Part shown: piece by piece, positions 1 to 64,000 of the stretch | Numbering within the stretch: position 1 is the first letter of the stretch | Layout of the letters: every line of letters starts with the position of its first letter | From: Phycisphaerae bacterium | GTDB taxonomy: Bacteria; Planctomycetota; Phycisphaerae; Phycisphaerales; UBA1924 | Direction: 5' to 3' | Length of the DNA stretch: 64,000 nucleotides | Assembly (NCBI GenBank): GCA_014192545.1 | Contig: BJHL01000004.1 | Span: 62,001 to 126,000, forward strand | Position numbers and translations under genes: made by a program | Notes under the pieces: model-generated | Database searches by the model: none | The model's input: the letters and a program-made list of their open reading frames with translations, nothing else | What the model was told of the DNA's origin: nothing

Positions 1-2334
1 CCGCGTGCGGCGTTCATTCAGCTTGAACTGGTCCTGCTGCAACCCAAGCAGCAACCACTTCGCGAAGCAAGCCCAACGAAAGCGTTCGAAATCGCGGCCG
101 AGGACTTTACTGGAAGTGCGATGTTTGACAATGTCGCAATCCTGCAACTCCCACGCGTCGACCTTTCTGCTTCCACCGTGGGCAACGTCTTTCCGGCAGA
201 GCAGCAACCAACGCTCACGATGCACGTCCGCGACCTGACCGACGAAGTGCTCGCAATGCGAGCTGAAGTCCTCGACGCCAAAGGCAACGTTATTGACTCC
301 GAGCAAGCTCCACTCACGAGCGGCTCAAAGCCCCGCGAGTGGAAGCCCAAACTCGCTGGCTACGGCTGGTATCGGGCACGCATGTCGCTCAAGAATCCGC
401 AAGGAATCATGGTTGGTGGAGCCGCGACGGACTTTGCGTGGTTGCCGCCAGCGGTCATCAAGCCCGCACCGCTTCGCGCTCGCGAACTCTCACAGTCGCG
501 CACTACGATGCTCATCGATGCACCACGATTTGGCCTGATTTTTGATGCAGTTCCCGACACGCAATGGCCGACGCTGCCCGTCATAGGTAAAGCCAGCGGC
601 ATAGGCACGATGTCACTTCCCTTGTGGACTCGCGATCTGCAAGCATCACAGATGCGTGCTCGCGTTGAGATGATGCAGGGCGTTGCGAGCGAACTCGTGA
701 GCAGCTATATCGATCTCACGCTGGTCTTGCCACAGACGCCTGATGAACTGGCTCGCGCGGTGAATATCGAGCGACCAGATCCGTGGGATGTGCTGCTCAT
801 GCCGCCGCAATCGCCCGAGCAAGTGCGCGATGCGGTGCAGCCGTTCATCAGTGATGCTATTGATCGCATGGGCGCACGTGCAGGTGCATGGCAAATCGGC
901 TCATCCAAGAGCCAAACGCCCTTCTGGTCATCGCACAAACTTTCAGCGGCTCGCGGTGCGCTTTCCGCACGCGCACCGGGAATCACACTTGTCATACCAA
1001 CCGACATTCGCGATCGCTGGGATGCTAGCGAACTTCTCGCTGTTGGCGGCGCGCTGCGGCTTGCGCCGCGCATCCCGGCAACCATGCCTCCAAACGCTGT
1101 TCGCCATGCCGCTGAAAACTGGGTCGTTCCACTTTCAGCAGCACCGCGCACTGTCGCCACCCAGTTCATTCTCGATGGTGCATCACACCCAAGCACGCTG
1201 CCCGCACAAGACGCCGCAAATATCGCGCGTCAAACAGTTGAAGTCTGGCGCATGCTCGGCGGCGACCCCGAAGTGAGCGCGAGTGCGCCCCTGAGCATCG
1301 CGATAGCAAACGCCATACAATGGCCCGATACACCCCGCCAGCAGCCCCGCCCCACTGCTGCGTTCACGGCATTTGCCGCCGTTTCACAGCGATTGAGTGA
1401 TCGCCGAATCGTCGGGCCCTTCCCATCTCCCGAAGGCTGCGTCGCATGGATCACGCAGCCACTCACGCGGGCGGAGTCAGGCATTTCCGGAGGCATCATC
1501 GCGTGGAACGAATCAGCCGCTGACGAAGCGACGCTCAACCTTCCCGTTGCGAGCGAAAGCGTGCTGATGTACGACATGTTCGGCAACGTCACTCGGCTCC
1601 GCGCCACGCAGCGAGAGTCAGGCGCGGGCGCATTGATGGTCCGCGTGCCCCTCACGCGCGAGCCGATCTTTCTTGAAGGCCTCGACGTCGGCCTCGCGCA
1701 ATTTGTTTCAACCGTTGAAATCACGCCCACGCTACTCGACGCCGCCAAAGACGTTGGCGAACACGAAATCGTGCTGCGCAATCCATGGAAGAACAGCATC
1801 ACGGGCAAAGTGAGCGTGCTTGAGCCGGGCGGTTTTGCGAAGGGCCCCATCGACCGCAGTTGGCGCATTACGCCACGCTCACACAACTTCACGCTGGCTG
1901 CTGGACAAGAAATCCGCCTGCCCATGCAAGTTTCGTTCCGACTCAACCAAGAATCCGGCCCCAAGAAGTTTGTCCTGGGCGTCGAAGTTTCTGGCGACCA
2001 GCCTTACGGCATGGTCGAGATCGAACGCACGCTCGATCTCGGATTGCAAGACTTCGCGCTCGACGTCACCGCAACGCGCGTGGGCGACACCGTCATCGCT
2101 GAAGCCACCATTACCAACACCAGCGACAACCAAGTGACGATCGAACTCGTCAGTCTCGCCCCCGGCGCGCCGCGCCAACGCGCCACGCTCAGCAACCTCG
2201 CCCCGCGAGCCCAGGCCGTCCGGCGATTCAGCTATTCCGTCAGCGGAACCAAACTTATCGGCGAGCGTGTGGTCATCACCGCGACTGACGCCGAGACCAA
2301 CCGCCGGCTCAATCGCGGCGCCGACGTGCCGTAA
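1..2334 (+). CDS. Large exported-type hypothetical protein, 5' end outside the window
   Basis: The reading frame is open from the first base of the window, so the true start lies upstream and only the last 777 residues are visible. I do not recognise the family. The C-terminal third has alternating beta-strand sequence and [19 protein letters not shown]-like text typical of Ig-like or NPCBM-type beta-sandwich modules, and the middle part ([25 protein letters not shown]) resembles the modular sugar-active or surface proteins common in planctomycetes. No catalytic motif can be named. It ends 127 bases before metK on the same strand, with no obvious terminator between them. Confidence 0.7.
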
Positions 2335-2403
2335 CACGTACCAAACCGCTGGAATCCTCGCGATTCACCATCATTTTCTCGTTCCGTTCCAATTGCGAGC
2401 GAA

Positions 2404-2449
2404 GGTTCCTATCCTTGCCTCCCCTGCGGCGATCAGGCTGGTAGGAACT
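2404..2449 (+). promoter_or_regulatory. Hairpin in the metK leader, possible cis-regulatory element
   Basis: A long imperfect stem-loop sits directly before the metK ribosome binding site. GTTCCTA at 2405-2411 pairs with TAGGAAC at 2442-2448, CC at 2413-2414 pairs with GG at 2440-2441, and GCCT at 2417-2420 pairs with AGGC at 2435-2438, leaving a 14-nt loop. The stem ends one base before GAGGAA at 2450-2455. CCTC at 2418-2421 is also complementary to that GAGG, so an alternative fold could hide the binding site. It does not match a SAM riboswitch class that I can recall; the regulatory role is inference. Confidence 0.4.
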
Positions 2450-2461
2450 GAGGAATCACGT

Positions 2462-3658
2462 ATGTCGATGCAGCGTCTTTTCACGTCCGAGTCCGTCTCG
2501 ATGGGCCACCCCGACAAAGTCGCGGATCAGATTTCTGACGCCGTGCTTGATGCGATGATCGTTGACGATCCGCGCAGCCGCGTCGCTTGTGAAACGCTTT
2601 GCGCCACGGGCCTGGTGGTTGTTGCCGGTGAAGTCACGACCAATACATGGGTCGATATCCCCGAACTCGTCCGCCACACCGTTCGCGAAATCGGCTACAC
2701 CTCCGCCGAGATGCGTTTCGATGCCGACAGCTGCGCCGTGCTCGTCGCTCTCAACAAGCAGAGCAACGACATCGCCATGGGCGTCGACAAAGAAGGCGCG
2801 GGCGACCAAGGCATGATGTTCGGCTTCGCCTGCCGCGACACCGAAGAGTTCATGCCTCTTCCGATTCAACTCAGCCACCGCTTGGTAGAGCGTCAAGCCT
2901 ACGTGCGCGAGAACAAGCTCATTCCGGGCCTGCGTCCTGACGCCAAGAGCCAAGTCACCGTCGTTTACGACGGCAGCAAAGCCGTCGCTGTTGACACCGT
3001 CGTTCTCAGCACGCAGCACGACCCGATGTGGAACGAAAAGCAATCGCAACTCAAGACCGAAGTCATCAATCACATCATCAAGCCCGTGCTGGGCGAATGG
3101 TGGAATGCTGGCATCACCAATCACGTCAACCCCACGGGCCGATTCGAAATCGGCGGCCCGCACGGCGACACGGGCCTCACCGGTCGCAAGATCATCGTCG
3201 ATACCTACGGCGGCATGGGCCGGCACGGCGGCGGCGCCTTCAGCGGCAAAGACCCCACGAAGGTTGACCGCAGTGCGGCATACATGGCGCGGTACATCGC
3301 CAAGAACGTCGTCGCCTCGGGCCTGGCTGATCGCTGCGAAGTGCAGCTCAGCTACGCCATCGGCGTTGCTGAACCCACCAGCGTGCTCGTTGACTGCTTC
3401 GGCACCAACAAGGCCGACGAAGCCAAAATCAGCAAAGCGATTCGCGATCACTTCCCCCTCACGCCCCGCGGCATCATCGAAACCCTCGGCCTGCGCACCG
3501 CAATCTACGGCGCAACCGCCAAGCACGGCCACTTTGGCCGCAAGCCCTACAGCGAGCGCTACTTCGACAAGGTCAAGCGAGAACACCGCGGCCCGCAACT
3601 GGGCTTCTTCTCGTGGGAAAAGACGGATAAGGCCGAAGCCCTGAAGAAGAGTGTTTAA
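2462..3658 (+). CDS. metK: S-adenosylmethionine synthetase
   Basis: MetK makes S-adenosylmethionine from methionine and ATP in the cytoplasm. The 398-residue product begins with [21 protein letters not shown], the N-terminal signature with the ATP-binding His-Pro-Asp-Lys, and carries [24 protein letters not shown] and a [19 protein letters not shown] motif, all diagnostic of the family; the length is normal. The frame is open further upstream, but the ATG at 2462 has GAGGAA eight bases ahead and matches the family N-terminus. A leader hairpin precedes it. Tandem repeats and a terminator follow. Confidence 0.97.
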
Positions 3659-3670
3659 AAGAGGCGGGAG

Positions 3671-3750
3671 TACCGAAGTACCGAAGTACCGAAGTACCGA
3701 AGTACCGAAGTACCGAAGTACCGAAGTACCGAAGTACCGAAGTACCGAAG
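3671..3750 (+). repeat. Ten perfect tandem copies of an 8-bp unit
   Basis: The unit TACCGAAG is repeated exactly ten times (80 bp) starting 13 bases after the metK stop. A pyrimidine-rich array of ACTTCGTC-type units lies about 90 bases further on (3837-3887), in opposite sense, with the terminator between them. It is one of several facing micro-repeat arrays in this window. It is too short per unit and lacks spacers, so it is not a CRISPR. Confidence 0.95.
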
Positions 3751-3782
3751 AAAAAGGCACTCCGCCAACACGCAACAAATTG

Positions 3783-3815
3783 AAAACGGGCAAGGCACAC
3801 GCCTCGCCCGTTTTT
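3783..3815 (+). terminator. Intrinsic terminator between metK and the convergent SDR gene
   Basis: CGGGC at 3787-3791 pairs with GCCCG at 3806-3810, AGGC at 3793-3796 pairs with GCCT at 3801-3804 (ACAC loop), and AAAA/TTTT flanks extend the stem. The T-run on the plus strand and A-run on the other side suggest that it works in both directions, which fits the convergent gene pair. Confidence 0.85.
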
Positions 3816-3836
3816 CTTTGTCTTTGGCTTTCTCTT

Positions 3837-3887
3837 TACTTCGTCACTTCGTCACTTCGTTACTTCTTCTCACTTCGTCACTTCTTC
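3837..3887 (+). repeat. Imperfect ACTTCGTC tandem array
   Basis: About six imperfect copies of an 8-bp unit ACTTCGTC/ACTTCTTC run up to the 3' end of the minus-strand SDR gene. Read on the minus strand the unit is GAAGTGAC-like, close to the GAAGTACC unit of the array at 3671-3750, so the two arrays face one another around the terminator. Confidence 0.8.
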
Positions 3888-5195
3888 CTACTTCCCACTC
3901 AGCACCTTCAACATCGCCGCTTCCTGCTCGCTCTTCACTCCCGCCCGCATCGCGATCAACTGCTCGATGCTCGCGCGTGGCGGCTTGCCCGCAGCTTTAT
4001 CGTCTTCCAGCATCTGGTTGCCCACGCGCGTGCGCCGCTCCACTTCCTTGGGCCACCACGCAATCGCGTCGGCACATGTGTCCGCTGCTGTGCGGAACGT
4101 CAGCCCCGCCGCCACGGCCTTCGCACAATTGCGCTGCGCGAAGCCCGCCGAGTCGCCCTCGGCTGGCACCAAAATCCCGAAGTTCACCGGCAGATTGTTC
4201 GTCTGCATGTACGTCTCAAGCCACGACCACGGCGCGTACACCGGCGTCGCTGGCGTCTTGCCAATGGCCTTCGCCGCACTGGCCGAAGCCGCTAGGAATT
4301 GAGCCTGCGTGAGCAGATCCTGTTTGCCTTTGTTTGGCCCCGTCACGTTGTACACGCCCATCGTCTTGCGCTCGATGCATCGCACCACAAACTCCGCAAG
4401 ATCGCGCACATCAACAAATTGTACAGGCGTATCGGGCGCGCCAGGCACCAGCATCTCGCCCCCTTGCGTCACGCGCCAAGGCCAGCAGATAAACCGATCC
4501 GTCGGATCACCACGACCCACGATAAAGCCGGGTCGAATGTTGGTCACGCGCCCAGGCATCGCCTCTTCCGCCGCCTGCTCGCAAAGTGCTTTCAACGGCC
4601 CGTACAACTGCTGCACGTCTTCGCTCGTGGGCGTATCAGTCTTTGCAATCTCGCCCGACTCATCTTCGTTGGGCACGTTGTTGTTCGCATACACCGAAAT
4701 CGTCGAGATGAACACATACTGATCACTCGCCTTCGCCAGCGCCTCTGCACTCGCCTTCACGATTCGCGGCACGTATCCGCTGGTGTCAACCACCGCGTCC
4801 CACTTGGTGCCGCTCGCAATCGCATCTTCAATCTGCGAAAGTCCCTTGGGGCTGGTTTCGTCCTTCTCTTCCGAATGCAGATTCGGATCGCGATTGCCGA
4901 ACAGTTTTTCAACGCCGTCAATTGTGCCGATACGTTTCTCGGTCTTGCCGCGATTGAAAAGTGTGAGCGAATGCCCGCGCGCCTTGGCGGCTTCAACCAC
5001 TGCCGGGCCCAGAAAGCCAGTGCCACCAAGAATCAGAATCCGCAGCGATTTGCCTGCCGCGGGTTTGGCATCGTCACTGTTTGGCATCGCAAAAACGCCT
5101 CCTGCCGACGAGATAAGCAGCGCGCCAGCAGCAAGCCCGACACCCTGAGCAAGGAATGCGCGACGCGACGAATCGGTGGTGATGATGAAAGTCAT
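3888..5195 (-). CDS. Tat-exported NAD-dependent epimerase/dehydratase (SDR family)
   Basis: This 435-residue protein starts with a twin-arginine signal (SRRAFLAQG followed by a hydrophobic stretch to about residue 36), so it is probably exported folded with its cofactor. A Rossmann motif ILGGTGFLG follows near residue 50, and the extended-SDR active site region contains FISTISVYA; the usual Tyr-x3-Lys is represented by YGPLK (QQLYGPLKALCEQ). The substrate is unknown; related planctomycete proteins are annotated only as NAD-dependent epimerases. The ATG at 5195 is preferred over upstream alternatives because it begins just before the Tat motif. It is divergent from the TPR gene at 5268. Confidence 0.85.
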   Translation of the reverse strand: MTFIITTDSSRRAFLAQGVGLAAGALLISSAGGVFAMPNSDDAKPAAGKSLRILILGGTGFLGPAVVEAAKARGHSLTLFNRGKTEKRIGTIDGVEKLFGNRDPNLHSEEKDETSPKGLSQIEDAIASGTKWDAVVDTSGYVPRIVKASAEALAKASDQYVFISTISVYANNNVPNEDESGEIAKTDTPTSEDVQQLYGPLKALCEQAAEEAMPGRVTNIRPGFIVGRGDPTDRFICWPWRVTQGGEMLVPGAPDTPVQFVDVRDLAEFVVRCIERKTMGVYNVTGPNKGKQDLLTQAQFLAASASAAKAIGKTPATPVYAPWSWLETYMQTNNLPVNFGILVPAEGDSAGFAQRNCAKAVAAGLTFRTAADTCADAIAWWPKEVERRTRVGNQMLEDDKAAGKPPRASIEQLIAMRAGVKSEQEAAMLKVLSGK

Positions 5196-5267
5196 GGCGG
5201 TTGCTACGCGCTGCCCTCGCCGCACGTTTCAAGAAACGCCCAAGGTTTCTTTGCGAACAATGCCCGC

Positions 5268-6404
5268 ATGCTGCTTCGCAACGTCTTCGCCGCGTCACTT
5301 GCTCTCACTGCCACCTTCGCAATCGCGCAAGATGGTGCCGCTCCCGCGCCGGTGCCGCCCGTTGTGCCCAGTACAACTAACACACCAACAGGCAAACCAA
5401 CAAGCCCATCAACCGACGCAACATCCGCGCCAGCCGCAGCACCATTCACCACCGCCGACGAAGTCGTCGCCGCCTTCGAAACACGCGGCAACGCACTCTC
5501 CGACGCCGAATTCGCCGCCGCTGCGCCGCTCATCGATGCAGCCGCGACCGCTGATTCGTCTGCCGCCAAGTGGAAGTACGCCAAAGCCGTCCTCGCCGCA
5601 CATGCACGCGATTTCAAAGTCGCCCGCAACCTGATGCGCGAAGTAGTCAAGGCCGAAACCGAAAGCGCCGTCTACCACATGACGCACGCTGGCTACACGT
5701 TCATGTCCATCAACGATGCCGGCACTCTCGATCAGATGAGTCTCGCCGAAGAAGGTCGTGATGCGTACATCGAAGCTCTCCGCATCGACTCCACGCTCAT
5801 CGAACCCCGCATCGGCCTCGCCGAGTTCTACATCCAAGCCCCCGGCATCGCAGGCGGCAGTTGGAAAAAAGCCAACGAGCAAGCCCAGGCTCTGATCGAT
5901 CTGCCGGATGGCCGCGGCCAGTTCTACGGCTACATGATGAAAGCCCGCATCGCCGCTGAGCGTGATCGCTGGAAGGAAATGAGCGAGAACTTCACGCTAG
6001 CCGAAACCGCGCAAGGCGAAGAAGCCAGCCCGTTTGTCGCGATGATCTCGCACGCCAACGCACTGCTCGATAAGAAAGAAGACGCCAAAGCCGCGTTGGT
6101 ACAAGCCGAGCGTGCCCTGCCCCTCGCCCCCGCCAACGACTACACCGCCCACGCGGTGATGGGTCGCTGCAAGCAATCGCTCAAAGATTGGCAAGGTGCC
6201 GCCGATTCATTCGCGCAGGTGCTTGCCATCAAGCCCGACGCAAAACTCAGCCGACTCGGCTACGCAACCGCTCTTGAAAAACTCGGCAAGCAAACCGAGG
6301 CCCTGCAACACTACCGCGAATTCGTCACTCGCTTCCCCAGCGATGATCTCACCGAAAAAGCCAAAGACGGAATCGCGCGTCTAAATCGCGCCGGCATTCG
6401 GTAA
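5268..6404 (+). CDS. Secreted or periplasmic TPR protein
   Basis: The 378-residue product has a signal peptide (MLLRNVFAASLALTATFAIAQ), a low-complexity Pro/Thr/Ala linker (about residues 22-60) and then helical repeats with TPR character, for example AHAVMGRCKQSLKDWQGAAD and LGYATALEKLGKQTEALQHY near the C-terminus. It is likely to act in protein-protein contacts outside the cytoplasm; no partner can be named. The frame is open far upstream, but that stretch overlaps the opposite-strand SDR gene; the ATG at 5268 gives the signal peptide. It is convergent with the BFD-like gene at 6430. Confidence 0.85.
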   Translation: MLLRNVFAASLALTATFAIAQDGAAPAPVPPVVPSTTNTPTGKPTSPSTDATSAPAAAPFTTADEVVAAFETRGNALSDAEFAAAAPLIDAAATADSSAAKWKYAKAVLAAHARDFKVARNLMREVVKAETESAVYHMTHAGYTFMSINDAGTLDQMSLAEEGRDAYIEALRIDSTLIEPRIGLAEFYIQAPGIAGGSWKKANEQAQALIDLPDGRGQFYGYMMKARIAAERDRWKEMSENFTLAETAQGEEASPFVAMISHANALLDKKEDAKAALVQAERALPLAPANDYTAHAVMGRCKQSLKDWQGAADSFAQVLAIKPDAKLSRLGYATALEKLGKQTEALQHYREFVTRFPSDDLTEKAKDGIARLNRAGIR

Positions 6405-6429
6405 AGCTCTACGTAGCTCGCCAGCCCAC

Positions 6430-6675
6430 TCACTGCTCTTGCGGCCGCCGCAAATTCGCGTCCGCCATCACGCGCTCACTCTGCACATGCGACATTACCG
6501 GCACGCGCGACTTGCCCGTCTTCACGGCTACATGGATGTAAGGTATGCACATGCCGCAGCCATACCCGGCGTTGGTTGCGTCTTGCAACTTCTCAACATC
6601 GCACCCCAGGTGCTTGCTCAATTCAAGCAACTGATTGAACGTCACATTGCGACAAATGCAGCGGTCCACGCTCAT
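6430..6675 (-). CDS. BFD-like [2Fe-2S] ferredoxin
   Basis: An 81-residue protein with the bacterioferritin-associated ferredoxin (BFD) cysteine pattern: CIC near the N-terminus and CGMC about 30 residues later (GYGCGMCIPYI), expected to hold a [2Fe-2S] cluster. The start at 6675 has a GAGGTGA ribosome binding site. It lies 28 bases after the pseudopilin gene and is the last gene of the minus-strand operon behind the cobalamin riboswitch. In that context it may supply electrons, for example for cobalamin reduction or metal release; this role is inference. The C-terminal 30 residues after the cluster are not typical. Confidence 0.85.
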   Translation of the reverse strand: MSVDRCICRNVTFNQLLELSKHLGCDVEKLQDATNAGYGCGMCIPYIHVAVKTGKSRVPVMSHVQSERVMADANLRRPQEQ

Positions 6676-6703
6676 GGCGTCACCTCGGCACACGCTTGTT
6701 TGC

Positions 6704-7600
6704 TTACCACTCGCGCCAGTCGGGCACATAATGCTCGCCCAACGCCGCTTGCGTCGCGCCGCCCACCGATCCAATGACGCCCGTGTTGCCGGCACTGAGC
6801 CACGCTTGCTCGCCCTGCACCGCTCGCACGCTGCCATCGGCGCGAGCCGTCACCGCAGCGCCCGCAATCACGCGCGACGCATTCCCGCCGTGGCGGAATG
6901 ACGTAGTTGGTGACCAATTGTTGTACCATCCCGCATTACCATCATAAAGCAAAGGCGGGTCCAGCAAAGCGCAATTTCGTAGGCCTTGCAAAGAAATCAT
7001 ACTATCGGCAAATACGAAAACAGACGTTGGCATGCGGATATCGACCACTTTTCGCCAAGGCCTTGCACCAATCACACCCGCCCAACCGGGCGTGCGCGAA
7101 GGCGTCAGGTAATACCCGTTGTATCCATAGGTACTGGTCGGTTGTTGCGCCGCTTGCGCTCTGTAAGAACCCCAAGGTTGAGCCGGACACTCAAAAACAC
7201 TCTTCTGTGTGAGATCCGCTTCCACAAAGTCCGCTATGAAACCTGCGCGATGCTCGACGCGCGTCGTCCCATCAACATCCGCGTCCACACGCCCCCACCA
7301 ATACGTGGCTCCACTCCCACCATCATCCTCGCCAAAACTCGCCGCGGGCATCGCAAAGTCGCGATACGTGTTGGCGTACATTGTCCACGCTGTAACAAGT
7401 TGCCGCTGATTGCTCAGGCACACCGTCTGCCTCGCCGTGTTTCGTGCCGCGCCCAGTGTCGGCAAAAGCAACCCCACCAGTAGCGCGATAGTCGCGAGCG
7501 TGACGAGCAACTCAATCAGCGAAAAACCGCCACGCCGACTTCGCTGCCGACGAAGATCATCACGATCACACTGCGCAATCTGCACGCTGACTCCATTCAT
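6704..7600 (-). CDS. Solitary type II pseudopilin-like protein, B12 operon
   Basis: The 298-residue protein has a class III prepilin signal RGG/FSLIELLVTLATIALLVG with Gly at -1 and Glu at +5, then an N-terminal helix and a globular domain. Near the C-terminus FRHGG followed by ARADGSV resembles the H-X9-DG motif of planctomycete secreted pseudopilins. It would be cut by a prepilin peptidase and placed in a pseudopilus or the inner membrane. Its ATG overlaps the stop of the beta-propeller gene by four bases, so the two are translationally coupled. It is not part of the main secretion locus at 43-49 kb. Confidence 0.88.
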   Translation of the reverse strand: MNGVSVQIAQCDRDDLRRQRSRRGGFSLIELLVTLATIALLVGLLLPTLGAARNTARQTVCLSNQRQLVTAWTMYANTYRDFAMPAASFGEDDGGSGATYWWGRVDADVDGTTRVEHRAGFIADFVEADLTQKSVFECPAQPWGSYRAQAAQQPTSTYGYNGYYLTPSRTPGWAGVIGARPWRKVVDIRMPTSVFVFADSMISLQGLRNCALLDPPLLYDGNAGWYNNWSPTTSFRHGGNASRVIAGAAVTARADGSVRAVQGEQAWLSAGNTGVIGSVGGATQAALGEHYVPDWREW

Positions 7601-9255
7601 CGCGCTTCCTCCATCACTCGCACTTCGTCGCTGCGCAGCAGTGCCCGCAGCGCATCTCGATCCGCGGCATTCACGCTGCCGTCACCATTTACATCTCGTG
7701 CGCCGCTGCCGGCCGCCCACGCGTACAAATCATCTATCGACCGCCGCTTGTCGCCGTTCACGTCAAACGCCGCCGGTACTCGTCCAAATGCCACCAGCCC
7801 GCCAACACCCACGCTGTACATGTTGGGCCCCGCAAGCGCCACGCTTCCACCCGCCAGCGTTGACTGCTGCACCACAAATCCCGCTTGCACAGGCGTACGC
7901 GTTGGATCAATCACGCTCAGTGAGCTGCCACTTGCAATCGTCGTCCCCGCTGCCTGAATCGTCGGCACCACCAGCAGCGTCTGCCCACCAAACATACTCG
8001 CCGCAGGTTGCGCGTTGTAGCCGCTCAATCGCAGATACTCGCTTACATCAAATCGCCCATCACCATCGAGATCAACCCACGTATCGCTCGCCGTGTTCCA
8101 CAATGTCGCGCTGCTGCCCAGCGACGCATCAAGCCACAGCAGACTCGGCACACTGCCAAACCCGCTGATGCCCGTCGCCAGCGCAACGCGCCCGCTCGCC
8201 AGCACAATCGGATTCGCGTTCGTTCGATTCGTCGACGTCTCACCCAGCAACGCGCCGCTTCGTGCATCCAGCCGCACCGTGTTCGCACTCGTGAGCCCAC
8301 CACTAAACGCGTACGAACTCGCAAAGACTTCAAGTCCGCCTGATGGCGTCACCGCCAGCGTGCAACCACCAAAAAAGCCCTGCAAACGTGTGTTACTAAA
8401 CGCCCACGCCGCCGCTGGCCCAGTGCTCGCCTTCGCATCAAACGCCGCAATCGTCCCCGCCGTCACGCCGGCTTCGCCGATGGTCGCAACCACAACCAAG
8501 TCATTGCCACCAAGCCGCCGAGGCATCATTGCCGGCGTGTTGCCGCTGGTGTTGCCAAGAGGCACACTCCAAACAACCTCACCAGGCTGCCACGGATTCC
8601 GTATCGCATCAAACCCGTCAAGATTGATGCACACCAGCTCACCCGCAACCGGCCCCGGACTAAACGTCGTCACGAACACGCGATCGCTCGCACCAAAATC
8701 ATCCGTCACCAGCGGACTCGCATTCACCACACTCTGCGGCAACACCACCGACCACACCGCCGCACCACTGCCAACATCCAACGCAGCAATCGTGTTCCCA
8801 GCCGCGACAATCACCGTGCCATTGCCCGCATCAATCGCCAGCGACGACTGACTCTCAAGCACGGGCTCTTGCGCCAGTGCTCGTCGCCACACAATCGCTC
8901 CAGTGTCTCGCGAAACACAGAACACATAAAACACCCGCACCTGCCCCACCGCTTGCGTACTGCCAACTGCAAATACGCGCGAAGCATCAACCACAGGCGA
9001 CTGCTGCGCCAGCCACGCAATCGCCAATCCATTGTCACTCGTGAGCGTCCACGCAGGCGTTGCCACATCCGCCCGCGCATGCCGAGACACCGCATTGCGG
9101 GCATTGCCACCCGCAAACGTCAGCCACGCCCCCGCCGGGTCACTCGCCTGCGTACTCATTTGCGCAGTAACATCGCGCGCGGCGACCAACACGCTCGCGC
9201 CGCACGCCAATCCAACCAGAAGTTGCATTGAACACTTTCTCAAACCCCAGCGCAA
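7597..9255 (-). CDS. Secreted PQQ-type beta-propeller protein with C-terminal dockerin
   Basis: The 552-residue protein has a signal peptide, then repeats of the PQQ/WD-like type (DASRVFAVGSTQAV, RDTGAIVWRRAL, IAALDVGSGAAVWSV) forming a predicted beta-propeller. The last 60 residues hold two calcium-binding loops, DVNGDKRRSIDDLY and DVNGDGSVNAADRDAL, typical of type I dockerin. The TTG at 9255 gives an n-region with Arg and Lys and has GAAGGTGA just ahead; the ATG at 9228 would lose those charges, so the TTG is preferred but not certain. It is the second gene of the riboswitch operon. A B12-related binding role is inferred only from context. Confidence 0.82.
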   Translation of the reverse strand: MRWGLRKCSMQLLVGLACGASVLVAARDVTAQMSTQASDPAGAWLTFAGGNARNAVSRHARADVATPAWTLTSDNGLAIAWLAQQSPVVDASRVFAVGSTQAVGQVRVFYVFCVSRDTGAIVWRRALAQEPVLESQSSLAIDAGNGTVIVAAGNTIAALDVGSGAAVWSVVLPQSVVNASPLVTDDFGASDRVFVTTFSPGPVAGELVCINLDGFDAIRNPWQPGEVVWSVPLGNTSGNTPAMMPRRLGGNDLVVVATIGEAGVTAGTIAAFDAKASTGPAAAWAFSNTRLQGFFGGCTLAVTPSGGLEVFASSYAFSGGLTSANTVRLDARSGALLGETSTNRTNANPIVLASGRVALATGISGFGSVPSLLWLDASLGSSATLWNTASDTWVDLDGDGRFDVSEYLRLSGYNAQPAASMFGGQTLLVVPTIQAAGTTIASGSSLSVIDPTRTPVQAGFVVQQSTLAGGSVALAGPNMYSVGVGGLVAFGRVPAAFDVNGDKRRSIDDLYAWAAGSGARDVNGDGSVNAADRDALRALLRSDEVRVMEEAR

Positions 9256-9340
9256 TCACCTTCGCAACCACGCCGAGAAGCTCTCAAAGCACACAGGTCC
9301 GAATCACTCTTCTCTCGGTGCCCTCTGTGTTAAACCTGCC

Positions 9341-10168
9341 TCACCGCCGCCGCAGCAGCAGCATCGCCGCACCAGCCAACAGCGCCGCAGCTCCGCCCGG
9401 CCCAGGCACCGCTGTCACATCGCTTAGCGCATCAATCTCCACATCCACGCTGCTGCCACTCGGCACACTCACGCGCACAAACGAAATCTGCGAAAGTCCC
9501 AGCGCGCCAATATCAACACCCAGCCCGCCGCCCGAGCCGTCATAGCCCGCAATAAGTTCGCTCAGCGTCTTGTTCTGCCACGCAAAATTCGGATTCACCG
9601 GCTTGGTGAAGTCACTCTGCACACTGCCTGCCGGCCCACCAAACGCACTGGTCTCATCCAAATACCCCAGCGTCGGAAACAACCCATCCGCCCCGCTCGC
9701 AGCAACAAACCACAGCACACCATCAGCCGACACCTCAACGATGCCACCATCGCTGCTGATGCCCGTCGTACGCGGCGTCACAAAATCACTCGTCGTAAAA
9801 AACGAATTCCCAAACACCAGCAAGTCCACGCCAAACGGATTCAGCGGATCATTCACCACCGGCTCATCAAACCGCACCGTCAGCGAGCCGCCCGCGCCAA
9901 TCGACACAAACTCATCAAACCCATACGCACCCGCAAACGGCGTCACACTCCCCGGAAACGACCCAAACGGCGAGTCCTCACCCGTCACGCGCTCCGGACT
10001 TCCAAGCACGCTCAGAGGATTCAAATAGTCGCCGCTCGCATTACTGCCCTGCGTGTAATTCACCACGCCATCCGCCCACGGATTGCTACCTGCGAACGCC
10101 GACCCGCTCGCAATCACAAGCCCCAACAAACCAATCCTCCCCAAACCAACACACAAAGAACCCACCAT
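9341..10168 (-). CDS. PEP-CTERM-like anchored cell-surface protein, first gene behind the B12 riboswitch
   Basis: The 275-residue protein has an N-terminal signal peptide (cleavage near AFAGSNPW), a beta-rich body with FGVDLLVFGNSFF and SIGAGGSLTVRFDEPV, and a C-terminal tail VPGPGGAAALLAGAAMLLLRRR that fits PEP-CTERM sorting: a Pro-containing motif, a transmembrane helix and Arg residues. Surface proteins of this body type occur, as far as I recall, near cobalamin riboswitches in other planctomycetes and verrucomicrobia; that needs a database check. GAGAGG lies eight bases ahead of the ATG. It is separated from the riboswitch by about 240 bases and starts the four-gene operon. Confidence 0.82.
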   Translation of the reverse strand: MVGSLCVGLGRIGLLGLVIASGSAFAGSNPWADGVVNYTQGSNASGDYLNPLSVLGSPERVTGEDSPFGSFPGSVTPFAGAYGFDEFVSIGAGGSLTVRFDEPVVNDPLNPFGVDLLVFGNSFFTTSDFVTPRTTGISSDGGIVEVSADGVLWFVAASGADGLFPTLGYLDETSAFGGPAGSVQSDFTKPVNPNFAWQNKTLSELIAGYDGSGGGLGVDIGALGLSQISFVRVSVPSGSSVDVEIDALSDVTAVPGPGGAAALLAGAAMLLLRRR

Positions 10169-10238
10169 CTCTCCAAAACCTCTCGCTCATCTCTCGACAA
10201 GCTCGCACGTCCCGTTTCGCGCAGGACAGCCTTCCAAC

Positions 10239-10257
10239 GAGAACCATCAGGGTTCTC
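10239..10257 (-). other. Short hairpin in the leader between riboswitch and first gene
   Basis: GAGAACC and GGTTCTC form a perfect 7-bp stem with a 5-nt loop about 70 bases upstream of the first operon gene. There is no T-run after it on the minus strand, so it is not a plain terminator. It could belong to the expression platform of the riboswitch. Confidence 0.35.
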
Positions 10258-10411
10258 ACCGGGGCCCAATCTGCACGCGCAGACGTATCGCGAAGAAAGC
10301 GGACGACACAGGGCGAAATGCACGGAAATGCGTGCGCACTCGCCACGGTCTTCAGCCCCGGCATCTGCCAGCACGCAGCCAGCACACACCATTCGCGAGG
10401 GCCCGAACCAT

Positions 10412-10650
10412 GTCGCTGGCAGGTCTTCCGGCTTGGAGCTTCGCAAAGATCAACCTTCCCAGCAGCACAGGCTTCTCAGCCCATCGCTACCAGTGGCCGC
10501 ATGCAACTCGGTCTCACAACCGCATCGCACACTCTGACCTTTGCGTCAACACCCCTTACGGCGGCGCGTCCGCGGTGGCTTCTCACCACACTTCCCTTTT
10601 CACCCACGCGGCACAAGTGAGGCCTGCGTCCCGTGGGCACCAATGACGCT
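10412..10650 (-). promoter_or_regulatory. Cobalamin (AdoCbl) riboswitch
   Basis: Read on the minus strand, the conserved cobalamin riboswitch blocks appear in order: GGTGCCCACGGG near 10642, GGTGAAAAGGGAA and GGTGAGAAGCCAC in the 10560-10605 part, a GCCACTG B12-box-type core near 10496, and finally AAGCCGGAAGACCTGCC ending near 10417. The last element is a near-perfect match to the family 3' signature. Length (about 235 nt) is normal for the class. It lies upstream of the minus-strand operon 10168-6430 and is expected to repress it when adenosylcobalamin is abundant. Confidence 0.93.
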
Positions 10651-10673
10651 GGAGAATAGGCGACACTAAGAGC

Positions 10674-10692
10674 CGAAGGGCGCAAGCCCTCG
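10674..10692. repeat. Short GC palindrome with GCAA loop
   Basis: CGAAGGGC and GCCCTCG flank a GCAA tetraloop. An almost identical element (CGAGGGC, GCAA, GCCCTCG) is found at 30160-30177 after fabF. It belongs to the short intergenic palindrome family discussed in the findings. Confidence 0.75.
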
Positions 10693-10710
10693 GGAACGAG
10701 TTGCAGCAAG

Positions 10711-10775
10711 ACGAAGTGCCAGAGTGCGAAGTGCCAGAGTGCCAAAGTGCCAAAGTGCGAAGTACGAAGTGTGAA
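10711..10775. repeat. Imperfect GAAGTGCC tandem array
   Basis: About eight imperfect units of 7-8 bp (GAAGTGCC, AGAGTGC, AAAGTGCC, GAAGTAC) lie between the cobalamin riboswitch and the dockerin-type protein gene at 10961. The unit resembles the GAAGTACC unit at 3671 and GAAGTGAC at 24127. No facing partner array is evident nearby. Apart from this array and the palindrome just before it, I see nothing in 10651-10960. Confidence 0.8.
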
Positions 10776-10960
10776 TTGCAACACACCCGCTGTTATCACG
10801 CGCTCCCTCCCGTAACTAATCACATCCCACCCCCACCAACACAACCTTCACACATTTTCCTTCGCTTCGATCTGAAAGATCGCCCCCGCCGCGCGCCACT
10901 GGTGTCGGCGGCGATAACCGCACATCGCCGCATCACCGCAAACTTCCGAAGGAGTCTCTC

Positions 10961-12676
10961 ATGTCTTTCTCTTCTCGCACACGTCACATCGCTCTCATCG
11001 CCGGTTCCGCAATCACCGCGAGCTGCACCCTCGCCCAAGGCACGCCCGGCCTCTGGTCGCGCGGCTTCCTCCACACGCCCGATGCCGCCACCACCCTCAC
11101 GCCCAGCGGACCAGGCCGCGTCCTCGCCAGCAGTTCCGGCGGCGGCAATCTCCTCACCTCCGTCCAATGGCCCTTCAAACTCGGCGGCATCGTCACCTGC
11201 GACACCAACAACCTCGACGCACCCGCGCCCGGCCTGCCCATCCGCAGCATCACGTCAACCTTTCACGACGGCTCAACCCAAATCGGCACACTCATCGCCC
11301 GCGGCAAGCACTTCACGGGCCGCCCGCCGATCCAGATCAATCGCACCATCGCCTGCGACTTCTCCAGCTCCGGCGCAATCGCCGTCGAGTGGCGCTGCAT
11401 TGATGAAAACGGCATCGTCCTCGCCCAAGGCATCACCAGCGGCCCCTTCCTCGAATGCGATGATCTCAGCGACTACCCGCCCAGCGATTCATCCAGCTAC
11501 GGCCTTGGAAGTGGCAAGGCCACCTTCAAAGAGTTCACCGTCACCAAGCGCACCGGTTCGGCCCGCGTCTACTCCACCACCGGCCCCGTCTTGGTCGCTG
11601 ACGTCGCCACCATCAGCTTCCGCCCCATCTGGTGCATCACTTCACCGTGCCCGGGCGATGGCCTTGGCATCAGCAACATGGACATCACCACCAGCAACCT
11701 CCCGCAACTCGAAATGGGCGACGCTGTCTGCAGTTGGTCCTGGGGCGTCTGCAACACCGGCAGCAAAGGCACCAACCGCATCACCGTGCACGGCACCGAA
11801 GGCACCAAAATCACTGAAGCTCTCGACGCCGACATGGATGACGACGGCCTGCTCGACAAAGTGCTCGGCGCAGGCGCGGTTGCTGGCATCACCGGCGGCG
11901 CAGTCGCCGGCATCGTCGTCGCTCGCCCCACACTCGCCCAAGATACCGAGCCCACCGGCCTCAGCTTCCGCAAAAACTACGTCGGCCACGTCAGCCTCAT
12001 CAAACAACGCACCGCTGCTGGCTTCGCCAGTTCCATCACCACCCAAACCGACCCGCTCACCGGCCAAATGACCATCACCCCCGACTTCTCCTCCATCGGC
12101 AGCACCGAGTGGGAAGTCACCGGCTACGGCCCAACCGGCGATGTCGTCGGCACCGCCATCGTCTGCTGTGCCTCGGGCGTCTTCAACAACCGCTGCCCCG
12201 GCAGCTACGAAAAGTGGGTCTTCTACCCACCCAACTGGTACTTCCTGGGCTGCTACACCCCAACTGAATTCATCCTCCCCGGCGGCACCGTCCTCACCGG
12301 CGTCACCAGCCTGCGCTTCGCCCCCGTCACCGGAGCCGACCTGCTCAGTGACGTCGAACAAATCGAAATCCTCGATCAGGCCCCCGACCAGCCCGACGGC
12401 ATCGCCACCCCTCTCCAAGTCGGCCTCATCGAAGTCGTCACCGCCGCCCCCGTCGGCACGCCCGCCTGCGACACCGTCGACTTCAACAACAACGGCGTCT
12501 TCCCCGAAGACCAAGATGTCGTCGACTTCTTCGATGTCCTCGCCGGCGGCAACCCCGCTACCTGCGATGCCGCCCTGGGCTGCCAAGACATCGACTTCAA
12601 CAACAACGGTGTCTTCCCCGAAGACCAAGACGTCATCGACTTCTTCAACGTCCTCGCCGGCGGCGCGTGCCCATAA
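10961..12676 (+). CDS. Exported protein with two C-terminal dockerin-like DFNNNGVFPEDQDV repeats
   Basis: The 571-residue protein has a signal peptide ending near CTLAQ and a long beta-rich region of unknown family (about residues 25-490). The last 75 residues contain two near-identical repeats, each an Asp/Asn-rich loop DFNNNGVFPEDQDV followed by a DFF helix and VLAGG, flanked by cysteines. The loop resembles the EF-hand-like calcium site of dockerins. The same repeat ends the proteins at 24274 and 56244. GGAG lies ahead of the ATG. The ligand and anchoring partner are unknown. Confidence 0.82.
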   Translation: MSFSSRTRHIALIAGSAITASCTLAQGTPGLWSRGFLHTPDAATTLTPSGPGRVLASSSGGGNLLTSVQWPFKLGGIVTCDTNNLDAPAPGLPIRSITSTFHDGSTQIGTLIARGKHFTGRPPIQINRTIACDFSSSGAIAVEWRCIDENGIVLAQGITSGPFLECDDLSDYPPSDSSSYGLGSGKATFKEFTVTKRTGSARVYSTTGPVLVADVATISFRPIWCITSPCPGDGLGISNMDITTSNLPQLEMGDAVCSWSWGVCNTGSKGTNRITVHGTEGTKITEALDADMDDDGLLDKVLGAGAVAGITGGAVAGIVVARPTLAQDTEPTGLSFRKNYVGHVSLIKQRTAAGFASSITTQTDPLTGQMTITPDFSSIGSTEWEVTGYGPTGDVVGTAIVCCASGVFNNRCPGSYEKWVFYPPNWYFLGCYTPTEFILPGGTVLTGVTSLRFAPVTGADLLSDVEQIEILDQAPDQPDGIATPLQVGLIEVVTAAPVGTPACDTVDFNNNGVFPEDQDVVDFFDVLAGGNPATCDAALGCQDIDFNNNGVFPEDQDVIDFFNVLAGGACP

Positions 12677-12691
12677 GCCTCGCCGAAGCGG

Positions 12692-12732
12692 GCGAGTAAA
12701 GCGATACACCGGTAAAGCGATAAAGCAATAAA
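12692..12732. repeat. Left arm of facing AAAGCGATA repeats
   Basis: Imperfect units (GTAAAGCGATA, AAGCAATAAA) follow the 10961 gene. A pyrimidine-rich array at 12803-12840 (TTTTCGCTTTTCACTT) is its approximate reverse complement. The terminator at 12745-12776 lies between the arms. Confidence 0.65.
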
Positions 12733-12744
12733 TGCTGCGAAGCC

Positions 12745-12776
12745 CGGGCCCGAGCAAACCGCTCGGGCCCGTTTTC
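12745..12776 (+). terminator. Strong intrinsic terminator
   Basis: An 11-bp perfect stem (CGGGCCCGAGC with its complement), a 5-nt loop and a following TTTT end the transcript of the 10961 gene. Confidence 0.88.
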
Positions 12777-12802
12777 ATTTCAACCCACCGATATCGCTAT
12801 GC

Positions 12803-12840
12803 CTTTATTTTCGCTTTTCACTTTTCACTTTATCGCTTTG
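12803..12840. repeat. Right arm of facing AAAGCGATA repeats
   Basis: The pyrimidine-rich strand reads CTTTATTTTCGC, CTTTTCACTT and TTTATCGCTTTG, the approximate complement of the array at 12692-12732. Confidence 0.6.
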
Positions 12841-12875
12841 CAACCCCCTCTCGCGCAATCCGGTACACTTCGGCC

Positions 12876-13652
12876 ATGCCGCCCCCGCCCGCTGGCAAAC
12901 CTCGTGACGAAAGACCCCAGCCTCCCGGCCAACCCGCACCCACGCCGCCGCCCGGTGGGGCAGGAACCTTCTGGTCTTCGGGCATGCCCGCTCACGCCAA
13001 GCCCGAGGAGTACGCCTTCGACATCGCGCCGCCCGACCCGGCGGTGGAAAAAGCCAAGCAACGCAAACGCGTGGCCTCCAAGAACGCCAAGCCCGCGCCG
13101 CCGCGGTTGTGCGAGCATTGCAAGTACAACATGGTCGGCATTCCCGGCAACATCTGCCCCGAATGCGGCGGCGAGAACCGCCCGCTCTCGCTGTTAGCCC
13201 TTGATCCGCACCTGGCCCAGCAATCACGCGAAATCACGCGAGCAACCTACGCCCGGCCCATCATCCTCACCATCGTAGGTCTGGCCTTGATGATGTTAGG
13301 TCTGTTTGTTTTCAAAGCTCCCTGGCCTTATTACATCGCGTACATCATTATCTGGATCGCGCAGGTGCCCCTTGGCATGCTGGCTCTGTGGATCAGCCAG
13401 CAGTTCATTGTTGATTATGATGGCGAATGGCCGCTGACCACGCTGCGCTTCGCCGCCATCTACGCCCTCGTCGGCAACCTGCAAGTGTGGATTCCCATTG
13501 CCTTTATGCCCGCGATTTTGACGTATCTGGGTTACATGGTGCTGTGCGCGACCGAACTCGAAGTCGAAGGCTTCGAAGCCCGCGTCATCGCCGCCGTCAT
13601 GTGGGCGATCGGCGTCGCGGCGTGGCTGACGGTGATTGTGATTGCGACGTAG
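12876..13652 (+). CDS. Zinc-ribbon membrane protein of unknown function
   Basis: The 258-residue product has a Pro-rich N-terminus, a zinc-ribbon CEHCKYNMVG followed by CPECG (residues about 85-105), and then four hydrophobic segments (from ILTIVGLALMMLGLFVF onward). This arrangement, a ribbon joined to membrane helices, is common in planctomycetes and has no assigned role. A similar ribbon (CAQC, CPECGG) occurs in the unrelated membrane protein at 30185. The frame extends upstream into the terminator region, so the ATG at 12876 is preferred. It is convergent with the SDR gene, seven bases apart. Confidence 0.75.
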   Translation: MPPPPAGKPRDERPQPPGQPAPTPPPGGAGTFWSSGMPAHAKPEEYAFDIAPPDPAVEKAKQRKRVASKNAKPAPPRLCEHCKYNMVGIPGNICPECGGENRPLSLLALDPHLAQQSREITRATYARPIILTIVGLALMMLGLFVFKAPWPYYIAYIIIWIAQVPLGMLALWISQQFIVDYDGEWPLTTLRFAAIYALVGNLQVWIPIAFMPAILTYLGYMVLCATELEVEGFEARVIAAVMWAIGVAAWLTVIVIAT

Positions 13653-13659
13653 TCGCTGG

Positions 13660-14466
13660 TTACGGATAATCCTGCCGCGTCGGCCTGATCAAAACATCAC
13701 TCACATGCACATGCGCTGGCTGCTGCACGATAAACCCAATCGTCCGCGCCACGTCTTCGGGCTTGAGCACCGGCCCAATGCGCCCCTTCACCTCGGCGAA
13801 CCACTCGGGCTTGTAGCCCGCGACGCCTTGAAACTCGCTCTCGACAAACCCCGGCTCAATCAGCGTCACGCGAATGCCCTTAGGCCCAAGCTCGCGCCGG
13901 CTTGCCTCGGCCAGACTGTTCACTGCAAACTTCGTCGCGCCATACATACTGCTGAACGGGCTGATATGCCGGCCCACCGTGCTGCCCAGCACCACAATGT
14001 CACGCGGCTTGCTGGTTTCACCAAACACTCCGCCGCCCGCAAGTCGCTCGGCTTCCATCTCCGCCAGCATGCGCTCGCCCGCCACGCGAATCAGTTTCGC
14101 CGCACCGATGATGTTGGTGCGAACCATCTCTTCCCACTGCGACATGTCACTCGTGATCGCGCTGCCCGCCAGCCCTCGCCCCGCGTTGACCACCACGATG
14201 TCGGCCTCATGCGCGGGGTTGCCCAGCGCATACCGCCCCACATCCATCACGCGCGTAATCACCGCATCATCGCAGCAGTCTCCAACAACGCACGCAACTG
14301 ATCCAGCGCCGCCAAGCTCCGCCGACAACTCAGTGAGCATCGCCTGCCGCCGCCCATTTGCAACCACAAACGCCCCCAGCCGCCCAAGCTCAACGGCAAT
14401 CGCCCGCCCAATCCCCGCCGTCGCGCCCGTGATAACCGCCGTCCGCTGTGCAAGTGGGTAGTTCAT
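13660..14466 (-). CDS. Short-chain dehydrogenase/reductase (classical SDR)
   Basis: The 268-residue protein shows the classical SDR set: TGATAGIG cofactor loop near residue 14, VVNAGRG central motif, a Ser about 13 residues before the Tyr (STVGRHISPFSSMYGATK), and catalytic Tyr-x3-Lys in YGATK. A Pro-Gly turn follows (EPGFVES). It is an NAD(P)-dependent oxidoreductase, with substrate not predictable. The length is typical. It stands alone, convergent with the zinc-ribbon protein. Confidence 0.9.
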   Translation of the reverse strand: MNYPLAQRTAVITGATAGIGRAIAVELGRLGAFVVANGRRQAMLTELSAELGGAGSVACVVGDCCDDAVITRVMDVGRYALGNPAHEADIVVVNAGRGLAGSAITSDMSQWEEMVRTNIIGAAKLIRVAGERMLAEMEAERLAGGGVFGETSKPRDIVVLGSTVGRHISPFSSMYGATKFAVNSLAEASRRELGPKGIRVTLIEPGFVESEFQGVAGYKPEWFAEVKGRIGPVLKPEDVARTIGFIVQQPAHVHVSDVLIRPTRQDYP

Positions 14467-14512
14467 GCGGAATTGTAAGCGGCAAAACCTACCGGCTGGC
14501 GCGTCACGAAAA

Positions 14513-15364
14513 TCAGCAAAGCAAATTCGCCGTTTGCTCAGAACTCACTTCTGATCCCCAGTAATAATAGATAATCCAACCTATTTGATTCTCAAGTCCG
14601 GGAATAGTGTCATGCGAGACCTGCAACGATCGCAATTCTGAACCGTACATGCATGGATATCGCGTAATTTTTCCATTCTCAACGCCTCCCATGATCGACT
14701 CGTACAGTCGTTCACACGTCTCGATCTCCGCTCGATGACGTAGCTCCTGTCCGATTTTTGGAACTTTGCCTATCCAGTCTAAGCGCTTCTGCATCATCGT
14801 CTGCATGGTGTATTCTCGATGCAATCTCCCGTGCGGGTGCTTTCCACACAAACTCGTCATCGGATTAAAACCACATTCGGATCTGAGTTTTGCGGACATA
14901 TCGAACACAGGCACCTGCGTTGCCCATGATTCGATGAGAAACAATCGATCCGCTTGCGATCTCGTCACCGCACCCGCGATTTCGCGCCACTCCGCAATTT
15001 GTTTGTTTTGAACAAAAACAACATAACAACTTAGGTTCATAGCTTGCAACAGAAATTCTCGCAGCCATGTTTGCACACTAAGTTCTGCAGAATTTGATTC
15101 AACGCATCGCGGCGCAAACCCGACTAATTCATCGATAGACAGACCCAGGTAATTGCAAAGATCTATCAGTTGATCGAGGTTTGGCCTCGTTCGATCTTCT
15201 TCCCTCTCAGCGATCCAGTTCATTACGTTTCGCGTCAGCTTGTCCACATGTCGACATTCCCCACTTTTCCCTAACTCGATTCGCAAGGCTGCTGAGGTCA
15301 CTTGTGACGCCCTCAATCGCCTTGCGAGTAGGTCACGGAGTCGAATGTGAAGCTCGTTTATCAT
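14513..15364 (-). CDS. XRE-type helix-turn-helix regulator with unknown C-terminal domain
   Basis: The 283-residue product has an N-terminal region (about 1-100) with Cro/CI-type features: VMNWIAEREEDRTRPNLDQLIDLCNYLGLSIDELVG. The C-terminal 180 residues are not recognised and could sense a ligand. Start choice is uncertain: the ATG at 15364 lies in an AT-rich run with no ribosome binding site (possibly leaderless), and another in-frame ATG is at 15409. The base composition is visibly less GC-rich than its neighbours, which suggests transfer. It faces away from the small secreted protein at 15696. Confidence 0.65.
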   Translation of the reverse strand: MINELHIRLRDLLARRLRASQVTSAALRIELGKSGECRHVDKLTRNVMNWIAEREEDRTRPNLDQLIDLCNYLGLSIDELVGFAPRCVESNSAELSVQTWLREFLLQAMNLSCYVVFVQNKQIAEWREIAGAVTRSQADRLFLIESWATQVPVFDMSAKLRSECGFNPMTSLCGKHPHGRLHREYTMQTMMQKRLDWIGKVPKIGQELRHRAEIETCERLYESIMGGVENGKITRYPCMYGSELRSLQVSHDTIPGLENQIGWIIYYYWGSEVSSEQTANLLC

Positions 15365-15695
15365 AAAAAATGTAAAACATGCAAAAAAAATTCTTGCAAC
15401 ACATTGCATCGTGGGTTCACCGGACCGCCGTGAATGGTAGCCACGGACACCGCGATGTGTCTAGCAAACGCACCGGCGGGCACTCCCCCACAACGCAGCG
15501 CCTTGGTCTGCGCAAGCCGTTGCGCGAGATGCATTACGTTGGTTGGTACCCCCTACTGCGTTGGATGCAATGCATGCAACACGAGTCCATCTGGCACGAA
15601 TCAGTATCTGAGTCTACAGCAACGATCGCTGTAGCGGTAACGCCAGCTACTTGTGCACGTTGCACACCGTACTGGCGAACAAGGAGCCGGTTGGT
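15365..15695 (+). other. Gene-poor 330-base stretch upstream of a small secreted protein
   Basis: The left end is AT-rich (A-runs near 15365-15392) and may hold the promoter of the minus-strand regulator. A Cys-rich open frame at 15434-15634 encodes text such as CASRCARCITL and YCVGCNACN, but there is no clear ribosome binding site or family match, so I do not call it as a gene. Confidence 0.3.
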
Positions 15696-15959
15696 ATGAA
15701 GATCTCTCTCACTGTCGTCTCGTTCCTGGGTGTGGTCGGTGTCCAAACTACGTTCGCCGACTGCGTTTACAATGGAACCACCTATTCAGAAGGTGCCGTC
15801 GTGTGTCAAGCTGGATCGCCCTACCGCTGTACGAGCACGGGCTGGTCCGCTTCCTCTGGCAGTTGCAACTCAACGGACGAGTTCGCCACGATTGATCTGG
15901 AGACTGCGACCGAAGCAGACATTGTGATGTACTTCAGCGATTTGACAAGCTCGACGTAA
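15696..15959 (+). CDS. Small secreted Cys-rich protein, DUF1496-like
   Basis: An 87-residue protein with signal peptide MKISLTVVSFLGVVGVQTTFA followed by a short domain CVYNGTTYSEGAVVC, then YRCTSTGW and C, a pattern that resembles DUF1496 (YnjH-type) small exported proteins. AAGGAG sits about ten bases ahead of the ATG. The function is unknown. A strong terminator follows at once, so it is a single-gene transcript. It is divergent from the XRE-type regulator, which might control it. Confidence 0.72.
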   Translation: MKISLTVVSFLGVVGVQTTFADCVYNGTTYSEGAVVCQAGSPYRCTSTGWSASSGSCNSTDEFATIDLETATEADIVMYFSDLTSST

Positions 15960-15964
15960 CTGAC

Positions 15965-15998
15965 ACACCGTGTGCTCGAAGGGGCACATGGTGTTTTC
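15965..15998 (+). terminator. Intrinsic terminator of the small secreted protein
   Basis: An 11-bp stem (ACACCGTGTGC with GCACATGGTGT, one G-U pair), an 8-nt loop and a TTTT tail start six bases after the stop codon. Confidence 0.85.
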
Positions 15999-16068
15999 TG
16001 CGATGCTGAGCGAAACCCAGTTTTAAGAGATCGCCAAGGTCAAAGCCCCTCGCCACCACTATCGCCTG

Positions 16069-16590
16069 CTAGTAATCCGTCCCCTCCACCGTCATCCCCG
16101 TCAGCGTCGCCGAGAACGCTGTCTTGCCGGTGGGTCCATCAATCAGCCCCATCACATCCGTCACGAACCGCTTGCGTTGCCGCTTCACACCGCTGTTCAA
16201 GATGTACAGGTTCTGCCCCGGGCTTAGGGCATTGCGGAAGACGCAATTTTCAATCCGGAGGAACAAGCAAATCCGCGAATCGCCCGTGTGCGCCAAGAAC
16301 GCATACGCCGCCAGCTGCGCCGCCGCTTCAACCATCAACACGCCCGGAAAAGTCGGCTTGTCCGGAAAGTGCCCCGCACACCAGAACTCATCATCGCGCA
16401 CGCGCTTGAGGCCCATGCACTGCATCCAGTCGGCACTGTGCCACACAATGCCGTCCAGCAGACTCATCACCCCGCGATGCGGAATGAGCTGCTCGATCTG
16501 CGACTTGGTCAAGACAAACTTGCCGAAGTCAATCGACGACACATCAAACGGCAGGCCGCCCGCCGCAGGTTGAGCTTGAGTATCTTCCAT
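16069..16590 (-). CDS. FabZ-like 3-hydroxyacyl-ACP dehydratase (hotdog fold)
   Basis: The 173-residue protein carries the FabA/FabZ hotdog signature: IPHRGVMSLLDG, then GHFPDKPTFPGVLMVEAAAQLAAY with the catalytic His and Glu. It probably dehydrates 3-hydroxyacyl-ACP or a related thioester in fatty acid or lipid A-type synthesis; LpxC/FabZ-type or beta-hydroxydecanoyl specificity cannot be told. The ATG at 16590 has GGGA seven bases ahead and is preferred over a TTG twelve bases upstream. It is a single gene, upstream of the histone-like miniprotein on the same strand. Confidence 0.88.
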   Translation of the reverse strand: MEDTQAQPAAGGLPFDVSSIDFGKFVLTKSQIEQLIPHRGVMSLLDGIVWHSADWMQCMGLKRVRDDEFWCAGHFPDKPTFPGVLMVEAAAQLAAYAFLAHTGDSRICLFLRIENCVFRNALSPGQNLYILNSGVKRQRKRFVTDVMGLIDGPTGKTAFSATLTGMTVEGTDY

Positions 16591-16641
16591 AGCGATTCCC
16601 AACGACGCGGCCGCTAAGCCGCGCCGGGTTTGTTGAACAAG

Positions 16642-16824
16642 TTAGGCCTCAGGTTTCTCGTCGCGAGACTCAAGCACCTTCTCGCGAATTGCCTGCGCCT
16701 GGGCCTTAATGTCCTGCATGGACTTGCGGACACGTGTGCCAGCGGTTTTATTGCCGCCTTTCCACTTCAGCCAGTCGTCTTTTGATTGGGCCACCAGTTG
16801 TTCGAGTTGTGTGAATTCATCCAT
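16642..16824 (-). CDS. Histone H1-like (Hc1-type) miniprotein
   Basis: A 60-residue basic/acidic helical protein. KGGNKTAGTRVRKSMQDIKAQA matches the Hc1-like family of Bacteroidetes and Chlamydiae (pattern GN-x-A-A-G-T-R-V-R-K-x-M-Q-x-L-K). Such proteins are thought to bind or compact DNA, though this version lacks the Lys/Ala/Pro-rich tail of true Hc1. A putative minus-strand terminator precedes it, so it should have its own promoter at about 16830-16950. It is followed by the FabZ-like gene. Confidence 0.75.
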   Translation of the reverse strand: MDEFTQLEQLVAQSKDDWLKWKGGNKTAGTRVRKSMQDIKAQAQAIREKVLESRDEKPEA

Positions 16825-16850
16825 TTTCGCAAGCCTCCCAACGAGCGCGT

Positions 16851-16895
16851 AAAAAAAACGCCCCGTCGTCCCGATGGTACCCGCAGGCGGGGGGC
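16851..16895 (-). terminator. Probable intrinsic terminator of the APH-family gene
   Basis: On the minus strand GCCCC and GGGGC form a stem around a long loop, followed by eight T residues. The stem is short, so the call rests mainly on the T-run and its place between two same-strand genes. Confidence 0.4.
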
Positions 16896-16967
16896 TGGGA
16901 AGACCAAGACAGAGTCATCGGACGTGCCAACTTCAATAATTTACCAGAACAGGGGGTATTCTCGGTC

Positions 16968-18017
16968 CTAATGCACCACCATGGGCAGCATTTCTTGCAC
17001 GTGCCTGAGTGCCGACTTCAAATACTTCTGGTTGCTCCCCTCGATCGCAATGAGCGCCGGGGCACACGCGCCCATCAGCACGCGCCGCAAATTCGCCAAC
17101 TCGTTGTAATCCCCCACCGTGGGCAACCCGGCTTCTCGCCGCAGCCTTGCGAGCAAACTCACGGGCTTCACGTGTCCAATCCACTCCTCGTGCCCCCAGT
17201 ACTGCCGCTCCAAATACAGCGCATCCTCAATCCAATTCCCCGGATGCACCAGAGCTAGATCAATCAACACACAAGGCCCGTCTCCCGGAGCCGCCAGCGT
17301 GCAACCCGGCGCAACCCGCCGCAACGCATTCGCAACATGCAAGTCGCCATGACACCACGTATCAATCGTGCGTGCCTCCCACCTTGCCTGCAAACTTGGC
17401 AAGTGCTTGAGCACATGCCGAATCGCCTCGCTCCACTGCTGAAAATCCGCAATCGCATGCTCATGGCTCAAGTGCCGCGCCCGCTCAAGCAGCATGGACC
17501 AATCCGGACTCTTGTACCGCCCCGCCACCGGCTTGTGCTTCCCCGCCGCCTGATGAAACTCCAAAACGCGCGTCATCAGTTCCGTCACCATCGCCGCGTT
17601 CATGTGCCGCGGCAAGTGATCTCCCGCCAATCGCTCCGTGACCACCCACGCCATGTCATAGCTGCCAAGCTGCGTGCCATGCGCCAGCACGCGCGGCGTC
17701 GCACGATCACGGGCCTCCGCAAACTTCTCTTCATCATCACAAGCTGTACACAACGTCACACACCCCAGCCCTGTGGTCCATTCATACTCCACCGGACCAA
17801 TCGGAAACTTCACCAGCACAGGCACCGGCTGCTGCGAATTCCGCATGCGATACGTCGAAAATCCCGTCGATGCCCCGCCCCGCTGCCACGCCGCGTGAAA
17901 CCACTCCACAGGTCCCAGCCGATGCTCGCACACTTCATGCAATACCGGTTCAAGTGCAGCGGCAAGGCCGGAGTGCGCTGGTGATCCACCATCGTGTGCC
18001 TGTACGGCGTGGGGCAT
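16968..18017 (-). CDS. Aminoglycoside phosphotransferase (APH) family kinase-like protein
   Basis: The 349-residue protein has the APH/choline-kinase fold signature: the catalytic loop WCHGDLHVANALRR (Brenner-type HGDxxxxN) and metal-binding CVLIDLALVHPG about 25 residues later. The substrate is unknown; family members phosphorylate small molecules such as aminoglycosides, homoserine or choline. In place of the usual Asp-x-Glu after the loop it has IDLALV, so the second metal ligand is as expected (Asp) but the context is atypical. The ATG at 18017 is chosen; a GTG 30 bases upstream is an alternative and neither has a good ribosome binding site. Confidence 0.8.
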   Translation of the reverse strand: MPHAVQAHDGGSPAHSGLAAALEPVLHEVCEHRLGPVEWFHAAWQRGGASTGFSTYRMRNSQQPVPVLVKFPIGPVEYEWTTGLGCVTLCTACDDEEKFAEARDRATPRVLAHGTQLGSYDMAWVVTERLAGDHLPRHMNAAMVTELMTRVLEFHQAAGKHKPVAGRYKSPDWSMLLERARHLSHEHAIADFQQWSEAIRHVLKHLPSLQARWEARTIDTWCHGDLHVANALRRVAPGCTLAAPGDGPCVLIDLALVHPGNWIEDALYLERQYWGHEEWIGHVKPVSLLARLRREAGLPTVGDYNELANLRRVLMGACAPALIAIEGSNQKYLKSALRHVQEMLPMVVH

Positions 18018-18110
18018 TCGCCACAAGCGTACCACGCCAAAGCTCACGCCGAAAGTTCGCGTGCGTCCCCTAAATCTGTCATTGTGTCTGTCAGTGCTTC
18101 CGCCGACGCA

Positions 18111-20156
18111 TCAATCATCCGCCAACACACGCGGCCCCTGGCTCTGCAAACTCAGCAAGTGCGAATACATGCCCTGACTGCTCGCAAGCTGATCGTGCGG
18201 CCCTTGCTCCGTCACTCGGCCCTGCTCCAGCACGATAATGCTGTCGGCATTGCGAATCGTGCTCAGCCGGTGCGCAATCACAAAGCACGTGCGATTCTTC
18301 ATCAGCGTCGCCAAGCTCTGCTGAATGAGTTGCTCGCTCTCACTGTCCAAGTTGCTCGTCGCTTCATCGAGAATCAGTATCAGCGGATCCGCCAAAATCG
18401 CCCGCGCAATCGCAATCCGCTGCTTCTGCCCGCCCGACAATCGCACGCCGCGCTCGCCGATCATGGTTTGGTAACCCTTCTCGGTCTGCGAAATAAACTC
18501 ATGCGCATGCGCCGCCCGCGCCGCGGCGATGATCTCACTCTGCGTCGCATCACGCTTGCCATACGCGATGTTCTCGGCAATCGTGCCATCAAACAAGAAC
18601 ACATCCTGCTCGACAATCCCCAACAAACTGCGGTAACTTGCAATCGAGATTTCCCGCAAATTTACGCCATCCAAGAACACATCGCCAGTTGTCGGATCAT
18701 AAAACCGCGCAATCAGATTGCACAACGTCGTCTTGCCCGCACCGCTAGGCCCCACCAGCGCAATCGTCTGTCCCGGCTTCGCCAGCAAATTGATATTCAT
18801 CAGCACCTGCCGCGCAGGCTTGGTTGATGCCTTCGCTTCCGCCACCGTTTCTTCCACCCGCTCGCGACCAGGCTCTTCATTCCGCACGCCGTCGTTCTTG
18901 CTCGGATACGTAAAGCTCACATTCCGCAACTCAATCTGCCCGCGCGAAGTCTCGCGCGAAACCGTGCTCGTTGGCTTGTCTGTCGCAAATTCCTTCTCTT
19001 CATCCAGCAGCGTCAACACGCGATCCAGCGCCGCCAAGTTGCTCTGAATATTCGCCGCCGTACTCGTCAGCGTCTCCAGCGGCCCAAGCAACATCAGCAA
19101 GTACGTCAGAAACATCATGAGGTCGCCAATCGTCAGCGACTTCTCCATGACCGCCGTCCCGCCATAAATCATCACCCCCGCGCTCGCCACCGGAATCAGC
19201 AGCCCCCACGCAATCTCCACAATCCGCGACCACCACCACGTGATGATCTCGATGCGCGTCATGTAATGCTGCCCCGCCACAAACCTCGCATTCTCGCTCC
19301 GGCTGCGCCCAAACCCGCGAACCACCCGCAGCCCGCCGAACGCTTCAGTCGCATGCGCATCCACTTGTTGCCGCATCTGCTTCGCATCACGAAACAGCGG
19401 CCTGATCTTGCTGATCCACGTCTTGTGCGTCACCCAAACGGCGGGAATGCACAGGAGCCCGCCCGCAAGCAATCGCCAATCCGTAAACGCCAAAATCACC
19501 AGCGTTCCCGCCATGGTGATAATCGCCCGCCACGGGTTGTAAATCATGCTGAACAGCAACTCACCCGCCAGCCCCGCATCTTCGCGCAGCAAGCTCGACA
19601 TGCCGCCTGACTTGTAATGTTGAATGCGATGCAAAGGCAATTGAATCGCATGATGAAACGCCCGCCGACGCATGCCCACCTGCACGCGCTTGGTCACGCG
19701 CGTCATCTGCCATCGCCCCACAATGCCGACAAATACCGCAACCGCCGACAGCACCACCATCACCCCGCCTAGCCACCACAACAACTGCTTGCGATGCGTC
19801 TCTACATCCGCCACGCTGATGCGCAGCACATCCAACACGCGCTGCGGCAACCCCGCCGGTCCCGGATTATCCGTAATGATGTAATCAATCGCCACCTTGG
19901 TCGCCGCCGGCAGCACCAGCGAAATCAACGTCATGACCGTGACCGTGACCAGCGCGAGATAGACATACCCCTGATGCCCCCGACACTGCTGCCAAAACGC
20001 CCGAAACAACTGCCAAAACCCGCGCGTGGGCTTGCCCCCCTTGCGCCGCCCCACCCGCCCCTTGTCGTCGGTCTTAGTCGCCCACTCGCTATCGCTCTTG
20101 CGACGCTGGTTGTACTGATCGATCTGACGTGAAGTAGCAAGGCGACGAGATAGCAT
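18111..20156 (-). CDS. ABC-type exporter, fused permease and ATPase (MsbA/lipid exporter-like)
   Basis: The 681-residue half-transporter begins with a basic cytoplasmic stretch and a six-helix membrane domain (from about residue 65), then an ATPase domain with Walker A GPSGAGKTT, Q-loop in GIVEQDVFLFDG, signature LSGGQKQRIAIARA, Walker B LILILDEATSNLD and H-loop AHRLST. All catalytic residues are present. A homodimer should export a lipid or other hydrophobic compound from the cytoplasm. A low-complexity insert rich in Glu and Lys (around KNDGVRNEEPGRER) interrupts the start of the ATPase domain. No partner transporter is adjacent. Confidence 0.95.
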   Translation of the reverse strand: MLSRRLATSRQIDQYNQRRKSDSEWATKTDDKGRVGRRKGGKPTRGFWQLFRAFWQQCRGHQGYVYLALVTVTVMTLISLVLPAATKVAIDYIITDNPGPAGLPQRVLDVLRISVADVETHRKQLLWWLGGVMVVLSAVAVFVGIVGRWQMTRVTKRVQVGMRRRAFHHAIQLPLHRIQHYKSGGMSSLLREDAGLAGELLFSMIYNPWRAIITMAGTLVILAFTDWRLLAGGLLCIPAVWVTHKTWISKIRPLFRDAKQMRQQVDAHATEAFGGLRVVRGFGRSRSENARFVAGQHYMTRIEIITWWWSRIVEIAWGLLIPVASAGVMIYGGTAVMEKSLTIGDLMMFLTYLLMLLGPLETLTSTAANIQSNLAALDRVLTLLDEEKEFATDKPTSTVSRETSRGQIELRNVSFTYPSKNDGVRNEEPGRERVEETVAEAKASTKPARQVLMNINLLAKPGQTIALVGPSGAGKTTLCNLIARFYDPTTGDVFLDGVNLREISIASYRSLLGIVEQDVFLFDGTIAENIAYGKRDATQSEIIAAARAAHAHEFISQTEKGYQTMIGERGVRLSGGQKQRIAIARAILADPLILILDEATSNLDSESEQLIQQSLATLMKNRTCFVIAHRLSTIRNADSIIVLEQGRVTEQGPHDQLASSQGMYSHLLSLQSQGPRVLADD

Positions 20157-20175
20157 TGCTGCAGTTTATGATGCC

Positions 20176-20283
20176 GGAGAACGGAGAACGGAGAACGGAG
20201 AGCGGAGAACGGAGAGCGGAGAACAGAGAGCAGAAGTCCGCCCGTTCCCTGTTCCCCGTTCCCCGCTCCCCGTTCCCCGTTCC
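20176..20283. repeat. Facing 7-bp tandem arrays (GGAGAAC and GTTCCCC)
   Basis: Eight units of GGAGAAC/GGAGAGC (20176-20235) are followed five bases later by about six units of GTTCCCC/GTTCCCT (20241-20283). The second set is the approximate reverse complement of the first, so the RNA or single-stranded DNA could fold into one large hairpin. The right arm overlaps the last codon of the DUF190 gene on the minus strand. Confidence 0.9.
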
Positions 20284-20621
20284 TACACCTTACTCGTCCG
20301 ATACGCAATCACATTCACCTTCTCCAGCGTGATCAGCCCCTCCTTCACCATCTTGTCCAAAATCGGTATGAACTTCTTGATCTTCTCGCTGCCGTCCACA
20401 ATCTCAACCACCACCGGCACATCATCCGCGATGCCCTGCTTGTTCACCGCGTGAATCAGCGAATTCGCGCCGTAACTCATGATGCCCTTGAGCACCGTCG
20501 CACCCGCCAGTCCTTCGCTGCGAGCCTTCTTCACGATTTCCTGAAAGAGCGGCTTGCCCTCCCACTCATCGTTCTCGTCGATAAAAACCCGTAGCAACTG
20601 GCCTTCGCCTTCAATCTTCAT
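20283..20621 (-). CDS. DUF190 family protein
   Basis: A 112-residue PII-like protein of the DUF190 family: LRVFIDENDEWEGKPLFQEIVKKARSEGLAGATVLKGIMSYG is the family core, followed by DDVPVVVEIVD and the C-terminal IPILDKMVKEGLITLEKVNVI. Family members are often next to fluoride channel crcB; none is present here. GGAGG sits ahead of the ATG at 20621. The role is probably regulatory ligand binding; the ligand is not known. Confidence 0.92.
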   Translation of the reverse strand: MKIEGEGQLLRVFIDENDEWEGKPLFQEIVKKARSEGLAGATVLKGIMSYGANSLIHAVNKQGIADDVPVVVEIVDGSEKIKKFIPILDKMVKEGLITLEKVNVIAYRTSKV

Positions 20622-20685
20622 GGCGTGCCTCCAACCCCGCGGTTTCCAATGATCCGCACGCAGTATACCAGAAATTCCCAAATCC

Positions 20686-20720
20686 CGACGCCGGACCTAA
20701 GGCTTTGCGAAGGTCCAGAT
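20686..20720. repeat. Dispersed palindromic repeat, copy 1
   Basis: The sequence CGACGCCGGACCT, AGGC, TTGCGAAGGTCC is a palindrome-containing element; a second copy with three base differences is at 25085-25119, after the 24274 gene. GGACCT and AGGTCC form the arms. Confidence 0.85.
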
Positions 20721-20748
20721 CAAATCACCAACAAATCCAGCCCCAATT

Positions 20749-21549
20749 TCACTCCCCCAGCAACTTGCTGCGCTTTGGCCCCGCCTTGAACTGAGGCTTC
20801 GCCGCCAGCGCCTTGCGAATTGTCGCCATCGCCACATCAGGCGAGTCTGTTACCGTCAGCAGGTCCATGTCCTCCGGATTGATCGTCTTCCCCGCCACCA
20901 TGGTGTCGCACAGAAAGTCCAGCAATGGCTTCCAATACGCTTCGCCCATCAGCACCACCGGAAAATTCTCAATCTTCCGCGTCTGCACCAGCGTCAACGC
21001 TTCAAACAACTCGTCCATGGTGCCAAACCCGCCAGGCAGCACCACAAACGCATAGCTGTACTTCACCAGCATCACCTTGCGCACAAAAAAGTACTTGAAA
21101 TCCACGAACTTATCCACATACGGATTGGGCTTCTGCTCCATGGGCAGCACGATGTTGCACCCGATGCTCCGCCCACCCGCCTCGCGCGCCCCGCGATTGG
21201 CACTCTCCATGATCCCAGGCCCGCCCCCGGTCATGGTCGTCAGCCCCGCCTTCGCAATCCGCTTGCCCACCTCGCGCCCAAGCTCGTAATACGGATGCCC
21301 CGCCGGGAACCTCGCGCTGCCGAACACCGTCACGCAAGGCCCCACAAAATGCAACCCGCGAAAACCGCGAATGAACTCCGCGAAAATCCGCGCCGCTCGC
21401 AAAAACTCGCTCGCTCGCGCCCGAGGTCCATCCAAAAAATCCGGCACATCGCCCCCGCCCGGACCCATCCGCCAAATCGGCGTGTTCGGATCAGCAATCG
21501 GAATGTCAGCGGCATCAGGTAGCGGCGAGTTGTTAGGGTCAGCGTCCAT
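20749..21549 (-). CDS. LOG family protein (TIGR00730-type Rossmann fold)
   Basis: The 266-residue protein contains the LOG family motifs TGGGPGIMESANRGA and PGGFGTMDELFEALTLVQ. Family members include cytokinin riboside 5'-monophosphate phosphoribohydrolases and PpnN-type nucleosidases that release a base from nucleotide monophosphates; the exact substrate here is unknown. The N-terminal 50 residues are family-specific extension. It is divergent from the PAS-LuxR gene at 21809. Confidence 0.9.
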   Translation of the reverse strand: MDADPNNSPLPDAADIPIADPNTPIWRMGPGGGDVPDFLDGPRARASEFLRAARIFAEFIRGFRGLHFVGPCVTVFGSARFPAGHPYYELGREVGKRIAKAGLTTMTGGGPGIMESANRGAREAGGRSIGCNIVLPMEQKPNPYVDKFVDFKYFFVRKVMLVKYSYAFVVLPGGFGTMDELFEALTLVQTRKIENFPVVLMGEAYWKPLLDFLCDTMVAGKTINPEDMDLLTVTDSPDVAMATIRKALAAKPQFKAGPKRSKLLGE

Positions 21550-21808
21550 AGCGGTATCTGTTCATACGTCGGCATACTCGGTAACGCCACACCAGTCGCA
21601 AAGCGGACAAACCCCTCGATATTACTGGGATTACTCGCAATTCCTAATCTTTCAGTACATAATGAAAAAACCGTGCATTTCTATGGCACAAGCGAATCCA
21701 CTGGTCCTTTAGCAGCGCAATCACTGTCGGCCATGCCACTTCTCATTGTCCGGTCGGGTCCGGTGAATGAGATTTGTCTGGGCACGCTCTTTGGAAGCGA
21801 GGCCTCTC

Positions 21809-22501
21809 ATGACGACCACAGTGTACAAGGAAGTTCAATCCCACAAGTCCAGCACGTGTCCCACGACGGACGCCACCTGGCTTTGGACCACATTTGTCGA
21901 CGAGTCCAGCATGCCCATCTTCGTGGTCAACCACGCCGGTGTGGTCGAGATGGCCAACCTCGCGGGCACGCAGCTCTTGCGTAATGCAGCCGACGAACGC
22001 GTCATCGGCAAATCACTCGCCGATCTGCTGGGCGAAGACCACGCCCGCGAACGCCTCGAGCACGTGCAAGCAGTGCTCAGCACAGGCCGCACCATCGTCT
22101 TCGAAGAAATGCGTCGCGGCAAGCAAATCCGCTGCGTCATGCGTTCAATTCCCACCACCAACGGCAGCAAGTCCGTTCTGGTCACGGCGTACATCTCAGC
22201 CCTTCACGCGCCTTACCAGAATGGTTACGCCACCGTCCGCGCCAAGAACAACGACGCCGGCAAACTGGGCACGCTGACGACTCGCGAAGTCGAAATCCTC
22301 AAACTCATCGGCCTTGGCATGAGCACCATCGACATCGCCAAGCACCTGGGCCGCAGCGTCAAGACCATCGAATGGCACCGCGTCAGCTTGGGTGAAAAGC
22401 TCGGCGTCGTCAACCGTGTCGAACTCGCTCGCATCGCCATCGCCGCCGGCATGGTGAGCCTAGACGAAAAGGCTCCCCTCCAAACCTCAACCAAAGACTG
22501 A
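21809..22501 (+). CDS. PAS-LuxR transcriptional regulator
   Basis: The 230-residue protein has a PAS domain (about residues 35-130; IFVVNHAGVVEMANLAGTQLL) and a C-terminal LuxR-type helix-turn-helix, LTTREVEILKLIGLGMSTIDIAKHLGRSVKTIEWHR. It should bind DNA in response to a signal sensed by PAS or a partner kinase. GAGG lies six bases ahead of the ATG at 21809. A strong terminator follows, so it is a single-gene transcript. No target is evident. Confidence 0.9.
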   Translation: MTTTVYKEVQSHKSSTCPTTDATWLWTTFVDESSMPIFVVNHAGVVEMANLAGTQLLRNAADERVIGKSLADLLGEDHARERLEHVQAVLSTGRTIVFEEMRRGKQIRCVMRSIPTTNGSKSVLVTAYISALHAPYQNGYATVRAKNNDAGKLGTLTTREVEILKLIGLGMSTIDIAKHLGRSVKTIEWHRVSLGEKLGVVNRVELARIAIAAGMVSLDEKAPLQTSTKD

Positions 22502-22525
22502 ACACAACGAATCCCGCTCGGGTGG

Positions 22526-22558
22526 AGGCGGTGATAGCACCGCCTCCTTTCATTTTTG
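22526..22558 (+). terminator. Strong intrinsic terminator of the PAS-LuxR gene
   Basis: A 10-bp perfect stem (GGAGGCGGTG with its complement), an ATAG loop and a T-rich tail follow the stop codon by 24 bases. Confidence 0.92.
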
Positions 22559-22610
22559 TCATCATTTGAATCGTCTTTCCCGGATTTGCCAAACCAAGTG
22601 GCCTCCAACC

Positions 22611-22635
22611 GGGAATAATGATTCTGAGAATGCAA
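22611..22635 (+). promoter_or_regulatory. Putative Fur/Zur-family operator upstream of the metal-binding locus
   Basis: Two overlapping AT-rich dyads lie here. One is centred at 22620 (AATAAT, G, ATTCT; core AATGATT as in known Zur/Fur boxes) and the other at 22626 (ATTCT, G, AGAAT). They overlap the likely start region of the first gene. The link to Zur rests on this shape and on the two all3515-like proteins downstream; the exact consensus for this group is unknown to me. Confidence 0.35.
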
Positions 22636-23100
22636 TCTCACATCGCCCAAACTCCGGCAAGCCTCGCCCGCCGACTCCTCGGCCAGGCGACGCGTCAACT
22701 GCGCGATATGGTCGGCGTGATTGCCCTGTGGACACTCGTCTTCGGCTTGGGCCTGCTCGCATGGCTGCCCGCCATGCACAGCCGCACCCACCAGCTCTCT
22801 CACCAGTTTGGCCAAGCCACCGATTCTGCGCAGCCCTGCGACTCCGCTCACGCCTCCTGCCACCACGCCGCGTCGAACCACCAGTCGGCAAGCCCACCCG
22901 AAAACACGCCCACGCCCACACACAGCAATTGCGATATCTGCTCGCAGCTCATGCTCGCCCTGCTCTACGGCGCAGTGCCCTCCATCGACCCGCCCCTGCC
23001 CACCGCGGTGCTGGCTGAGCGCGTCGAAATCGGTCGCGAGCGCACCAGCGCACGCGAGCTTGCCCACTTGCCGCCCGCACGCGGCCCACCCTCCATCTGA
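22630..23100 (+). CDS. Small His/Cys-rich membrane-anchored protein, possible metal binder
   Basis: The product (about 156 residues from 22630; an ATG at 22618 and one at 22708 are also in frame and no start has a good ribosome binding site) has one hydrophobic helix (MVGVIALWTLVFGLGLLAWLPA) followed by a His-rich stretch HSRTHQLSHQF, CDSAHASCHHAASNH, and a CDICSQLM motif. Such His/Cys spacing suggests zinc or copper binding; the layout resembles DUF2946-type small proteins. It is the first gene after a Fur/Zur-like dyad, so metal-dependent expression is plausible. Confidence 0.6.
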   Translation: MQSHIAQTPASLARRLLGQATRQLRDMVGVIALWTLVFGLGLLAWLPAMHSRTHQLSHQFGQATDSAQPCDSAHASCHHAASNHQSASPPENTPTPTHSNCDICSQLMLALLYGAVPSIDPPLPTAVLAERVEIGRERTSARELAHLPPARGPPSI

Positions 23101-23323
23101 GGTTCTCGCACGTCACGCCCAGTGACGCTGTCTGCGCGCCCGCGCGTCCAGCGTGATTGACGCGAACCGGTGTTCGTCCACCATGGTTCGTCAGGCGTGC
23201 GTGCTTGCGCAGTCACACCGTTGCTGACGCGCCCAATATCCATCACGTTGACGCCTGCCGCGCCCTCCGCGCAGCTCACCCGCGTCCGTCCCTCTTCCAC
23301 CAATCTCAACCATCGAGGTACCC

Positions 23324-24133
23324 ATGCGTCCGCTCCGCGCGTTCACGCTTATCGAACTTCTCGTCGTCATCGCCATCATCGCCCTGCTGATTGGCATCCT
23401 GCTGCCCGCACTAGGCAAGACCCGCGTGGCCGCTCGCCAAGTGAAATGCATGAGCAACCTGCGTTCACTCGCCACCGCCCAGCAAAGCTACGCCAACGAG
23501 CATCGCGAGTATCTCATCGACGTGGGCCTACCTCACGGCGGCGTGGGCGACCCCGAAAAGAGCTTCATCTACACACTCAGCAGCTACTACGGCGCCGATG
23601 GCAAACGCTACAACACCAACGCCCTCAGCGAAGACTACACAACACCGCAAGTGCTCAAAAGCCCCGGCGATAAAAGCTCCTGGTGGCTCACACAAGACGG
23701 CGGCCAGCGCGAACGCGGCAGTGGCCCCTTCCGCCGAACCAGCTACGGCATGAACAACTTCCTCAGCGCCAACTACCCCGCAGGCAGCGACACGGTAGGC
23801 GACAGCATCATCTACAACCGCCTCGCTCTCATCACCATGCCCGCCAGCACCGTGCAGTTTCTGCTCATGACCGAGCAGCCCGCCAATCCCAGCGACACCA
23901 CCGGCGGCTTTGCGGTGAGCGATCATCCGCACGTTGAAAGCTGGGGCAACGCCATGCAAGGCCCCGCCCGCGCCACGCAAAACGTCTTCACCAGCAAATG
24001 GGGCGGCCCCGAAAAAAGCACCGAAGCCAAAAGCAACTACGCCTACCTCGACGGCCACGTCGTCGTCCACCGCTTCGCCAACGTCTACATCGACCAGTTC
24101 AGCAACCAGTTCGACCCAGGACTGGCGAAGTGA
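23324..24133 (+). CDS. Solitary type II pseudopilin-like protein, putative Zur locus
   Basis: The 269-residue protein has the prepilin signal [27 protein letters not shown] with Ala at -1 and Glu at +5, then a globular part. The C-terminal motif [13 protein letters not shown] corresponds to the DG-H part of the planctomycete H-X9-DG region. GAGG lies just ahead of the ATG. Its closest relative in layout is the pseudopilin at 6704 in the B12 operon. It is separated from the His/Cys-rich gene by 220 bases and followed by facing repeat arrays. Confidence 0.85.
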
Positions 24134-24250
24134 GAAGAAGTAACGAAGTGACGAAGTGACGGAGTGATGAACGCACCTGCTCACCCACTCACCCACTCAC
24201 CCACTCACCCACTCACCCACTCACCTCCTCACCCACTCACCCGCTCACCC
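24127..24250. repeat. Facing 8-bp tandem arrays (GAAGTGAC and ACTCACCC)
   Basis: Five imperfect GAAGTGAC-type units (24127-24170) are followed by about nine copies of ACTCACCC (24180-24250). The second array is roughly complementary to the purine-rich first (read GGGTGAGT on the other strand). The arrays begin inside the last codons of the pseudopilin gene. Confidence 0.85.
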
Positions 24251-24273
24251 CAGAACCCCTCAAGGACTCCCCC

Positions 24274-25083
24274 ATGCCCCCCACCCTCCTCGCCTCCCTC
24301 GCCCTCACCTCCGCCGCTTTCGCGCAGGTTCACGAGGGCGACATCATCCTCGACACCACCACCGGCACAATTCGCACCGGCGGCCTGGTTGCCAACACCT
24401 TCGAAGAACGCCGCGTCTTTGTCGCTGATCTGGGCTTCATCGCGCCCTTCTTCACCAGCGATCCGGGCTTTGACAACATCGCCGGCACGTTCGTCCCCGG
24501 CAGTCGCAACGGCTTCACGATTCAAGACGCCTTGCGCAAATGGGACGGCAGCGACTTTGACGAAGTCAGCATCGAACGCATCGACATCGCTCGCAGCACA
24601 CTCAGCGCACAAACCCCGGTCGCGCCCTCAACCGTCACCGGCTTCACGCTCAGCGTGGGCACCAACGGCCAGTGGCACCGCCACTATGAATACACGCTCT
24701 TCGCACCAACATCACCCACGCCGCTCACACCGCGCGACGGCATTTACCTGCTGAAAATGACGCTCTGGAGCAACAACGCCCAGCTCCAAGAAAGCTCGCC
24801 CTTCTACATCCTCTTCAACCAAAACGCAACCACGGCTGACGTGCTCGCCGCTCAGCGATTCGTGACCAACACCTTCATCAACCCACCCGCAGGCTGCGAC
24901 ACCATCGACTTCAACAACAACGGCGTCTTTCCCGAAGACCAAGACGTGATCGACTTCTTCAGCGTTCTCGCCGGCGCCGAGTGCGCAGCGTGCAGCGACA
25001 TCGACTTCAACAACAACGCAGTCTTCCCCGAAGACCAAGACGTCATCGACTTCTTCAACGTCCTCGCCGGCGGCACCTGCTAA
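24274..25083 (+). CDS. all3515-like secreted protein with dockerin-like repeats
   Basis: The 269-residue protein has a short signal peptide (MPPTLLASLALTSAAFA), then VHEGDIILDTTTGTIRTGG, VFVADLGFIAPFFTSDPGF and IYLLKMTLWS, a body resembling the cyanobacterial all3515 family of Zur-repressed proteins as I recall it. Two DFNNN-type dockerin-like repeats end it (about residues 205-268). AAGGA lies ahead of the ATG. A related body occurs in the next gene, so one may be a duplicate. The role is inferred to be surface zinc capture or storage. Confidence 0.75.
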   Translation: MPPTLLASLALTSAAFAQVHEGDIILDTTTGTIRTGGLVANTFEERRVFVADLGFIAPFFTSDPGFDNIAGTFVPGSRNGFTIQDALRKWDGSDFDEVSIERIDIARSTLSAQTPVAPSTVTGFTLSVGTNGQWHRHYEYTLFAPTSPTPLTPRDGIYLLKMTLWSNNAQLQESSPFYILFNQNATTADVLAAQRFVTNTFINPPAGCDTIDFNNNGVFPEDQDVIDFFSVLAGAECAACSDIDFNNNAVFPEDQDVIDFFNVLAGGTC

Positions 25084-25084
25084 C

Positions 25085-25119
25085 CGACGCCGGACCTGAG
25101 GCCTTGCGAAGGTCCGGAT
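25085..25119. repeat. Dispersed palindromic repeat, copy 2
   Basis: Same element as at 20686-20720 with three substitutions; it begins right after the stop of the 24274 gene. GGACCT and AGGTCC are the arms. Confidence 0.85.
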
Positions 25120-25253
25120 GAAACCACCAACCAATTCCCAGTCCCACCAACCCGTTTGTTCGTCCCCTTCGTCCGTCCCTTCATCCGCCCCGCGCCACCG
25201 TGTCGGATGCCATTCGTACCTCTGGCAAAGTTCATTTCGTGAGGAGATCATTC

Positions 25254-25925
25254 ATGCACACCCGCAACACCACCGTGCTGGCGATGACCGCTGGCGTCTT
25301 GGGCGCACTGACCGCGCCCGCTCTTGCAGCCATTCCCGAAGGCGATGTCTTCCTTTCACTCGAAGGTGGCCAACTCCGTACTGGCCTCATCAGCGAAGAT
25401 GGCACAGAAATCACGCCCGGCATCCGTGTCTTCTTTGCCGAGTTCGGCATCGACGTGCCCAACGTCACCGATGAGCCCGGCGTGCAAAGCCTGGCCGCAG
25501 GACTTGGCGCCGCCACCAGTTTCCGCTTCGACATTCTCAAGTCCGTTCGCAAGTGGAACGGCACCAACTTCAACACGCTCGCTACCGAAACGCTCACGGG
25601 CGACCTTGGCCCCCTCAGCGTGACGAGCCCCGCAACTGATACCTTCACGGCTGGCTTTTCCATTCCGCTCGACCCATCCGGCAGCCACGAGCACCCAGAC
25701 TGGACGCTCAACTCCCCCGCCACCGACGGCGTCTACCTGCTCGAAGTGCAATGGGAACTCAGCACAGGCCAGATCAGCCCCTTCACCTGGATGCTCTGGT
25801 CACAGAACGAAACGCAAGTCGTGAACCAAGCCGCTTACGACTGGGCAACGGCCAACGTGCCCACGCCTGGCGCAGCTGGTTTGCTCGCTATCGGCGGCTT
25901 GCTCGCCGCGCGTCGTCGCCGGTGA
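25254..25925 (+). CDS. all3515-like PEP-CTERM-anchored surface protein
   Basis: The 223-residue protein has a signal peptide (to about AALAAIPEG), a body with GDVFLSLEGGQLRTGL, VFFAEFGIDVPNVTDEPG and GVYLLEVQWELS, and a C-terminal tail VPTPGAAGLLAIGGLLAARRRR fitting PEP-CTERM anchoring. It is a sibling of the protein at 24274 but anchored instead of carrying dockerin-like repeats. GAGGAG lies seven bases ahead of the ATG. It is the last gene of the putative metal locus; a terminator follows at 26067. Confidence 0.82.
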   Translation: MHTRNTTVLAMTAGVLGALTAPALAAIPEGDVFLSLEGGQLRTGLISEDGTEITPGIRVFFAEFGIDVPNVTDEPGVQSLAAGLGAATSFRFDILKSVRKWNGTNFNTLATETLTGDLGPLSVTSPATDTFTAGFSIPLDPSGSHEHPDWTLNSPATDGVYLLEVQWELSTGQISPFTWMLWSQNETQVVNQAAYDWATANVPTPGAAGLLAIGGLLAARRRR

Positions 25926-26066
25926 TGACTCGTCTTCGCGCTGTGTCTGGGTAGAGCACAGTGCGACCTTTGCTCGCTCGATATGCATGACGAACCCGTG
26001 CGAAAGCACGCGGGGCATACGAGTGAGCACATCCCACGCGGCGATTCGTCGCTGCGATGGGGGCTG

Positions 26067-26107
26067 CACCCCGTTCGTGAGAGCCGAGCGGGGTGTTTTC
26101 TTTTTTT
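26067..26107 (+). terminator. Intrinsic terminator after the putative Zur locus
   Basis: CACCCCG (26067-26073) pairs with CGGGGTG (26089-26095), a 15-nt loop between, followed by a T-rich run to 26107. Confidence 0.88.
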
Positions 26108-26135
26108 GCGTTGCACTCGCAGCGAAACTACACGT

Positions 26136-27200
26136 TCACGCAAGCTGCCGAGCGACTAATCGCTCGATCTCGCGCTTCGCGTCATCAATCGTGCCATGCA
26201 TCTTCGCACCGGCCGCTCGCACGTGTCCGCCGCCGCCCATGCTCTGCGCTACGGCATTCACATCCACGCCCACCGGCTCGCTTTTGCTGCGCAGACTGAT
26301 CTTTACCAAAGGCCTACTCGCATCCGCCCCGCGCTGCTCAGGCGGCACTTCCGTAATCAGCGCACTCACGACCGTGCTCGAAAGCGTCTGCGTGAAATCC
26401 GTCAGCCCGCCCGTTTCGCCGGGCATCGCCCCCGCTGCTCGCATGTCCTCCAGCGTCAAATGCAAAAACGCGAGTCGATCTTTCAGTCGCAGATCGATCG
26501 TCGCGAGAGCCTTGCTAATCAGCCGCAACCTGCCAGGCGTTTCTCGCTGCTCAATAGTCGTATACAGCCGCACATGGTTCGCGCCTGCGTCCAGCAATTC
26601 ACCCGCAAGTGCCATCACTGAGCGATTGACATTGCTATGCCTGAACCAGCCCGTGTCCGTCGCCAGCCCCAAGTAGCACGCCTCGGCAACTTGCGGCGGA
26701 AGAGCCGAAATTTCGCACCCAAGTACCTTGCTGCACAACGCCGCGATAGGTTGACAGACCGCTGCCGCGCTCACTTCAACAAATCGCTTCGCCCCCACCG
26801 ATTCATCGCCTTGCACATGGTGATCAACCACGCTTACGAGATCTCGCACCTCTCGCAGCGCGTCCATCATGGGCTCAAGCTGCTTCACGCTGCTGGTGTC
26901 CGTCACCAGAATGCGATCAAACTCCTCCATGCTCGGCGCCGTCGCAGGCGGCTCAAACAACTGGAAGGGCGTGCCATCCGCAATGTCACGAATCCAGTTG
27001 GGATTTGGCCCAAAGTACCAGCATGTCGCGCATCCCGCCCGCAGCCGATTGAGTGATCGTGCAATTGCCAGCGATGATCCCGTCGCATCGCCGTCAGGCT
27101 TGGCGTGCGTCAATACCAGCACGCGCGAAGCCCCGCGCAGGTCTTTTGCAATCGCATCGAGCGTGGTATTGGTCAGCGGACTCACAGGCGCATCTGGCAT
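26136..27200 (-). CDS. DHH family phosphoesterase (NrnA-like oligoribonuclease/pAp phosphatase)
   Basis: The 354-residue protein shows THAKPDGDATGSSLA (the DHH motif-I equivalent), ILVTDTSS, VVDHHVQGD (DHH), and the DHHA1 glycine-rich GGGGHVRAAGAKMHG, the full set for DHH-DHHA1 enzymes such as NrnA. It likely degrades short RNA oligonucleotides and dephosphorylates pAp in the cytoplasm. The ATG at 27200 is internal to a longer frame; the upstream extension is short and Cys-rich, so it is not preferred. The TPR gene lies upstream on the same strand with a hairpin between. Confidence 0.9.
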   Translation of the reverse strand: MPDAPVSPLTNTTLDAIAKDLRGASRVLVLTHAKPDGDATGSSLAIARSLNRLRAGCATCWYFGPNPNWIRDIADGTPFQLFEPPATAPSMEEFDRILVTDTSSVKQLEPMMDALREVRDLVSVVDHHVQGDESVGAKRFVEVSAAAVCQPIAALCSKVLGCEISALPPQVAEACYLGLATDTGWFRHSNVNRSVMALAGELLDAGANHVRLYTTIEQRETPGRLRLISKALATIDLRLKDRLAFLHLTLEDMRAAGAMPGETGGLTDFTQTLSSTVVSALITEVPPEQRGADASRPLVKISLRSKSEPVGVDVNAVAQSMGGGGHVRAAGAKMHGTIDDAKREIERLVARQLA

Positions 27201-27271
27201 GTTGCAGCATAGGTTGCATGTGCAGACATGCCCCGACACGCCCGCGCATTCCAAGCCTCAAAATGCGACGA

Positions 27272-27299
27272 ACCCCGCAGCCACACACAGCCGCGGGGT
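27272..27299 (-). terminator. Hairpin downstream of the TPR lipoprotein gene
   Basis: ACCCCGC (27272-27278) pairs with GCGGGGT (27293-27299). The T tail on the minus strand is weak, so termination is possible but not strong. Confidence 0.5.
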
Positions 27300-27329
27300 C
27301 CGTTCGTTTGTTCAAAGGGGTCGCCTGAC

Positions 27330-28616
27330 TTACTCAGTCGCTCCTGCAAGCTGCGCCGCTCGCTCAGGCTGTTGCGAAAGAGCCGTTGCAAGGTGGTTGC
27401 CCGGATCAATCTGCAATGCCTGCTGAAAGTTCTCGCGAGCCTTTTCGATCTTGTTGTTGCGAGACTGCGCCATGCCCAGCAGCATGTGGTTTTCCGCACT
27501 CGCCTGGCGCTCGATGGCCTTGCGGAACTCACGCTCCGCACCATCCAGATCACCCATGCGTTGCAGATGCAAACCCTTGAGCACATAGCCCTCATGGCGA
27601 TCAGGTGCAATCGCAATCGTGCGTGCAAAGCTCAATCGCAGCCGGGCCGAGTCACGCAGCGTGTACGCCGCCTGCCCCAAGTTGATCCACGCCTCGGTGT
27701 TGTTCTTGCCCCAATCCGTCTTGGTCAGTTCCACCAGCACATCGCGAGCTTGCGCATTACGATCAAGGCTCATCAAACACTTAGCCTGCATGAACGCCAG
27801 ATCGCTGCGGTTCTTGTTCGCGTCCTGCTTCATCAGCTTCGCAAAGCTGGTCTCGGCATCGGCCCAGTTGCTATTGAGAAACTGCGCCCGCGCCAAGTCT
27901 TCCATCACGTCATTTTCGTTGGGCGAGAGCAACCGCGCTTCCGAAAAATACTTTTCTGCGTTCGCATAGTCATTCTTCAGCATCGCGATATGCCCCAGCG
28001 TCTGCTGAATGCCCGTCGTATGCCGGAACGCTTGCTGCTTGCCCAGCAGATACTGCTCGGCTTCATCCACGCGACCCAAATCGATCAGCATCTCCGCCGC
28101 CGCCAGCGTGTACTGCGGGTTCTGCGTGTCCATCTCAGCCGCTTGCTGATACAGCTTCAGGGCCTCATCGCGCTGCAACACGCGCTCTGCCAGCACCGCC
28201 TGAAAGTACACCGCATCCACATCCTTCGCATCAAGCTCCTGCGCCTTGCGGAACGCCAGTTCAGCCTGCTGCAGATCACTCTGCTCCAGCTTGATGCGTC
28301 CCTTGAGCACCCAGTTGCGTGCGATGTCATCCGACAGCGTGATGGCCTTGTCGGCGTGCTTCTCAGCCTTCTCCAGGTTGCCCGCCATCAGCGACTGCAA
28401 ACCCATCTGGTGTTCCGTCTGGCTCTTGAGTCCATCAATGCGGGCCTTCGCCGCATTCTTGCGTTCAGTCGTGTACTTCCCATTCCCCGCTCCGCACCCG
28501 CCCACGTTCGCCACCGCCCAGAACATCAGCAGCACCCCGCCCGCCACCAGCGCGCCGCGGACAAGGCGATCAGTTGTGACATTGATAGACGATTTGCGAT
28601 ACGTGTGCGAAGGCAT
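27330..28616 (-). CDS. TPR repeat lipoprotein-like protein
   Basis: The 428-residue protein has a membrane segment at about 22-40 ending in VGGCGAGN, a plausible lipobox, then many TPR-type units, for example AENHMLLGMAQSRNNKIEKARENFQQALQIDPGN at the C-terminus. It is likely to be anchored on the cell surface side of a membrane and act as a scaffold. The ATG at 28616 has GGAG nine bases ahead; one at 28622 is a close alternative. It is divergent from fabF. Confidence 0.85.
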   Translation of the reverse strand: MPSHTYRKSSINVTTDRLVRGALVAGGVLLMFWAVANVGGCGAGNGKYTTERKNAAKARIDGLKSQTEHQMGLQSLMAGNLEKAEKHADKAITLSDDIARNWVLKGRIKLEQSDLQQAELAFRKAQELDAKDVDAVYFQAVLAERVLQRDEALKLYQQAAEMDTQNPQYTLAAAEMLIDLGRVDEAEQYLLGKQQAFRHTTGIQQTLGHIAMLKNDYANAEKYFSEARLLSPNENDVMEDLARAQFLNSNWADAETSFAKLMKQDANKNRSDLAFMQAKCLMSLDRNAQARDVLVELTKTDWGKNNTEAWINLGQAAYTLRDSARLRLSFARTIAIAPDRHEGYVLKGLHLQRMGDLDGAEREFRKAIERQASAENHMLLGMAQSRNNKIEKARENFQQALQIDPGNHLATALSQQPERAAQLAGATE

Positions 28617-28842
28617 AGTCATGATCTCCGTGTGTGAACGCCGGCAAAGCCCGGCTATCAACCTGATCGGACGCCGCTACGACCGGCTTAAGCCGCACGA
28701 CAGGAAAATTCGCTATCGCATTACGTTTCACGCTGCCCCTTGAGCTTCCCTCGCGCATACGCCAGGCCTTTGTTCGGGCTGCCCGCCCTGCCAACCATCC
28801 ACCCGGCTACCTTAGTAATTCCTTTTGGAGGTCTCCGCACTT

Positions 28843-30144
28843 ATGGCACGACCAGGCGAGCATCGCGTCGTCATCACCGGTTTTGGCGCAATCAGCAATA
28901 TCGGGCTCAACGCCCGAGACACCTGGGACGCCATGCGCGAAGGCCGCAGCGGCATCTCGCAAATCCAAGGCGAGGACTTTGCAGTTTTCGACGGCAAATG
29001 GAGCGTCCGCATCGGCGGCCAAGTCAAAAACTGGGACCCAACCTCCGTCCTCGAAGTGCGCGAAGCCAAACGCATGGATCGCTTCTCCCACCTCGCCCTC
29101 GGCGCCGCCGTCGAAGCTGTCAATCACGCGGGCATCGACTTCACAAAACAAAACACCGATCGCTGCGGCGTCGTCATTGGCTCGGGCATCGGCGGCATCA
29201 GTTCCATCGAAGACGGCGTGACCACGTTGATTCGCAAAGGCCCCGACCGCATCAATCCCTTCACCGTTCCCAAGCTCATGGCCAACGCCGCCACGGGCAA
29301 CATCTCCATTCGCTACGGCCTCCGCGGCCCCGCCAGTTGCCACGCTACGGCGTGCGCCAGCAGCGGCCATGCCATAGGCGACGCCATGGGCTATCTCCGC
29401 CGAGGCCTCGTCGATGTCATGATCGCCGGCGGAGCCGAAGCCGCGTGTACGCCCTTGTGTCTTGGCGCCTTCATGACGATGAAGGCTCTCTCCAGCCGCA
29501 ACGACGAACCCACCAAAGCCAGCCGCCCCTTCGATGTTGATCGCGACGGCTTCGTCTTGAGCGAAGGCGGCGCGATGCTCATTCTCGAAACCGAAGAGCA
29601 CGCCAAGAAGCGCGGCGCAACCATCTACGCCGAACTCGTTGGCTTTGGCAATAGCTGCGATGCCTATCACATCACCGCTCCCGACGAAGGCGGCATCGGC
29701 GCCAGCAACAGCATGCGCATGGCCATGGCCGACGCACGCCTGAACCCCGATCAAATCGACTACATCAACAGCCACGGCACCAGCACGCCCTTGGGCGACC
29801 AAGCCGAGTGCAACGCCGTCCTCAAAGTCTTCGGCGATCACGCCCGCAAGAGCAGCAAAGGCCACCTGCTCATGAGCAGCACCAAGAGCATGCACGGCCA
29901 TTGCCTCGGCGCCAGCGGCGCACTCGAAAGCGTCGCCTGCATCCACGCCGTGCGCGACAACATCATCGCCCCCACCATCAACCTCGATAACCCAGGCACC
30001 AAAAACGCCGCAGGCGAAGTTACCCCCTTCGACCTCGACCTCGTCCCCCACCACGCCCGCGAACGCAAAACCAAATACGCCATGAACAACACCTTCGGCT
30101 TCGGCGGCCACAACGTCACGCTGATCGTGAGCCGGTACGAGTAA
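28843..30144 (+). CDS. fabF: 3-oxoacyl-ACP synthase II
   Basis: The 433-residue beta-ketoacyl-ACP synthase has the Cys-His-His triad: TACASSGHAIGD (Cys), NSHGTSTPLGDQAE (His) and STKSMHGHCLGASG (Lys and His), and the C-terminal NNTFGFGGHNVTL. It elongates fatty acyl-ACP by condensing malonyl-ACP. GGAGG lies 11 bases ahead of the ATG at 28843; a TTG at 28825 is a less likely start. No other fab gene is adjacent; the FabZ-like gene is at 16 kb. Confidence 0.95.
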   Translation: MARPGEHRVVITGFGAISNIGLNARDTWDAMREGRSGISQIQGEDFAVFDGKWSVRIGGQVKNWDPTSVLEVREAKRMDRFSHLALGAAVEAVNHAGIDFTKQNTDRCGVVIGSGIGGISSIEDGVTTLIRKGPDRINPFTVPKLMANAATGNISIRYGLRGPASCHATACASSGHAIGDAMGYLRRGLVDVMIAGGAEAACTPLCLGAFMTMKALSSRNDEPTKASRPFDVDRDGFVLSEGGAMLILETEEHAKKRGATIYAELVGFGNSCDAYHITAPDEGGIGASNSMRMAMADARLNPDQIDYINSHGTSTPLGDQAECNAVLKVFGDHARKSSKGHLLMSSTKSMHGHCLGASGALESVACIHAVRDNIIAPTINLDNPGTKNAAGEVTPFDLDLVPHHARERKTKYAMNNTFGFGGHNVTLIVSRYE

Positions 30145-30159
30145 TTGCAAGTAAGAACG

Positions 30160-30177
30160 CGAGGGCGCAAGCCCTCG
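30160..30177. repeat. Short GC palindrome with GCAA loop between convergent genes
   Basis: CGAGGGC and GCCCTCG form a perfect 7-bp stem with a GNRA-type GCAA loop. It nearly repeats the element at 10674-10692. It may end transcripts of fabF, but there is no T-run. Confidence 0.8.
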
Positions 30178-30184
30178 AAATCAC

Positions 30185-30754
30185 TCACGCCTTATCCAAA
30201 AAAACTGCGTACCGCATCACGCCTCCGCACTCCGGACAAGGCTTGCCCTCTTCCGTCGCTCGCAAGTCATACATGCACTGCGCGCACATCTCACCCACGC
30301 CCGCAACGGGCACGCCATGCCGATCAAGCACGCCCTGCCGGCTGCCCAGTTGTGCCGCCCGTGCCTGCATCAATCCCGCAGCAATCATCATGAATACAAC
30401 CACGACGCTGCTGGGGCCAGACTGCGAATACACCACTCCCGCTGCAATCAACGCGCCAGCCAACATGCCAATGGGCACCGCGTGTAACGAAATCGGATAT
30501 CGGTGCGCCGCATCCATCGCCGCCAGTCGCACACTTCGCCATGAGAAGAACCAGCCCAGCCCGCTGAGCAGACACAAAACAAGCGTCGATGCACAGATGT
30601 CCCCACGGGCCAGCAGGCTGATGAGCAGAAATCCCAGAAGACCAAACAGCATGGGCGTCAATGTCACGCCCACCAAAAATCCGAGCGTCGCGTTGTACGC
30701 CGTCGCCGCCAGTTGCCTGCCGCGAAATGTCAACGGATTGATCTCGCGAATCAT
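30185..30754 (-). CDS. Membrane protein with C-terminal zinc ribbon
   Basis: The 189-residue product has four hydrophobic segments (from LGFLVGVTLTPMLFGLLGFLL to VVVVFMMIAAGLM) and then a ribbon with CAQCMYDLRA and CPECGG. The order is the reverse of the membrane protein at 12876, where the ribbon precedes the helices. The ATG at 30754 has GAGGTG nine bases ahead. The function is unknown. Confidence 0.75.
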   Translation of the reverse strand: MIREINPLTFRGRQLAATAYNATLGFLVGVTLTPMLFGLLGFLLISLLARGDICASTLVLCLLSGLGWFFSWRSVRLAAMDAAHRYPISLHAVPIGMLAGALIAAGVVYSQSGPSSVVVVFMMIAAGLMQARAAQLGSRQGVLDRHGVPVAGVGEMCAQCMYDLRATEEGKPCPECGGVMRYAVFLDKA

Positions 30755-30960
30755 CACGCACCCACCTCGCGCAACCGTGCCCCACAAGCAGCTTCAAACC
30801 CGCGCACGCCGCATCACGCGGTTGGCAACATTGTTAGCCGCGCCCGCCGCACGCAGCACGCATTCAACCTCGCGACGTCAGCGAACCAAAGCCCATCCTC
30901 AAACCCACCGAAGCGATCCACCCGCGCATCGCACAAAACCAAATGCAATCTGGTTCTCAA

Positions 30961-31002
30961 TCTCTTCGCTTCTTTGCACTCTTCGCGTTCTTTGTGGTGA
31001 AC
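30961..31002. repeat. Single copy of the CTTTGTGGTGAA-type degenerate repeat
   Basis: CTTCTTTGCACTCTTCGCG then TTCTTTGTGGTGAA has the 9-nt-like periodicity and end of the right arms at 55345-55380 and 57830-57868. It lies 18 bases after the stop of the minus-strand DUF2325-type gene's 3' end; no facing arm was found. Confidence 0.6.
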
Positions 31003-31020
31003 TTCTTTCCGAATGAGGCC

Positions 31021-32676
31021 CTACTTCGCGCCCTGCGCCGCCAACCGCTCCCCGACCTGCTCCAGCACCGCCCGCGCCACTTGCTCGGGGCTGTGTCCCG
31101 CAGGCAACTGCACAAACGGCTTCTCGTGTTTGCGCGCATAATCCCGCGCGTTGTCAATATGGTGGTGCCCCGCCAGCCGCGTTATCGCAACCACCAGCGC
31201 CGTATCCGCATTCCCAATCAGCGGATCCATCGGCGCACTGCTCGCATGTTCGCGCAGCGCAATCCAATCCAAATCCGCCAATTCAAACGCATCACGCAGC
31301 CGCTGCTCTTGCTGCGGGAATCGCGTCCCGCCAATCAGCACCAGCCGCTTACCCGACAAAAACGCCCGCACCGCCAGCAAATCTTCCGAATACCGAGGCC
31401 CGCCGCTAGATTCCTTCTCCGCCGCTCGCTTGCGCCGCTGGAAAATCACATCCAGCACGCCCATGAAAGCCTCATCCAACTCCACTTCCGCCGGCACACC
31501 ATCACCCTGAACCAAATCCGCAATCGGCGCCAGCATGTCATCAAGCTGTTCGCGCGAGCGCGTATCAAGTTGCGGCAACGCCGCCACCGCCACCTGCAAA
31601 CTCTTCCACTCCGCCGGCTCGCTCTTCTCGCCATCATCCGCAATGTGCTGCGCATGATACTTGATCTTGTTCAGAGCCTTCTTGATTACCTTGCTATCGC
31701 TGCTGGTCCGCTCGGCTTCCGTCAAAAGTGCCTTGATTTCCTCGCGCAACTGCACCGCCCGCATCGGATCAGCCGCATCATCCAGCCGCATGTACCTATC
31801 AACAAATATGTGTTGCGCCTCCGCCGTCCGCCGCAGCCACATGAACGCGTCGAACTGATCGACATCATCGCGCTCCATCCAGCTCTGCTTCAAAATCAGT
31901 CGCAGCGCACTCTGCGATTCCGCCAGTTGCTTCATGCACAACGTGAACTGCGAACCATTTGCCCCAAGCGATCCACTCGACAACACCGCCGCCGCCTTGG
32001 TGCACAGATGCAGCGTCTCATAGCAATCGCGCATCATGTCCATCACGCTGTCTTCAGGCGTCTCATGCCCAGGCATGAACATCCACAAGAAACAATTCGG
32101 CAGAGCCTTGGCTTCCGCAATCAGCGCCTGCGACTGCTGCCGCACCTGCTCGCGCCCCTCGCCCGTCTTGTCCGCCACGCGCCGCGCCTTCGCCAGGTCG
32201 CACGCGCGCATCTTGAGCGCTGTGCGCTTCACGATCAAATCCAGCAACTCCCCATCATCCGCCGGCACCGCCGTGTTATACCGCGGCTCGCTGCTCTCAG
32301 GCTCCACAATCGCCGACTGCCTCGCCCTCGCGATATCCCCGCTCGTCCCCTCAACCCGCACGTGCATCTGCACGCCGCCAATCTTCAGCGGCACAATCCC
32401 TTCCGAACTCACCCGCGGCCCCACAATGTTCGGCTTGGCTTGCGCAACCTCGCCAGGCCTTGCGATGATCGTCGCCGGTTGCGACACTTCAGTTGCCGGT
32501 TGCTGCGCCGCTTGCGACGCACCACCCGCAACCGGTCTTGCCTCTTCGCCACAACTCTCCAGCACCACCCGCGCAAGAGCCACCAGCAACGCCTTCATAT
32601 CCGGATCGTTTGCCAACTTCGTCGCTATGACGCGTTGGACAGCGACGAACAACTCGTCACCGTTTGAACTCTGCAT
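31021..32676 (-). CDS. Large protein with C-terminal DUF2325-like domain
   Basis: The 551-residue protein has a central helical region (about residues 150-440, with MKMRACDLAKARR and many Leu/Glu helices) and a C-terminal part, KRLVLIGGTRFPQQEQRLRDAF followed by NADTALVVAITRLAGHHH, resembling DUF2325 (a Rossmann-like domain with GG and DxxH features). No signal peptide is visible. The ATG at 32676 has GGAG seven bases ahead and follows a weaker upstream extension. The function is unknown. It is divergent from the ALDH gene. Confidence 0.65.
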   Translation of the reverse strand: MQSSNGDELFVAVQRVIATKLANDPDMKALLVALARVVLESCGEEARPVAGGASQAAQQPATEVSQPATIIARPGEVAQAKPNIVGPRVSSEGIVPLKIGGVQMHVRVEGTSGDIARARQSAIVEPESSEPRYNTAVPADDGELLDLIVKRTALKMRACDLAKARRVADKTGEGREQVRQQSQALIAEAKALPNCFLWMFMPGHETPEDSVMDMMRDCYETLHLCTKAAAVLSSGSLGANGSQFTLCMKQLAESQSALRLILKQSWMERDDVDQFDAFMWLRRTAEAQHIFVDRYMRLDDAADPMRAVQLREEIKALLTEAERTSSDSKVIKKALNKIKYHAQHIADDGEKSEPAEWKSLQVAVAALPQLDTRSREQLDDMLAPIADLVQGDGVPAEVELDEAFMGVLDVIFQRRKRAAEKESSGGPRYSEDLLAVRAFLSGKRLVLIGGTRFPQQEQRLRDAFELADLDWIALREHASSAPMDPLIGNADTALVVAITRLAGHHHIDNARDYARKHEKPFVQLPAGHSPEQVARAVLEQVGERLAAQGAK

Positions 32677-33036
32677 TTTGAACTCCGTGGTAGCGAGAAA
32701 ACACATCGCCCCTTGGCGCATCATATCAATGACTCTCGCGTCGTACCACAATTGCGTGGCAATCCGGCTCGAATTGCCAGTGTGTAGACCGAAAAATTCG
32801 TCGCATCGATTGTCACTTCCCACAATATCGAGCCGCAAAACTCCCCAATTCCAGTAAGAACTTTCCCTCTGAAGCGTCCTGCATATTCATCCCTCACATG
32901 CATACTCATGCGAACGCCTGCCGCGTCTCAATTTCGCCACTTTTCTCTCGCCCGCAGTACCCGTACCAGCGGTCCCCCAACCATTCTCCCCACAACCTTG
33001 GGGCACCTGCCGCAGCCGGGCTAGAGTTTTTGCTGG
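32677..33036. other. Intergenic region between divergent genes
   Basis: This 360-base stretch lies between the DUF2325-type gene and the ALDH gene. Both promoters must lie here. It holds AT-rich text (CACAATATCGAG near 32820) and no repeat or recognisable RNA. I see nothing else in it. Confidence 0.5.
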
Positions 33037-34572
33037 ATGACACACCAGACCTCTCAACTCTTCGCCCAACTCGGCATCTCCCACGACCCGCGCTTCACCA
33101 CCACAGGCCTCCCGCCTGACCGCGTACACGCATGCAAGAGCGCAGTCGATGGCTCCACCATCGCCACTATCGCCCTCGATGACGCCGCCAGCTACGACGC
33201 CACGATCGCTCGCAGTCACGCCGCATTCCTCAACTGGCGCGAAGTCCCCGCCCCACAACGCGGCCTCCTCGTCCGCGCAATCGGCGATGAATTCCGCACC
33301 CACAAAGACGCCCTCGGTCGCCTCCTCAGTCTCGAAGTCGGCAAGATCCTCCAGGAAGGCTGGGGCGAAGTTCAAGAAACTATCGACATCGCCGACTTCG
33401 CTGTGGGCCTCTCGCGCCAGCTTTACGGCCTCACCATGCCCAGCGAGCGCGAAAGCCACCGCCTCATGGAACAGTGGCACCCGCTAGGCCCCATCGGCGT
33501 TATCAGCGCGTTCAACTTTCCCAACGCCGTTTGGGCCTGGAACAGCATGCTCGCCGCCGTCTGCGGCGACACCACCGTGTGGAAGCCCAGCCTCCTCGCG
33601 CCGCTCACAGCCATCGCGAGCAACGCCATCGCCCAGCGCGTCTCCGAGCGCATGGGCTACAAAGACCTCTTTACCCTCGTCATAGGCAGCGATGCCAACG
33701 TGGGCGAACGCATGGTCGCTGATCGTCGCCTGCCGCTCATCTCTGCAACTGGCTCTTGCCGCATGGGCAAACGCGTGGGAGAAGTCGTCGCCAATCGCCT
33801 GGGCCGTTGCCTGCTCGAACTAGGCGGCAACAACGCAGCCATCGTCGATCAGCACGCCGACCTCGCCCTCGCCATTCCCGCCATTGTCTTCGGCGCCGCC
33901 GGCACCGCAGGCCAGCGCTGCACCACCACCCGCCGACTCATCGTCCACGAAAGCATCGCCGATGACGTCTGCACGCGTCTCGTGAGCGCCTACAAGCAAG
34001 TCCACGCTCGCATCGGCAATCCGCTCGAAGACGGCACCCTCGTCGGCCCGCTCATCAACGCCCGCAGTGGCGAAGGCTTCGATCACGCCATCGCCCACGC
34101 CAAAACCCAAGGCGGCCAGGTCCTCATCGGCGGGTCGCGCGTCGCCGTCAAAGGCTGCGAAAATGGCATCTACGTCCAGCCCACCATCATCCGTGCCCCC
34201 AAGTCCAACCAGCTCGCGATCTCGCGCGAAGAAACCTTCGCCCCCATCCTTTACGTCTTCACATTCAAATCCCTCGACGAAGCCATCGCGATGAACAACG
34301 GCGTAGACCAAGGCCTCTCCAGCTCAATCTTCACGGATAGCATGAGGCACGCGGAATTGTTCCTCTCCGGTTCAGGCAGCGACTGCGGCATCGCCAACGT
34401 CAACGCGGGCACCAGCGGTGCCGAAATTGGCGGAGCATTCGGCGGCGAGAAAGACACAGGGGGAGGCCGCGAAAGCGGCAGCGATAGTTGGAAGGCGTAC
34501 ATGCGTCGCCAAACCAACACCGTTCACTTCGGAAAGACGCTCAAACTGGCACAAGGAATTCGCTTTGATTGA
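33037..34572 (+). CDS. Aldehyde dehydrogenase, ALDH7/piperideine-6-carboxylate type
   Basis: The 511-residue protein has the ALDH catalytic set: FNFPNAVWAWN cofactor/Asn motif, catalytic Glu in LLELGGNNAAIV and catalytic Cys in GTAGQRCTTTRR. The C-terminal GGAFGGEKDTGGGRESGSDSWKAYMRRQTN is typical for ALDH7 (L-aminoadipate-semialdehyde/piperideine-6-carboxylate dehydrogenase, AmaB/PcD type), so lysine catabolism is a likely role. The start has no strong ribosome binding site. Its stop overlaps the start of the isomerase gene. Confidence 0.92.
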   Translation: MTHQTSQLFAQLGISHDPRFTTTGLPPDRVHACKSAVDGSTIATIALDDAASYDATIARSHAAFLNWREVPAPQRGLLVRAIGDEFRTHKDALGRLLSLEVGKILQEGWGEVQETIDIADFAVGLSRQLYGLTMPSERESHRLMEQWHPLGPIGVISAFNFPNAVWAWNSMLAAVCGDTTVWKPSLLAPLTAIASNAIAQRVSERMGYKDLFTLVIGSDANVGERMVADRRLPLISATGSCRMGKRVGEVVANRLGRCLLELGGNNAAIVDQHADLALAIPAIVFGAAGTAGQRCTTTRRLIVHESIADDVCTRLVSAYKQVHARIGNPLEDGTLVGPLINARSGEGFDHAIAHAKTQGGQVLIGGSRVAVKGCENGIYVQPTIIRAPKSNQLAISREETFAPILYVFTFKSLDEAIAMNNGVDQGLSSSIFTDSMRHAELFLSGSGSDCGIANVNAGTSGAEIGGAFGGEKDTGGGRESGSDSWKAYMRRQTNTVHFGKTLKLAQGIRFD

Positions 34573-35320
34573 CCCCATCGCCAGCCGAATGAAAGAAGGC
34601 ATGCCCAAGGCTTACGCCGCAGCCGGCGCAACCAAAGGCCAGCACATTGCCCCAGAGCACGACAAGCTCGCGCAAGCCGCCATCGCCCCCATCACCACCG
34701 GCATGGTGGTTGGTCTGGGCACAGGCCGCAGCAGCACGCGCGTCATGCGCGCTCTCGCCCTGCGCGTGCAGCAAGAACACCTGGACATCAAGTGCATCTG
34801 CACCAGCATGGCCACCGAGCAGCTCGCCCGCGAACTCGCCCTCACCACCATTCCCTTCGCCGATGTGCAACAGATCGACTACCTCTTCGACGGCTGCGAC
34901 GAAGTCGACAACGACCTGCGCGTGATGAAGGGCCAGCACGGCGCAATCACCCGCCAGCGTCTCGTCGCGCAAGTCGCCGATCACGTCGCCTATCTCGCCA
35001 GCGAAGAAAAACTCGTTGACCAGCTAGGCAGCAAGGCCCTCCTCGCGGTCGTCATCATCCCCTTCGGCATCGCCAGCATCCGCGAGCGCCTCCGCGCCCT
35101 GGGCCTCTCTGGCATCGTCCGCCGCAACCTGGACGGCGAAGTCGTCATCACCGACGGCGGCGGCGTCGTCCTCGACATGCACATCACAGGCCGCAACGTC
35201 GAACAACTTTCCACCGACCTCGACCACGTCACAGGCGTCGTCGACCACGGCCTTTTCCTAACCGAAGCCGACGAAATCCTGCTAGAAACCGCCACCGGCG
35301 AAGTCCGTAAATTGTCATAG
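34565..35320 (+). CDS. rpiA: Ribose-5-phosphate isomerase A
   Basis: This 251-residue RpiA interconverts ribose 5-phosphate and ribulose 5-phosphate in the pentose phosphate pathway. It shows GLGTGRSSTRVM (phosphate-binding loop), LFDGCDEVDND (the catalytic-Asp motif, normally DGADE) and EEKLVDQLG. The family KGxGGA motif appears as KGQHGAIT, and an A in DGADE is C here. The TTG at 34565 has AAGGAA six bases ahead and overlaps the stop of the upstream gene; an ATG at 34589 is the alternative. It is coupled to the ALDH gene. Confidence 0.85.
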   Translation: MIDPIASRMKEGMPKAYAAAGATKGQHIAPEHDKLAQAAIAPITTGMVVGLGTGRSSTRVMRALALRVQQEHLDIKCICTSMATEQLARELALTTIPFADVQQIDYLFDGCDEVDNDLRVMKGQHGAITRQRLVAQVADHVAYLASEEKLVDQLGSKALLAVVIIPFGIASIRERLRALGLSGIVRRNLDGEVVITDGGGVVLDMHITGRNVEQLSTDLDHVTGVVDHGLFLTEADEILLETATGEVRKLS

Positions 35321-35516
35321 GTGGGCCGCATCTCCGGGACGGCAGGCATTCAACAAGCCACAACACCAACGAAAACCGCACCAGCCGCGCACATTCTCCA
35401 ACCTCGAATGTCGAATCACGACTGCCGAATACCTCGTCCGTCAAGCCGATGAACGAAACCTGCCCACTCCAAATCCCAACATACTCAGCTTCATCCTCGT
35501 ACCGTTTCCCGCTCGC

Positions 35517-37100
35517 ATGGACACGCGCGACATAATCTTCATTATCATCGCCAGCGCCGTGGGGCTGGGCGTTTTCATCGGCGTTATCTACGTCTTCGCC
35601 GGTCCCGTCACTCGCGGCATGGGCTGGGTTGGGCGACGCATCGGCGGATTCATCAAAGGTGAAGTCACAGATTTCGCACGCATCGTCGCAGGTTGCGTGC
35701 TTGTGCCGCTCTTTGGTTTACTTGCTGCTGTGTCGCTGGTCTTCGTGCAAATTCCAGCAGCCCGCCGATTCGGCCTTGCCGCGCACGAAGAAGTCGTGCG
35801 CATCGGCCTCTCGATTTATCGCATGGCCTTCGCGCATCCCGCGCGACTCTTCGGGCTTGAAGCCGCCGTTGAGAATATCGAGACTCGCATTCCCGGCGTG
35901 CTCAGCGGCACCTGGGGAGATGCGATCTCGCCACGTGATGCACTCTTTGCGGGCTACAGCGTCAGCGGCACGATTCCAGGCGGCGGCAGCGGCGCGAAGT
36001 TGTACATCGTGCAGCCTGATGATAAAAAACGCCGCGAATTTTCCCGTGATTTTGGGCTTGTCAAAGCCAATGCCATCGACAAGGTGCTCATCAAGTCGTT
36101 CTCCACCATGGGACGCGATGGTGATGGCGGCCTACCGCAACTGGTGCGCGAGAGTCAGGGTCTTGAAGCTGGCAAGCGGCTGGGGCTGATTCTCGATCAC
36201 GGCCTCACGACGGAACGATTTTGGTACGCAATGCGCTTTGTGCCCGGCAGCAACTTGCGCGTGGTTATCACTTCGATGCATCAAGCATCGCCCGATGACG
36301 GCCTCGCGCCGGAGCAACTCACGCGCGCGCTGCGATACACGCGCGACTTGCTCGAAACACTCGCGGCCTATCACGAGCAAGGGCTGTGGCACAAAGATGT
36401 CAAGCCCGACAACATCATCATCGAACCCGTTGAAGGCGGCAATGGCGGCGACACCGCGCGACTGGTCGATATTGGTTTGGTGAGCAGCCTGCGCAGCGCG
36501 ATGACGCTGACCACGCACGGCACCGAGTATTACCGCGATCCGGAAATGGTGCGACTCGCGCTGCGCGGAGCGAAGGTGCATGAAGTGGATGGCGCGAAGT
36601 TTGATCTGTACGCCGTTGGCGCGGTGCTGTTTTCCATGCTCGAAGACAACTTTCCGGCACAAGGTGTGCTAAGCCCGATGCGCAAGAAGTGTCCGGCGAT
36701 TGTGCAGTGGATTGTCCGGCGGAGCATGGCCGACTATCAACAGCGTTACGCATCGGCGCGAGACATGTTGTCCGATGTGTCGTACACGCTCGACGCGATG
36801 CAGCGTGACATTGCGATCGGTGAACTCAAGCCCGGCAACTTGCCGAGCATGCGTGGTAGTGAAGACGCAACTGCTTTTGAGCCGCCCGCGGCGTTGCCTG
36901 CGCCGGTTGAAATGGTGCCGGTACGCGTGGTGCAGCCAGCGCGCGAGCCGACGGAGTTTGTGACGGCACAAGCGAAAACGGTGACGGCGGAAGTTTCGCC
37001 CGACCAACCTATGGAAGCGATCGTGACAAATTGGTGGACGGGCGCGTTTGAGATGGTGACCGCGCGAGTGCCTGCGCCAGGCAAGTCGCGCGGGCAGTAG
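35517..37100 (+). CDS. Membrane-anchored Ser/Thr protein kinase-like protein
   Basis: The 527-residue protein has two N-terminal hydrophobic segments (about 5-32 and 60-85), a kinase domain with the ATP-binding Lys in KVLIKSFS, catalytic loop WHKDVKPDNIII, a DIG instead of the usual DFG motif (RLVDIGLVSSL), and the APE-like YRDPEM. A C-terminal Pro-rich tail (about 440-527) is likely disordered. It is possibly active; DIG is uncommon but keeps the Asp. The substrate is unknown. It is followed three bases later by a convergent CheY-like gene. Confidence 0.85.
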   Translation: MDTRDIIFIIIASAVGLGVFIGVIYVFAGPVTRGMGWVGRRIGGFIKGEVTDFARIVAGCVLVPLFGLLAAVSLVFVQIPAARRFGLAAHEEVVRIGLSIYRMAFAHPARLFGLEAAVENIETRIPGVLSGTWGDAISPRDALFAGYSVSGTIPGGGSGAKLYIVQPDDKKRREFSRDFGLVKANAIDKVLIKSFSTMGRDGDGGLPQLVRESQGLEAGKRLGLILDHGLTTERFWYAMRFVPGSNLRVVITSMHQASPDDGLAPEQLTRALRYTRDLLETLAAYHEQGLWHKDVKPDNIIIEPVEGGNGGDTARLVDIGLVSSLRSAMTLTTHGTEYYRDPEMVRLALRGAKVHEVDGAKFDLYAVGAVLFSMLEDNFPAQGVLSPMRKKCPAIVQWIVRRSMADYQQRYASARDMLSDVSYTLDAMQRDIAIGELKPGNLPSMRGSEDATAFEPPAALPAPVEMVPVRVVQPAREPTEFVTAQAKTVTAEVSPDQPMEAIVTNWWTGAFEMVTARVPAPGKSRGQ

Positions 37101-37103
37101 TTA

Positions 37104-37592
37104 TCAAGACTGCAACTTGCGCAGATCGACCATCGATTTGTTGAGCTGCTTTTGCAACATGCTGACTTTGAGCAAGCTGCGCACACGGGTGACGAGTTCA
37201 ACGCGGTTGACGGGCTTGGTCAGGAAGTCATCGGCCCCGGCTTCGACGGCGCGTTCGACATCGGAGACTTCGTTCAGGGCAGTGACCATGAGAATGGGGA
37301 TGCCAGCGGTCGCGGCGTCAGCCTTGAGTTTTTTGCAGACTTGGAAACCTGACATCTTGGGCATCATGATGTCAAGCAGAATCAAGTCAGGCGGAAGTTT
37401 GGCGACATCGTCGAGGGCTTCTGGGCCGTCGAGGGCGGTGCGGAGTTCGCAGCCCAGTTCATCGAGGTAGGCAAGCAGCAGTTCGAGGTTTTGCTCGTTG
37501 TCGTCGACGAGGAGAACGCGACTGGCGGAAACATCGAGTTTCGCGGCTTGGGCGCCTTCGGTTTGGGGGCTTTGCAGGGCGTAATTCCGCAT
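37104..37592 (-). CDS. CheY-like response regulator
   Basis: The 162-residue protein is a single receiver domain: VLLVDDNEQN acidic pocket, phosphorylated Asp in LILLDIMMPKMSGF, and Lys in FLTKPVNRVEL. The C-terminal extension SLLKVSMLQKQLNKSMVDLRK is a short helix. The start at 37592 is preferred over a long upstream frame of low-complexity Pro/Arg. There is no adjacent histidine kinase. Confidence 0.93.
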   Translation of the reverse strand: MRNYALQSPQTEGAQAAKLDVSASRVLLVDDNEQNLELLLAYLDELGCELRTALDGPEALDDVAKLPPDLILLDIMMPKMSGFQVCKKLKADAATAGIPILMVTALNEVSDVERAVEAGADDFLTKPVNRVELVTRVRSLLKVSMLQKQLNKSMVDLRKLQS

Positions 37593-37735
37593 GGCAAACT
37601 GTAGCGGCGTTGCAAACGCGGGGGAATAGTCGCGAAATGGAGATTGGACGGCGGTTTTGCCGATAGCAACGGACTCGGTACGCTTGCATGTTGAGTGAGA
37701 AAGTCGGCTGCGCGGTTGCGCGCTGGGAGATTGCC

Positions 37736-39262
37736 ATGGCTGCTGTGCGTGTTGGTCGGTTGGTGTCGGTCGTTGCGGCCATGGTGTTGGCGGCGGGATC
37801 GGCGTGCGCGCAGGATTTGCAAGAAGCAGTGCGTGGATTGGTTGCCAGCAAGAAGCTGGGCAACGCGACGGTGGGCATATGCCTGATTGATACGAAATCG
37901 AAGACTGTGCTGGCAAGTTTGAACGCTGGCGAGGCGATGATCCCGGCGAGCAACATGAAACTGCTGACCAGCGGCGCGGCGATGATGGTGCTGGGGCCTG
38001 AGTTTGCGTTTCGCACCGAGTTTGTGCTTGATGGTGATCGCTTGGTGATTCGCGGGGCGGGTGATCCGAGTTTGGGCGACCCCGAAGTGCTGCGGCGCAG
38101 TGATAGCAAGATGACGGTAGATGATGTGGTGCGCAGCTTGGCTGAGGCGCTGCCCAAAGCGAACGTGAAATCCATCAGCGAGATTGTCGTGGATGATCGC
38201 GTGTTTGATCGCGAGTTTGTGCATCCGACTTGGAACCCGGACAACCTGCACTTGGCGTATTCGGCGCAGGTATCGGGGCTGAACTTTCATGCCAACGTGC
38301 TGGATGTGTTTCCCAGGCCCAATCCGGCGGGTGGCACGCCTACATTCAGCACGCAGCCATCGGCCGCGTGGATGCGGATTGATGCGAGCCGGGCGAAGTC
38401 GGCGAACAAGGGCAATAACAGCGTGTGGCTGGTGCGCGAGGGTGATGGAAGTAACTCGTTTGTGATGCGGGGAGAAGTGGCGAAGGCGAGCCAGCAGCCG
38501 ATCAGCGTGACGATCAACAACCCACCGCAGTGGTTTGGGCAGTTGTTCGCGACGGCGCTGGGCGAAGTGAATGTGACGATTACGGGGTCGCAGACGATGG
38601 CGGGAATGCCGCCGGCGTCGGTGCGTGTGGCGGAAATTGGGGAGAAGCTTGACGGCGGGCGCGTGTTGGCGGTGGTGAGCACGCCTATTGATGAAGTGAT
38701 GCGGCGATGCAATGTGGACTCGGAGAATTTGTACGCCGAGTGTCTGATGAAGCGGATGGGACACGAAGTAACGCGCGAGCCGGGGAGTTGGAGTAGCGGC
38801 GGGACGGTTTTGCGCATGATGCTGACGCAGGAGCTTGGGCCTGATGCAGCGTCGACGACGACGATTGCGGATGGGTCGGGGTTGTCGCGCGAGAATCGGG
38901 TGTCGCCTAGCGTGCTGGCGCGGTGGCTGAGCGATATTGCGAGCAAGCCTTGGGCGGATCAGTATGTTGATTCACTGGCGGGGCCTGGGCGAGGGACGCT
39001 GGAGAAGCGATTTGCGGGGGCGAAGCTGACGAATGAGGTGCGCGCGAAGAGCGGATATATCAAGGGCGTGCGCAGTTTGTCGGGATTTGTGACGGACCCA
39101 AAGTCGGGCGAGCGGTTGGTGTTTGTAGTGCTGGTGAACAACCTGCCTATGGGCGGATTTGAAGAAGCGCACAACGAGGCGAAGGAACTGCACGAGGATG
39201 TGGTGAAGCTCTTGGACCGGACGCTGGTGCGGCGGGCGGAGCGGAGTGCTGAGGCGCGATGA
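37736..39262 (+). CDS. dacB: D-alanyl-D-alanine carboxypeptidase/endopeptidase, peptidase S13
   Basis: The 508-residue periplasmic penicillin-binding protein 4 homologue has a signal peptide (MAAVRVGRLVSVVAAMVLAAGSACAQ) and the S13 catalytic motifs: SxxK as PASNMK, SxN as DSENLYAE, and KTG-type KSG in RAKSGYIKGVRS. It trims or cross-cuts peptidoglycan peptides, which implies that this lineage makes peptidoglycan. GGGAG lies seven bases ahead of the ATG at 37736. Confidence 0.93.
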   Translation: MAAVRVGRLVSVVAAMVLAAGSACAQDLQEAVRGLVASKKLGNATVGICLIDTKSKTVLASLNAGEAMIPASNMKLLTSGAAMMVLGPEFAFRTEFVLDGDRLVIRGAGDPSLGDPEVLRRSDSKMTVDDVVRSLAEALPKANVKSISEIVVDDRVFDREFVHPTWNPDNLHLAYSAQVSGLNFHANVLDVFPRPNPAGGTPTFSTQPSAAWMRIDASRAKSANKGNNSVWLVREGDGSNSFVMRGEVAKASQQPISVTINNPPQWFGQLFATALGEVNVTITGSQTMAGMPPASVRVAEIGEKLDGGRVLAVVSTPIDEVMRRCNVDSENLYAECLMKRMGHEVTREPGSWSSGGTVLRMMLTQELGPDAASTTTIADGSGLSRENRVSPSVLARWLSDIASKPWADQYVDSLAGPGRGTLEKRFAGAKLTNEVRAKSGYIKGVRSLSGFVTDPKSGERLVFVVLVNNLPMGGFEEAHNEAKELHEDVVKLLDRTLVRRAERSAEAR

Positions 39263-39282
39263 TGGTTGCGACGCGAGCAGGA

Positions 39283-39900
39283 TTATGGCGCGAGCAGGCT
39301 GGTGGGGTTGGGTTCATCGCCCGCTCGTTTGATACGAAGGGTGACGACCTCGCCTGATTCATTTTCGCAGATCACGGTGCCTTGATTGGAATTGATTACT
39401 GTGATGCGCCAGCCGGGGGCGACGGTGTCGCCTGTGCGGCGGAGTCTGCCGGCGACGATGGCGCAGTCACCTGTTGGAGCGGCGAGGATGGATGTGACGG
39501 TGATGACATCCGGGAGTTTGCCAGCGTCCGTGTCTTGCTCGACACGCGTGGTGGGCGTGTTGAGTGAGGGAGACATTTGAGGCTGCATAACTGGCTGGGC
39601 AACTGGGCGGCGGGTGCTAGCGATGGGCGAGTGGGTCACGGGCGTTGCGGCGCGCGATTGATAGGTTTGCAGCAGGGCAGCATCGAACGCGGCGGCGGCT
39701 TTTTGGGCGACCGTGGTTTCGGCGTTGAGATCAACCACCATGAGCGGCAGCGTGTCTTGGCTGGCGCGCGCGGTGCGAGGGCTTGATTGCTGGGCGAACT
39801 GGCGAGCGGCGAAGACTCCCAGCACCGGCAGCACGAGCGTGAGAGCGGCGAATGCTTGCCAGGGAATTTTGGACCAGATGTCGGCGGCGGCGCGGTTCAT
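39283..39900 (-). CDS. Pilus/secretion assembly protein, PilP/GspC-like
   Basis: The 205-residue protein has one N-terminal membrane helix (LTLVLPVLGVFAA), a disordered Pro/Thr linker and a C-terminal beta-rich part with IVAGRLRRTGDTVAPGWRITVIN, similar to the PilP/GspC HR domain that links the inner-membrane platform to the secretin. It is the third gene of the PilM/N-PilO-PilP type operon; its ATG overlaps the stop of the previous gene by four bases. Identity to PilP is inferred from operon order. Confidence 0.65.
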   Translation of the reverse strand: MNRAAADIWSKIPWQAFAALTLVLPVLGVFAARQFAQQSSPRTARASQDTLPLMVVDLNAETTVAQKAAAAFDAALLQTYQSRAATPVTHSPIASTRRPVAQPVMQPQMSPSLNTPTTRVEQDTDAGKLPDVITVTSILAAPTGDCAIVAGRLRRTGDTVAPGWRITVINSNQGTVICENESGEVVTLRIKRAGDEPNPTSLLAP

Positions 39901-40607
39901 GGCAAAGCTCCGTTGGCGGGCTGGTTTCGCTTGGCTGCGGCGGGCAGTGTGAGTTTGATGTGCGTGGTTTCGATGGTGGCGTCAAGCAAGCCGGCTTCGT
40001 CGTTGAGCGAAGCGGCGTTGATGCGGAAGGAGACGACGCGCGTTGCGCCGGTTTGCGATTCGCATGCGCCAAGGAATGCGACGACTTGCGGATAGGTGCC
40101 TTGGACGGCGATGCGATAGCCCGAAAGGTCGGCGGTGGAACCAGCGGGTGCTTGGGCGGCTTTGGGGTTTTTGGATTTGGGGGCTGTCGTTGAACGTGAA
40201 GTGAGTTGGCGCGTGCCAGTGGGGTCGATGCGCTGCACGCTGACGCCTGTGGCGCGAGCGGAGCGGGTGATGGCGTCGTAGATTTCGGTGGCGTCGTCGA
40301 TTTGATCAACCCAGGCGACGGTGGTGTCGATGCGCTGGGCGATATTTTGGGTTTCGACTTCGATATCCTGGTCCGGGCCTGCGGTTGCGGCGGCGGCACT
40401 GACCTGCGATTCCAGTCGCGAGACTTCTTCGAGGTTTCGCACCATGGCGGCTTCGAGCGGGCGCACGCCTACGGCCCAGGCAACGCCAGCAAGCACTGCA
40501 GCGACGAGGGCGTGGGTGATGTGTTTGCGAAGGACGGGCGCGAATTTGGTGGACGCGTTGACGGACGCGGTTGCGGCTTGCGGAGTTGGCGTTGCTGCAC
40601 GGCTCAT
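39897..40607 (-). CDS. Pilus/secretion assembly protein, PilO/GspM-like
   Basis: The 236-residue protein has a short cytoplasmic N-terminus, one helix (HITHALVAAVLAGVAWAVGV), a coiled-coil part (VRNLEEVSRLESQVSAAA) and a C-terminal ferredoxin-like region (LSGYRIAVQGTYPQVVAFLGACESQ), the usual PilO/GspM layout. The overlap of four bases with both neighbours marks a tight operon. It would form the inner-membrane alignment complex with the PilM/N- and PilP-like proteins. Confidence 0.78.
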   Translation of the reverse strand: MSRAATPTPQAATASVNASTKFAPVLRKHITHALVAAVLAGVAWAVGVRPLEAAMVRNLEEVSRLESQVSAAAATAGPDQDIEVETQNIAQRIDTTVAWVDQIDDATEIYDAITRSARATGVSVQRIDPTGTRQLTSRSTTAPKSKNPKAAQAPAGSTADLSGYRIAVQGTYPQVVAFLGACESQTGATRVVSFRINAASLNDEAGLLDATIETTHIKLTLPAAAKRNQPANGALP

Positions 40608-42394
40608 GGCGTGGCTCCTTGTATGCCGGGTTGCAAGTCTGCTTGCGCTTGTGCTGGTGCTTCTTCCACACTCGCGACGGCGGCTTGCGATGGATGGAAA
40701 GCGACACCTTTGAGTTGCACGCTCATGACGAATTCGCGGCGTTTGGTGCCGCCGGTTTCGGCTTGGGTTGAGACGATGCGTGCGGCTTCGACGTAGCTTT
40801 CGGATTTAATGGCGGCGAGAAGTTTGAGGATTGGGTCGCCATCGTCCTCGGCGTTTGGGGCTCGGCCCCGGAGCGTCAGGGTGGGTGAGTCTTTGCCGCT
40901 ACCGCCATAATCGCCTATGATTTCGACGAATTCAACGCCAGCTTCCGTGGCCTGCGAGAGGAAGACCAAGGGTGCGCGCCAGATGGGGCGCTCGCCCAAG
41001 GCATCTGAAAGGATCGTGTTGATGGCGGTTTCGCGTGATTCGAGATTGGTGAGGGCGGACTCAGCAGCGCGGCGGGATTCGATTTCGGCGGCGCGGGGTT
41101 GGAGTGTTGCGATTTGCGTTGCGGCGGCGCGGGACTTGAGATAGGCATTGATGCCCATGGCACCAAGGGCGAGGACGGCGACGGCGACGCCTGCCCGCAT
41201 GGACTTGCGCGTGGTGAGAGCGATGCTTTGCAATTGGGTTGACGGCGGGGTCATCCAGACTTGTTCTTGGCGCATCACGAGCGCGAGAGCGAGGTCGCCG
41301 ACTTGATCTTCGGCGGCTCCGCCTGCGCGGGTGGCGAGGCACTCGCTGGCGAGATCGACGGAATCTCCGAGGGCGGCGCCAATGCCGGTGATGGCGGAAC
41401 CTGGGCCTGTGATCCAGAGTTTGACGCGGGCCAGATCGCTTTCCAGCATGCCGAAGCGGAGGGTTTGGCGCAGTTCGATAGCGAAACGTTGGAGTGCGGG
41501 CTGGACGAGGGGCAGGACGTCATCGCCGCGGAAGTTGAGACCTTGGTCCATCATTTCGCCGCGTTTGGGGAGGCCCACGGAGAAGGCGAGGCGCGTGGCG
41601 TATTCGCGGGTGAAGACATCGCCGAGTTGTTGGCCTCGGCCAGAGCGATACATTGCGTCGCAGAGGAGCGAGTAGCCGACTTCGGCACAGCGGGCGAGGC
41701 AGAGCTTGCCGTCAACCCATCCTGAGATGGTCATAGCGTGCTCGCCCATGTGGACGTAGACACGCGGCTGGGCGCTGGCGCTCATGGGGTCGCTGATCAT
41801 GGCTTGGTGAAGCATGGCAGCTTTGGTAGGCAAGATGCCGACGGCGCGCAGGCCGCAGCGGCGTAGCCAGTGGGCGAGACTGTCGCCGTCATTGGCACTG
41901 TCGGCGACGGTGAGCATGAGGGTGCGCATGCCGGGCTTGGCGTTGGCGGCGGGAGCTGTGCCTGCGAGGGCGACGGGGGTTTCGGGAACTTCGGCCAAGG
42001 CCTTTAGGGCGGTGAGCCAGCCACCCTGGACGTTGGGGAGGGTTTGTTGGAGGTAAAGATCGGCGGCGCGCAGAGCGGCTGGGCCCGAGGCGGGCGCGTT
42101 GAAGACATCGGCGACGCTGTGGGGGCCGTGGTAGAGGACGAGTGCGGGTGAGCCTGGGCGCACCTGCAGGGTGTTGAGGGCGGTGCGCAGGGCATCGTCA
42201 AAGGGCTGGAGATTTTTCTGCCAGCCGGCTTCGAATGTGTCGGGGTCGAGCATGACGCGATGGACGCGGGAGATTTCGCCTCCGACGGCAATGGCGACAC
42301 GCACGCCCGAAGGCGAGAGGCTGACCAAAATGGGTTCACGCTGTATCAACGTATACCTCGCATCTGAAAGAAGCTCGTGTGAACAAGGGAGCAT
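40604..42394 (-). CDS. PilM/PilN-like fused assembly protein
   Basis: The 596-residue product combines an actin-like PilM/GspL cytoplasmic part (about residues 15-400: SLSPSGVRVAIAVG, KLWITGPGSAITGIGAAL) and a PilN-like single helix (AVAVLALGAMGINAYL near residue 440) with a coiled coil and periplasmic domain. It is the platform protein that links the ATPase to PilO. The ATG at 42394 is used; a TTG at about 42349 has a good GAGG six bases ahead and is a strong alternative. The next gene upstream (42651) is on the other strand. Confidence 0.78.
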   Translation of the reverse strand: MLPCSHELLSDARYTLIQREPILVSLSPSGVRVAIAVGGEISRVHRVMLDPDTFEAGWQKNLQPFDDALRTALNTLQVRPGSPALVLYHGPHSVADVFNAPASGPAALRAADLYLQQTLPNVQGGWLTALKALAEVPETPVALAGTAPAANAKPGMRTLMLTVADSANDGDSLAHWLRRCGLRAVGILPTKAAMLHQAMISDPMSASAQPRVYVHMGEHAMTISGWVDGKLCLARCAEVGYSLLCDAMYRSGRGQQLGDVFTREYATRLAFSVGLPKRGEMMDQGLNFRGDDVLPLVQPALQRFAIELRQTLRFGMLESDLARVKLWITGPGSAITGIGAALGDSVDLASECLATRAGGAAEDQVGDLALALVMRQEQVWMTPPSTQLQSIALTTRKSMRAGVAVAVLALGAMGINAYLKSRAAATQIATLQPRAAEIESRRAAESALTNLESRETAINTILSDALGERPIWRAPLVFLSQATEAGVEFVEIIGDYGGSGKDSPTLTLRGRAPNAEDDGDPILKLLAAIKSESYVEAARIVSTQAETGGTKRREFVMSVQLKGVAFHPSQAAVASVEEAPAQAQADLQPGIQGATP

Positions 42395-42650
42395 CGACGA
42401 ATGGATGGGAGGACTTTGGTGAGGCAGGGTGATAATGCGGAGAAGGACGTTGGCGGGGGCGGCGCAGGTGGGCGTTTGGGGGTGTGGATGGGGTGAATGA
42501 CGGCGTATTTGGCGCACTAATTTGAGGGGGCGGATTGCGTAGATCGCGCGAGCCGGGAGAATCGTCCAAAGTCGTTGAATGCCTACAGGTGGGACGTCGA
42601 TAACGGATGAACTTGCGGCGTGTCCGCACGAACTCGGAAGGTGGATGAGA

Positions 42651-43712
42651 ATGCTCGAACCAGTTTTCAGCAGTGATGAGCCGATGCGGCTGCGGGCGCT
42701 GCGTGCTACGCGACAGCTTGATGCGCCGTTGGAAGAGCGGTTTGAGCGGATCACGCGCCTTGCGAAACGGCTGCTGGGGACGCCGATTGCGGCGATTTCA
42801 CTGGTGGATGCGCAGCGGCAGTATTTCAAGTCGATCCAAGGGTTGAATGTGAGCGAAACGAGCCGAGCGGTTTCGTTTTGCGGGCACACGATACTTGGTA
42901 GTGAGCCGATGGTGGTGCGCGATGCGCGGGTTGATCCGCGATTTTTGGACAATCCGTTGGTCGCGGGAGAGCCCAAAATAGTTTTTTATGCGGGGTGTCC
43001 GATTCGCGCTGGGGATGGGACGAATATTGCTAGTTTGTGCGTCATTGGGCGCGAAGTTAGGGACGTGAGCGAGGAAGATTTGCGAACACTGTGCGATTTG
43101 GCGGCGATGGCTGAAGATGAGCTGGCGGTAGATGTCGCGACGGCGGCACAGCAGGCGTTGATGGAAGAGGTGGATGCAACCAAACGACAAGCTCAGGTAG
43201 ATTCGCTGACGCGGATGTGGAATCGGGGAGCGATTTTTGCATTGCTTGGCAGCGAGATTTCGCGCGCGAAGCGTTGGGGAGGCGGGGTTGGCGTCATCAT
43301 GGCGGATATTGATCACTTCAAAGTTGTGAACGACACGCATGGGCATAGCGCAGGGGATGAGGTGCTGCGGCAAGTTGCCAAGCGCATGCTGAGCGCGATT
43401 CGTGAAATTGATGCGCTGGGGCGATGCGGCGGCGAGGAATTTATGGTGGTGCTGGGCGGGTGCGACAGCGTCGCGAGCGCGAAGGCGATTGCAGAGCGAG
43501 TTCGGCAGCGCGTGGGTGAAGCGCCCATTGTGACGGACTTTGGTTCGCTGGCGGTGACGGTGAGTTTGGGTGTGTCGTATTGGAGTGGGCCTGGCGACGT
43601 AGAGGAAAATGCTTTGGTGCGAGCGGCGGATGATGCGCTCTATGCGGCGAAGCACGCGGGGCGAGATCGGGTGGAAGTCGCGTCGGGTGCGATTTGCCCA
43701 CAGACTGAATGA
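42651..43712 (+). CDS. GAF-GGDEF diguanylate cyclase
   Basis: The 353-residue protein has a GAF domain (about 20-170; RITRLAKRLLGTPIAAISLVD) and a GGDEF domain (about 185-345) with active-site GGEEF and the inhibitory-site REID five residues before it, so it should make cyclic-di-GMP and show product inhibition. It sits inside the secretion locus, on the opposite strand, and a PilZ gene (c-di-GMP receptor) lies at 49218. AAGG lies nine bases ahead of the ATG at 42651; an ATG at 42645 is also possible. Confidence 0.93.
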   Translation: MLEPVFSSDEPMRLRALRATRQLDAPLEERFERITRLAKRLLGTPIAAISLVDAQRQYFKSIQGLNVSETSRAVSFCGHTILGSEPMVVRDARVDPRFLDNPLVAGEPKIVFYAGCPIRAGDGTNIASLCVIGREVRDVSEEDLRTLCDLAAMAEDELAVDVATAAQQALMEEVDATKRQAQVDSLTRMWNRGAIFALLGSEISRAKRWGGGVGVIMADIDHFKVVNDTHGHSAGDEVLRQVAKRMLSAIREIDALGRCGGEEFMVVLGGCDSVASAKAIAERVRQRVGEAPIVTDFGSLAVTVSLGVSYWSGPGDVEENALVRAADDALYAAKHAGRDRVEVASGAICPQTE

Positions 43713-43770
43713 GGCTCATCGCAGTTTGCTGCGATGTGGGGATTACGCGACTAGCGACAATTAGTATGAA

Positions 43771-44142
43771 CTAGCGAACTTCGAAGTCCAGGCGGATGCG
43801 GCGTTGGGCTTCGCCGCTGTTGCCGCGGACGATGAGGGTGCTGGTGGTTTGCACGGACGTTGGCACTTGCTCGTAAGTGGCGGTGGCGGTGGGCAGGGCG
43901 AGTTGCGAGTTGGCGGCCGGCAAGGCGGCCTTGTTTTCGCGGAGTTTAGCGACGGCAATAGCGCCGCTTTCGGCGGCGTAGAAGGCTCGCACGGTTTCGA
44001 CACGGAGGACGCTGATGCTGGCGTCGTCAACGCTGCCGTAGAGGATGGCGAGGGTGGTCACGTTAACGACGCCCAGCAGCAAGACGACGACAGCGATGAC
44101 TGCGCCGCGGCGGCGTGGTGATGATGGATGTGTGTGCTTCAT
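43771..44142 (-). CDS. PilX/GspK-like minor pseudopilin-operon protein
   Basis: The 123-residue protein starts with basic residues and RRRGAVIAVVVLLLGVVNVTTLAIL, similar to PilX/GspK but without the canonical FTLIE signal, and an AFYAAESGAIAVAKLRE helix typical of PilX (YAAESG). It is the last gene of the minus-strand pseudopilin operon, overlapping the previous gene by four bases. The mature protein would be short for GspK. Confidence 0.68.
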   Translation of the reverse strand: MKHTHPSSPRRRGAVIAVVVLLLGVVNVTTLAILYGSVDDASISVLRVETVRAFYAAESGAIAVAKLRENKAALPAANSQLALPTATATYEQVPTSVQTTSTLIVRGNSGEAQRRIRLDFEVR

Positions 44143-44648
44143 TTCTGCAACCTCACGCGGGGGAAGGCGGCGATGCGGAGTTCGAAGTCGTCGATGACGA
44201 GGCGGACGACGAAGCGTTGTGTGGTTTGCGGGGTCGCGAGTGTGCTGGTGGTGCCGTCGGCGGCGAGGTAGGTGATTTCGAAGGCGGTGACGTTGCTGGC
44301 AAGAATGTCTTGCGTGCCGGGGGCGGATTGGTAGAGGAGGTCGGTGCCGGAGAGCGCGAGGGCGCGGCCGTCGGTGAAGGTGATAGAGGTTGCGGTGGCG
44401 GTGGTGATGGCGAGGGCGCCGGACATGGTGGCGGGAGGGGTGTCACGCAGCAGGCGGACGATGCGATCGACGGCGTAGGCGTTGGATTCGCTGACGCGGC
44501 GGAGGCGGTCGCTGTTGGCGGCGTTGGTGGTGACGCCTTGCATGATGGGCAAGGTGCTGGCAGCGATGATACCCATGATGGTGATGACCACGAGGGCTTC
44601 GAGCAAGCTGAAGGCGCGGCGGGAGATTGGTTGGGAGCGAGTGGGCAT
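44139..44648 (-). CDS. Pseudopilin, GspJ/PilW-like
   Basis: The 169-residue protein has a prepilin signal RRAFSLLEALVVITIMGIIAAS with Glu at +5 and Ala at -1, and the body has alternating beta-strands (TSITFTDGRALALSG, AFEITYLAADG) as in GspJ. It is placed at the J position between the GspI-like and PilX-like genes. It should be processed by a prepilin peptidase not present in the window. Confidence 0.75.
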   Translation of the reverse strand: MPTRSQPISRRAFSLLEALVVITIMGIIAASTLPIMQGVTTNAANSDRLRRVSESNAYAVDRIVRLLRDTPPATMSGALAITTATATSITFTDGRALALSGTDLLYQSAPGTQDILASNVTAFEITYLAADGTTSTLATPQTTQRFVVRLVIDDFELRIAAFPRVRLQK

Positions 44649-45121
44649 TAGAAGTCCCCCACGAGCGTTGAGAAATTGATGTTGATGGGAGCAGTGCCGG
44701 CGCGAGGTGCGGTGACGGTGACGGTCACGATGCGGAAGATGTCTTGGGCGGCGTTGCCGGTTGCGGAGCCTGACGCGGCGACGAGCGGGCTGGCTTGGAT
44801 GGTGTAAGTAAATCCCAATGCTTGGTATTGATTGGTGAGTGGTTCGGCGCGGGCGGTGAATTCGGTGGTGTACGTGGGCATGTTGGCGAGTGCGGCGAAG
44901 CCCAGCTTGGGGTCGCTGCTCGCAACGTCGGCGAGGACGAATTCGACGAGGCTCTGGGCGAGAGTGGCGGCGCGCTGGGCTTGGACGGCGTCTTCGCGGC
45001 GCTGGGCGGCGGAATCAAGGAAGAGGACGGCGGGCGGGACAGTCACGGCGATGATCACAATCACGGCGATGGCTTCGATGAGCGTGAAGGCACGGCGGGA
45101 GTTGGTGAAGGTGAAGTTCAT
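44648..45121 (-). CDS. Pseudopilin, GspI/PilV-like
   Basis: The 157-residue protein has RRAFTLIEAIAVIVIIAVTVPPAVLFL with Glu at +5, and a globular C-terminal part of the GspI/PilV type. The ATG at 45121 overlaps the GspH-like stop by four bases; its own stop overlaps the start of the next gene (TAATG). It is an internal operon gene. Confidence 0.75.
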   Translation of the reverse strand: MNFTFTNSRRAFTLIEAIAVIVIIAVTVPPAVLFLDSAAQRREDAVQAQRAATLAQSLVEFVLADVASSDPKLGFAALANMPTYTTEFTARAEPLTNQYQALGFTYTIQASPLVAASGSATGNAAQDIFRIVTVTVTAPRAGTAPININFSTLVGDF

Positions 45122-45651
45122 TGGCGCTGCACCGATCCTGTGATGCGGCGGACGGTGATGGTGAAAGTGTTGTCGATGCGGATGGACATGTCGGTGGTCC
45201 AGGGGCCGATGCGCGTGCCTGATGTGTCGCGGAGTTCGGGAGTGCCGTCGATGCCGAACCAAGCGGTAGTGGTGGTTGTGGTATCGCCTGCGCCGTCGAT
45301 GAGGCTGGTGATCCATGGATCGCGGCGGCCTTGGTCGGGGCGGGTTGAGCCGCGAGTGGAGCCGTCGGGGGCGAGGACGGGGGTTGGAGATGTGCCGAGG
45401 GAGTTGATGGTCAAGATGCGCATGTCGTTGGCCGAGAACTCGACGGCTGTGGGGCGACCGGTGGCGAGGGCGAGGGAGCGAGCGAGCAGCAGGGTGCGCT
45501 CGACTTCTTGCGCGGAGTCGACGCGGCGGGCGTTGCGGAGCAGGCTAAAGGCTGGGGTAGCAGTCGCGGCGATGATGCCGATGATGACGACCACGACCAT
45601 CGTTTCGAGAAACGAGAAGGCGCGGCGGGAATGGACGGATGCGCGGGGCAT
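45118..45651 (-). CDS. Pseudopilin, GspH-like
   Basis: The 177-residue protein has SRRAFSFLETMVVVVIIGIIAATATPAFSLL with Glu at +5, followed by RNARRVDSAQEVERTLLLARSLALATGRPTAVEF, the typical GspH helix. The order G-H-I-J-K is preserved in this cluster. It overlaps both neighbours (TAATG and ATGA). Confidence 0.83.
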   Translation of the reverse strand: MPRASVHSRRAFSFLETMVVVVIIGIIAATATPAFSLLRNARRVDSAQEVERTLLLARSLALATGRPTAVEFSANDMRILTINSLGTSPTPVLAPDGSTRGSTRPDQGRRDPWITSLIDGAGDTTTTTTAWFGIDGTPELRDTSGTRIGPWTTDMSIRIDNTFTITVRRITGSVQRQ

Positions 45652-46154
45652 TAGTGTTCGTTGGCATTGAGGGCGTTGCCGCTGGCGTTGGTACCTGCGG
45701 GGTCGGAGGCGTTGGCGTAAAAGATGGCGGCGGGAGGGATGGCGGAGTTATCGACGTAATAGTTCCAGCCGTAGCTCTGGGGGCTGACGACGGAGCGCGA
45801 GTTGGCCTGCGTGAGGGAGACAAGTTGGACGGTGTTGAGGCCGTTGTAGGGATTTGGGGGGAAGTCGCCTTGGACGACGGTGTTGGGCGTGGTGAGTTGG
45901 TTGAGGGTGGGGTAAGGCGGAGTGCCGGCGAGGACGGCGTTGGCGCGGTAGCCGGCGATGGAAGCGCGGATGCCGCCCAGATTGGCTTTGAGTGAGCTGG
46001 CGCGGGCATCTTGGGTTGCGCTGCCGAATTGCGGGATGACGATAGCTGCGAGGATGCCGATGATGACGACGACGATCATCACTTCGAGGAAGGTGAAGGC
46101 TCGGCGGAGGGCGGAGGCGCTGGGCGGAAGATTGGCAAGGCGATGTGCGATCAT
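45651..46154 (-). CDS. Major pseudopilin, GspG-like
   Basis: The 167-residue protein has RRAFTFLEVMIVVVIIGILAAIVIPQFGSATQDARASSLKANL, the GspG class signal and helix, and a C-terminal SYGWNYYVDN region similar to the beta-part of GspG with a possible calcium site. It probably forms the shaft of the pseudopilus. The ATG at 46154 is preferred over the longer frame. It heads the pseudopilin part of the operon, 130 bases after the GspF gene. Confidence 0.85.
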   Translation of the reverse strand: MIAHRLANLPPSASALRRAFTFLEVMIVVVIIGILAAIVIPQFGSATQDARASSLKANLGGIRASIAGYRANAVLAGTPPYPTLNQLTTPNTVVQGDFPPNPYNGLNTVQLVSLTQANSRSVVSPQSYGWNYYVDNSAIPPAAIFYANASDPAGTNASGNALNANEH

Positions 46155-46284
46155 CTCAAACTCCGATATGCGGCTGCGATGTGCAAGGCGGCTCAAACGA
46201 ATATGCGCTGCACAGGCGGAATGGTTTGCCTGAATTGCCAGGGCGGGGGATTATCTGCACGAACGAGTTTTATCCTTGATTGAC

Positions 46285-47487
46285 TTATCGTTGAATCTTG
46301 GCCATTTGCCACATGGGGAGGAAGACGCTGAGGGCGACGAGCAAGACGATGCCTGCGAGGGCGATGGTCATGATGGGCTCGATGATGGTGTTGACATTCT
46401 TGGTGAGGTTGGAGGCTTCGCGATCGAAGTGGCGAGAGACGATTTCGCAGCAGCGAGAGAGTTCTTTAGCGTCTTTACCGGCACCGATCATGCGTTTGGC
46501 AAAGGGGGGCAAATATCGCGTGCGCTGCAGGGTGTCGATGAGGCGCTCGCCTTGACGGAGATTTTCACTTATGGCGGCGCAGTCGTTGACGAAGATGGGC
46601 CGACCTGTGGAACGGCCGGCGATTTCGATGGCTTCGGTGACGTCAAGGCCGCTGGCGAGAGAGATGCCCAGCACGCGCGAGAAGCGGGCGGCGGCCATGG
46701 TACTGATGACGTCGCAGACGTAGGGGATTTTGAGAAGGGCAGCTTCGAGAACGAGGCGGCCTTTGGGGTTTCGCCAGGTGAGAGCAAGCGTGATGAGTAC
46801 GGTGAAGAGGCCACCCAAGTAAGCCCACCAGTAACCTTGCATGGATGCGCCGACGGCTTGGACGATCTTGGTGGCGAGGGGAAGCTCGCGATTTCCTGAG
46901 GCGAATGTTGCGGCAAACTTGGGAACGACGAAACCGACAATGACGGTGAGGGCTGCGCCGACCATGCCCAAGACGATGACGGGGTAAGCGAGGGCGCGGC
47001 GCAGTTGCGAGCCCGTTTCGACTTGTTTTTCGAGCATTTCGACGAGGTGGCTGGTGACGGCTTGCAGGTTACCGCTTTTTTCGGCAGAGCGCATGGTTTC
47101 GATGTAGACGTCGCCGAAGGTGGAGCGGTATTTTTCCATCGCGGTGGTGATGGTCTGGCCGCTTTCGATCATGGTGGCGATGTCGCGGATCATGGCGGCG
47201 AGTTCGGGCTTGCGCTCGTGCTCGGCGATAGCGATGAGGCCGCGGTCGAGAGGGATTTGGGCTTCGACGAGGACGGCGAGTTCGCGCGTGAGGTTGGCAA
47301 CGTCGGTGAGTTTGACGCGGCTGAAGCTGAGAGCGGCGCGCTCTCGCATGGGCGAGAGCACCAGCGGCGTGAGGGCCGAGGCGGTGAGTTTGCGGTAGGC
47401 TTCGGCTTCATCGAGAGCGCGAATGGAGCCTTTGGTTTGGATCCCTTGCGCGTCGATGGCTTCGTAGTGGTAGGTGGTGACGCTCAT
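46285..47487 (-). CDS. gspF: Type II secretion/type IV pilus inner-membrane protein, GspF/PilC
   Basis: The 400-residue protein has two T2SSF cytoplasmic domains with membrane segments between (PVIVLGMVGAALTVIVGF; WAYLGGLFTVLITLALTW; IALAGIVLLVALSVFLPMW) and motifs SGNLQAVTSHLVEMLEKQ and GLDVTEAIEIAGRSTG. It is the platform protein around which the ATPase drives assembly. Its ATG overlaps the gspE stop by four bases. Naming as GspF or PilC cannot be separated by sequence alone here. Confidence 0.92.
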   Translation of the reverse strand: MSVTTYHYEAIDAQGIQTKGSIRALDEAEAYRKLTASALTPLVLSPMRERAALSFSRVKLTDVANLTRELAVLVEAQIPLDRGLIAIAEHERKPELAAMIRDIATMIESGQTITTAMEKYRSTFGDVYIETMRSAEKSGNLQAVTSHLVEMLEKQVETGSQLRRALAYPVIVLGMVGAALTVIVGFVVPKFAATFASGNRELPLATKIVQAVGASMQGYWWAYLGGLFTVLITLALTWRNPKGRLVLEAALLKIPYVCDVISTMAAARFSRVLGISLASGLDVTEAIEIAGRSTGRPIFVNDCAAISENLRQGERLIDTLQRTRYLPPFAKRMIGAGKDAKELSRCCEIVSRHFDREASNLTKNVNTIIEPIMTIALAGIVLLVALSVFLPMWQMAKIQR

Positions 47488-49193
47488 GCGGCGCGCTCCT
47501 GGATTTGATTCGAGGCAGTTTGATCGACGGCGGTTTGGGTTGCTTCGTCGTCGAGGAACTGCTGGGAGAAACCCATGATTTCGTCGAGCGAGGTACGGCC
47601 GGAGGCGGCGACTTCGGCACCGTTGTGGAAGAGTGAGCGGAAACCGTCAGCACGGGCGGCATCGATGATGTCGGTGGTCGATGCTTTGTATTCGATCAGC
47701 GGGCGAACGCGCGGGGTGATGCGGAGCATTTCGAAGATGGGCAAGCGGCCGCGGAAGCCGGTGCGTTTGCAGGCATCGCAACCGGCGTGCGAGCGGAACT
47801 CGCCGTTGCGGAACTCCTCGGGGACGCGGCGGACGAGATTGCAATCAGTTTCGAGCACTGAGCACTTGGTGCAGAGCTGGCGGACCAGTCGCTGCGAGAT
47901 AGCAGCGAGCAAGGTGGAGCCAACCATGTAGGGCGGGACGCCCATGTTGATGAGGCGTTCGACGGTGCCCACAGCGTCGTTGGTGTGCAGGGTGGAGAGG
48001 ACCAAGTGGCCTGTCATGGCGGCTTGGGCGGCGATTTTGGCGGTTTCTTCGTCGCGGATTTCACCCACGAGGATGACGTCGGGATCTTGACGCAGGAAGC
48101 TGCGCAGTGCGCTGGCGAAGGTGAGTCCAATTTCGGGATGGGCCTGCACTTGGCGGATCATGGGCAGGCGAATTTCGACGGGATCTTCGATCGTCATGAT
48201 GTTGACGTCGGGCTTGTTGATCACGTTGAGGGCGGTGTAGAGGGTGGTGGTTTTACCGCTGCCAGTTGGTCCGGTGACGAGGATGATGCCGTGGGGTCGT
48301 TCGATGAGGTCGCTGAACCACGTTGTCATTTGCGGGCTCATGCCCAGGCTGGCGATGTCGCCGATGCGGGTTGCGCTGCGGAGCAGGCGCATGACGACGT
48401 TTTCGCCGTGGATGGTGGGGATGAGCGAGAGGCGGACGTCGATATTTTCGCCTTTGTGGCGGAAGCGGAACTTGCCGTCTTGCGGTTTGCGGGTTTGCGT
48501 CAGGTCGAGTTTGGCCATGACCTTCAGTCGCTGCACGAGGGCTTCGTGCATGCTGCGCTGGGGGCTTTGCTGCGGGGCGAGCACGCCATCGACGCGGTAG
48601 CGCAAGACGAGGTCGCGTTCTTCGGGATTGATGTGGACGTCGCTGGCGGCGGCGTCGGCGGCACCGGCGAGAATCTGGTTGACGGCGGCGACGACGGGTT
48701 CATCACCTGTGGTGAGGGTTTGCTCGGCGGTGTCGTCGGCTTTAGCGTCATCGCTGCGTGCGAGGCTGTACGCGCGGGTGATGAGGGCACGGAGTTGTTC
48801 AGCGTCGGCGACGACGGGATCGACATCGCAGCGGAGCAACTGGCGGATTTGGTCGATGGCTTGCAGATTGAGCGGATCAAGCATCGCGATGGTGGCGACG
48901 CCGTCGAGAATGAAGAGTGGGAAGGCAACGAGGCGCTCGGCGACGGCACGGGGGACGAGGCGGGTGTTGCGGAAGTCGATTTCGTAGTGCGTGAGATCAA
49001 CGAAGGGATATTCGCAGATTTTGGCTTTGGCGATGGCGAGGCGGCGCGTGGTGGCGATGCCGAGTGAGACCATGGAGTCGAGAAGATCGCCGCCCGTACC
49101 CATCGCGTGTTCAGTGGCACGGCGAAGATCGGCCTCGGTGATGAGGCCGTCTGCGAGCAGCGTGCGGACGATGAAGTTGCGAGAGTCGAGCAC
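47484..49193 (-). CDS. gspE: Assembly ATPase GspE/PilB
   Basis: The 569-residue hexameric ATPase has an N-terminal MshEN/T2SSE-N region, Walker A GPTGSGKTTT, Walker B-like ILVGEIRDEETAKIA, the Asp box and His box (HLVLSTLHTNDAVG), and a zinc-binding four-Cys region CTKCSVLETDC and CDACKRTGF. It powers pilus or pseudopilus assembly. The start is GTG at 49193 with AGGA eight bases ahead. Next to the PilZ gene. Confidence 0.95.
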   Translation of the reverse strand: MLDSRNFIVRTLLADGLITEADLRRATEHAMGTGGDLLDSMVSLGIATTRRLAIAKAKICEYPFVDLTHYEIDFRNTRLVPRAVAERLVAFPLFILDGVATIAMLDPLNLQAIDQIRQLLRCDVDPVVADAEQLRALITRAYSLARSDDAKADDTAEQTLTTGDEPVVAAVNQILAGAADAAASDVHINPEERDLVLRYRVDGVLAPQQSPQRSMHEALVQRLKVMAKLDLTQTRKPQDGKFRFRHKGENIDVRLSLIPTIHGENVVMRLLRSATRIGDIASLGMSPQMTTWFSDLIERPHGIILVTGPTGSGKTTTLYTALNVINKPDVNIMTIEDPVEIRLPMIRQVQAHPEIGLTFASALRSFLRQDPDVILVGEIRDEETAKIAAQAAMTGHLVLSTLHTNDAVGTVERLINMGVPPYMVGSTLLAAISQRLVRQLCTKCSVLETDCNLVRRVPEEFRNGEFRSHAGCDACKRTGFRGRLPIFEMLRITPRVRPLIEYKASTTDIIDAARADGFRSLFHNGAEVAASGRTSLDEIMGFSQQFLDDEATQTAVDQTASNQIQERAA

Positions 49194-49217
49194 TGGGGTG
49201 TTCCTGAATACTCCGTT

Positions 49218-49619
49218 TTATGATTCGCCCTGGCCAACTTGCGCGAGGATCGCGTCGAGTTGGCGTTGCTGGTCTTCGGTCATGTCGGTGAATGAACAGC
49301 CCACGTGAAACGCGGGACGGCGGTCGGTCATGATGAAGCGGCGGACGATGGCGTCGCAACTGAGAAGTTCTTGCGGCGTGTCGCCTGCGGAAAAAAGTTT
49401 GACGCGGATGCGCGTGAGGCGCGGGAGGAAGACGGTGGTGAAGAAGCCAGCGCCGGCGAGCGAGATATCAACGCAGTTGCAGTCGATCATGCCGTCTTTG
49501 GCACCGGCGGCGGGGGCGAGCTTGACCACCGACGCATGCTGGGCGGTGGGCCCGAGGACCGCGTTTATCGAAACGTCGAAGCGTTCGACTTTGCGCATGA
49601 TGGTGGCGGCAGAAGGCAT
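49218..49619 (-). CDS. PilZ domain protein
   Basis: The 133-residue protein has the c-di-GMP-binding signature: RKVERF (Arg-x3-Arg) near residue 9 and CVDISLAGAGF (DxSxxG) near 50. It probably couples c-di-GMP to the assembly ATPase directly downstream. GGAG lies seven bases ahead of the ATG. The GGDEF cyclase at 42651 lies in the same locus. Confidence 0.87.
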   Translation of the reverse strand: MPSAATIMRKVERFDVSINAVLGPTAQHASVVKLAPAAGAKDGMIDCNCVDISLAGAGFFTTVFLPRLTRIRVKLFSAGDTPQELLSCDAIVRRFIMTDRRPAFHVGCSFTDMTEDQQRQLDAILAQVGQGES

Positions 49620-49816
49620 GAAAACTCCGGCGGGTCTTTGATCGTTGAAACAAGTTCTGGACGCAGCGAGACTGGTTGCGGGGTCTACCCGCCACGGTGC
49701 TACGTCGGCAAATTGGGGGGGCGACTGAAGGGACGGCGTAAAAAGGACGACCTAGATACGAGAATCGGAGAAATACACGTACATGATCCGTACGGATTGC
49801 GGAGAGCTGGTAAAAC

Positions 49817-49845
49817 TTGGTTCTGGGCAAGCGTTTGCCTAGAAT
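49817..49845 (+). promoter_or_regulatory. Predicted sigma-70-type promoter for rpsB
   Basis: TTGGTT at 49817-49822 and TAGAAT at 49840-49845 are separated by 17 bases, a good spacing for a housekeeping promoter. Transcription would begin near 49852, giving a leader of more than 200 bases before rpsB, which might hold a ribosomal-protein autoregulatory element. Otherwise I see nothing in 49620-50074. Confidence 0.45.
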
Positions 49846-50074
49846 GGACAACGCCGAAGGTTGGTCGGCTTGCGCATCGTTTGTGGTGGTCTTTTGGTCT
49901 TCTTGAGCGGTGCGGCTTTTCTCAAACTGGTTTTGCGGCTTGCTCAGCATGTGGCTTGGCGGGTCGTGCAACCCCTGAAGCGCCCATGTGCGTTCGCGAT
50001 GGTTTCTTGCTGAGTGGATCGGCGGGAAGCTCCAACTGCGAGGAACGCCGGTGTCGCTGCCCGAGGACTTTGTC

Positions 50075-50932
50075 ATGGCTAGTACGCTCGTTCAAGACCT
50101 TATCGAAGCTGGTATTCACTTTGGCCAGCGCAGCAGCGGCTGGAACCCGCGGATGCAGCCGTTTATCTACGGCAAGCGCAACGGGATTCACATCATTGAT
50201 ATCAAGGAGACCATCAAGGGTCTTCTGCTGGCGAAGAAGCTGATTGCCAAGAGCGTTGCTGAAGGCAAGGATGTGTGCTTTGTGGGCACCAAGCGTCAGG
50301 CCAAGAGCGTGCTGGAAGGCCGCGTTCCCGACGTGAAGCAGCACTTTGTGACTGAGCGCTGGCTGGGTGGCACGCTGACCAACTTCCGGACGATTCGTCA
50401 GCGCCTGAAGCGCTTGGATGAACTGGACGCGATTGAAGCGAAGGATAACTTCGCGAGCTACTCGAAGAAGATGGAAAGCATGCTCAAGCGAGAGCAGAAG
50501 AAGATCAGCCGGAACTTGTCGGGCATTCGCCACATGGAGAAGATGCCGGGCATCATGGTTGTGGTTGACGTGAAGAGCGAAATGACGGCGCTGCGCGAAG
50601 CCAAGAAGCTGGGCATCACGACGATTGCACTGATTGACACCGATGGCGACCCCGAGCTGGTTGACATTGTTATTCCCGGGAACGACGACTCGATGCGCTC
50701 CATCGATGTGGTCATTCGCGAGTTGTGCCTGGCGGTGAGCGAAGGCCTGCAACTGCGCGAGCAGACGCAGGCGGCGAACCGTGCGGCGGACCAGAAGGGT
50801 CCGGCGAACACCAGCATGGACGGCGCGGGCGACCAAGGCGGCCAGGGGGGTGGTCCGGGCGGCCCACGCCGCAGCCGGCGTGCGCAGTTCAAGGCGGATG
50901 ACGCGGCTGGTGAAGTCGCGGCGAAGGCGTAA
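50075..50932 (+). CDS. rpsB: 30S ribosomal protein S2
   Basis: The 285-residue S2 shows LVQDLIEAGIHFGQRSSGWNPRMQPFIYGKRNGIHIIDIKET, GTKRQAKS, RWLGGTLTNFRTIRQ and the C-terminal PELVDIVIPGNDDSMRSIDV, all characteristic. A Gly/Ala-rich tail after residue 245 (GDQGGQGGGPGG) is longer than in E. coli. GAGG is eight bases ahead of the ATG at 50075; an earlier in-frame start is less likely. tsf follows 188 bases downstream, as in many bacteria. Confidence 0.97.
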   Translation: MASTLVQDLIEAGIHFGQRSSGWNPRMQPFIYGKRNGIHIIDIKETIKGLLLAKKLIAKSVAEGKDVCFVGTKRQAKSVLEGRVPDVKQHFVTERWLGGTLTNFRTIRQRLKRLDELDAIEAKDNFASYSKKMESMLKREQKKISRNLSGIRHMEKMPGIMVVVDVKSEMTALREAKKLGITTIALIDTDGDPELVDIVIPGNDDSMRSIDVVIRELCLAVSEGLQLREQTQAANRAADQKGPANTSMDGAGDQGGQGGGPGGPRRSRRAQFKADDAAGEVAAKA

Positions 50933-51074
50933 GTGGGTGGCACAGGTGTTGCAGCCTGTGTTCCATCAAGTCATAACCGAAAAGTGACATGAGCTAGTGC
51001 TCACGCCACCGGTAGCAAGCAGCAAAGTACACGGGTCCGATTCAGTTCGGGCTCGTTTCGCAAGAATTAGTTTC

Positions 51075-51095
51075 GCACGGGCTGAAAGCCCGTGC
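51075..51095. repeat. Palindrome GCACGGGC, TGAAA, GCCCGTGC between rpsB and tsf
   Basis: An 8-bp perfect stem with a TGAAA loop sits 25 bases ahead of tsf. Similar palindromes with the flank GCCACCG occur widely in planctomycete intergenic DNA, as far as I recall. It could affect expression of tsf. Confidence 0.85.
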
Positions 51096-51120
51096 CACCG
51101 AAAGAGACAGGACACACACC

Positions 51121-51924
51121 ATGGCTGAACTCAACGCCAAAGACGTGATGAAACTCCGCGACAAGACGGGCCTGCCCATGATGGCTTGTAAAGCCGCTTT
51201 GACCGAAGCGGGCGGGGACTTTGAGAAGGCGGAGGACATTCTCCGCAAGCAGATGAAGGGCAAGATGGACAGCAAGACCGACAAGGTCGCGGGCGAAGGT
51301 CGAATCGCGATTGCGGTCGGTAGCGGCGGCGCGACGATTGTCGAGCTCAAGGCCAACACGGACTTCACTGCCAAGAACGATGCGTTCATCAGCCTCGCCA
51401 ACAGCATTGCTCAAGGCGGGCTGAAGCTGGGTGCGGGTTCGTTCGCGAACGCGACGGAGTTTGCGTCGGCGATTGATGACATTCGCGCGAAGACTGGCGA
51501 GACGATTGCCATTGGTCGCGCTGAGCATGTGCCGGGCGGTCCTGGCATCAAGTTCGGCACGTATGTGCACCACGACGGCAAGACCGGCGCGCTGGTGAAG
51601 GTTGAAGGCGAGATGAGCGATGAAGGTCTCAAGCAGATCTGCATGCACATCGTCGCGGCCCAGCCTCGCCCGCAGGGTGTGAATGCCAGCGATGTGCCAG
51701 CGGCGGTTGTTGAGCGTGAACGCAAGTTCCGCATCGAGCAAGCGATGGAAACGGGCAAGCCCAAGGAAATCGCCGAGAAGATGGTGGAAGGCGGGATGCG
51801 CAAGTTCTTCGAGGAAATCGCGCTGCTTGAGCAGCCTTACGTGATTGACCCGACGAAGAAGGTCAAAGACATCGTGGGCGGTGCGAAGGTGCACGCGTTC
51901 TGGCGGTGGCAGGTTGGGGAGTGA
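51121..51924 (+). CDS. tsf: Translation elongation factor Ts
   Basis: The 267-residue EF-Ts has the N-terminal LRDKTGLPMMACKAALTEAGGDFEKAEDILRK signature, which binds EF-Tu, and a GGATIVELKANTDFTAKND core. It recycles EF-Tu by nucleotide exchange. It lies downstream of rpsB and is ended by a strong terminator at 51946. Confidence 0.97.
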   Translation: MAELNAKDVMKLRDKTGLPMMACKAALTEAGGDFEKAEDILRKQMKGKMDSKTDKVAGEGRIAIAVGSGGATIVELKANTDFTAKNDAFISLANSIAQGGLKLGAGSFANATEFASAIDDIRAKTGETIAIGRAEHVPGGPGIKFGTYVHHDGKTGALVKVEGEMSDEGLKQICMHIVAAQPRPQGVNASDVPAAVVERERKFRIEQAMETGKPKEIAEKMVEGGMRKFFEEIALLEQPYVIDPTKKVKDIVGGAKVHAFWRWQVGE

Positions 51925-51945
51925 GTTGAGATTTGTTTGCACTAC

Positions 51946-51973
51946 AAACCCGCGAGAGATCGCGGGTTTTTTC
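51946..51973 (+). terminator. Intrinsic terminator of tsf
   Basis: A 10-bp perfect stem (AAACCCGCGA with its complement, GAGA loop) is followed by TTTTTT. The opposite-strand gene begins its last codon inside it, so it may also serve the convergent ATP-grasp gene. Confidence 0.9.
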
Positions 51974-52883
51974 ATTTGAGGAAGCACTGGATGCCGGGTG
52001 CGAGCCGGCGCATGCAGTCGTCGAACCAAGGCCACTTGGAGAAATTTCCCACGGTGGGCGTGGTGTTGGCGTCGAGCAGATGGGCGACGCCGTCGATGAT
52101 AGTGAAATCGAACTTGCCGAAATCAAAGTGCATGGATTGCCGAAGGGCGAGGAGTTCGGGGGGCGGATCAAACTCGATTTTGCGTGTGACGATTGTGCGA
52201 GCTTGGACGATGGGCGTGGTTGCGTAGTTGACGGAGATGAATCCGCCGTCGCCGAAGAAGACCCAGGATCGCAGCACGTATTGATCGCCCGCGCGTTCGC
52301 ACAGCAGTCGCTCGACGATGAGATGCTCGTTGTGCCAGACCATCATGGGCACGTCGGCGGCACGATCGAAGATTCGGTAGTCTTTGCCGTCGAGGCGCGT
52401 ACGAAACTGCCAGGGCATGCGCTGGCGGAGAGCACGCATGCATGTTCGCAGCGGGTGAGACTCGCGGGAGATTTGGTAGTCGATTGCGCCGCCGAAGTTC
52501 AGGTTGGTTTTGACGATGACCGGGCCATCGTAACCGTCACCTTTGCGAACTTGATGCCGGGAGATGAGTCGTTTCTCGATGGAGCCAACCTTGGCGTTGA
52601 GTGTGGCTGGGTAGTGGGCGGACAGCTTGCGGAATGCGTCGATGGGACGGGTGCTGTCGATGTGGAGCAACGCGGCGGCGGCGCTGGGGACGTGCACGGG
52701 CGCGGGCACGCAGGCTGCGGAGATACCCATGGCTCGCCAATAGGGCAGGAGTTCGCGAACCATGTAGGGAATGGGCAGCAGCGGCGCGAGGGGATGCGTG
52801 TGGATGACCACCAGCGGCGCATCGCAGCGGGTGGCGCGAGGCAGAAGTTGTGGTGCGGCAACCGGAGACGACACGTGCAACAT
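51972..52883 (-). CDS. ATP-grasp domain protein, RimK-like
   Basis: The 303-residue protein has an ATP-grasp layout: IVKTNLNFGGAIDY (substrate/ATP part), HLIVERLL, and the metal-binding FGKFDFTIIDGVAHLLDANTTPTVG near the C-terminus. ATP-grasp ligases join an acid to an amine or thiol; the substrate is unknown. The ATG at 52883 is used because the longer frame lacks a clear ribosome binding site; one at 52952 is possible. It is convergent with tsf. Confidence 0.75.
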   Translation of the reverse strand: MLHVSSPVAAPQLLPRATRCDAPLVVIHTHPLAPLLPIPYMVRELLPYWRAMGISAACVPAPVHVPSAAAALLHIDSTRPIDAFRKLSAHYPATLNAKVGSIEKRLISRHQVRKGDGYDGPVIVKTNLNFGGAIDYQISRESHPLRTCMRALRQRMPWQFRTRLDGKDYRIFDRAADVPMMVWHNEHLIVERLLCERAGDQYVLRSWVFFGDGGFISVNYATTPIVQARTIVTRKIEFDPPPELLALRQSMHFDFGKFDFTIIDGVAHLLDANTTPTVGNFSKWPWFDDCMRRLAPGIQCFLK

Positions 52884-53065
52884 ACTAAACGAATAAGCGT
52901 GGCAGGAGCGGTGACGGGACACAAATTGTGGCAAGCAGCTGCAAAACGACATAACGGACGTTGCCACAAGGGGTTGGAGGGGCTTATTGTTTTGCGAGTG
53001 CACGAGAAAGTGCACGCGTCTTGATGCATGAAGGTTGCGTAGGCAGCGCGTCAATGGAGATTGCC

Positions 53066-53383
53066 ATGGGCTTGGACTACGCGATTGATGCGTTGTACGC
53101 AACGGATTTCAGCAGCGCGCAGGCGAGTGCGTGCCGGGTGCATCGCGATGGGCGGGCGTATCCGACGATTGCGGCGGTGGGCGGCTGCTTTGAGGACGCG
53201 GGGCACAGCCTGACGATTCGGCATGTGCAGTTGTTTGATTGTTACCGCGCGGAGTGGCGCGATGGACAGGGCAGCACGATGAGTGCTGTTGCGGGGCAGA
53301 CGGCGGAGGAGGCGGCGGTGTATGCGTTGAGCTTGTTGCGGCGGCGGGTGGCGCAGGTTGCGATGCAGGCTGGGGGCGAGTGA
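53066..53383 (+). CDS. Hypothetical small protein
   Basis: The 105-residue product (from ATG 53066, GGAG seven bases ahead) is not recognised. It has an alternating hydrophobic and charged pattern with three Cys residues. It lies between the ATP-grasp gene (opposite strand) and the convergent higA. No function can be given. Confidence 0.5.
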   Translation: MGLDYAIDALYATDFSSAQASACRVHRDGRAYPTIAAVGGCFEDAGHSLTIRHVQLFDCYRAEWRDGQGSTMSAVAGQTAEEAAVYALSLLRRRVAQVAMQAGGE

Positions 53384-53386
53384 GCG

Positions 53387-53725
53387 TTACGCGGCTTTGG
53401 GCGGTTGTGATTGCTTGAACGGCTTGACTTGTTTCGCGATGCGTGCGCCCGAAATCTCCACGGCCGTATCGATGTCAAACTTAGCTTGCAAGTTCATCCA
53501 GAACTCGGCGGTTGTGCCGAAGTAGCGTGCGAGGCGAAGGGCAGTGTCGCCTGAAAAATCACGTTTGCCTTTGACGAGACGGCTGACGCGATCAGCGGGC
53601 ATGCCGGTTTCCTTCGCGAGGCGATACTTGGTGATGCCGAGTGGTTCGAGGAATTCAAGCTGCAAAATTTCGCCTGGATGGATGGGCGATTGACGCTTGC
53701 GAGATTTGAGAGTGGTGCGAGACAT
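53387..53725 (-). CDS. higA: HigA family antitoxin
   Basis: The 112-residue protein has the HigA/XRE-type HTH: SPIHPGEILQLEFLEPLGITKYRLAKETGMPADRVSRLVKGKRDFSGDTALRLARYFGTTAEFWMNLQ, including the family-specific EFWMNLQ. It binds HigB and represses the pair. It ends the operon behind higB, separated from it by 14 bases, the reverse-order layout typical for higBA. Confidence 0.93.
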   Translation of the reverse strand: MSRTTLKSRKRQSPIHPGEILQLEFLEPLGITKYRLAKETGMPADRVSRLVKGKRDFSGDTALRLARYFGTTAEFWMNLQAKFDIDTAVEISGARIAKQVKPFKQSQPPKAA

Positions 53726-53739
53726 TGCATGATCCTCTG

Positions 53740-54021
53740 TCAGTGATAGTCAATGAACTGAACGTCGTGCGCGTTGTCGTTCTCCCAGCGAAAGACGATT
53801 CGGAACTGATCGTTGACACGAATCGAGTGTTGTCCGGCACGGTTGCCCTTCAATGCTTCGAGTCGATTGCCCGGAGGTATTCGTAGATCGTTGAGAACAC
53901 AAGCGGCGTGAAGCATGATCAGCTTGCGAAGCGCAGCACGCTGAACATCTGGGTGAATTTCACGAAGCGTCTCCCGCTCGAAGAGTGATTTGGTCACTTT
54001 ATCCGCGAAAGAAACGATCAT
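53740..54021 (-). CDS. higB: HigB family toxin (RelE-like mRNA interferase)
   Basis: The 93-residue protein matches HigB: MIVSFADKVTKSLFERE, then KLIMLHAACVLNDLRIPPGNRLEALKGNRAGQHSIRVNDQFRIVFRWE. Family toxins cleave mRNA on the ribosome. It precedes higA in the operon. An inverted GTAA-N4-TTAC motif lies just upstream, a candidate operator. Confidence 0.93.
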   Translation of the reverse strand: MIVSFADKVTKSLFERETLREIHPDVQRAALRKLIMLHAACVLNDLRIPPGNRLEALKGNRAGQHSIRVNDQFRIVFRWENDNAHDVQFIDYH

Positions 54022-54033
54022 AGTTGCTCAATA

Positions 54034-54045
54034 GTAACGCATTAC
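54034..54045 (-). promoter_or_regulatory. Candidate HigA operator
   Basis: GTAA, four bases, TTAC forms an inverted repeat 13 bases upstream of the higB start. HigA proteins usually repress their own operon through such dyads; the specific match is inference. Confidence 0.3.
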
Positions 54046-54056
54046 GTGATTATCGC

Positions 54057-55175
54057 TCATTCGTCACCGAAAATCGTGCCCAAGTTTCTTGCTGCGAGGA
54101 TGAGGGGGTCGTCTTCCTTCACCAATCTTTGTTTGCCAGCGGCGAAACTGAGGTCGACGTCGGTCAGGTGTCCGCCTTGAATGGCGACCATGCGGCCGGC
54201 TTTGCCTTGACGCAGCAGGGTCATGGCGTGGCTGCCGAGCAGCGTGGCGAGGACGCGGTCGCTGGGGATGGGCGTGCCGCCGCGCTGCGTGTGGCCCAGA
54301 ATCGTGTAGCGGCTTTCGGTGCCGGTTTCGTCTTCGATTTGATCGGCGAGGTACTTGGCGATGCCGCCCAGGCGGATGGGATCGGGGCTGGTCTCGACGC
54401 GGCGGGCAATGAATTGGCCGTGGCCTTTGACTTTGGCACCTTCGCTGACGCAGATGAGGCTGCTGCGTTTGCCGCGGTCGCTGCGTTCTTTGACGCAGGC
54501 GAAGACGCGAGTCATGTCGAAGGGAAGTTCGGGCAAGAGAATGATGTCGCTGCCGCTGGCGACGCCCGCGTGCAATGCGATCCAACCAGCGTTGCGGCCC
54601 ATGACTTCAACGACCATGGCGCGGTGGTGGCTGTCGGCGGTGGTGCGAACTTTGTCGAGCGCGTCCGTGGCAGTCGCAACTGCGGTCTGGAAACCGAAGG
54701 TGATGTCGGTGCCTTCGATGTCATTATCAATAGTTTTGGGCACGCCGATGACGGGCACGCCTTTGCGAGCGAACTCGGTTGCACCCGTCTGCGTGCCATC
54801 GCCGCCGATGGTGATGAGAGCTTCGATGCCAGCCCGCTCCAAATTGCGGAGGCAGTCGGGCATGACGTCTTTGTAAATGGGTTTGTTGTCGCTATCGGTG
54901 CCGACTTTGTGCTTGCTGGGGTTGGTTTTGTTGTTGCTGCCCAGAATCGTGCCGCCACGAAGCAGCAGCCCCGCCATGTCGGCCTCCGTGATTTCGCGCA
55001 GGCGATTTTCGATAAGCCCCAGGTAGCCATCTTCAATGCCGATGACCTTGATGTTGCAATGAAACGCATCACGCGCAACCGCACGGATGACGGCGTTGAG
55101 ACCCGGGCAGTCGCCACCAGAAGTGAGAATGCCGATGCGGCGAACGGTCGGGCAAGTAAGGGCGAGAGGGTTCAT
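54057..55175 (-). CDS. pfkA: 6-phosphofructokinase
   Basis: The 372-residue PFK has ILTSGGDCPGLNA, the GGDGT nucleotide motif in ITIGGDGTQTGA and a GVPKTIDNDIEGTD region. In the E. coli numbering, Gly (not Asp) at the GGDG position favours ATP, but Lys in PKTIDND is the residue found in many PPi- and mixed-type enzymes, so the phosphoryl donor is uncertain. The length is longer than bacterial ATP-PFK (320). The ATG at 55175 is preferred over a longer frame of Arg/Pro-rich text. Confidence 0.92.
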   Translation of the reverse strand: MNPLALTCPTVRRIGILTSGGDCPGLNAVIRAVARDAFHCNIKVIGIEDGYLGLIENRLREITEADMAGLLLRGGTILGSNNKTNPSKHKVGTDSDNKPIYKDVMPDCLRNLERAGIEALITIGGDGTQTGATEFARKGVPVIGVPKTIDNDIEGTDITFGFQTAVATATDALDKVRTTADSHHRAMVVEVMGRNAGWIALHAGVASGSDIILLPELPFDMTRVFACVKERSDRGKRSSLICVSEGAKVKGHGQFIARRVETSPDPIRLGGIAKYLADQIEDETGTESRYTILGHTQRGGTPIPSDRVLATLLGSHAMTLLRQGKAGRMVAIQGGHLTDVDLSFAAGKQRLVKEDDPLILAARNLGTIFGDE

Positions 55176-55232
55176 GTGGGGAGAATATCGGCAGAAACGG
55201 GGGGAGGACGGGAAAGGCGGAAGGCGAAGGCT

Positions 55233-55380
55233 TTCACCACAGAGACGCAGAGGCACAGAGGAGAAAGGCAGGAGGTCAAGGCAGGGATGCAGGGGTTCAA
55301 GACAAAAAGGCAGGAGTCAGGACTGGGTTTTTTCCCAATCTCATCTCCTGCCTTTCTCTGTGCCTCTGTGACTCTGTGGT
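55233..55380. repeat. Facing TTCACCACAGAG-type degenerate repeats upstream of pfkA
   Basis: The left arm (55233-55274) reads TTCACCACAGAGACGCAGAG with AGAAAGGCAGGAG at its end, and the right arm (55345-55380) is its near-complement (CTCCTGCCTTTCTCTGTG, CTCTGTGG). The arms are 35-40 bp long with 9-nt periodicity. Similar elements are at 57736-57868 and 30961. Confidence 0.88.
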
Positions 55381-55393
55381 AATCGAAGGTTCG

Positions 55394-56104
55394 TTACGCC
55401 GCCAGCTTCTTCGCGTTCGCGTTCATCACACTCAGCCCGCCGGGCGTGTCGGTGCCGAATTGCACCGTGATGGCATCGCTCAGCAGGCCTTGAGCCGTGC
55501 CGCGCTGGCCTTGCATCACATACTGCACGCCCGCGGCGGCTGCCGAGGTCGGGACGGTCGCATCCGTGAAGGTCATGCGGCGCGATGTGCTCGTGGTGCC
55601 GCTGGTACCGCCCAGCGAAACCCATGCGTTGGCCCCGGGCAACTTGCGATAGATGTTGAAGAAGACGCCGCTGCTGGCCGCCGCGTTTTCCGCATCCCAA
55701 GAAATCTGCACCGCGCCCGTCGCGAGCAGCGTCACGAGAATGTCGGTGGGCTTGCCGGGCAAAGGCAAAGGCGAAGGCTGCGCCGGCGGAGGAATCTGCG
55801 CCAGCGAATACACCGCGTCAGGATTCGCCTGCGCTTCGGCGAACGTCTTGATCGACCGCAGCGCCGACGCTGCGATGGACTTCATCTGCGAAGTTTCGCT
55901 GCGCATCTGCGTGGTCGCGGCCTTGCTCGCGTCGCGGGCCTTCTGGGCCTGGTCATACGCCACGCGGGCCTCATCCGTCGCGGCCGTCAGGGCAGCGGCC
56001 TGGGCCTGCGTCAATCCCAGGCCCGCGATGTTCGCAGCCCATACGGGTGCGTGCACTTCACAAAACTCAATGCTGTCGATAATGCTGTTTGGCAACACAC
56101 TCAT
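55394..56104 (-). CDS. Fibronectin type III-like protein
   Basis: The 236-residue product has an N-terminal helical part with coiled-coil features (TDEARVAYDQAQKARDASKAATTQ) and a C-terminal beta-sandwich (LLATGAVQISWDAENAAASSGVFFNIYRKLPG) that looks like fibronectin type III. No signal peptide is seen from the ATG at 56104. Role unknown. It is divergent from the HAF-repeat protein gene at 56244. Confidence 0.7.
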   Translation of the reverse strand: MSVLPNSIIDSIEFCEVHAPVWAANIAGLGLTQAQAAALTAATDEARVAYDQAQKARDASKAATTQMRSETSQMKSIAASALRSIKTFAEAQANPDAVYSLAQIPPPAQPSPLPLPGKPTDILVTLLATGAVQISWDAENAAASSGVFFNIYRKLPGANAWVSLGGTSGTTSTSRRMTFTDATVPTSAAAAGVQYVMQGQRGTAQGLLSDAITVQFGTDTPGGLSVMNANAKKLAA

Positions 56105-56243
56105 CGTTCCCGTCCTTGCGGCTTGTGCCGCGATTGGCCCCGCAAAAACGCCGCCAAAACCATTGACGACCCCCGCGAGAACTGGTAAAGTGAACCTTCG
56201 ACGCCGCACTGCCGCGACGTCAATCTTGAAGGGGATTTCGACG

Positions 56244-57728
56244 ATGCCCACCGCCCATCTGCCCACACAATCCGCACACACGTCACGATCAATCGCTCAC
56301 GCGGCCGCGTCAGGAACTGACGCGACCGCGTCAATGACCGAAGCGACCGCGTCAGGAACCGACGCGAACGCGTCAATGACTCGTGCGAACGCATTAGCCA
56401 TCCACGCGGACACATCAAGGATGCACGCGAGCGCATCAGCAAACGACGGGCCTGCATCGGTCGTTGCGGCCGCCATGCGATCGGTTCGGGCGGCGATGGT
56501 GATGGCCGCGACGTCGACTGTCGCGATGCTTGCCGCCCAGGTACGAGCCCAGTCAGAACTGATCATCATCGAACCGCCGCCAGGGTTCGCCGAAACAATC
56601 GGCATGGACATCAACGACTGGGGAGAAGTGCTGGTGCAGCGCGTGCGCGGGTCGGCGTCGACCGACCCGGTGCTGCAATGGGACGCTGTGTGGGAAAACG
56701 GAAACTGGCGACCTCTGGCGATGCCGGGCACAATTCAGTCCGCGTGCCCGCTCAATCCGCAATTTCCCCCGCAACTCAGTAACTGGGATGCGATTGTTGG
56801 CTCCGCTATCAACAACGCAGGAACGGTCGCGGGCGCATTTTCTAATTGTCAGCGGTTTCCCGCGACATGGTCGCGAACTGGAGCCATAACACGATATCGA
56901 CTCAGTAGCGAACCGTCATGTAATGTCCCGTACGCCCGTGATGCAATGCTTCTGGAGATTGGCGACGACGGGTCGGTCGCCGGGCGCCACTACAACTGTG
57001 GTTTCTTTCGTGGGGCGGGCTATGTGACTCCGAGCGGCAGCGATATCTTGCGCATTCCGCCGACGACGGGCGGTTTCAACTACTTCATGGTCGATGTGAA
57101 CGCCGCAGGCACTGTCGTCGGAAACGTCGGGACAAGTGCTGGCCAGGAGCGTGGTCAACTTTGGACATCATCAACGCAAGTGATTGACCTTGGCGCCAAC
57201 GTTGGCGTCCGAGCCATCAACGACGCCGGCACTGTTCTGTTGGATATCGGCACCTGGCGAAATGGCATCATCACCCCACTGGACCCGCCGGGAACACCAG
57301 GGGATTTGTCACTGCGCTTTCCCGTCGACATCAATGATCTCGGATCCATTCTTTCCAACGGGGCGGTTTTGATCGCAGGTGAACGATACAACTTGGCCGA
57401 CCTTGGCATGGCGCGTGCTGGATTGGAGCAATTTGAACCGCGACGCATCAACAACAGGCACTGGATCGTTGGCACGGTGCGTGTGAATGGCTGCTTCACG
57501 TGCCGCCGTGCGTTTGTCTTGAAGATTGCCGTGCCCTGCGACGACATCGACTTCAACCAGAACGGCGTGTTTCCTGAAGACCAAGACGTTGTCGATTTCT
57601 TTGACGTCCTCGCCGGCGGTTCGTGCCCCACCTGCAACGACATCGACTTCAACAACAACGGCGTCTTCCCCGAGGATCAAGATGTGATTGACTTCTTCAA
57701 CGTCTTGGCGGGCGGCACTTGTCCGTAA
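56244..57728 (+). CDS. HAF-repeat exported protein with a heptad-repeat N-terminus and dockerin-like tail
   Basis: The 494-residue protein has an N-terminal stretch with seven copies of a 7-residue unit (ASGTDAT, ASMTEAT and variants), then a signal-like helix (AAMVMAATSTVAMLAAQVRAQ), HAF-type repeats (INNAGTVAGAF, VNAAGTVVGNV, INDAGTVL) and two DFNNN dockerin-like repeats. The ATG at 56244 has AAGGGG eight bases ahead. An ATG at 56475 would drop the heptads and give a normal signal peptide. The role is probably surface adhesion or capture; inferred. Confidence 0.75.
   Translation: MPTAHLPTQSAHTSRSIAHAAASGTDATASMTEATASGTDANASMTRANALAIHADTSRMHASASANDGPASVVAAAMRSVRAAMVMAATSTVAMLAAQVRAQSELIIIEPPPGFAETIGMDINDWGEVLVQRVRGSASTDPVLQWDAVWENGNWRPLAMPGTIQSACPLNPQFPPQLSNWDAIVGSAINNAGTVAGAFSNCQRFPATWSRTGAITRYRLSSEPSCNVPYARDAMLLEIGDDGSVAGRHYNCGFFRGAGYVTPSGSDILRIPPTTGGFNYFMVDVNAAGTVVGNVGTSAGQERGQLWTSSTQVIDLGANVGVRAINDAGTVLLDIGTWRNGIITPLDPPGTPGDLSLRFPVDINDLGSILSNGAVLIAGERYNLADLGMARAGLEQFEPRRINNRHWIVGTVRVNGCFTCRRAFVLKIAVPCDDIDFNQNGVFPEDQDVVDFFDVLAGGSCPTCNDIDFNNNGVFPEDQDVIDFFNVLAGGTCP
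56307..56453 (+). repeat. Seven tandem 21-bp units in the N-terminal coding region
   Basis: The 21-bp unit encodes a 7-residue repeat. Units 1 and 3 are almost identical (GCGTCAGGAAC...GACGCG) and units 2 and 4 likewise, so a 42-bp higher-order period is visible. The last three units have decayed. The DNA of the first units is palindromic (GCGTCAGGAACTGACGC). Confidence 0.85.
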
Positions 57729-57735
57729 AGGCGGG

Positions 57736-57868
57736 TTCACCGCGGAGATCGCGGAGGGCGCGGAGAGAAGGCAGAGCAGAAACGAACCGAGGCAGGCGTT
57801 GCGTGGCTCGATTGTGAGTCATCCAACACCTGCCTTTTCCTTTGTGCTCTTTGTGTCTTTGTGGTGAA
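57736..57868. repeat. Facing TTCACC-type degenerate repeats after the HAF gene
   Basis: The left arm (57736-57774) begins TTCACCGCGGAGATCGCGG and the right arm (57830-57868) ends CTTTGTGTCTTTGTGGTGAA. Positions that differ between the arms keep purine/pyrimidine type. The pair shares its plan with 55233-55380. Confidence 0.85.
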
Positions 57869-57898
57869 ATGCCTTCTTGGCCTTTCTGCCCCACCCGC

Positions 57899-58417
57899 TC
57901 ACGCGTTGTGTTTGGTCCCTCGCCACACACCCGCGCCGGCGGCCGTGCTGCTGGGGAGGTAGGCTTTGGCGGTGGTCCACCACGAGTCGGCGGTGTGTTG
58001 CATGGACTCGGCGGTATGGGCGATGTTGTCTTTGAGGTGGTCGATGTCGCTGGTAGTCAGGCCCAGGCCCAGTTTGTGGATGAGGATGGCTCCGCCCACG
58101 AGCAGCGCGCCGATGAGCAGGGCGATTTTGACGACTTTTCGCACCAGGTAGGCGAAGACGAAGGCGGCGATGAAGCTGACGCCCGCGCGGAGAGTCCAGG
58201 GGGCGAGGGAGTCAATGGTGTTCTCTGCTCCGCTGCCGTGGACAGCGCGGTAGATGAGCCAGCCGCCGCTGGCGAGGGTGGCGGTGAGAACGAAGAAGAA
58301 GATTTTGCTCTTGAGGGGGCTCAGGAGCATGCCAAAGCCAAAGCCAGCGGCTCCGCCAGCGAGGGTGGCGGCTGCGGACGATGCGTCGGGGAGGTCGTGT
58401 TTGCGTTCGTCGGCCAT
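57899..58417 (-). CDS. FUN14-like membrane protein
   Basis: The 172-residue product has three hydrophobic segments, including FIAAFVFAYLVRKVVKIALLIGALLVGGAILIHKLGL, which fits the FUN14 domain layout. The C-terminal part is amphipathic (ESMQHTADSWWTTAKAYLP). Role in bacteria is unknown. It lies 15 bases from the DUF4230 gene on the same strand. Confidence 0.62.
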   Translation of the reverse strand: MADERKHDLPDASSAAATLAGGAAGFGFGMLLSPLKSKIFFFVLTATLASGGWLIYRAVHGSGAENTIDSLAPWTLRAGVSFIAAFVFAYLVRKVVKIALLIGALLVGGAILIHKLGLGLTTSDIDHLKDNIAHTAESMQHTADSWWTTAKAYLPSSTAAGAGVWRGTKHNA

Positions 58418-58432
58418 GGGGAAGGATAGACG

Positions 58433-59098
58433 TTACTCGAACTCGACGATGACTTGGCCTTGCGAGCTCACGAGGGCTTCGATGAGTCGGCGGACTTGCT
58501 CGCGCGTGTCGTCTTCGATCTTTTTGCGATCGGCGGGGAGGAGTTCGAGGGCACGAGCTTCGAGGGGGACTTGCGCTTTGGCTTCGCTGAGTTCATTGCT
58601 GCCTGTCCACCAGACGTAACGACGCCAGTTCTTTTGCACAGTGGCTTGCTGGGCTTCGGCGAAGATCTCGACAGCTTGGCGGGTGGGAGCGGGGACTTTG
58701 ACGCGGATGATTTTCTTGTCGCCGACGGTTTCGATGCGGATGCCATCGGCGGCGAGCTGCGAGAGGTCGGTGCCGTAACTGACGACAACGGGGGTTTGCA
58801 CGGCGATGTTGGCATCGCCCAGCAGCATGCTTTCGACTTTCTTTTCAACGCGCACGCTGGTAGTGATCTGCACAGTGATGAGTTTGAGCGTGCGCAAGCT
58901 CGCGGCGACGTCAGCGGGATTGATGGTGTTGCGCTCGGTCATGAGGCGAGCGACGGCGGCTTCGCGCGTGCGCTCGCGGCGGATGGTGTAGACGAGGCTG
59001 GCGATGGCGAGGAGCGTGGCGATGATGGCAATAGTGGCCGCGATGATGATGGCGGTTCGCGTAGCGAGGGGCGGAGATAGGGGAGGCGCGGTGGTCAT
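58433..59098 (-). CDS. DUF4230 family membrane-anchored protein
   Basis: The 221-residue protein has an N-terminal helix (AIIIAATIAIIATLLAIASLVYTI) and a body with LRTLKLITVQITTSVRVEKK and VVVSYGTDLSQLAADGIRI, features of DUF4230. It probably faces the periplasm. The ATG at 59098 is preferred over a longer Arg/His-rich frame. It is likely to be co-transcribed with the FUN14-like gene. Confidence 0.75.
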   Translation of the reverse strand: MTTAPPLSPPLATRTAIIIAATIAIIATLLAIASLVYTIRRERTREAAVARLMTERNTINPADVAASLRTLKLITVQITTSVRVEKKVESMLLGDANIAVQTPVVVSYGTDLSQLAADGIRIETVGDKKIIRVKVPAPTRQAVEIFAEAQQATVQKNWRRYVWWTGSNELSEAKAQVPLEARALELLPADRKKIEDDTREQVRRLIEALVSSQGQVIVEFE

Positions 59099-59350
59099 GG
59101 CGTGTGCGGAGCGGGCCGCGAGTGATGGTAGCAGCGGGTGCAAATGGGCTGCTGGTCTGTGAGCAGTGTGCGTGCGATGCGACATGATCTGCCACGTTCG
59201 TCGTCGCTTTTGTCGCCTCATTCGTCGCGACTCACCGTTGATCTGATTTGACATCCAGTGAGGCTGTATCGGCGAACTCAGTGAGCCGTCAGCAGTGCTG
59301 TCTCAAGTGAGATAGGCGCGGCGGTGCCTCTTAATCAGGTAGGGTATCAC

Positions 59351-60211
59351 ATGCGTTTTCGAGTTGTTTCAATGGCGTTTTTGACTACCGCAGTCTCGGC
59401 TCTGGCCACGGAACCACCCGCTGCGCCGTCCCCCGCGGCGACCCTGTCGCCTGTTGCAACTCCTGAACTGTCCCCTGCACCTGCAAACATAGGCGAGGCT
59501 CCCAAGCCTGGTGCCCTTGTGCGGATATCAGGAGATGCGAAGCGTGTGCCCGAGCGGACCAAGAACGGTGGTTACACGCTTGCGGGCACCGCGCTGCGGA
59601 TCACTGCGCCGCTGCCCGATGGCTACCCCGCGCCGACACCGCCGGGAGCCATTGAACTCAAGACCTATCCCAGCGTCCGTCGTGCGGAGTACACGGTGGC
59701 TGGCGAACCTTTCGCAGCCATGCTCAAGTCGTTTCGGCCGCTGTACAACCATATCTCCGACCGCAAGATTCCCATGACCAGCCCGGTTGAAATGGACTTC
59801 CCGCCGGCCGCTGGGGATGGTGAGAAGAAGGAAGGCGCTGAGCAGTCGCCAGAATGGAAGGTCAGTTTCCTGTATCGAACCAAAGAGCTCGGCCCGACCG
59901 GTACTGACGGCAAAGTGACGATCGTCGATACTGCCGAGACGACGGTGATCAGCATCGGCATTGACGGCTCCGTGGCAGGTCCGGAGACCGTTGTGGATGA
60001 GGAGGCTGAGCTGCGGAAGTGGCTGTCCTCACAAGATCAATGGGAACAGGCGGGCGAGCCACGTTCCCTTGGATACACGGGACCGGGCGAACTGCCTTGG
60101 AGCGAGCTTCAGATCCCGTTGCGTCGCAAGGACGCGGGTGCTAAGGCCCCGGCGACGCAAAGCTCTGCGACAGACCCGGAACACACGGCAGCCCCCCAAG
60201 GCGGCAAGTAA
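59351..60211 (+). CDS. Exported SOUL heme-binding protein
   Basis: The 286-residue protein has a signal peptide (MRFRVVSMAFLTTAVSALA), an Ala/Pro-rich linker to about residue 50 and a SOUL domain: GAIELKTYPSVRRAEYTV, LKSFRPLYNHISDRKIPMTSPVEMDF and WKVSFLYRTKE. SOUL proteins bind heme or similar porphyrins. The ATG at 59351 has GTAGGG seven bases ahead. The tetR remnant overlaps or follows its 3' end. Confidence 0.87.
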   Translation: MRFRVVSMAFLTTAVSALATEPPAAPSPAATLSPVATPELSPAPANIGEAPKPGALVRISGDAKRVPERTKNGGYTLAGTALRITAPLPDGYPAPTPPGAIELKTYPSVRRAEYTVAGEPFAAMLKSFRPLYNHISDRKIPMTSPVEMDFPPAAGDGEKKEGAEQSPEWKVSFLYRTKELGPTGTDGKVTIVDTAETTVISIGIDGSVAGPETVVDEEAELRKWLSSQDQWEQAGEPRSLGYTGPGELPWSELQIPLRRKDAGAKAPATQSSATDPEHTAAPQGGK

Positions 60212-60766
60212 CCGCCCTCGAAGCGACGACGCAGGCGAAGCCGTGCTGGCAGCGGCATACACGTTGCTGGTAGGGCGTGGTTATGGCGGCATGTCGATCG
60301 AAGCCGTCGTCGCCGAAGCGGGAGTCGGCAATGTGACAATTTATCGATGGTGGAAAGGTCGCCAAGAGATCGCGGTGGAGTTTTTCTTCGCAGCGACTGT
60401 TCGCGAACTTGCGTTTCCGCAGACCAGCACGGCGCGAGAGGATTTTCGTCAGCAAGTTCTTGGCTTGCGACGCTGCTGCGCGGCAAGCGAGACGAAGCGA
60501 TGCTCTCAGCCGTACGTACGGACGAAGCATTGAACGCTGCGCTGCACTCACGATGGCTGACCCCGAGGCGAGCGTGGGGGCAAAACCGCATGGCAGACGC
60601 GATCGCGGCGGGCGAGTGTCGGCGTGGCGTTGTAGCGGTACACGTGCTTGAACTGCGCTACAGCCCGTTATACGCCAGATTGATTCTTGGGCGCACAATT
60701 CCAGACAAGCAAGAACTCGGCAAGCTGCTGTCTCTCGCGTTCTCGGCGATCTTTCGCGACTCGTGA
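60203..60766 (+). pseudogene. Decayed TetR/AcrR family regulator
   Basis: One frame encodes the TetR DNA-binding domain (AVLAAAYTLLVGRGYGGMSIEAVVAEAGVGNVTIYRWW) to about 60455, then a different frame encodes the C-terminal part (LATLLRGKRDEAMLSAVRTDEAL and LYARLILGRTIPD) to 60766. The two join smoothly if one base is removed near 60460. There is no in-frame start codon close to the HTH; the 5' end runs into the SOUL gene. A sequencing error cannot be excluded. Confidence 0.72.
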
Positions 60767-61110
60767 GGGTGGACACAAACGTCGTTGGGGCGATACCGAT
60801 GCAAAGCGGGCGTGTAACAAAACGACAACCGCCGAGTCTTGCGACCCGGGGGATAGGCGAATAGAGGACGCGAGATGGTCTGACGACCTGACTTCCAGAG
60901 AACGAGAGACACGGCAAGCGGGTGGTCTTCCCCGGCAGAACCGCACATACGATAATGGACTGCCAGAAGTCCGCACACTACCCGATGACCCGCTCTCGCG
61001 ACTCTCGAGCAACCAGCATGACTGAAATGCATCACTCGAAGACACCGCTGTTCTGGGCGTGGGGTGCCTGCGTTAGCGGATTGGCGGGCGCGAGTCGCGA
61101 AGAACCGGTG

Positions 61111-61251
61111 ATCGTGATGGGGATGGCAAAAGCGGGGACGATTCGCGCGATTGCTGAAAACACATTTGAGTTCGGAAGAATTCGCGAGGCACATGCTCGG
61201 GTTGACACAACTAGAAAAGTTGGTGCGGTTGTGATGTCGCCGGGGGGGTGA
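61111..61251 (+). pseudogene. C-terminal remnant of a zinc-type alcohol dehydrogenase/quinone reductase
   Basis: A short frame encodes ENTFEFGRIREAHARVDTTRKVGAVVMSPGG, the usual C-terminus of MDR-family dehydrogenases (pattern GR-x-x-EAH-x-R-x-x-x-x-x-x-G-K/A-x-V-x). Nothing upstream matches the rest of such an enzyme, so it is a fragment. It lies with the tetR remnant, a pairing common for regulated reductases. The rest of 60767-61330 shows nothing else. Confidence 0.45.
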
Positions 61252-61330
61252 GGCGTTCGCGAAGGGATACTTCGATGAGACCGAACTTCACCGAAAGTGA
61301 CTCAACTCGCTGCGAAGCAGGTGCAATAAG

Positions 61331-61403
61331 TGGAGCGGAAGAGAATCGAACTCTCGACCTCGTCATTGCGAACGACGCGCTCTACCAGCTGAGCTACCGC
61401 CCC
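61331..61403 (-). tRNA. tRNA-Ala (anticodon CGC)
   Basis: The 73-nt minus-strand sequence folds as a full cloverleaf: acceptor GGGGCGG/CCGCTCC with the alanine-identity G3-U70 pair, D-arm GCTCAGCTGGTAGAGC, anticodon arm CGTCG-TTCGCAA-TGACG giving anticodon CGC, T-arm GAGAG-TTCGATT-CTCTT and discriminator A. The CCA is not encoded. Confidence 0.97.
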
Positions 61404-61605
61404 ATCATTTAACCATTCATTCAGTTGTCACCCGGCTCCTTTCGGAGACGGGTGTGGAGTATAGACGGCGGACCGGCGGGAGTCATCTGTGCCGTCCGTA
61501 ATGCCGTTTTCTGCCGAAAATCCGCGGCCCGCCGTCTTCTGCCGCGACAAGCGAATGTCCCTCCCCACTCACGCGGACCATCATCTTGATCCTGTCCGCC
61601 GCCAA

Positions 61606-62274
61606 CTACGCCCCACTTCGTTCTGCACCACTCGCCGCAACAAACGTCCGCGCCGCAGCCACTGCTTCCTGCGTCAATGCATGGTCGCCGTCATCCAGAT
61701 TCATCTCCACGCTCGCCCCGCGCTCGCGGAGCGACGCCGCCAACGCCATCGCATCACTCGCCGGCGTAATCGGGTCGCGTCGCCCGCTCGCCAGCAGCAC
61801 GCGCGTGCGCGACAAGTCCGCCGCCGGCGCGGGATGCTCGCGCGTGCGAAACACCGACATCGCCCGCAGCAAAACAGCGTGCTGGAAAACGCGAGGCCGC
61901 AAATACATCATCGCCGCCGCGATATTCGCGCCGTTGCTATAACCCACCGCGACCAGCGACGCCGTCTCAATCGCATACTGCTTCTGCGCGGCATCCAGCC
62001 AATCCGCCAACGCATGCGCCCGCGCAATCATGTCCGGCACATCAAACACGCCTTCACCCAGCCGCCGAAAAAAACGCGGCATAGGCCCCTCCATCACATT
62101 GCCACGCACCGCCAGCAAGTTCGCCTGCCCATCAAGCATCCGTCCCAGCTTCAGCAAACTGTTCTCATCGCCACCCGTGCCGTGCAGCAACAGCAACGTG
62201 CGTTGCCCCGGCACCGCCGCCGCGCTCGTGCCATCGGCCGCAATGAAAAGATGATGATGTGTCGCAAGAGTCAT
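61606..62274 (-). CDS. Alpha/beta hydrolase, carboxylesterase/dienelactone hydrolase-like
   Basis: The 222-residue protein has LLLLHGTGGDENSLLKL (oxyanion region), nucleophile GYSNGANIAAAMM, Asp in LLASGRRDPITP and His in DDGDHALTQEAV, a complete catalytic triad of the YpfH/carboxylesterase type. It probably hydrolyses small esters. The ATG at 62274 stands next to a region of several hairpins upstream. Confidence 0.92.
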   Translation of the reverse strand: MTLATHHHLFIAADGTSAAAVPGQRTLLLLHGTGGDENSLLKLGRMLDGQANLLAVRGNVMEGPMPRFFRRLGEGVFDVPDMIARAHALADWLDAAQKQYAIETASLVAVGYSNGANIAAAMMYLRPRVFQHAVLLRAMSVFRTREHPAPAADLSRTRVLLASGRRDPITPASDAMALAASLRERGASVEMNLDDGDHALTQEAVAAARTFVAASGAERSGA

Positions 62275-62746
62275 GCATATCAGATGCCCGCCCCTTTATC
62301 GCGTCACACCGCGCATGGCCCCGCGTCGTACGCTGCACGCGCTGCGAGCGTTGTGTAAGCGGCGTGACTTTCGCTGCGGAGCATCGGGCGTCTGTTGCCA
62401 GACGCGATGAGCGTCTGGTGCGGAGCTTTCCGAGGGGCCGCCTCGGCAGAGGCGGACGAAGGTGTTGCGGTGATCTTGTCGCGCACACCTGCCGGTGTGC
62501 CTGGTGTCGCCAGCGCGTACCAGAGGCTCGCGCCTCTGGCAACGGTCGCACACGGCTCCGCCGCGGAAAGAAAAGAGAGCGAGCGGTGTCGCGACTGCGC
62601 TGCCGCGCACAGGCATCGCATTGACAGCACGCACAACGTCACGCCTGTTTCTTCTCAGCGCTCTCCGCGCGCTCTGTGTTGACCCCGCCTTTCCGCCCCT
62701 GCAATTGCGGTCTACAGTCGCCCCACCACCTTCGGAGTTTCTCGGC
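62275..62746. other. Gene-poor 470-base stretch with four short hairpins
   Basis: I found no gene here. Four near-perfect palindromes lie in a row, each with 7-8 bp arms and a 4-nt loop: 62388-62405 (GCGTCTG, TTGC), 62438-62455 (CCGCCTC, GGCA), 62483-62500 (GCACACC, TGCC), 62520-62539 (CCAGAGGC, TCGC). The right end (62640-62690) resembles the CTCTGTGTTGA type of dispersed repeat and leads into the EIIA gene. Confidence 0.8.
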
Positions 62747-63208
62747 GTGATCAATCTGCTCGATATTCTCTCGCCTAACTGCGTTCGCAGCCCGCTGACC
62801 GCCACCACCAAACGCGGCGTCATCGAAGAACTCGTCGATCTCCTCGCCGCCGCTGGCAAGGTCACCGATGCTCAATCACTCAAGGACGCAGTGTGGACAC
62901 GCGAGCAAACCCGCACCACCGGCATCGGCTTTGGCCTCGCAATCCCCCACGGCAAGTGCGCAGGCATGCCCAGCCTCGCCATGGCAATCGGCAAGCCCGC
63001 CCAGCCGATGAATTTTGATTCCATCGATGGCCAGCCCGTCAAACTCATCGTCCTGCTCGCCAGCCCGCCCGACAAGCAAAGCGATCACATCCAAGCCCTC
63101 GCTCGCATCAGCCGCCTGATGAACATGGAAGAGTTCCGCAACAAGACCTACGCCGCCGCAAGCAGCGAAGAACTCTTCGAATTGTTCCGGGCTCAAGAAG
63201 GCAAGTAA
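62747..63208 (+). CDS. PTS EIIA-type protein (PtsN/fructose-like)
   Basis: The 153-residue protein matches PTS EIIA of the fructose/nitrogen type: NLLDILSPNCVRSPLTATTKRGVIEELVDLL, the active-site His in GFGLAIPHGKCAGM, and LARISRLMNMEEFR. It likely takes phosphate from HPr or a PtsO-type carrier and acts in regulation. The GTG start at 62747 has GGAG nine bases ahead. The polyprenyl synthase follows 25 bases later in the same direction. Confidence 0.9.
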   Translation: MINLLDILSPNCVRSPLTATTKRGVIEELVDLLAAAGKVTDAQSLKDAVWTREQTRTTGIGFGLAIPHGKCAGMPSLAMAIGKPAQPMNFDSIDGQPVKLIVLLASPPDKQSDHIQALARISRLMNMEEFRNKTYAAASSEELFELFRAQEGK

Positions 63209-63233
63209 GTCCCGGCGCGTGACGTCTTTTCGC

Positions 63234-64000
63234 ATGTCCCCCACCGCCGCCGACATCTTCGCCCCCCTTCCCGCCATCGAGTCTTTCCTCGACACCTGGC
63301 TCACATCACTTCCCGACGATCGCCCACTCGCCCTGCGCGAAGCTATGCGCTACTCGGCTATCGGTGCCGGCAAACGCCTGCGCCCCATTCTCGCCTGGCA
63401 CGCCTGCACCGCCGCCGCAGGTACAGGCCCAGACACGGGCAAAGCTTCTCTTCTCGCCGGCGCCGCCATCGAACTCGTCCATTGCTTCAGCCTCATCCAC
63501 GATGATCTCCCCGCCCTCGACAACGACGACCTCCGCCGCGGCAAGCCCACGCTGCACAAACACACCAGCGAAGCCATGGCCATCCTCGCAGGCGACCAGC
63601 TCCTGACCGACGCGTTCCTCTTGCTGACAACGCACCCGCATCCCATCTCCGCCAACACGCGCCTCGAACTGCTGCGCGAACTCTCCCACGCCACCAGCGC
63701 GATGATCAGTGGCCAAATCTACGACACACTGGGAGGCACGCCCGACAATCTCTCGCCGCTCGACCGCGTGCAACTGGTCCACAACAACAAAACCGGCGCA
63801 CTCATCCGCGCCGCGTGCCGCATGGGCGCCCTCTGTGCACCATCACCCTCGCCCCAAACCCTCGAAGCAATCACCACCTACGCCCGCGCCATCGGCCTCA
63901 TGTTCCAAGTCGTTGATGATCTCATCGACGTCACCCAAACCGCCGAAACCGCCGGCAAACGCACAAATAAAGACGCTCAGGCCGGCAAACTCACCTACCC
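63234..64000 (+). CDS. ispA: Short-chain polyprenyl diphosphate synthase, truncated by window end
   Basis: The first 255 residues of a farnesyl/geranyl-type synthase are visible: GKRLRPILAWHAC, the first Asp-rich motif DDLPALDNDD, GDQLLTDAFLL, and the second Asp-rich motif DDLIDVT, then GKRTNKDAQAGKLTYP. The four residues between the first Asp pair and the last Asp mark an FPP synthase-like enzyme. It makes isoprenoid precursors from IPP and DMAPP. A GTG at 63219 is an alternative start. The gene symbol is provisional. Confidence 0.9.
   Translation, partial: MSPTAADIFAPLPAIESFLDTWLTSLPDDRPLALREAMRYSAIGAGKRLRPILAWHACTAAAGTGPDTGKASLLAGAAIELVHCFSLIHDDLPALDNDDLRRGKPTLHKHTSEAMAILAGDQLLTDAFLLLTTHPHPISANTRLELLRELSHATSAMISGQIYDTLGGTPDNLSPLDRVQLVHNNKTGALIRAACRMGALCAPSPSPQTLEAITTYARAIGLMFQVVDDLIDVTQTAETAGKRTNKDAQAGKLTY

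Follow-up and report, generated by a model that had tools for sequence, protein, structure and literature searches.

A cobalamin riboswitch operon encoding a distant BtuH relative and a pseudopilin is a candidate for TonB-receptor-free vitamin B12 capture in Phycisphaerales

Vitamin B12 (~1.36 kDa) is beyond ordinary porins, and its textbook uptake by Gram-negative bacteria requires the receptor BtuB together with TonB. The described proteins closest to the system reported here are BtuH2 (BT1956, PDB 7BIZ) and the BtuH domain of BtuG1/BtuGH (BT1490, PDB 8BLW) of Bacteroides thetaiotaomicron, to which the family of the first gene of a planctomycete operon is homologous by profile and which are its best structural matches. 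Porins admit only ~600 Da, and pili-like fibers of planctomycetes bind dextran (PMC5394234). Among the papers we searched, none joined cobalamin riboswitches with planctomycetes.

The window (the whole stretch of 64,000 nucleotides that was analyzed) contains a cobalamin riboswitch that heads four minus-strand genes, which encode a C-terminally anchored protein, a propeller with a dockerin, a DUF1559 pseudopilin, and a BFD-like ferredoxin:

10401–10659, minus strand: cobalamin riboswitch aptamer (RF00174), full length (74.5 bits, E = 1.6e-16)
10169–10400, minus strand: leader, from the aptamer to the start codon of gene 1
9341–10168, minus strand: gene 1, BtuH-family predicted surface protein, 275 aa (profile homology, model fold)
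7597–9228, minus strand: gene 2, beta-propeller of the BamB/PQQ type that ends in a dockerin, 543 aa (PQQ_2 and Dockerin_1, both over their Pfam cutoffs)
6704–7600, minus strand: gene 3, DUF1559-type pseudopilin, 298 aa (N_methyl and DUF1559/SBP_bac_10 above cutoff)
6430–6675, minus strand: gene 4, BFD-like [2Fe-2S] ferredoxin, 81 aa (Fer2_BFD match, cysteine pattern)

The riboswitch matches positions 1 to 189 of the RF00174 covariance model (gathering score, 31.5 bits), contains the conserved core elements, and is the only cobalamin riboswitch in the 3.66-Mb genome. No consensus intrinsic terminator was found in the leader; B12 presumably switches the operon off through the riboswitch. Genes 2 and 3 overlap by 4 bases (ATGA, 7597–7600), and the coding-region gaps are 112 bases between genes 1 and 2 and 28 bases between genes 3 and 4 (the ATG at 9228 gives gene 2 its 543 aa, with a TTG at 9255 as a possible alternative start). 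Score, gene content, and overlap together confirm the first-pass annotation of a cobalamin riboswitch heading a minus-strand operon. The same annotation described the operon as free of any known B12 synthesis or BtuB/BtuCDF gene. This holds, as none of these occurs within the four genes, but gene 1 is a distant BtuH homolog, and so one of the operon's products is akin to a known B12 protein.

Gene 1 has a signal-like N terminus and a C-terminal helix (residues 257 to 273) with RRR, resembling a PEP-CTERM anchor, although none of the PEP-CTERM models attains its cutoff. Its link to BtuH runs in two steps, via type-B homologs, because neither the window protein alone nor the window-type profile alone finds a PDB relative: the window-type and type-B profiles match each other (E = 8e-32), and the type-B profile matches 8BLW and 7BIZ (E = 1.5e-34 and 5e-28, respectively), as does the profile of the gene-1 family (E = 1.8e-32 and 1.3e-26). 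The model of the window protein (pLDDT 90.5) has 7BIZ (Z = 12.0) and 8BLW (Z = 11.7) as its top structural matches, with the next at 9.8; BtuH ranks first after VIA-align re-ranking, and plain Foldseek returned nothing below E = 1e-3 and, by E-value, only weak jelly-roll/discoidin matches. Asn121 is invariant (62/62) and aligns with Asn399, the B12-phosphate contact of BtuH2 (numbering by alignment). Unlike BtuH2, the window type has lost the equivalent of Gln333 (the ribose contact, in the PAPGQ motif), which most type-B homologs retain; Gln333 is a residue of the BtuH2 site and is not known as a requirement for membership in the BtuH family. Judged by profiles and by its modeled beta-sandwich fold, gene 1 is distantly related to BtuH, a domain that binds B12 in BtuH2 and BtuG1 of Bacteroides. 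The capture protein thus falls within a known B12-binding family, and the earlier description of the system as new was partly wrong. The window protein probably binds cobalamin, and both it and the propeller are predicted to be located at the surface.

The gene 2 propeller has BamB as its profile match (a single-sequence PDB search gave nothing useful), and propellers of type-B loci match SLP/YncE weakly. Gene 3 has the features of a prepilin, with an N_methyl score of 25.4 bits against a cutoff of 21.2 and a long helix at residues 28 to 78; its top structural match is PilA4, at a low Z of 5.2, and a second structure search with its head gave no clear relative, an absence that is not probative. 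The genome encodes secretins and pilus/type II secretion system (T2SS)-like ATPases, as well as 56 N-methylation (pilin-like) matches, such that a pilin neighbor in a single genome is weak evidence; among 20 other pilins inspected in this genome, a few also adjoin surface-protein genes. Gene 4 scores 25.4 bits for Fer2_BFD, slightly below the cutoff of 26, and has no visible signal peptide; its cysteines (C6xC8...C40xxC43) follow a CxC...CxxC pattern retained in the consensus of 35 relatives.

Family-by-family searches of the genome, which is ~94% complete, found no TonB-dependent receptor (Plug, 0) and no TonB (TonB_C, 0), and the same searches give matches in Escherichia coli, Caulobacter, and Bacteroides. 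CbiC, of corrin ring synthesis, is absent from this genome and was found in 0 of 81 genomes searched, and the genome encodes MetH and a mutase-type B12 domain. Within the family, 37 of the 45 genomes with gene 1 lack a Plug-domain receptor, and 33 lack both Plug and TonB; the other 8 encode a TonB receptor of unassigned ligand, and nine family members in all have a Plug-domain protein. These bacteria appear to need B12 and seem unable to synthesize it. Since the usual outer-membrane importer is also mostly absent, B12 is probably imported another way. An inner-membrane candidate is a FecCD permease (218 bits), for which the FhuB and BtuC models score alike, both below their cutoffs, and which has no BtuF or BtuD next to it.

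Riboswitch and gene 1 are found together in 69 of 81 related genomes and are both absent in five, most genomes having one cobalamin riboswitch each. As such, gene-1 homologs are not mostly riboswitch-free, a co-occurrence for which the first-pass annotation had proposed a search: 69 of the 71 genomes with gene 1 carry the riboswitch. The pseudopilin is the most constant partner, adjoining gene 1 in 65/71, and the same gene set lies downstream in most of 78 riboswitch loci from related genomes, which places the arrangement far beyond chance (gene content was mapped by profiles, greedy ORF calling having often taken antisense frames in these GC-rich loci). The set also recurs, in varying gene orders, in other families and in records labeled as other phyla. 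Of the 28 named gene-1 loci that were searched, 24 carry RF00174 (three of the four misses are on truncated contigs), including records of Lacipirellulaceae, Hydrogenedentota, Armatimonadetes, and Spirochaetales. Two cultured strains, Lacipirellula limnantheis I41 and Botrimarina colliarenosi Pla108, each possess the riboswitch, the pilin, and a BtuH-like gene. Several loci depart from the common set: the pilin is missing from G015 and L151, although gene 1 and the ferredoxin are there; G056, G069, and G073 keep the pilin under a cobalamin riboswitch, with gene 1 absent from the riboswitch locus; in G060, which is missing gene 1, the riboswitch heads a BtuB-like receptor; and in G073, a riboswitch-headed BtuB-ExbB-ExbD-TonB run adjoins the pilin. 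The Spirochaetales locus reads riboswitch-BtuH-BtuB-YncE propeller-TonB in one run, its propeller matching YNCE. Across the loci, a btuB-like receptor is not always nearby, and neither of the two genomic objections foreseen in the first-pass annotation is borne out. Separately, an "ALVIDW" protein, with neither a PDB match nor an informative Pfam match, recurs in other riboswitch loci.

These genomic findings lend good support to a system that captures B12 under riboswitch control and without a TonB receptor, and the proposal of outer-surface capture draws support from the sole riboswitch, the BtuH homology, the B12 enzymes, and the absence of CbiC, TonB receptor, and TonB. Our main reading, to which we give a probability of about 0.5, is that this is a B12 acquisition operon in which surface capture is followed by pilin fiber delivery through the outer membrane, replacing BtuB/TonB. 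When cobalamin is scarce, the riboswitch would permit expression; the BtuH-like protein and the propeller would be exported, anchored at the cell surface, and capture cobamides. The pseudopilin, assembled by pilus/type II secretion machinery, would most likely form or cap a fiber holding the capture proteins, and the fiber would deliver the ligand across the outer membrane via a secretin or a crateriform pore. A FecCD/BtuC-type ABC permease may then move it over the inner membrane, where the putatively cytosolic ferredoxin might help to reduce incoming cob(III)alamin. More tentative is the general form, in which Phycisphaerales and some other lineages use a riboswitch-induced pilin fiber with BtuH-type proteins as a pilus-based, TonB-receptor-free replacement of BtuB. 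Passage of B12 across the outer membrane on the pseudopilin is a plausible proposal, but the pseudopilin could equally assist the export or display of the capture proteins.

This last role defines the most serious alternative, a possibility less probable than our main reading but one that has to be reckoned with: capture is correctly identified, the pseudopilin merely assists in exporting or displaying the BtuH-like protein and the propeller in the manner of a cargo-linked T2SS pseudopilin, and B12 enters by another channel. Pseudopilins are, by family, parts of secretion machines, this genome has T2SS-like ATPases and secretins, and the few other pilins beside surface-protein genes fit the same role, as do G015 and L151, which dispense with the pilin. 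This is harder to reconcile with the riboswitch-controlled pilin that persists in G056, G069, and G073, where gene 1 is absent from the riboswitch locus, and no gene for an alternative channel is linked to the operon. The original suggestion that a pseudopilin stands in for the TonB receptor therefore survives in part: it fits the constancy of the partner, the ATPases and secretins, and the BtuB swap in G060, whereas the pilin-free loci, the eight gene-1 genomes with a TonB receptor, and a possible service in export count against it.

Improbable, to our minds, is an operon for attachment to B12 producers or particles during B12 starvation rather than for import; surface proteins together with a dockerin and a pilin would suit such a function, and carbohydrate-binding modules of CBM32 also come close to the gene 1 fold (Z up to 9.8), but the top sequence and structure matches are the B12-binding BtuH2 and BtuG1, the phosphate-binding Asn is invariant in the family, and the Spirochaetales homolog sits in a BtuB/TonB locus. 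We hold it to be just as improbable that a divergent or missing BtuB exists, which the operon only assists, as in Bacteroides. The incompleteness of the genome, the nine Plug-containing family members, and the receptor run beside the pilin in G073 leave some room for this, against which stand the zero Plug and TonB counts here, their rarity across the gene-1 genomes of the family, and the performance of the searches in controls. Scarcely credible is a chance neighborhood in which the riboswitch governs one gene and the others are passengers: in a single genome, genes 1 and 2 and genes 3 and 4 are weakly tied, given their gaps and the abundance of pilin-like sequences, but conservation over families and other-phylum records with differing gene orders already contradicts it.

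Most sampled members of this family, which lies within one planctomycete order, combine an apparent need for B12, no CbiC, and no TonB receptor with a usually single cobalamin riboswitch that heads genes for a pseudopilin and a relative of BtuH. The range of the BtuH family is widened past gut Bacteroidetes, the abundant and unexplained DUF1559 pilins gain a likely ligand, and large-nutrient uptake by such bacteria becomes a directly testable question.

Among known systems, import by BtuB-TonB-ExbBD occupies the equivalent place in the riboswitch regulon of relatives G060 and G073, its receptor and TonB being absent here. In type IV pilus-type DNA uptake, a ligand on a pilus-type fiber is brought through the outer membrane. 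The uptake of fiber-bound dextran by planctomycetes (PMC5394234) likewise offers a comparison of working principle, the present case involving a DUF1559 pilin and a small cofactor. With BtuG, the seven-bladed surface lipoprotein of the YncE family in Bacteroides, the operon shares a predicted surface propeller in a riboswitch-controlled B12 locus, although the window propeller is of the BamB/PQQ type and no match to the BtuG propeller was seen. Bacteroides BtuH proteins are lipoproteins found near BtuB, BtuG, and BtuCDF, whereas the planctomycete anchor is PEP-CTERM-like or a dockerin, and the planctomycete operon does without BtuB/TonB and adds a pseudopilin and a ferredoxin. What it has in common with Bacteroides BtuH is cobalamin riboswitch control, an invariant equivalent of Asn399, and the pairing of BtuH with a beta-propeller, which in BT1490 are fused as one protein.

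The cobalamin riboswitch that the first-pass annotation placed ahead of a tight minus-strand operon is genuine: it matches RF00174 over its full length and keeps the conserved elements GGGAA, GCCACUG, and AGACCUGCC. No other cobalamin riboswitch occurs in the 3.66 Mb assembly. The annotated order of four genes, with a 4-base overlap (ATGA), is likewise borne out by the coordinates (domains from Pfam):

10401-10659, minus strand: cobalamin riboswitch RF00174, 74.5 bits
9341-10168, minus strand: gene 1, downstream of the riboswitch, no Pfam family found
7597-9228, minus strand: gene 2, propeller with PQQ_2 and Dockerin_1
6704-7600, minus strand: gene 3, pilin with N_methyl and DUF1559, starting in the ATGA overlap
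6430-6675, minus strand: gene 4, ferredoxin, borderline Fer2_BFD
stop at 6404, plus strand: convergent TPR-like gene, just before which the operon ends

Perfect or near-perfect 8-base tandem repeats occur in or near intergenic regions (3669-3750, 10712-10763, and 24180-24250), one of them just upstream of the riboswitch.

Gene 1 is a distant homologue of BtuH. Its family profile matches the Bacteroides thetaiotaomicron structures BtuG1 (8BLW, 1.8e-32, within the BtuH part) and BtuH2 (7BIZ, 1.3e-26). As judged from sequence profiles, this relation passes through type B, the homologues with a small-propeller layout: the window-type profile on its own has no PDB match but meets the type-B profile at E 8e-32, and the latter matches 8BLW at 1.5e-34 and 7BIZ at 5e-28. 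Structural comparison, which is independent of the profile route, gives the same neighbors. The window protein, modelled with AlphaFold2 (pLDDT 90.5), gave nothing below E 1e-3 in Foldseek; among 989 aligned chains, the best was 7BIZ (Z 12.0, with 28% identity across 137 residues), followed by 8BLW (11.7) and CBM32 modules (9.8). In BtuH2, Asn399 holds the cobalamin phosphate and Gln333 the ribose (PMC8941943); all 62 sequences keep the equivalent of the former (N121 in the window protein), and most type-B proteins, though not the window type, keep that of the latter, which lies in a PAPGQ motif. We infer that the window protein binds B12.

CbiC, without which neither known pathway can build the corrin ring, is missing from every one of the 81 genomes of the order, and the window's own genome carries genes for MetH and for a GTPase fused to a mutase-type B12 domain; B12 therefore most likely has to come from outside. 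This genome contains no TonB receptor Plug domain and no TonB C-terminal domain, which occur in 9 and 4 of 49 family genomes, respectively. Plug is absent from 37 of the 45 family genomes that carry gene 1, and both domains from 33. An FecCD permease was found, its substrate assignment being uncertain.

RF00174 was sought in the same 81 genomes and matched in 74, nearly always once per genome. Iterative profile mapping of the four proteins across ~16 kb around the matches yields three main layouts, all of which include the BtuH-like protein, the pilin, and BFD in this order. In type A, that of the window, a large propeller stands between the BtuH-like protein and the pilin; in type B, a small YncE/SLP-like propeller carrying dockerin or PEP-CTERM comes first; the third and shorter layout consists of the three shared genes alone. 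The co-occurrence of gene 1 with cobalamin riboswitches, which the first-pass annotation proposed as a check, holds: 69 genomes have both, 2 gene 1 alone, 5 the riboswitch alone (G028, G056, G060, G069, and G073; in G056, G069, and G073 the search covered the riboswitch vicinity only), and 5 neither. In genome G053, gene 1 and the detected riboswitch lie on different contigs. The pilin adjoins gene 1 in 65 of 71 genomes; five exceptions are contig ends, and genome G015 truly lacks it, as does the named public locus L151. Another exported family, with a GxGxNxAALVIDWD motif and a PEP-CTERM end, lies under cobalamin riboswitches beside the pilin (L144:4796-5758; L161:5186-5998) and is the first riboswitch-locus gene in G068 (L046), G056 (L071), and G069 (L095); it has no informative match in Pfam or PDB and is a candidate for a further B12-binding surface protein.

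G060 has no gene 1 anywhere in its genome; its riboswitch stands ahead of a receptor gene, for which TonB-B12 is the top-scoring NCBIfam model (270 bits, under the equivalog cut-off), a single case of BtuB in the usual place of the gene 1 operon. In G073 (locus L072), a riboswitch-headed pilin precedes a second cobalamin riboswitch with BtuB, ExbB, ExbD, and TonB, bringing the two presumed ways across the outer membrane next to each other.

A scan of named public genomes recovered 69 gene 1 loci, most in Phycisphaerae, including the isolates Lacipirellula limnantheis and Botrimarina colliarenosi; other labels are Hydrogenedentota, Armatimonadetes, Nitrospiraceae, and Spirochaetales (metagenome record labels may be wrong). 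RF00174 is present in 24 of 28 loci tested, and in three of the remaining four the contig starts <1 kb from gene 1. Operon pilins are strongly clustered in the pilin tree, yet not as a single clade; one well-supported group unites operon pilins from planctomycetes, Armatimonadota, Hydrogenedentota, and Nitrospirota-labelled records, and several joins on long branches are unsure.

The window's own genome has four secretins, several PilB/PilT/T2SS ATPases, and 56 pilin-like N-termini; of 20 further pilins examined, a few also adjoin surface-protein genes, so that this pairing is a wider habit in the genome. Planctomycete pili-like fibres bind dextran, and the outer-membrane route for large molecules in planctomycetes is unknown (PMC5394234). 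On these grounds we prefer, with moderate confidence, a fibre that would hold the capture proteins and bring the ligand inward, over the main rival, in which the pilin serves display or export only. The ferredoxin would probably donate electrons for cobalamin reduction. At 44556-48710 (minus strand) lies a pilus or secretion gene cluster that encodes several prepilin-like proteins along with a PilB/GspE-type ATPase. The C-terminal motif DIDFNNNGVFPEDQDVIDFFNVLAGG recurs on exported proteins (57535-57715; C-terminus of the ORF at 10961-12676, plus strand) and beside other pilins of the genome (L247, L259), and may be a sorting or dockerin tag specific to this genome.

B12-regulated surface capture without TonB is supported, and taking fibre delivery and display or export jointly, we put B12-regulated capture without a TonB receptor at a probability of about 0.83. 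The new B12 capture system proposed in the first-pass annotation is supported as to surface capture without TonB; its partners are new, but the capture family itself is known (BtuH). No earlier report of the gene arrangement was found among the papers searched, judging by titles and abstracts. A single protein of Bacteroides, BT1490, combines propeller and BtuH domain (PMC8941943); a Spirochaetales-labelled locus (L205:2370-8013) carries, in a row, a riboswitch, a BtuH-like gene, a BtuB-like receptor, a YncE propeller, and TonB. Together, these two place the gene 1 family in B12 uptake, and the operon would represent a new form of riboswitch-controlled B12 scavenging, in which a known capture family has new partners and the TonB receptor is missing.
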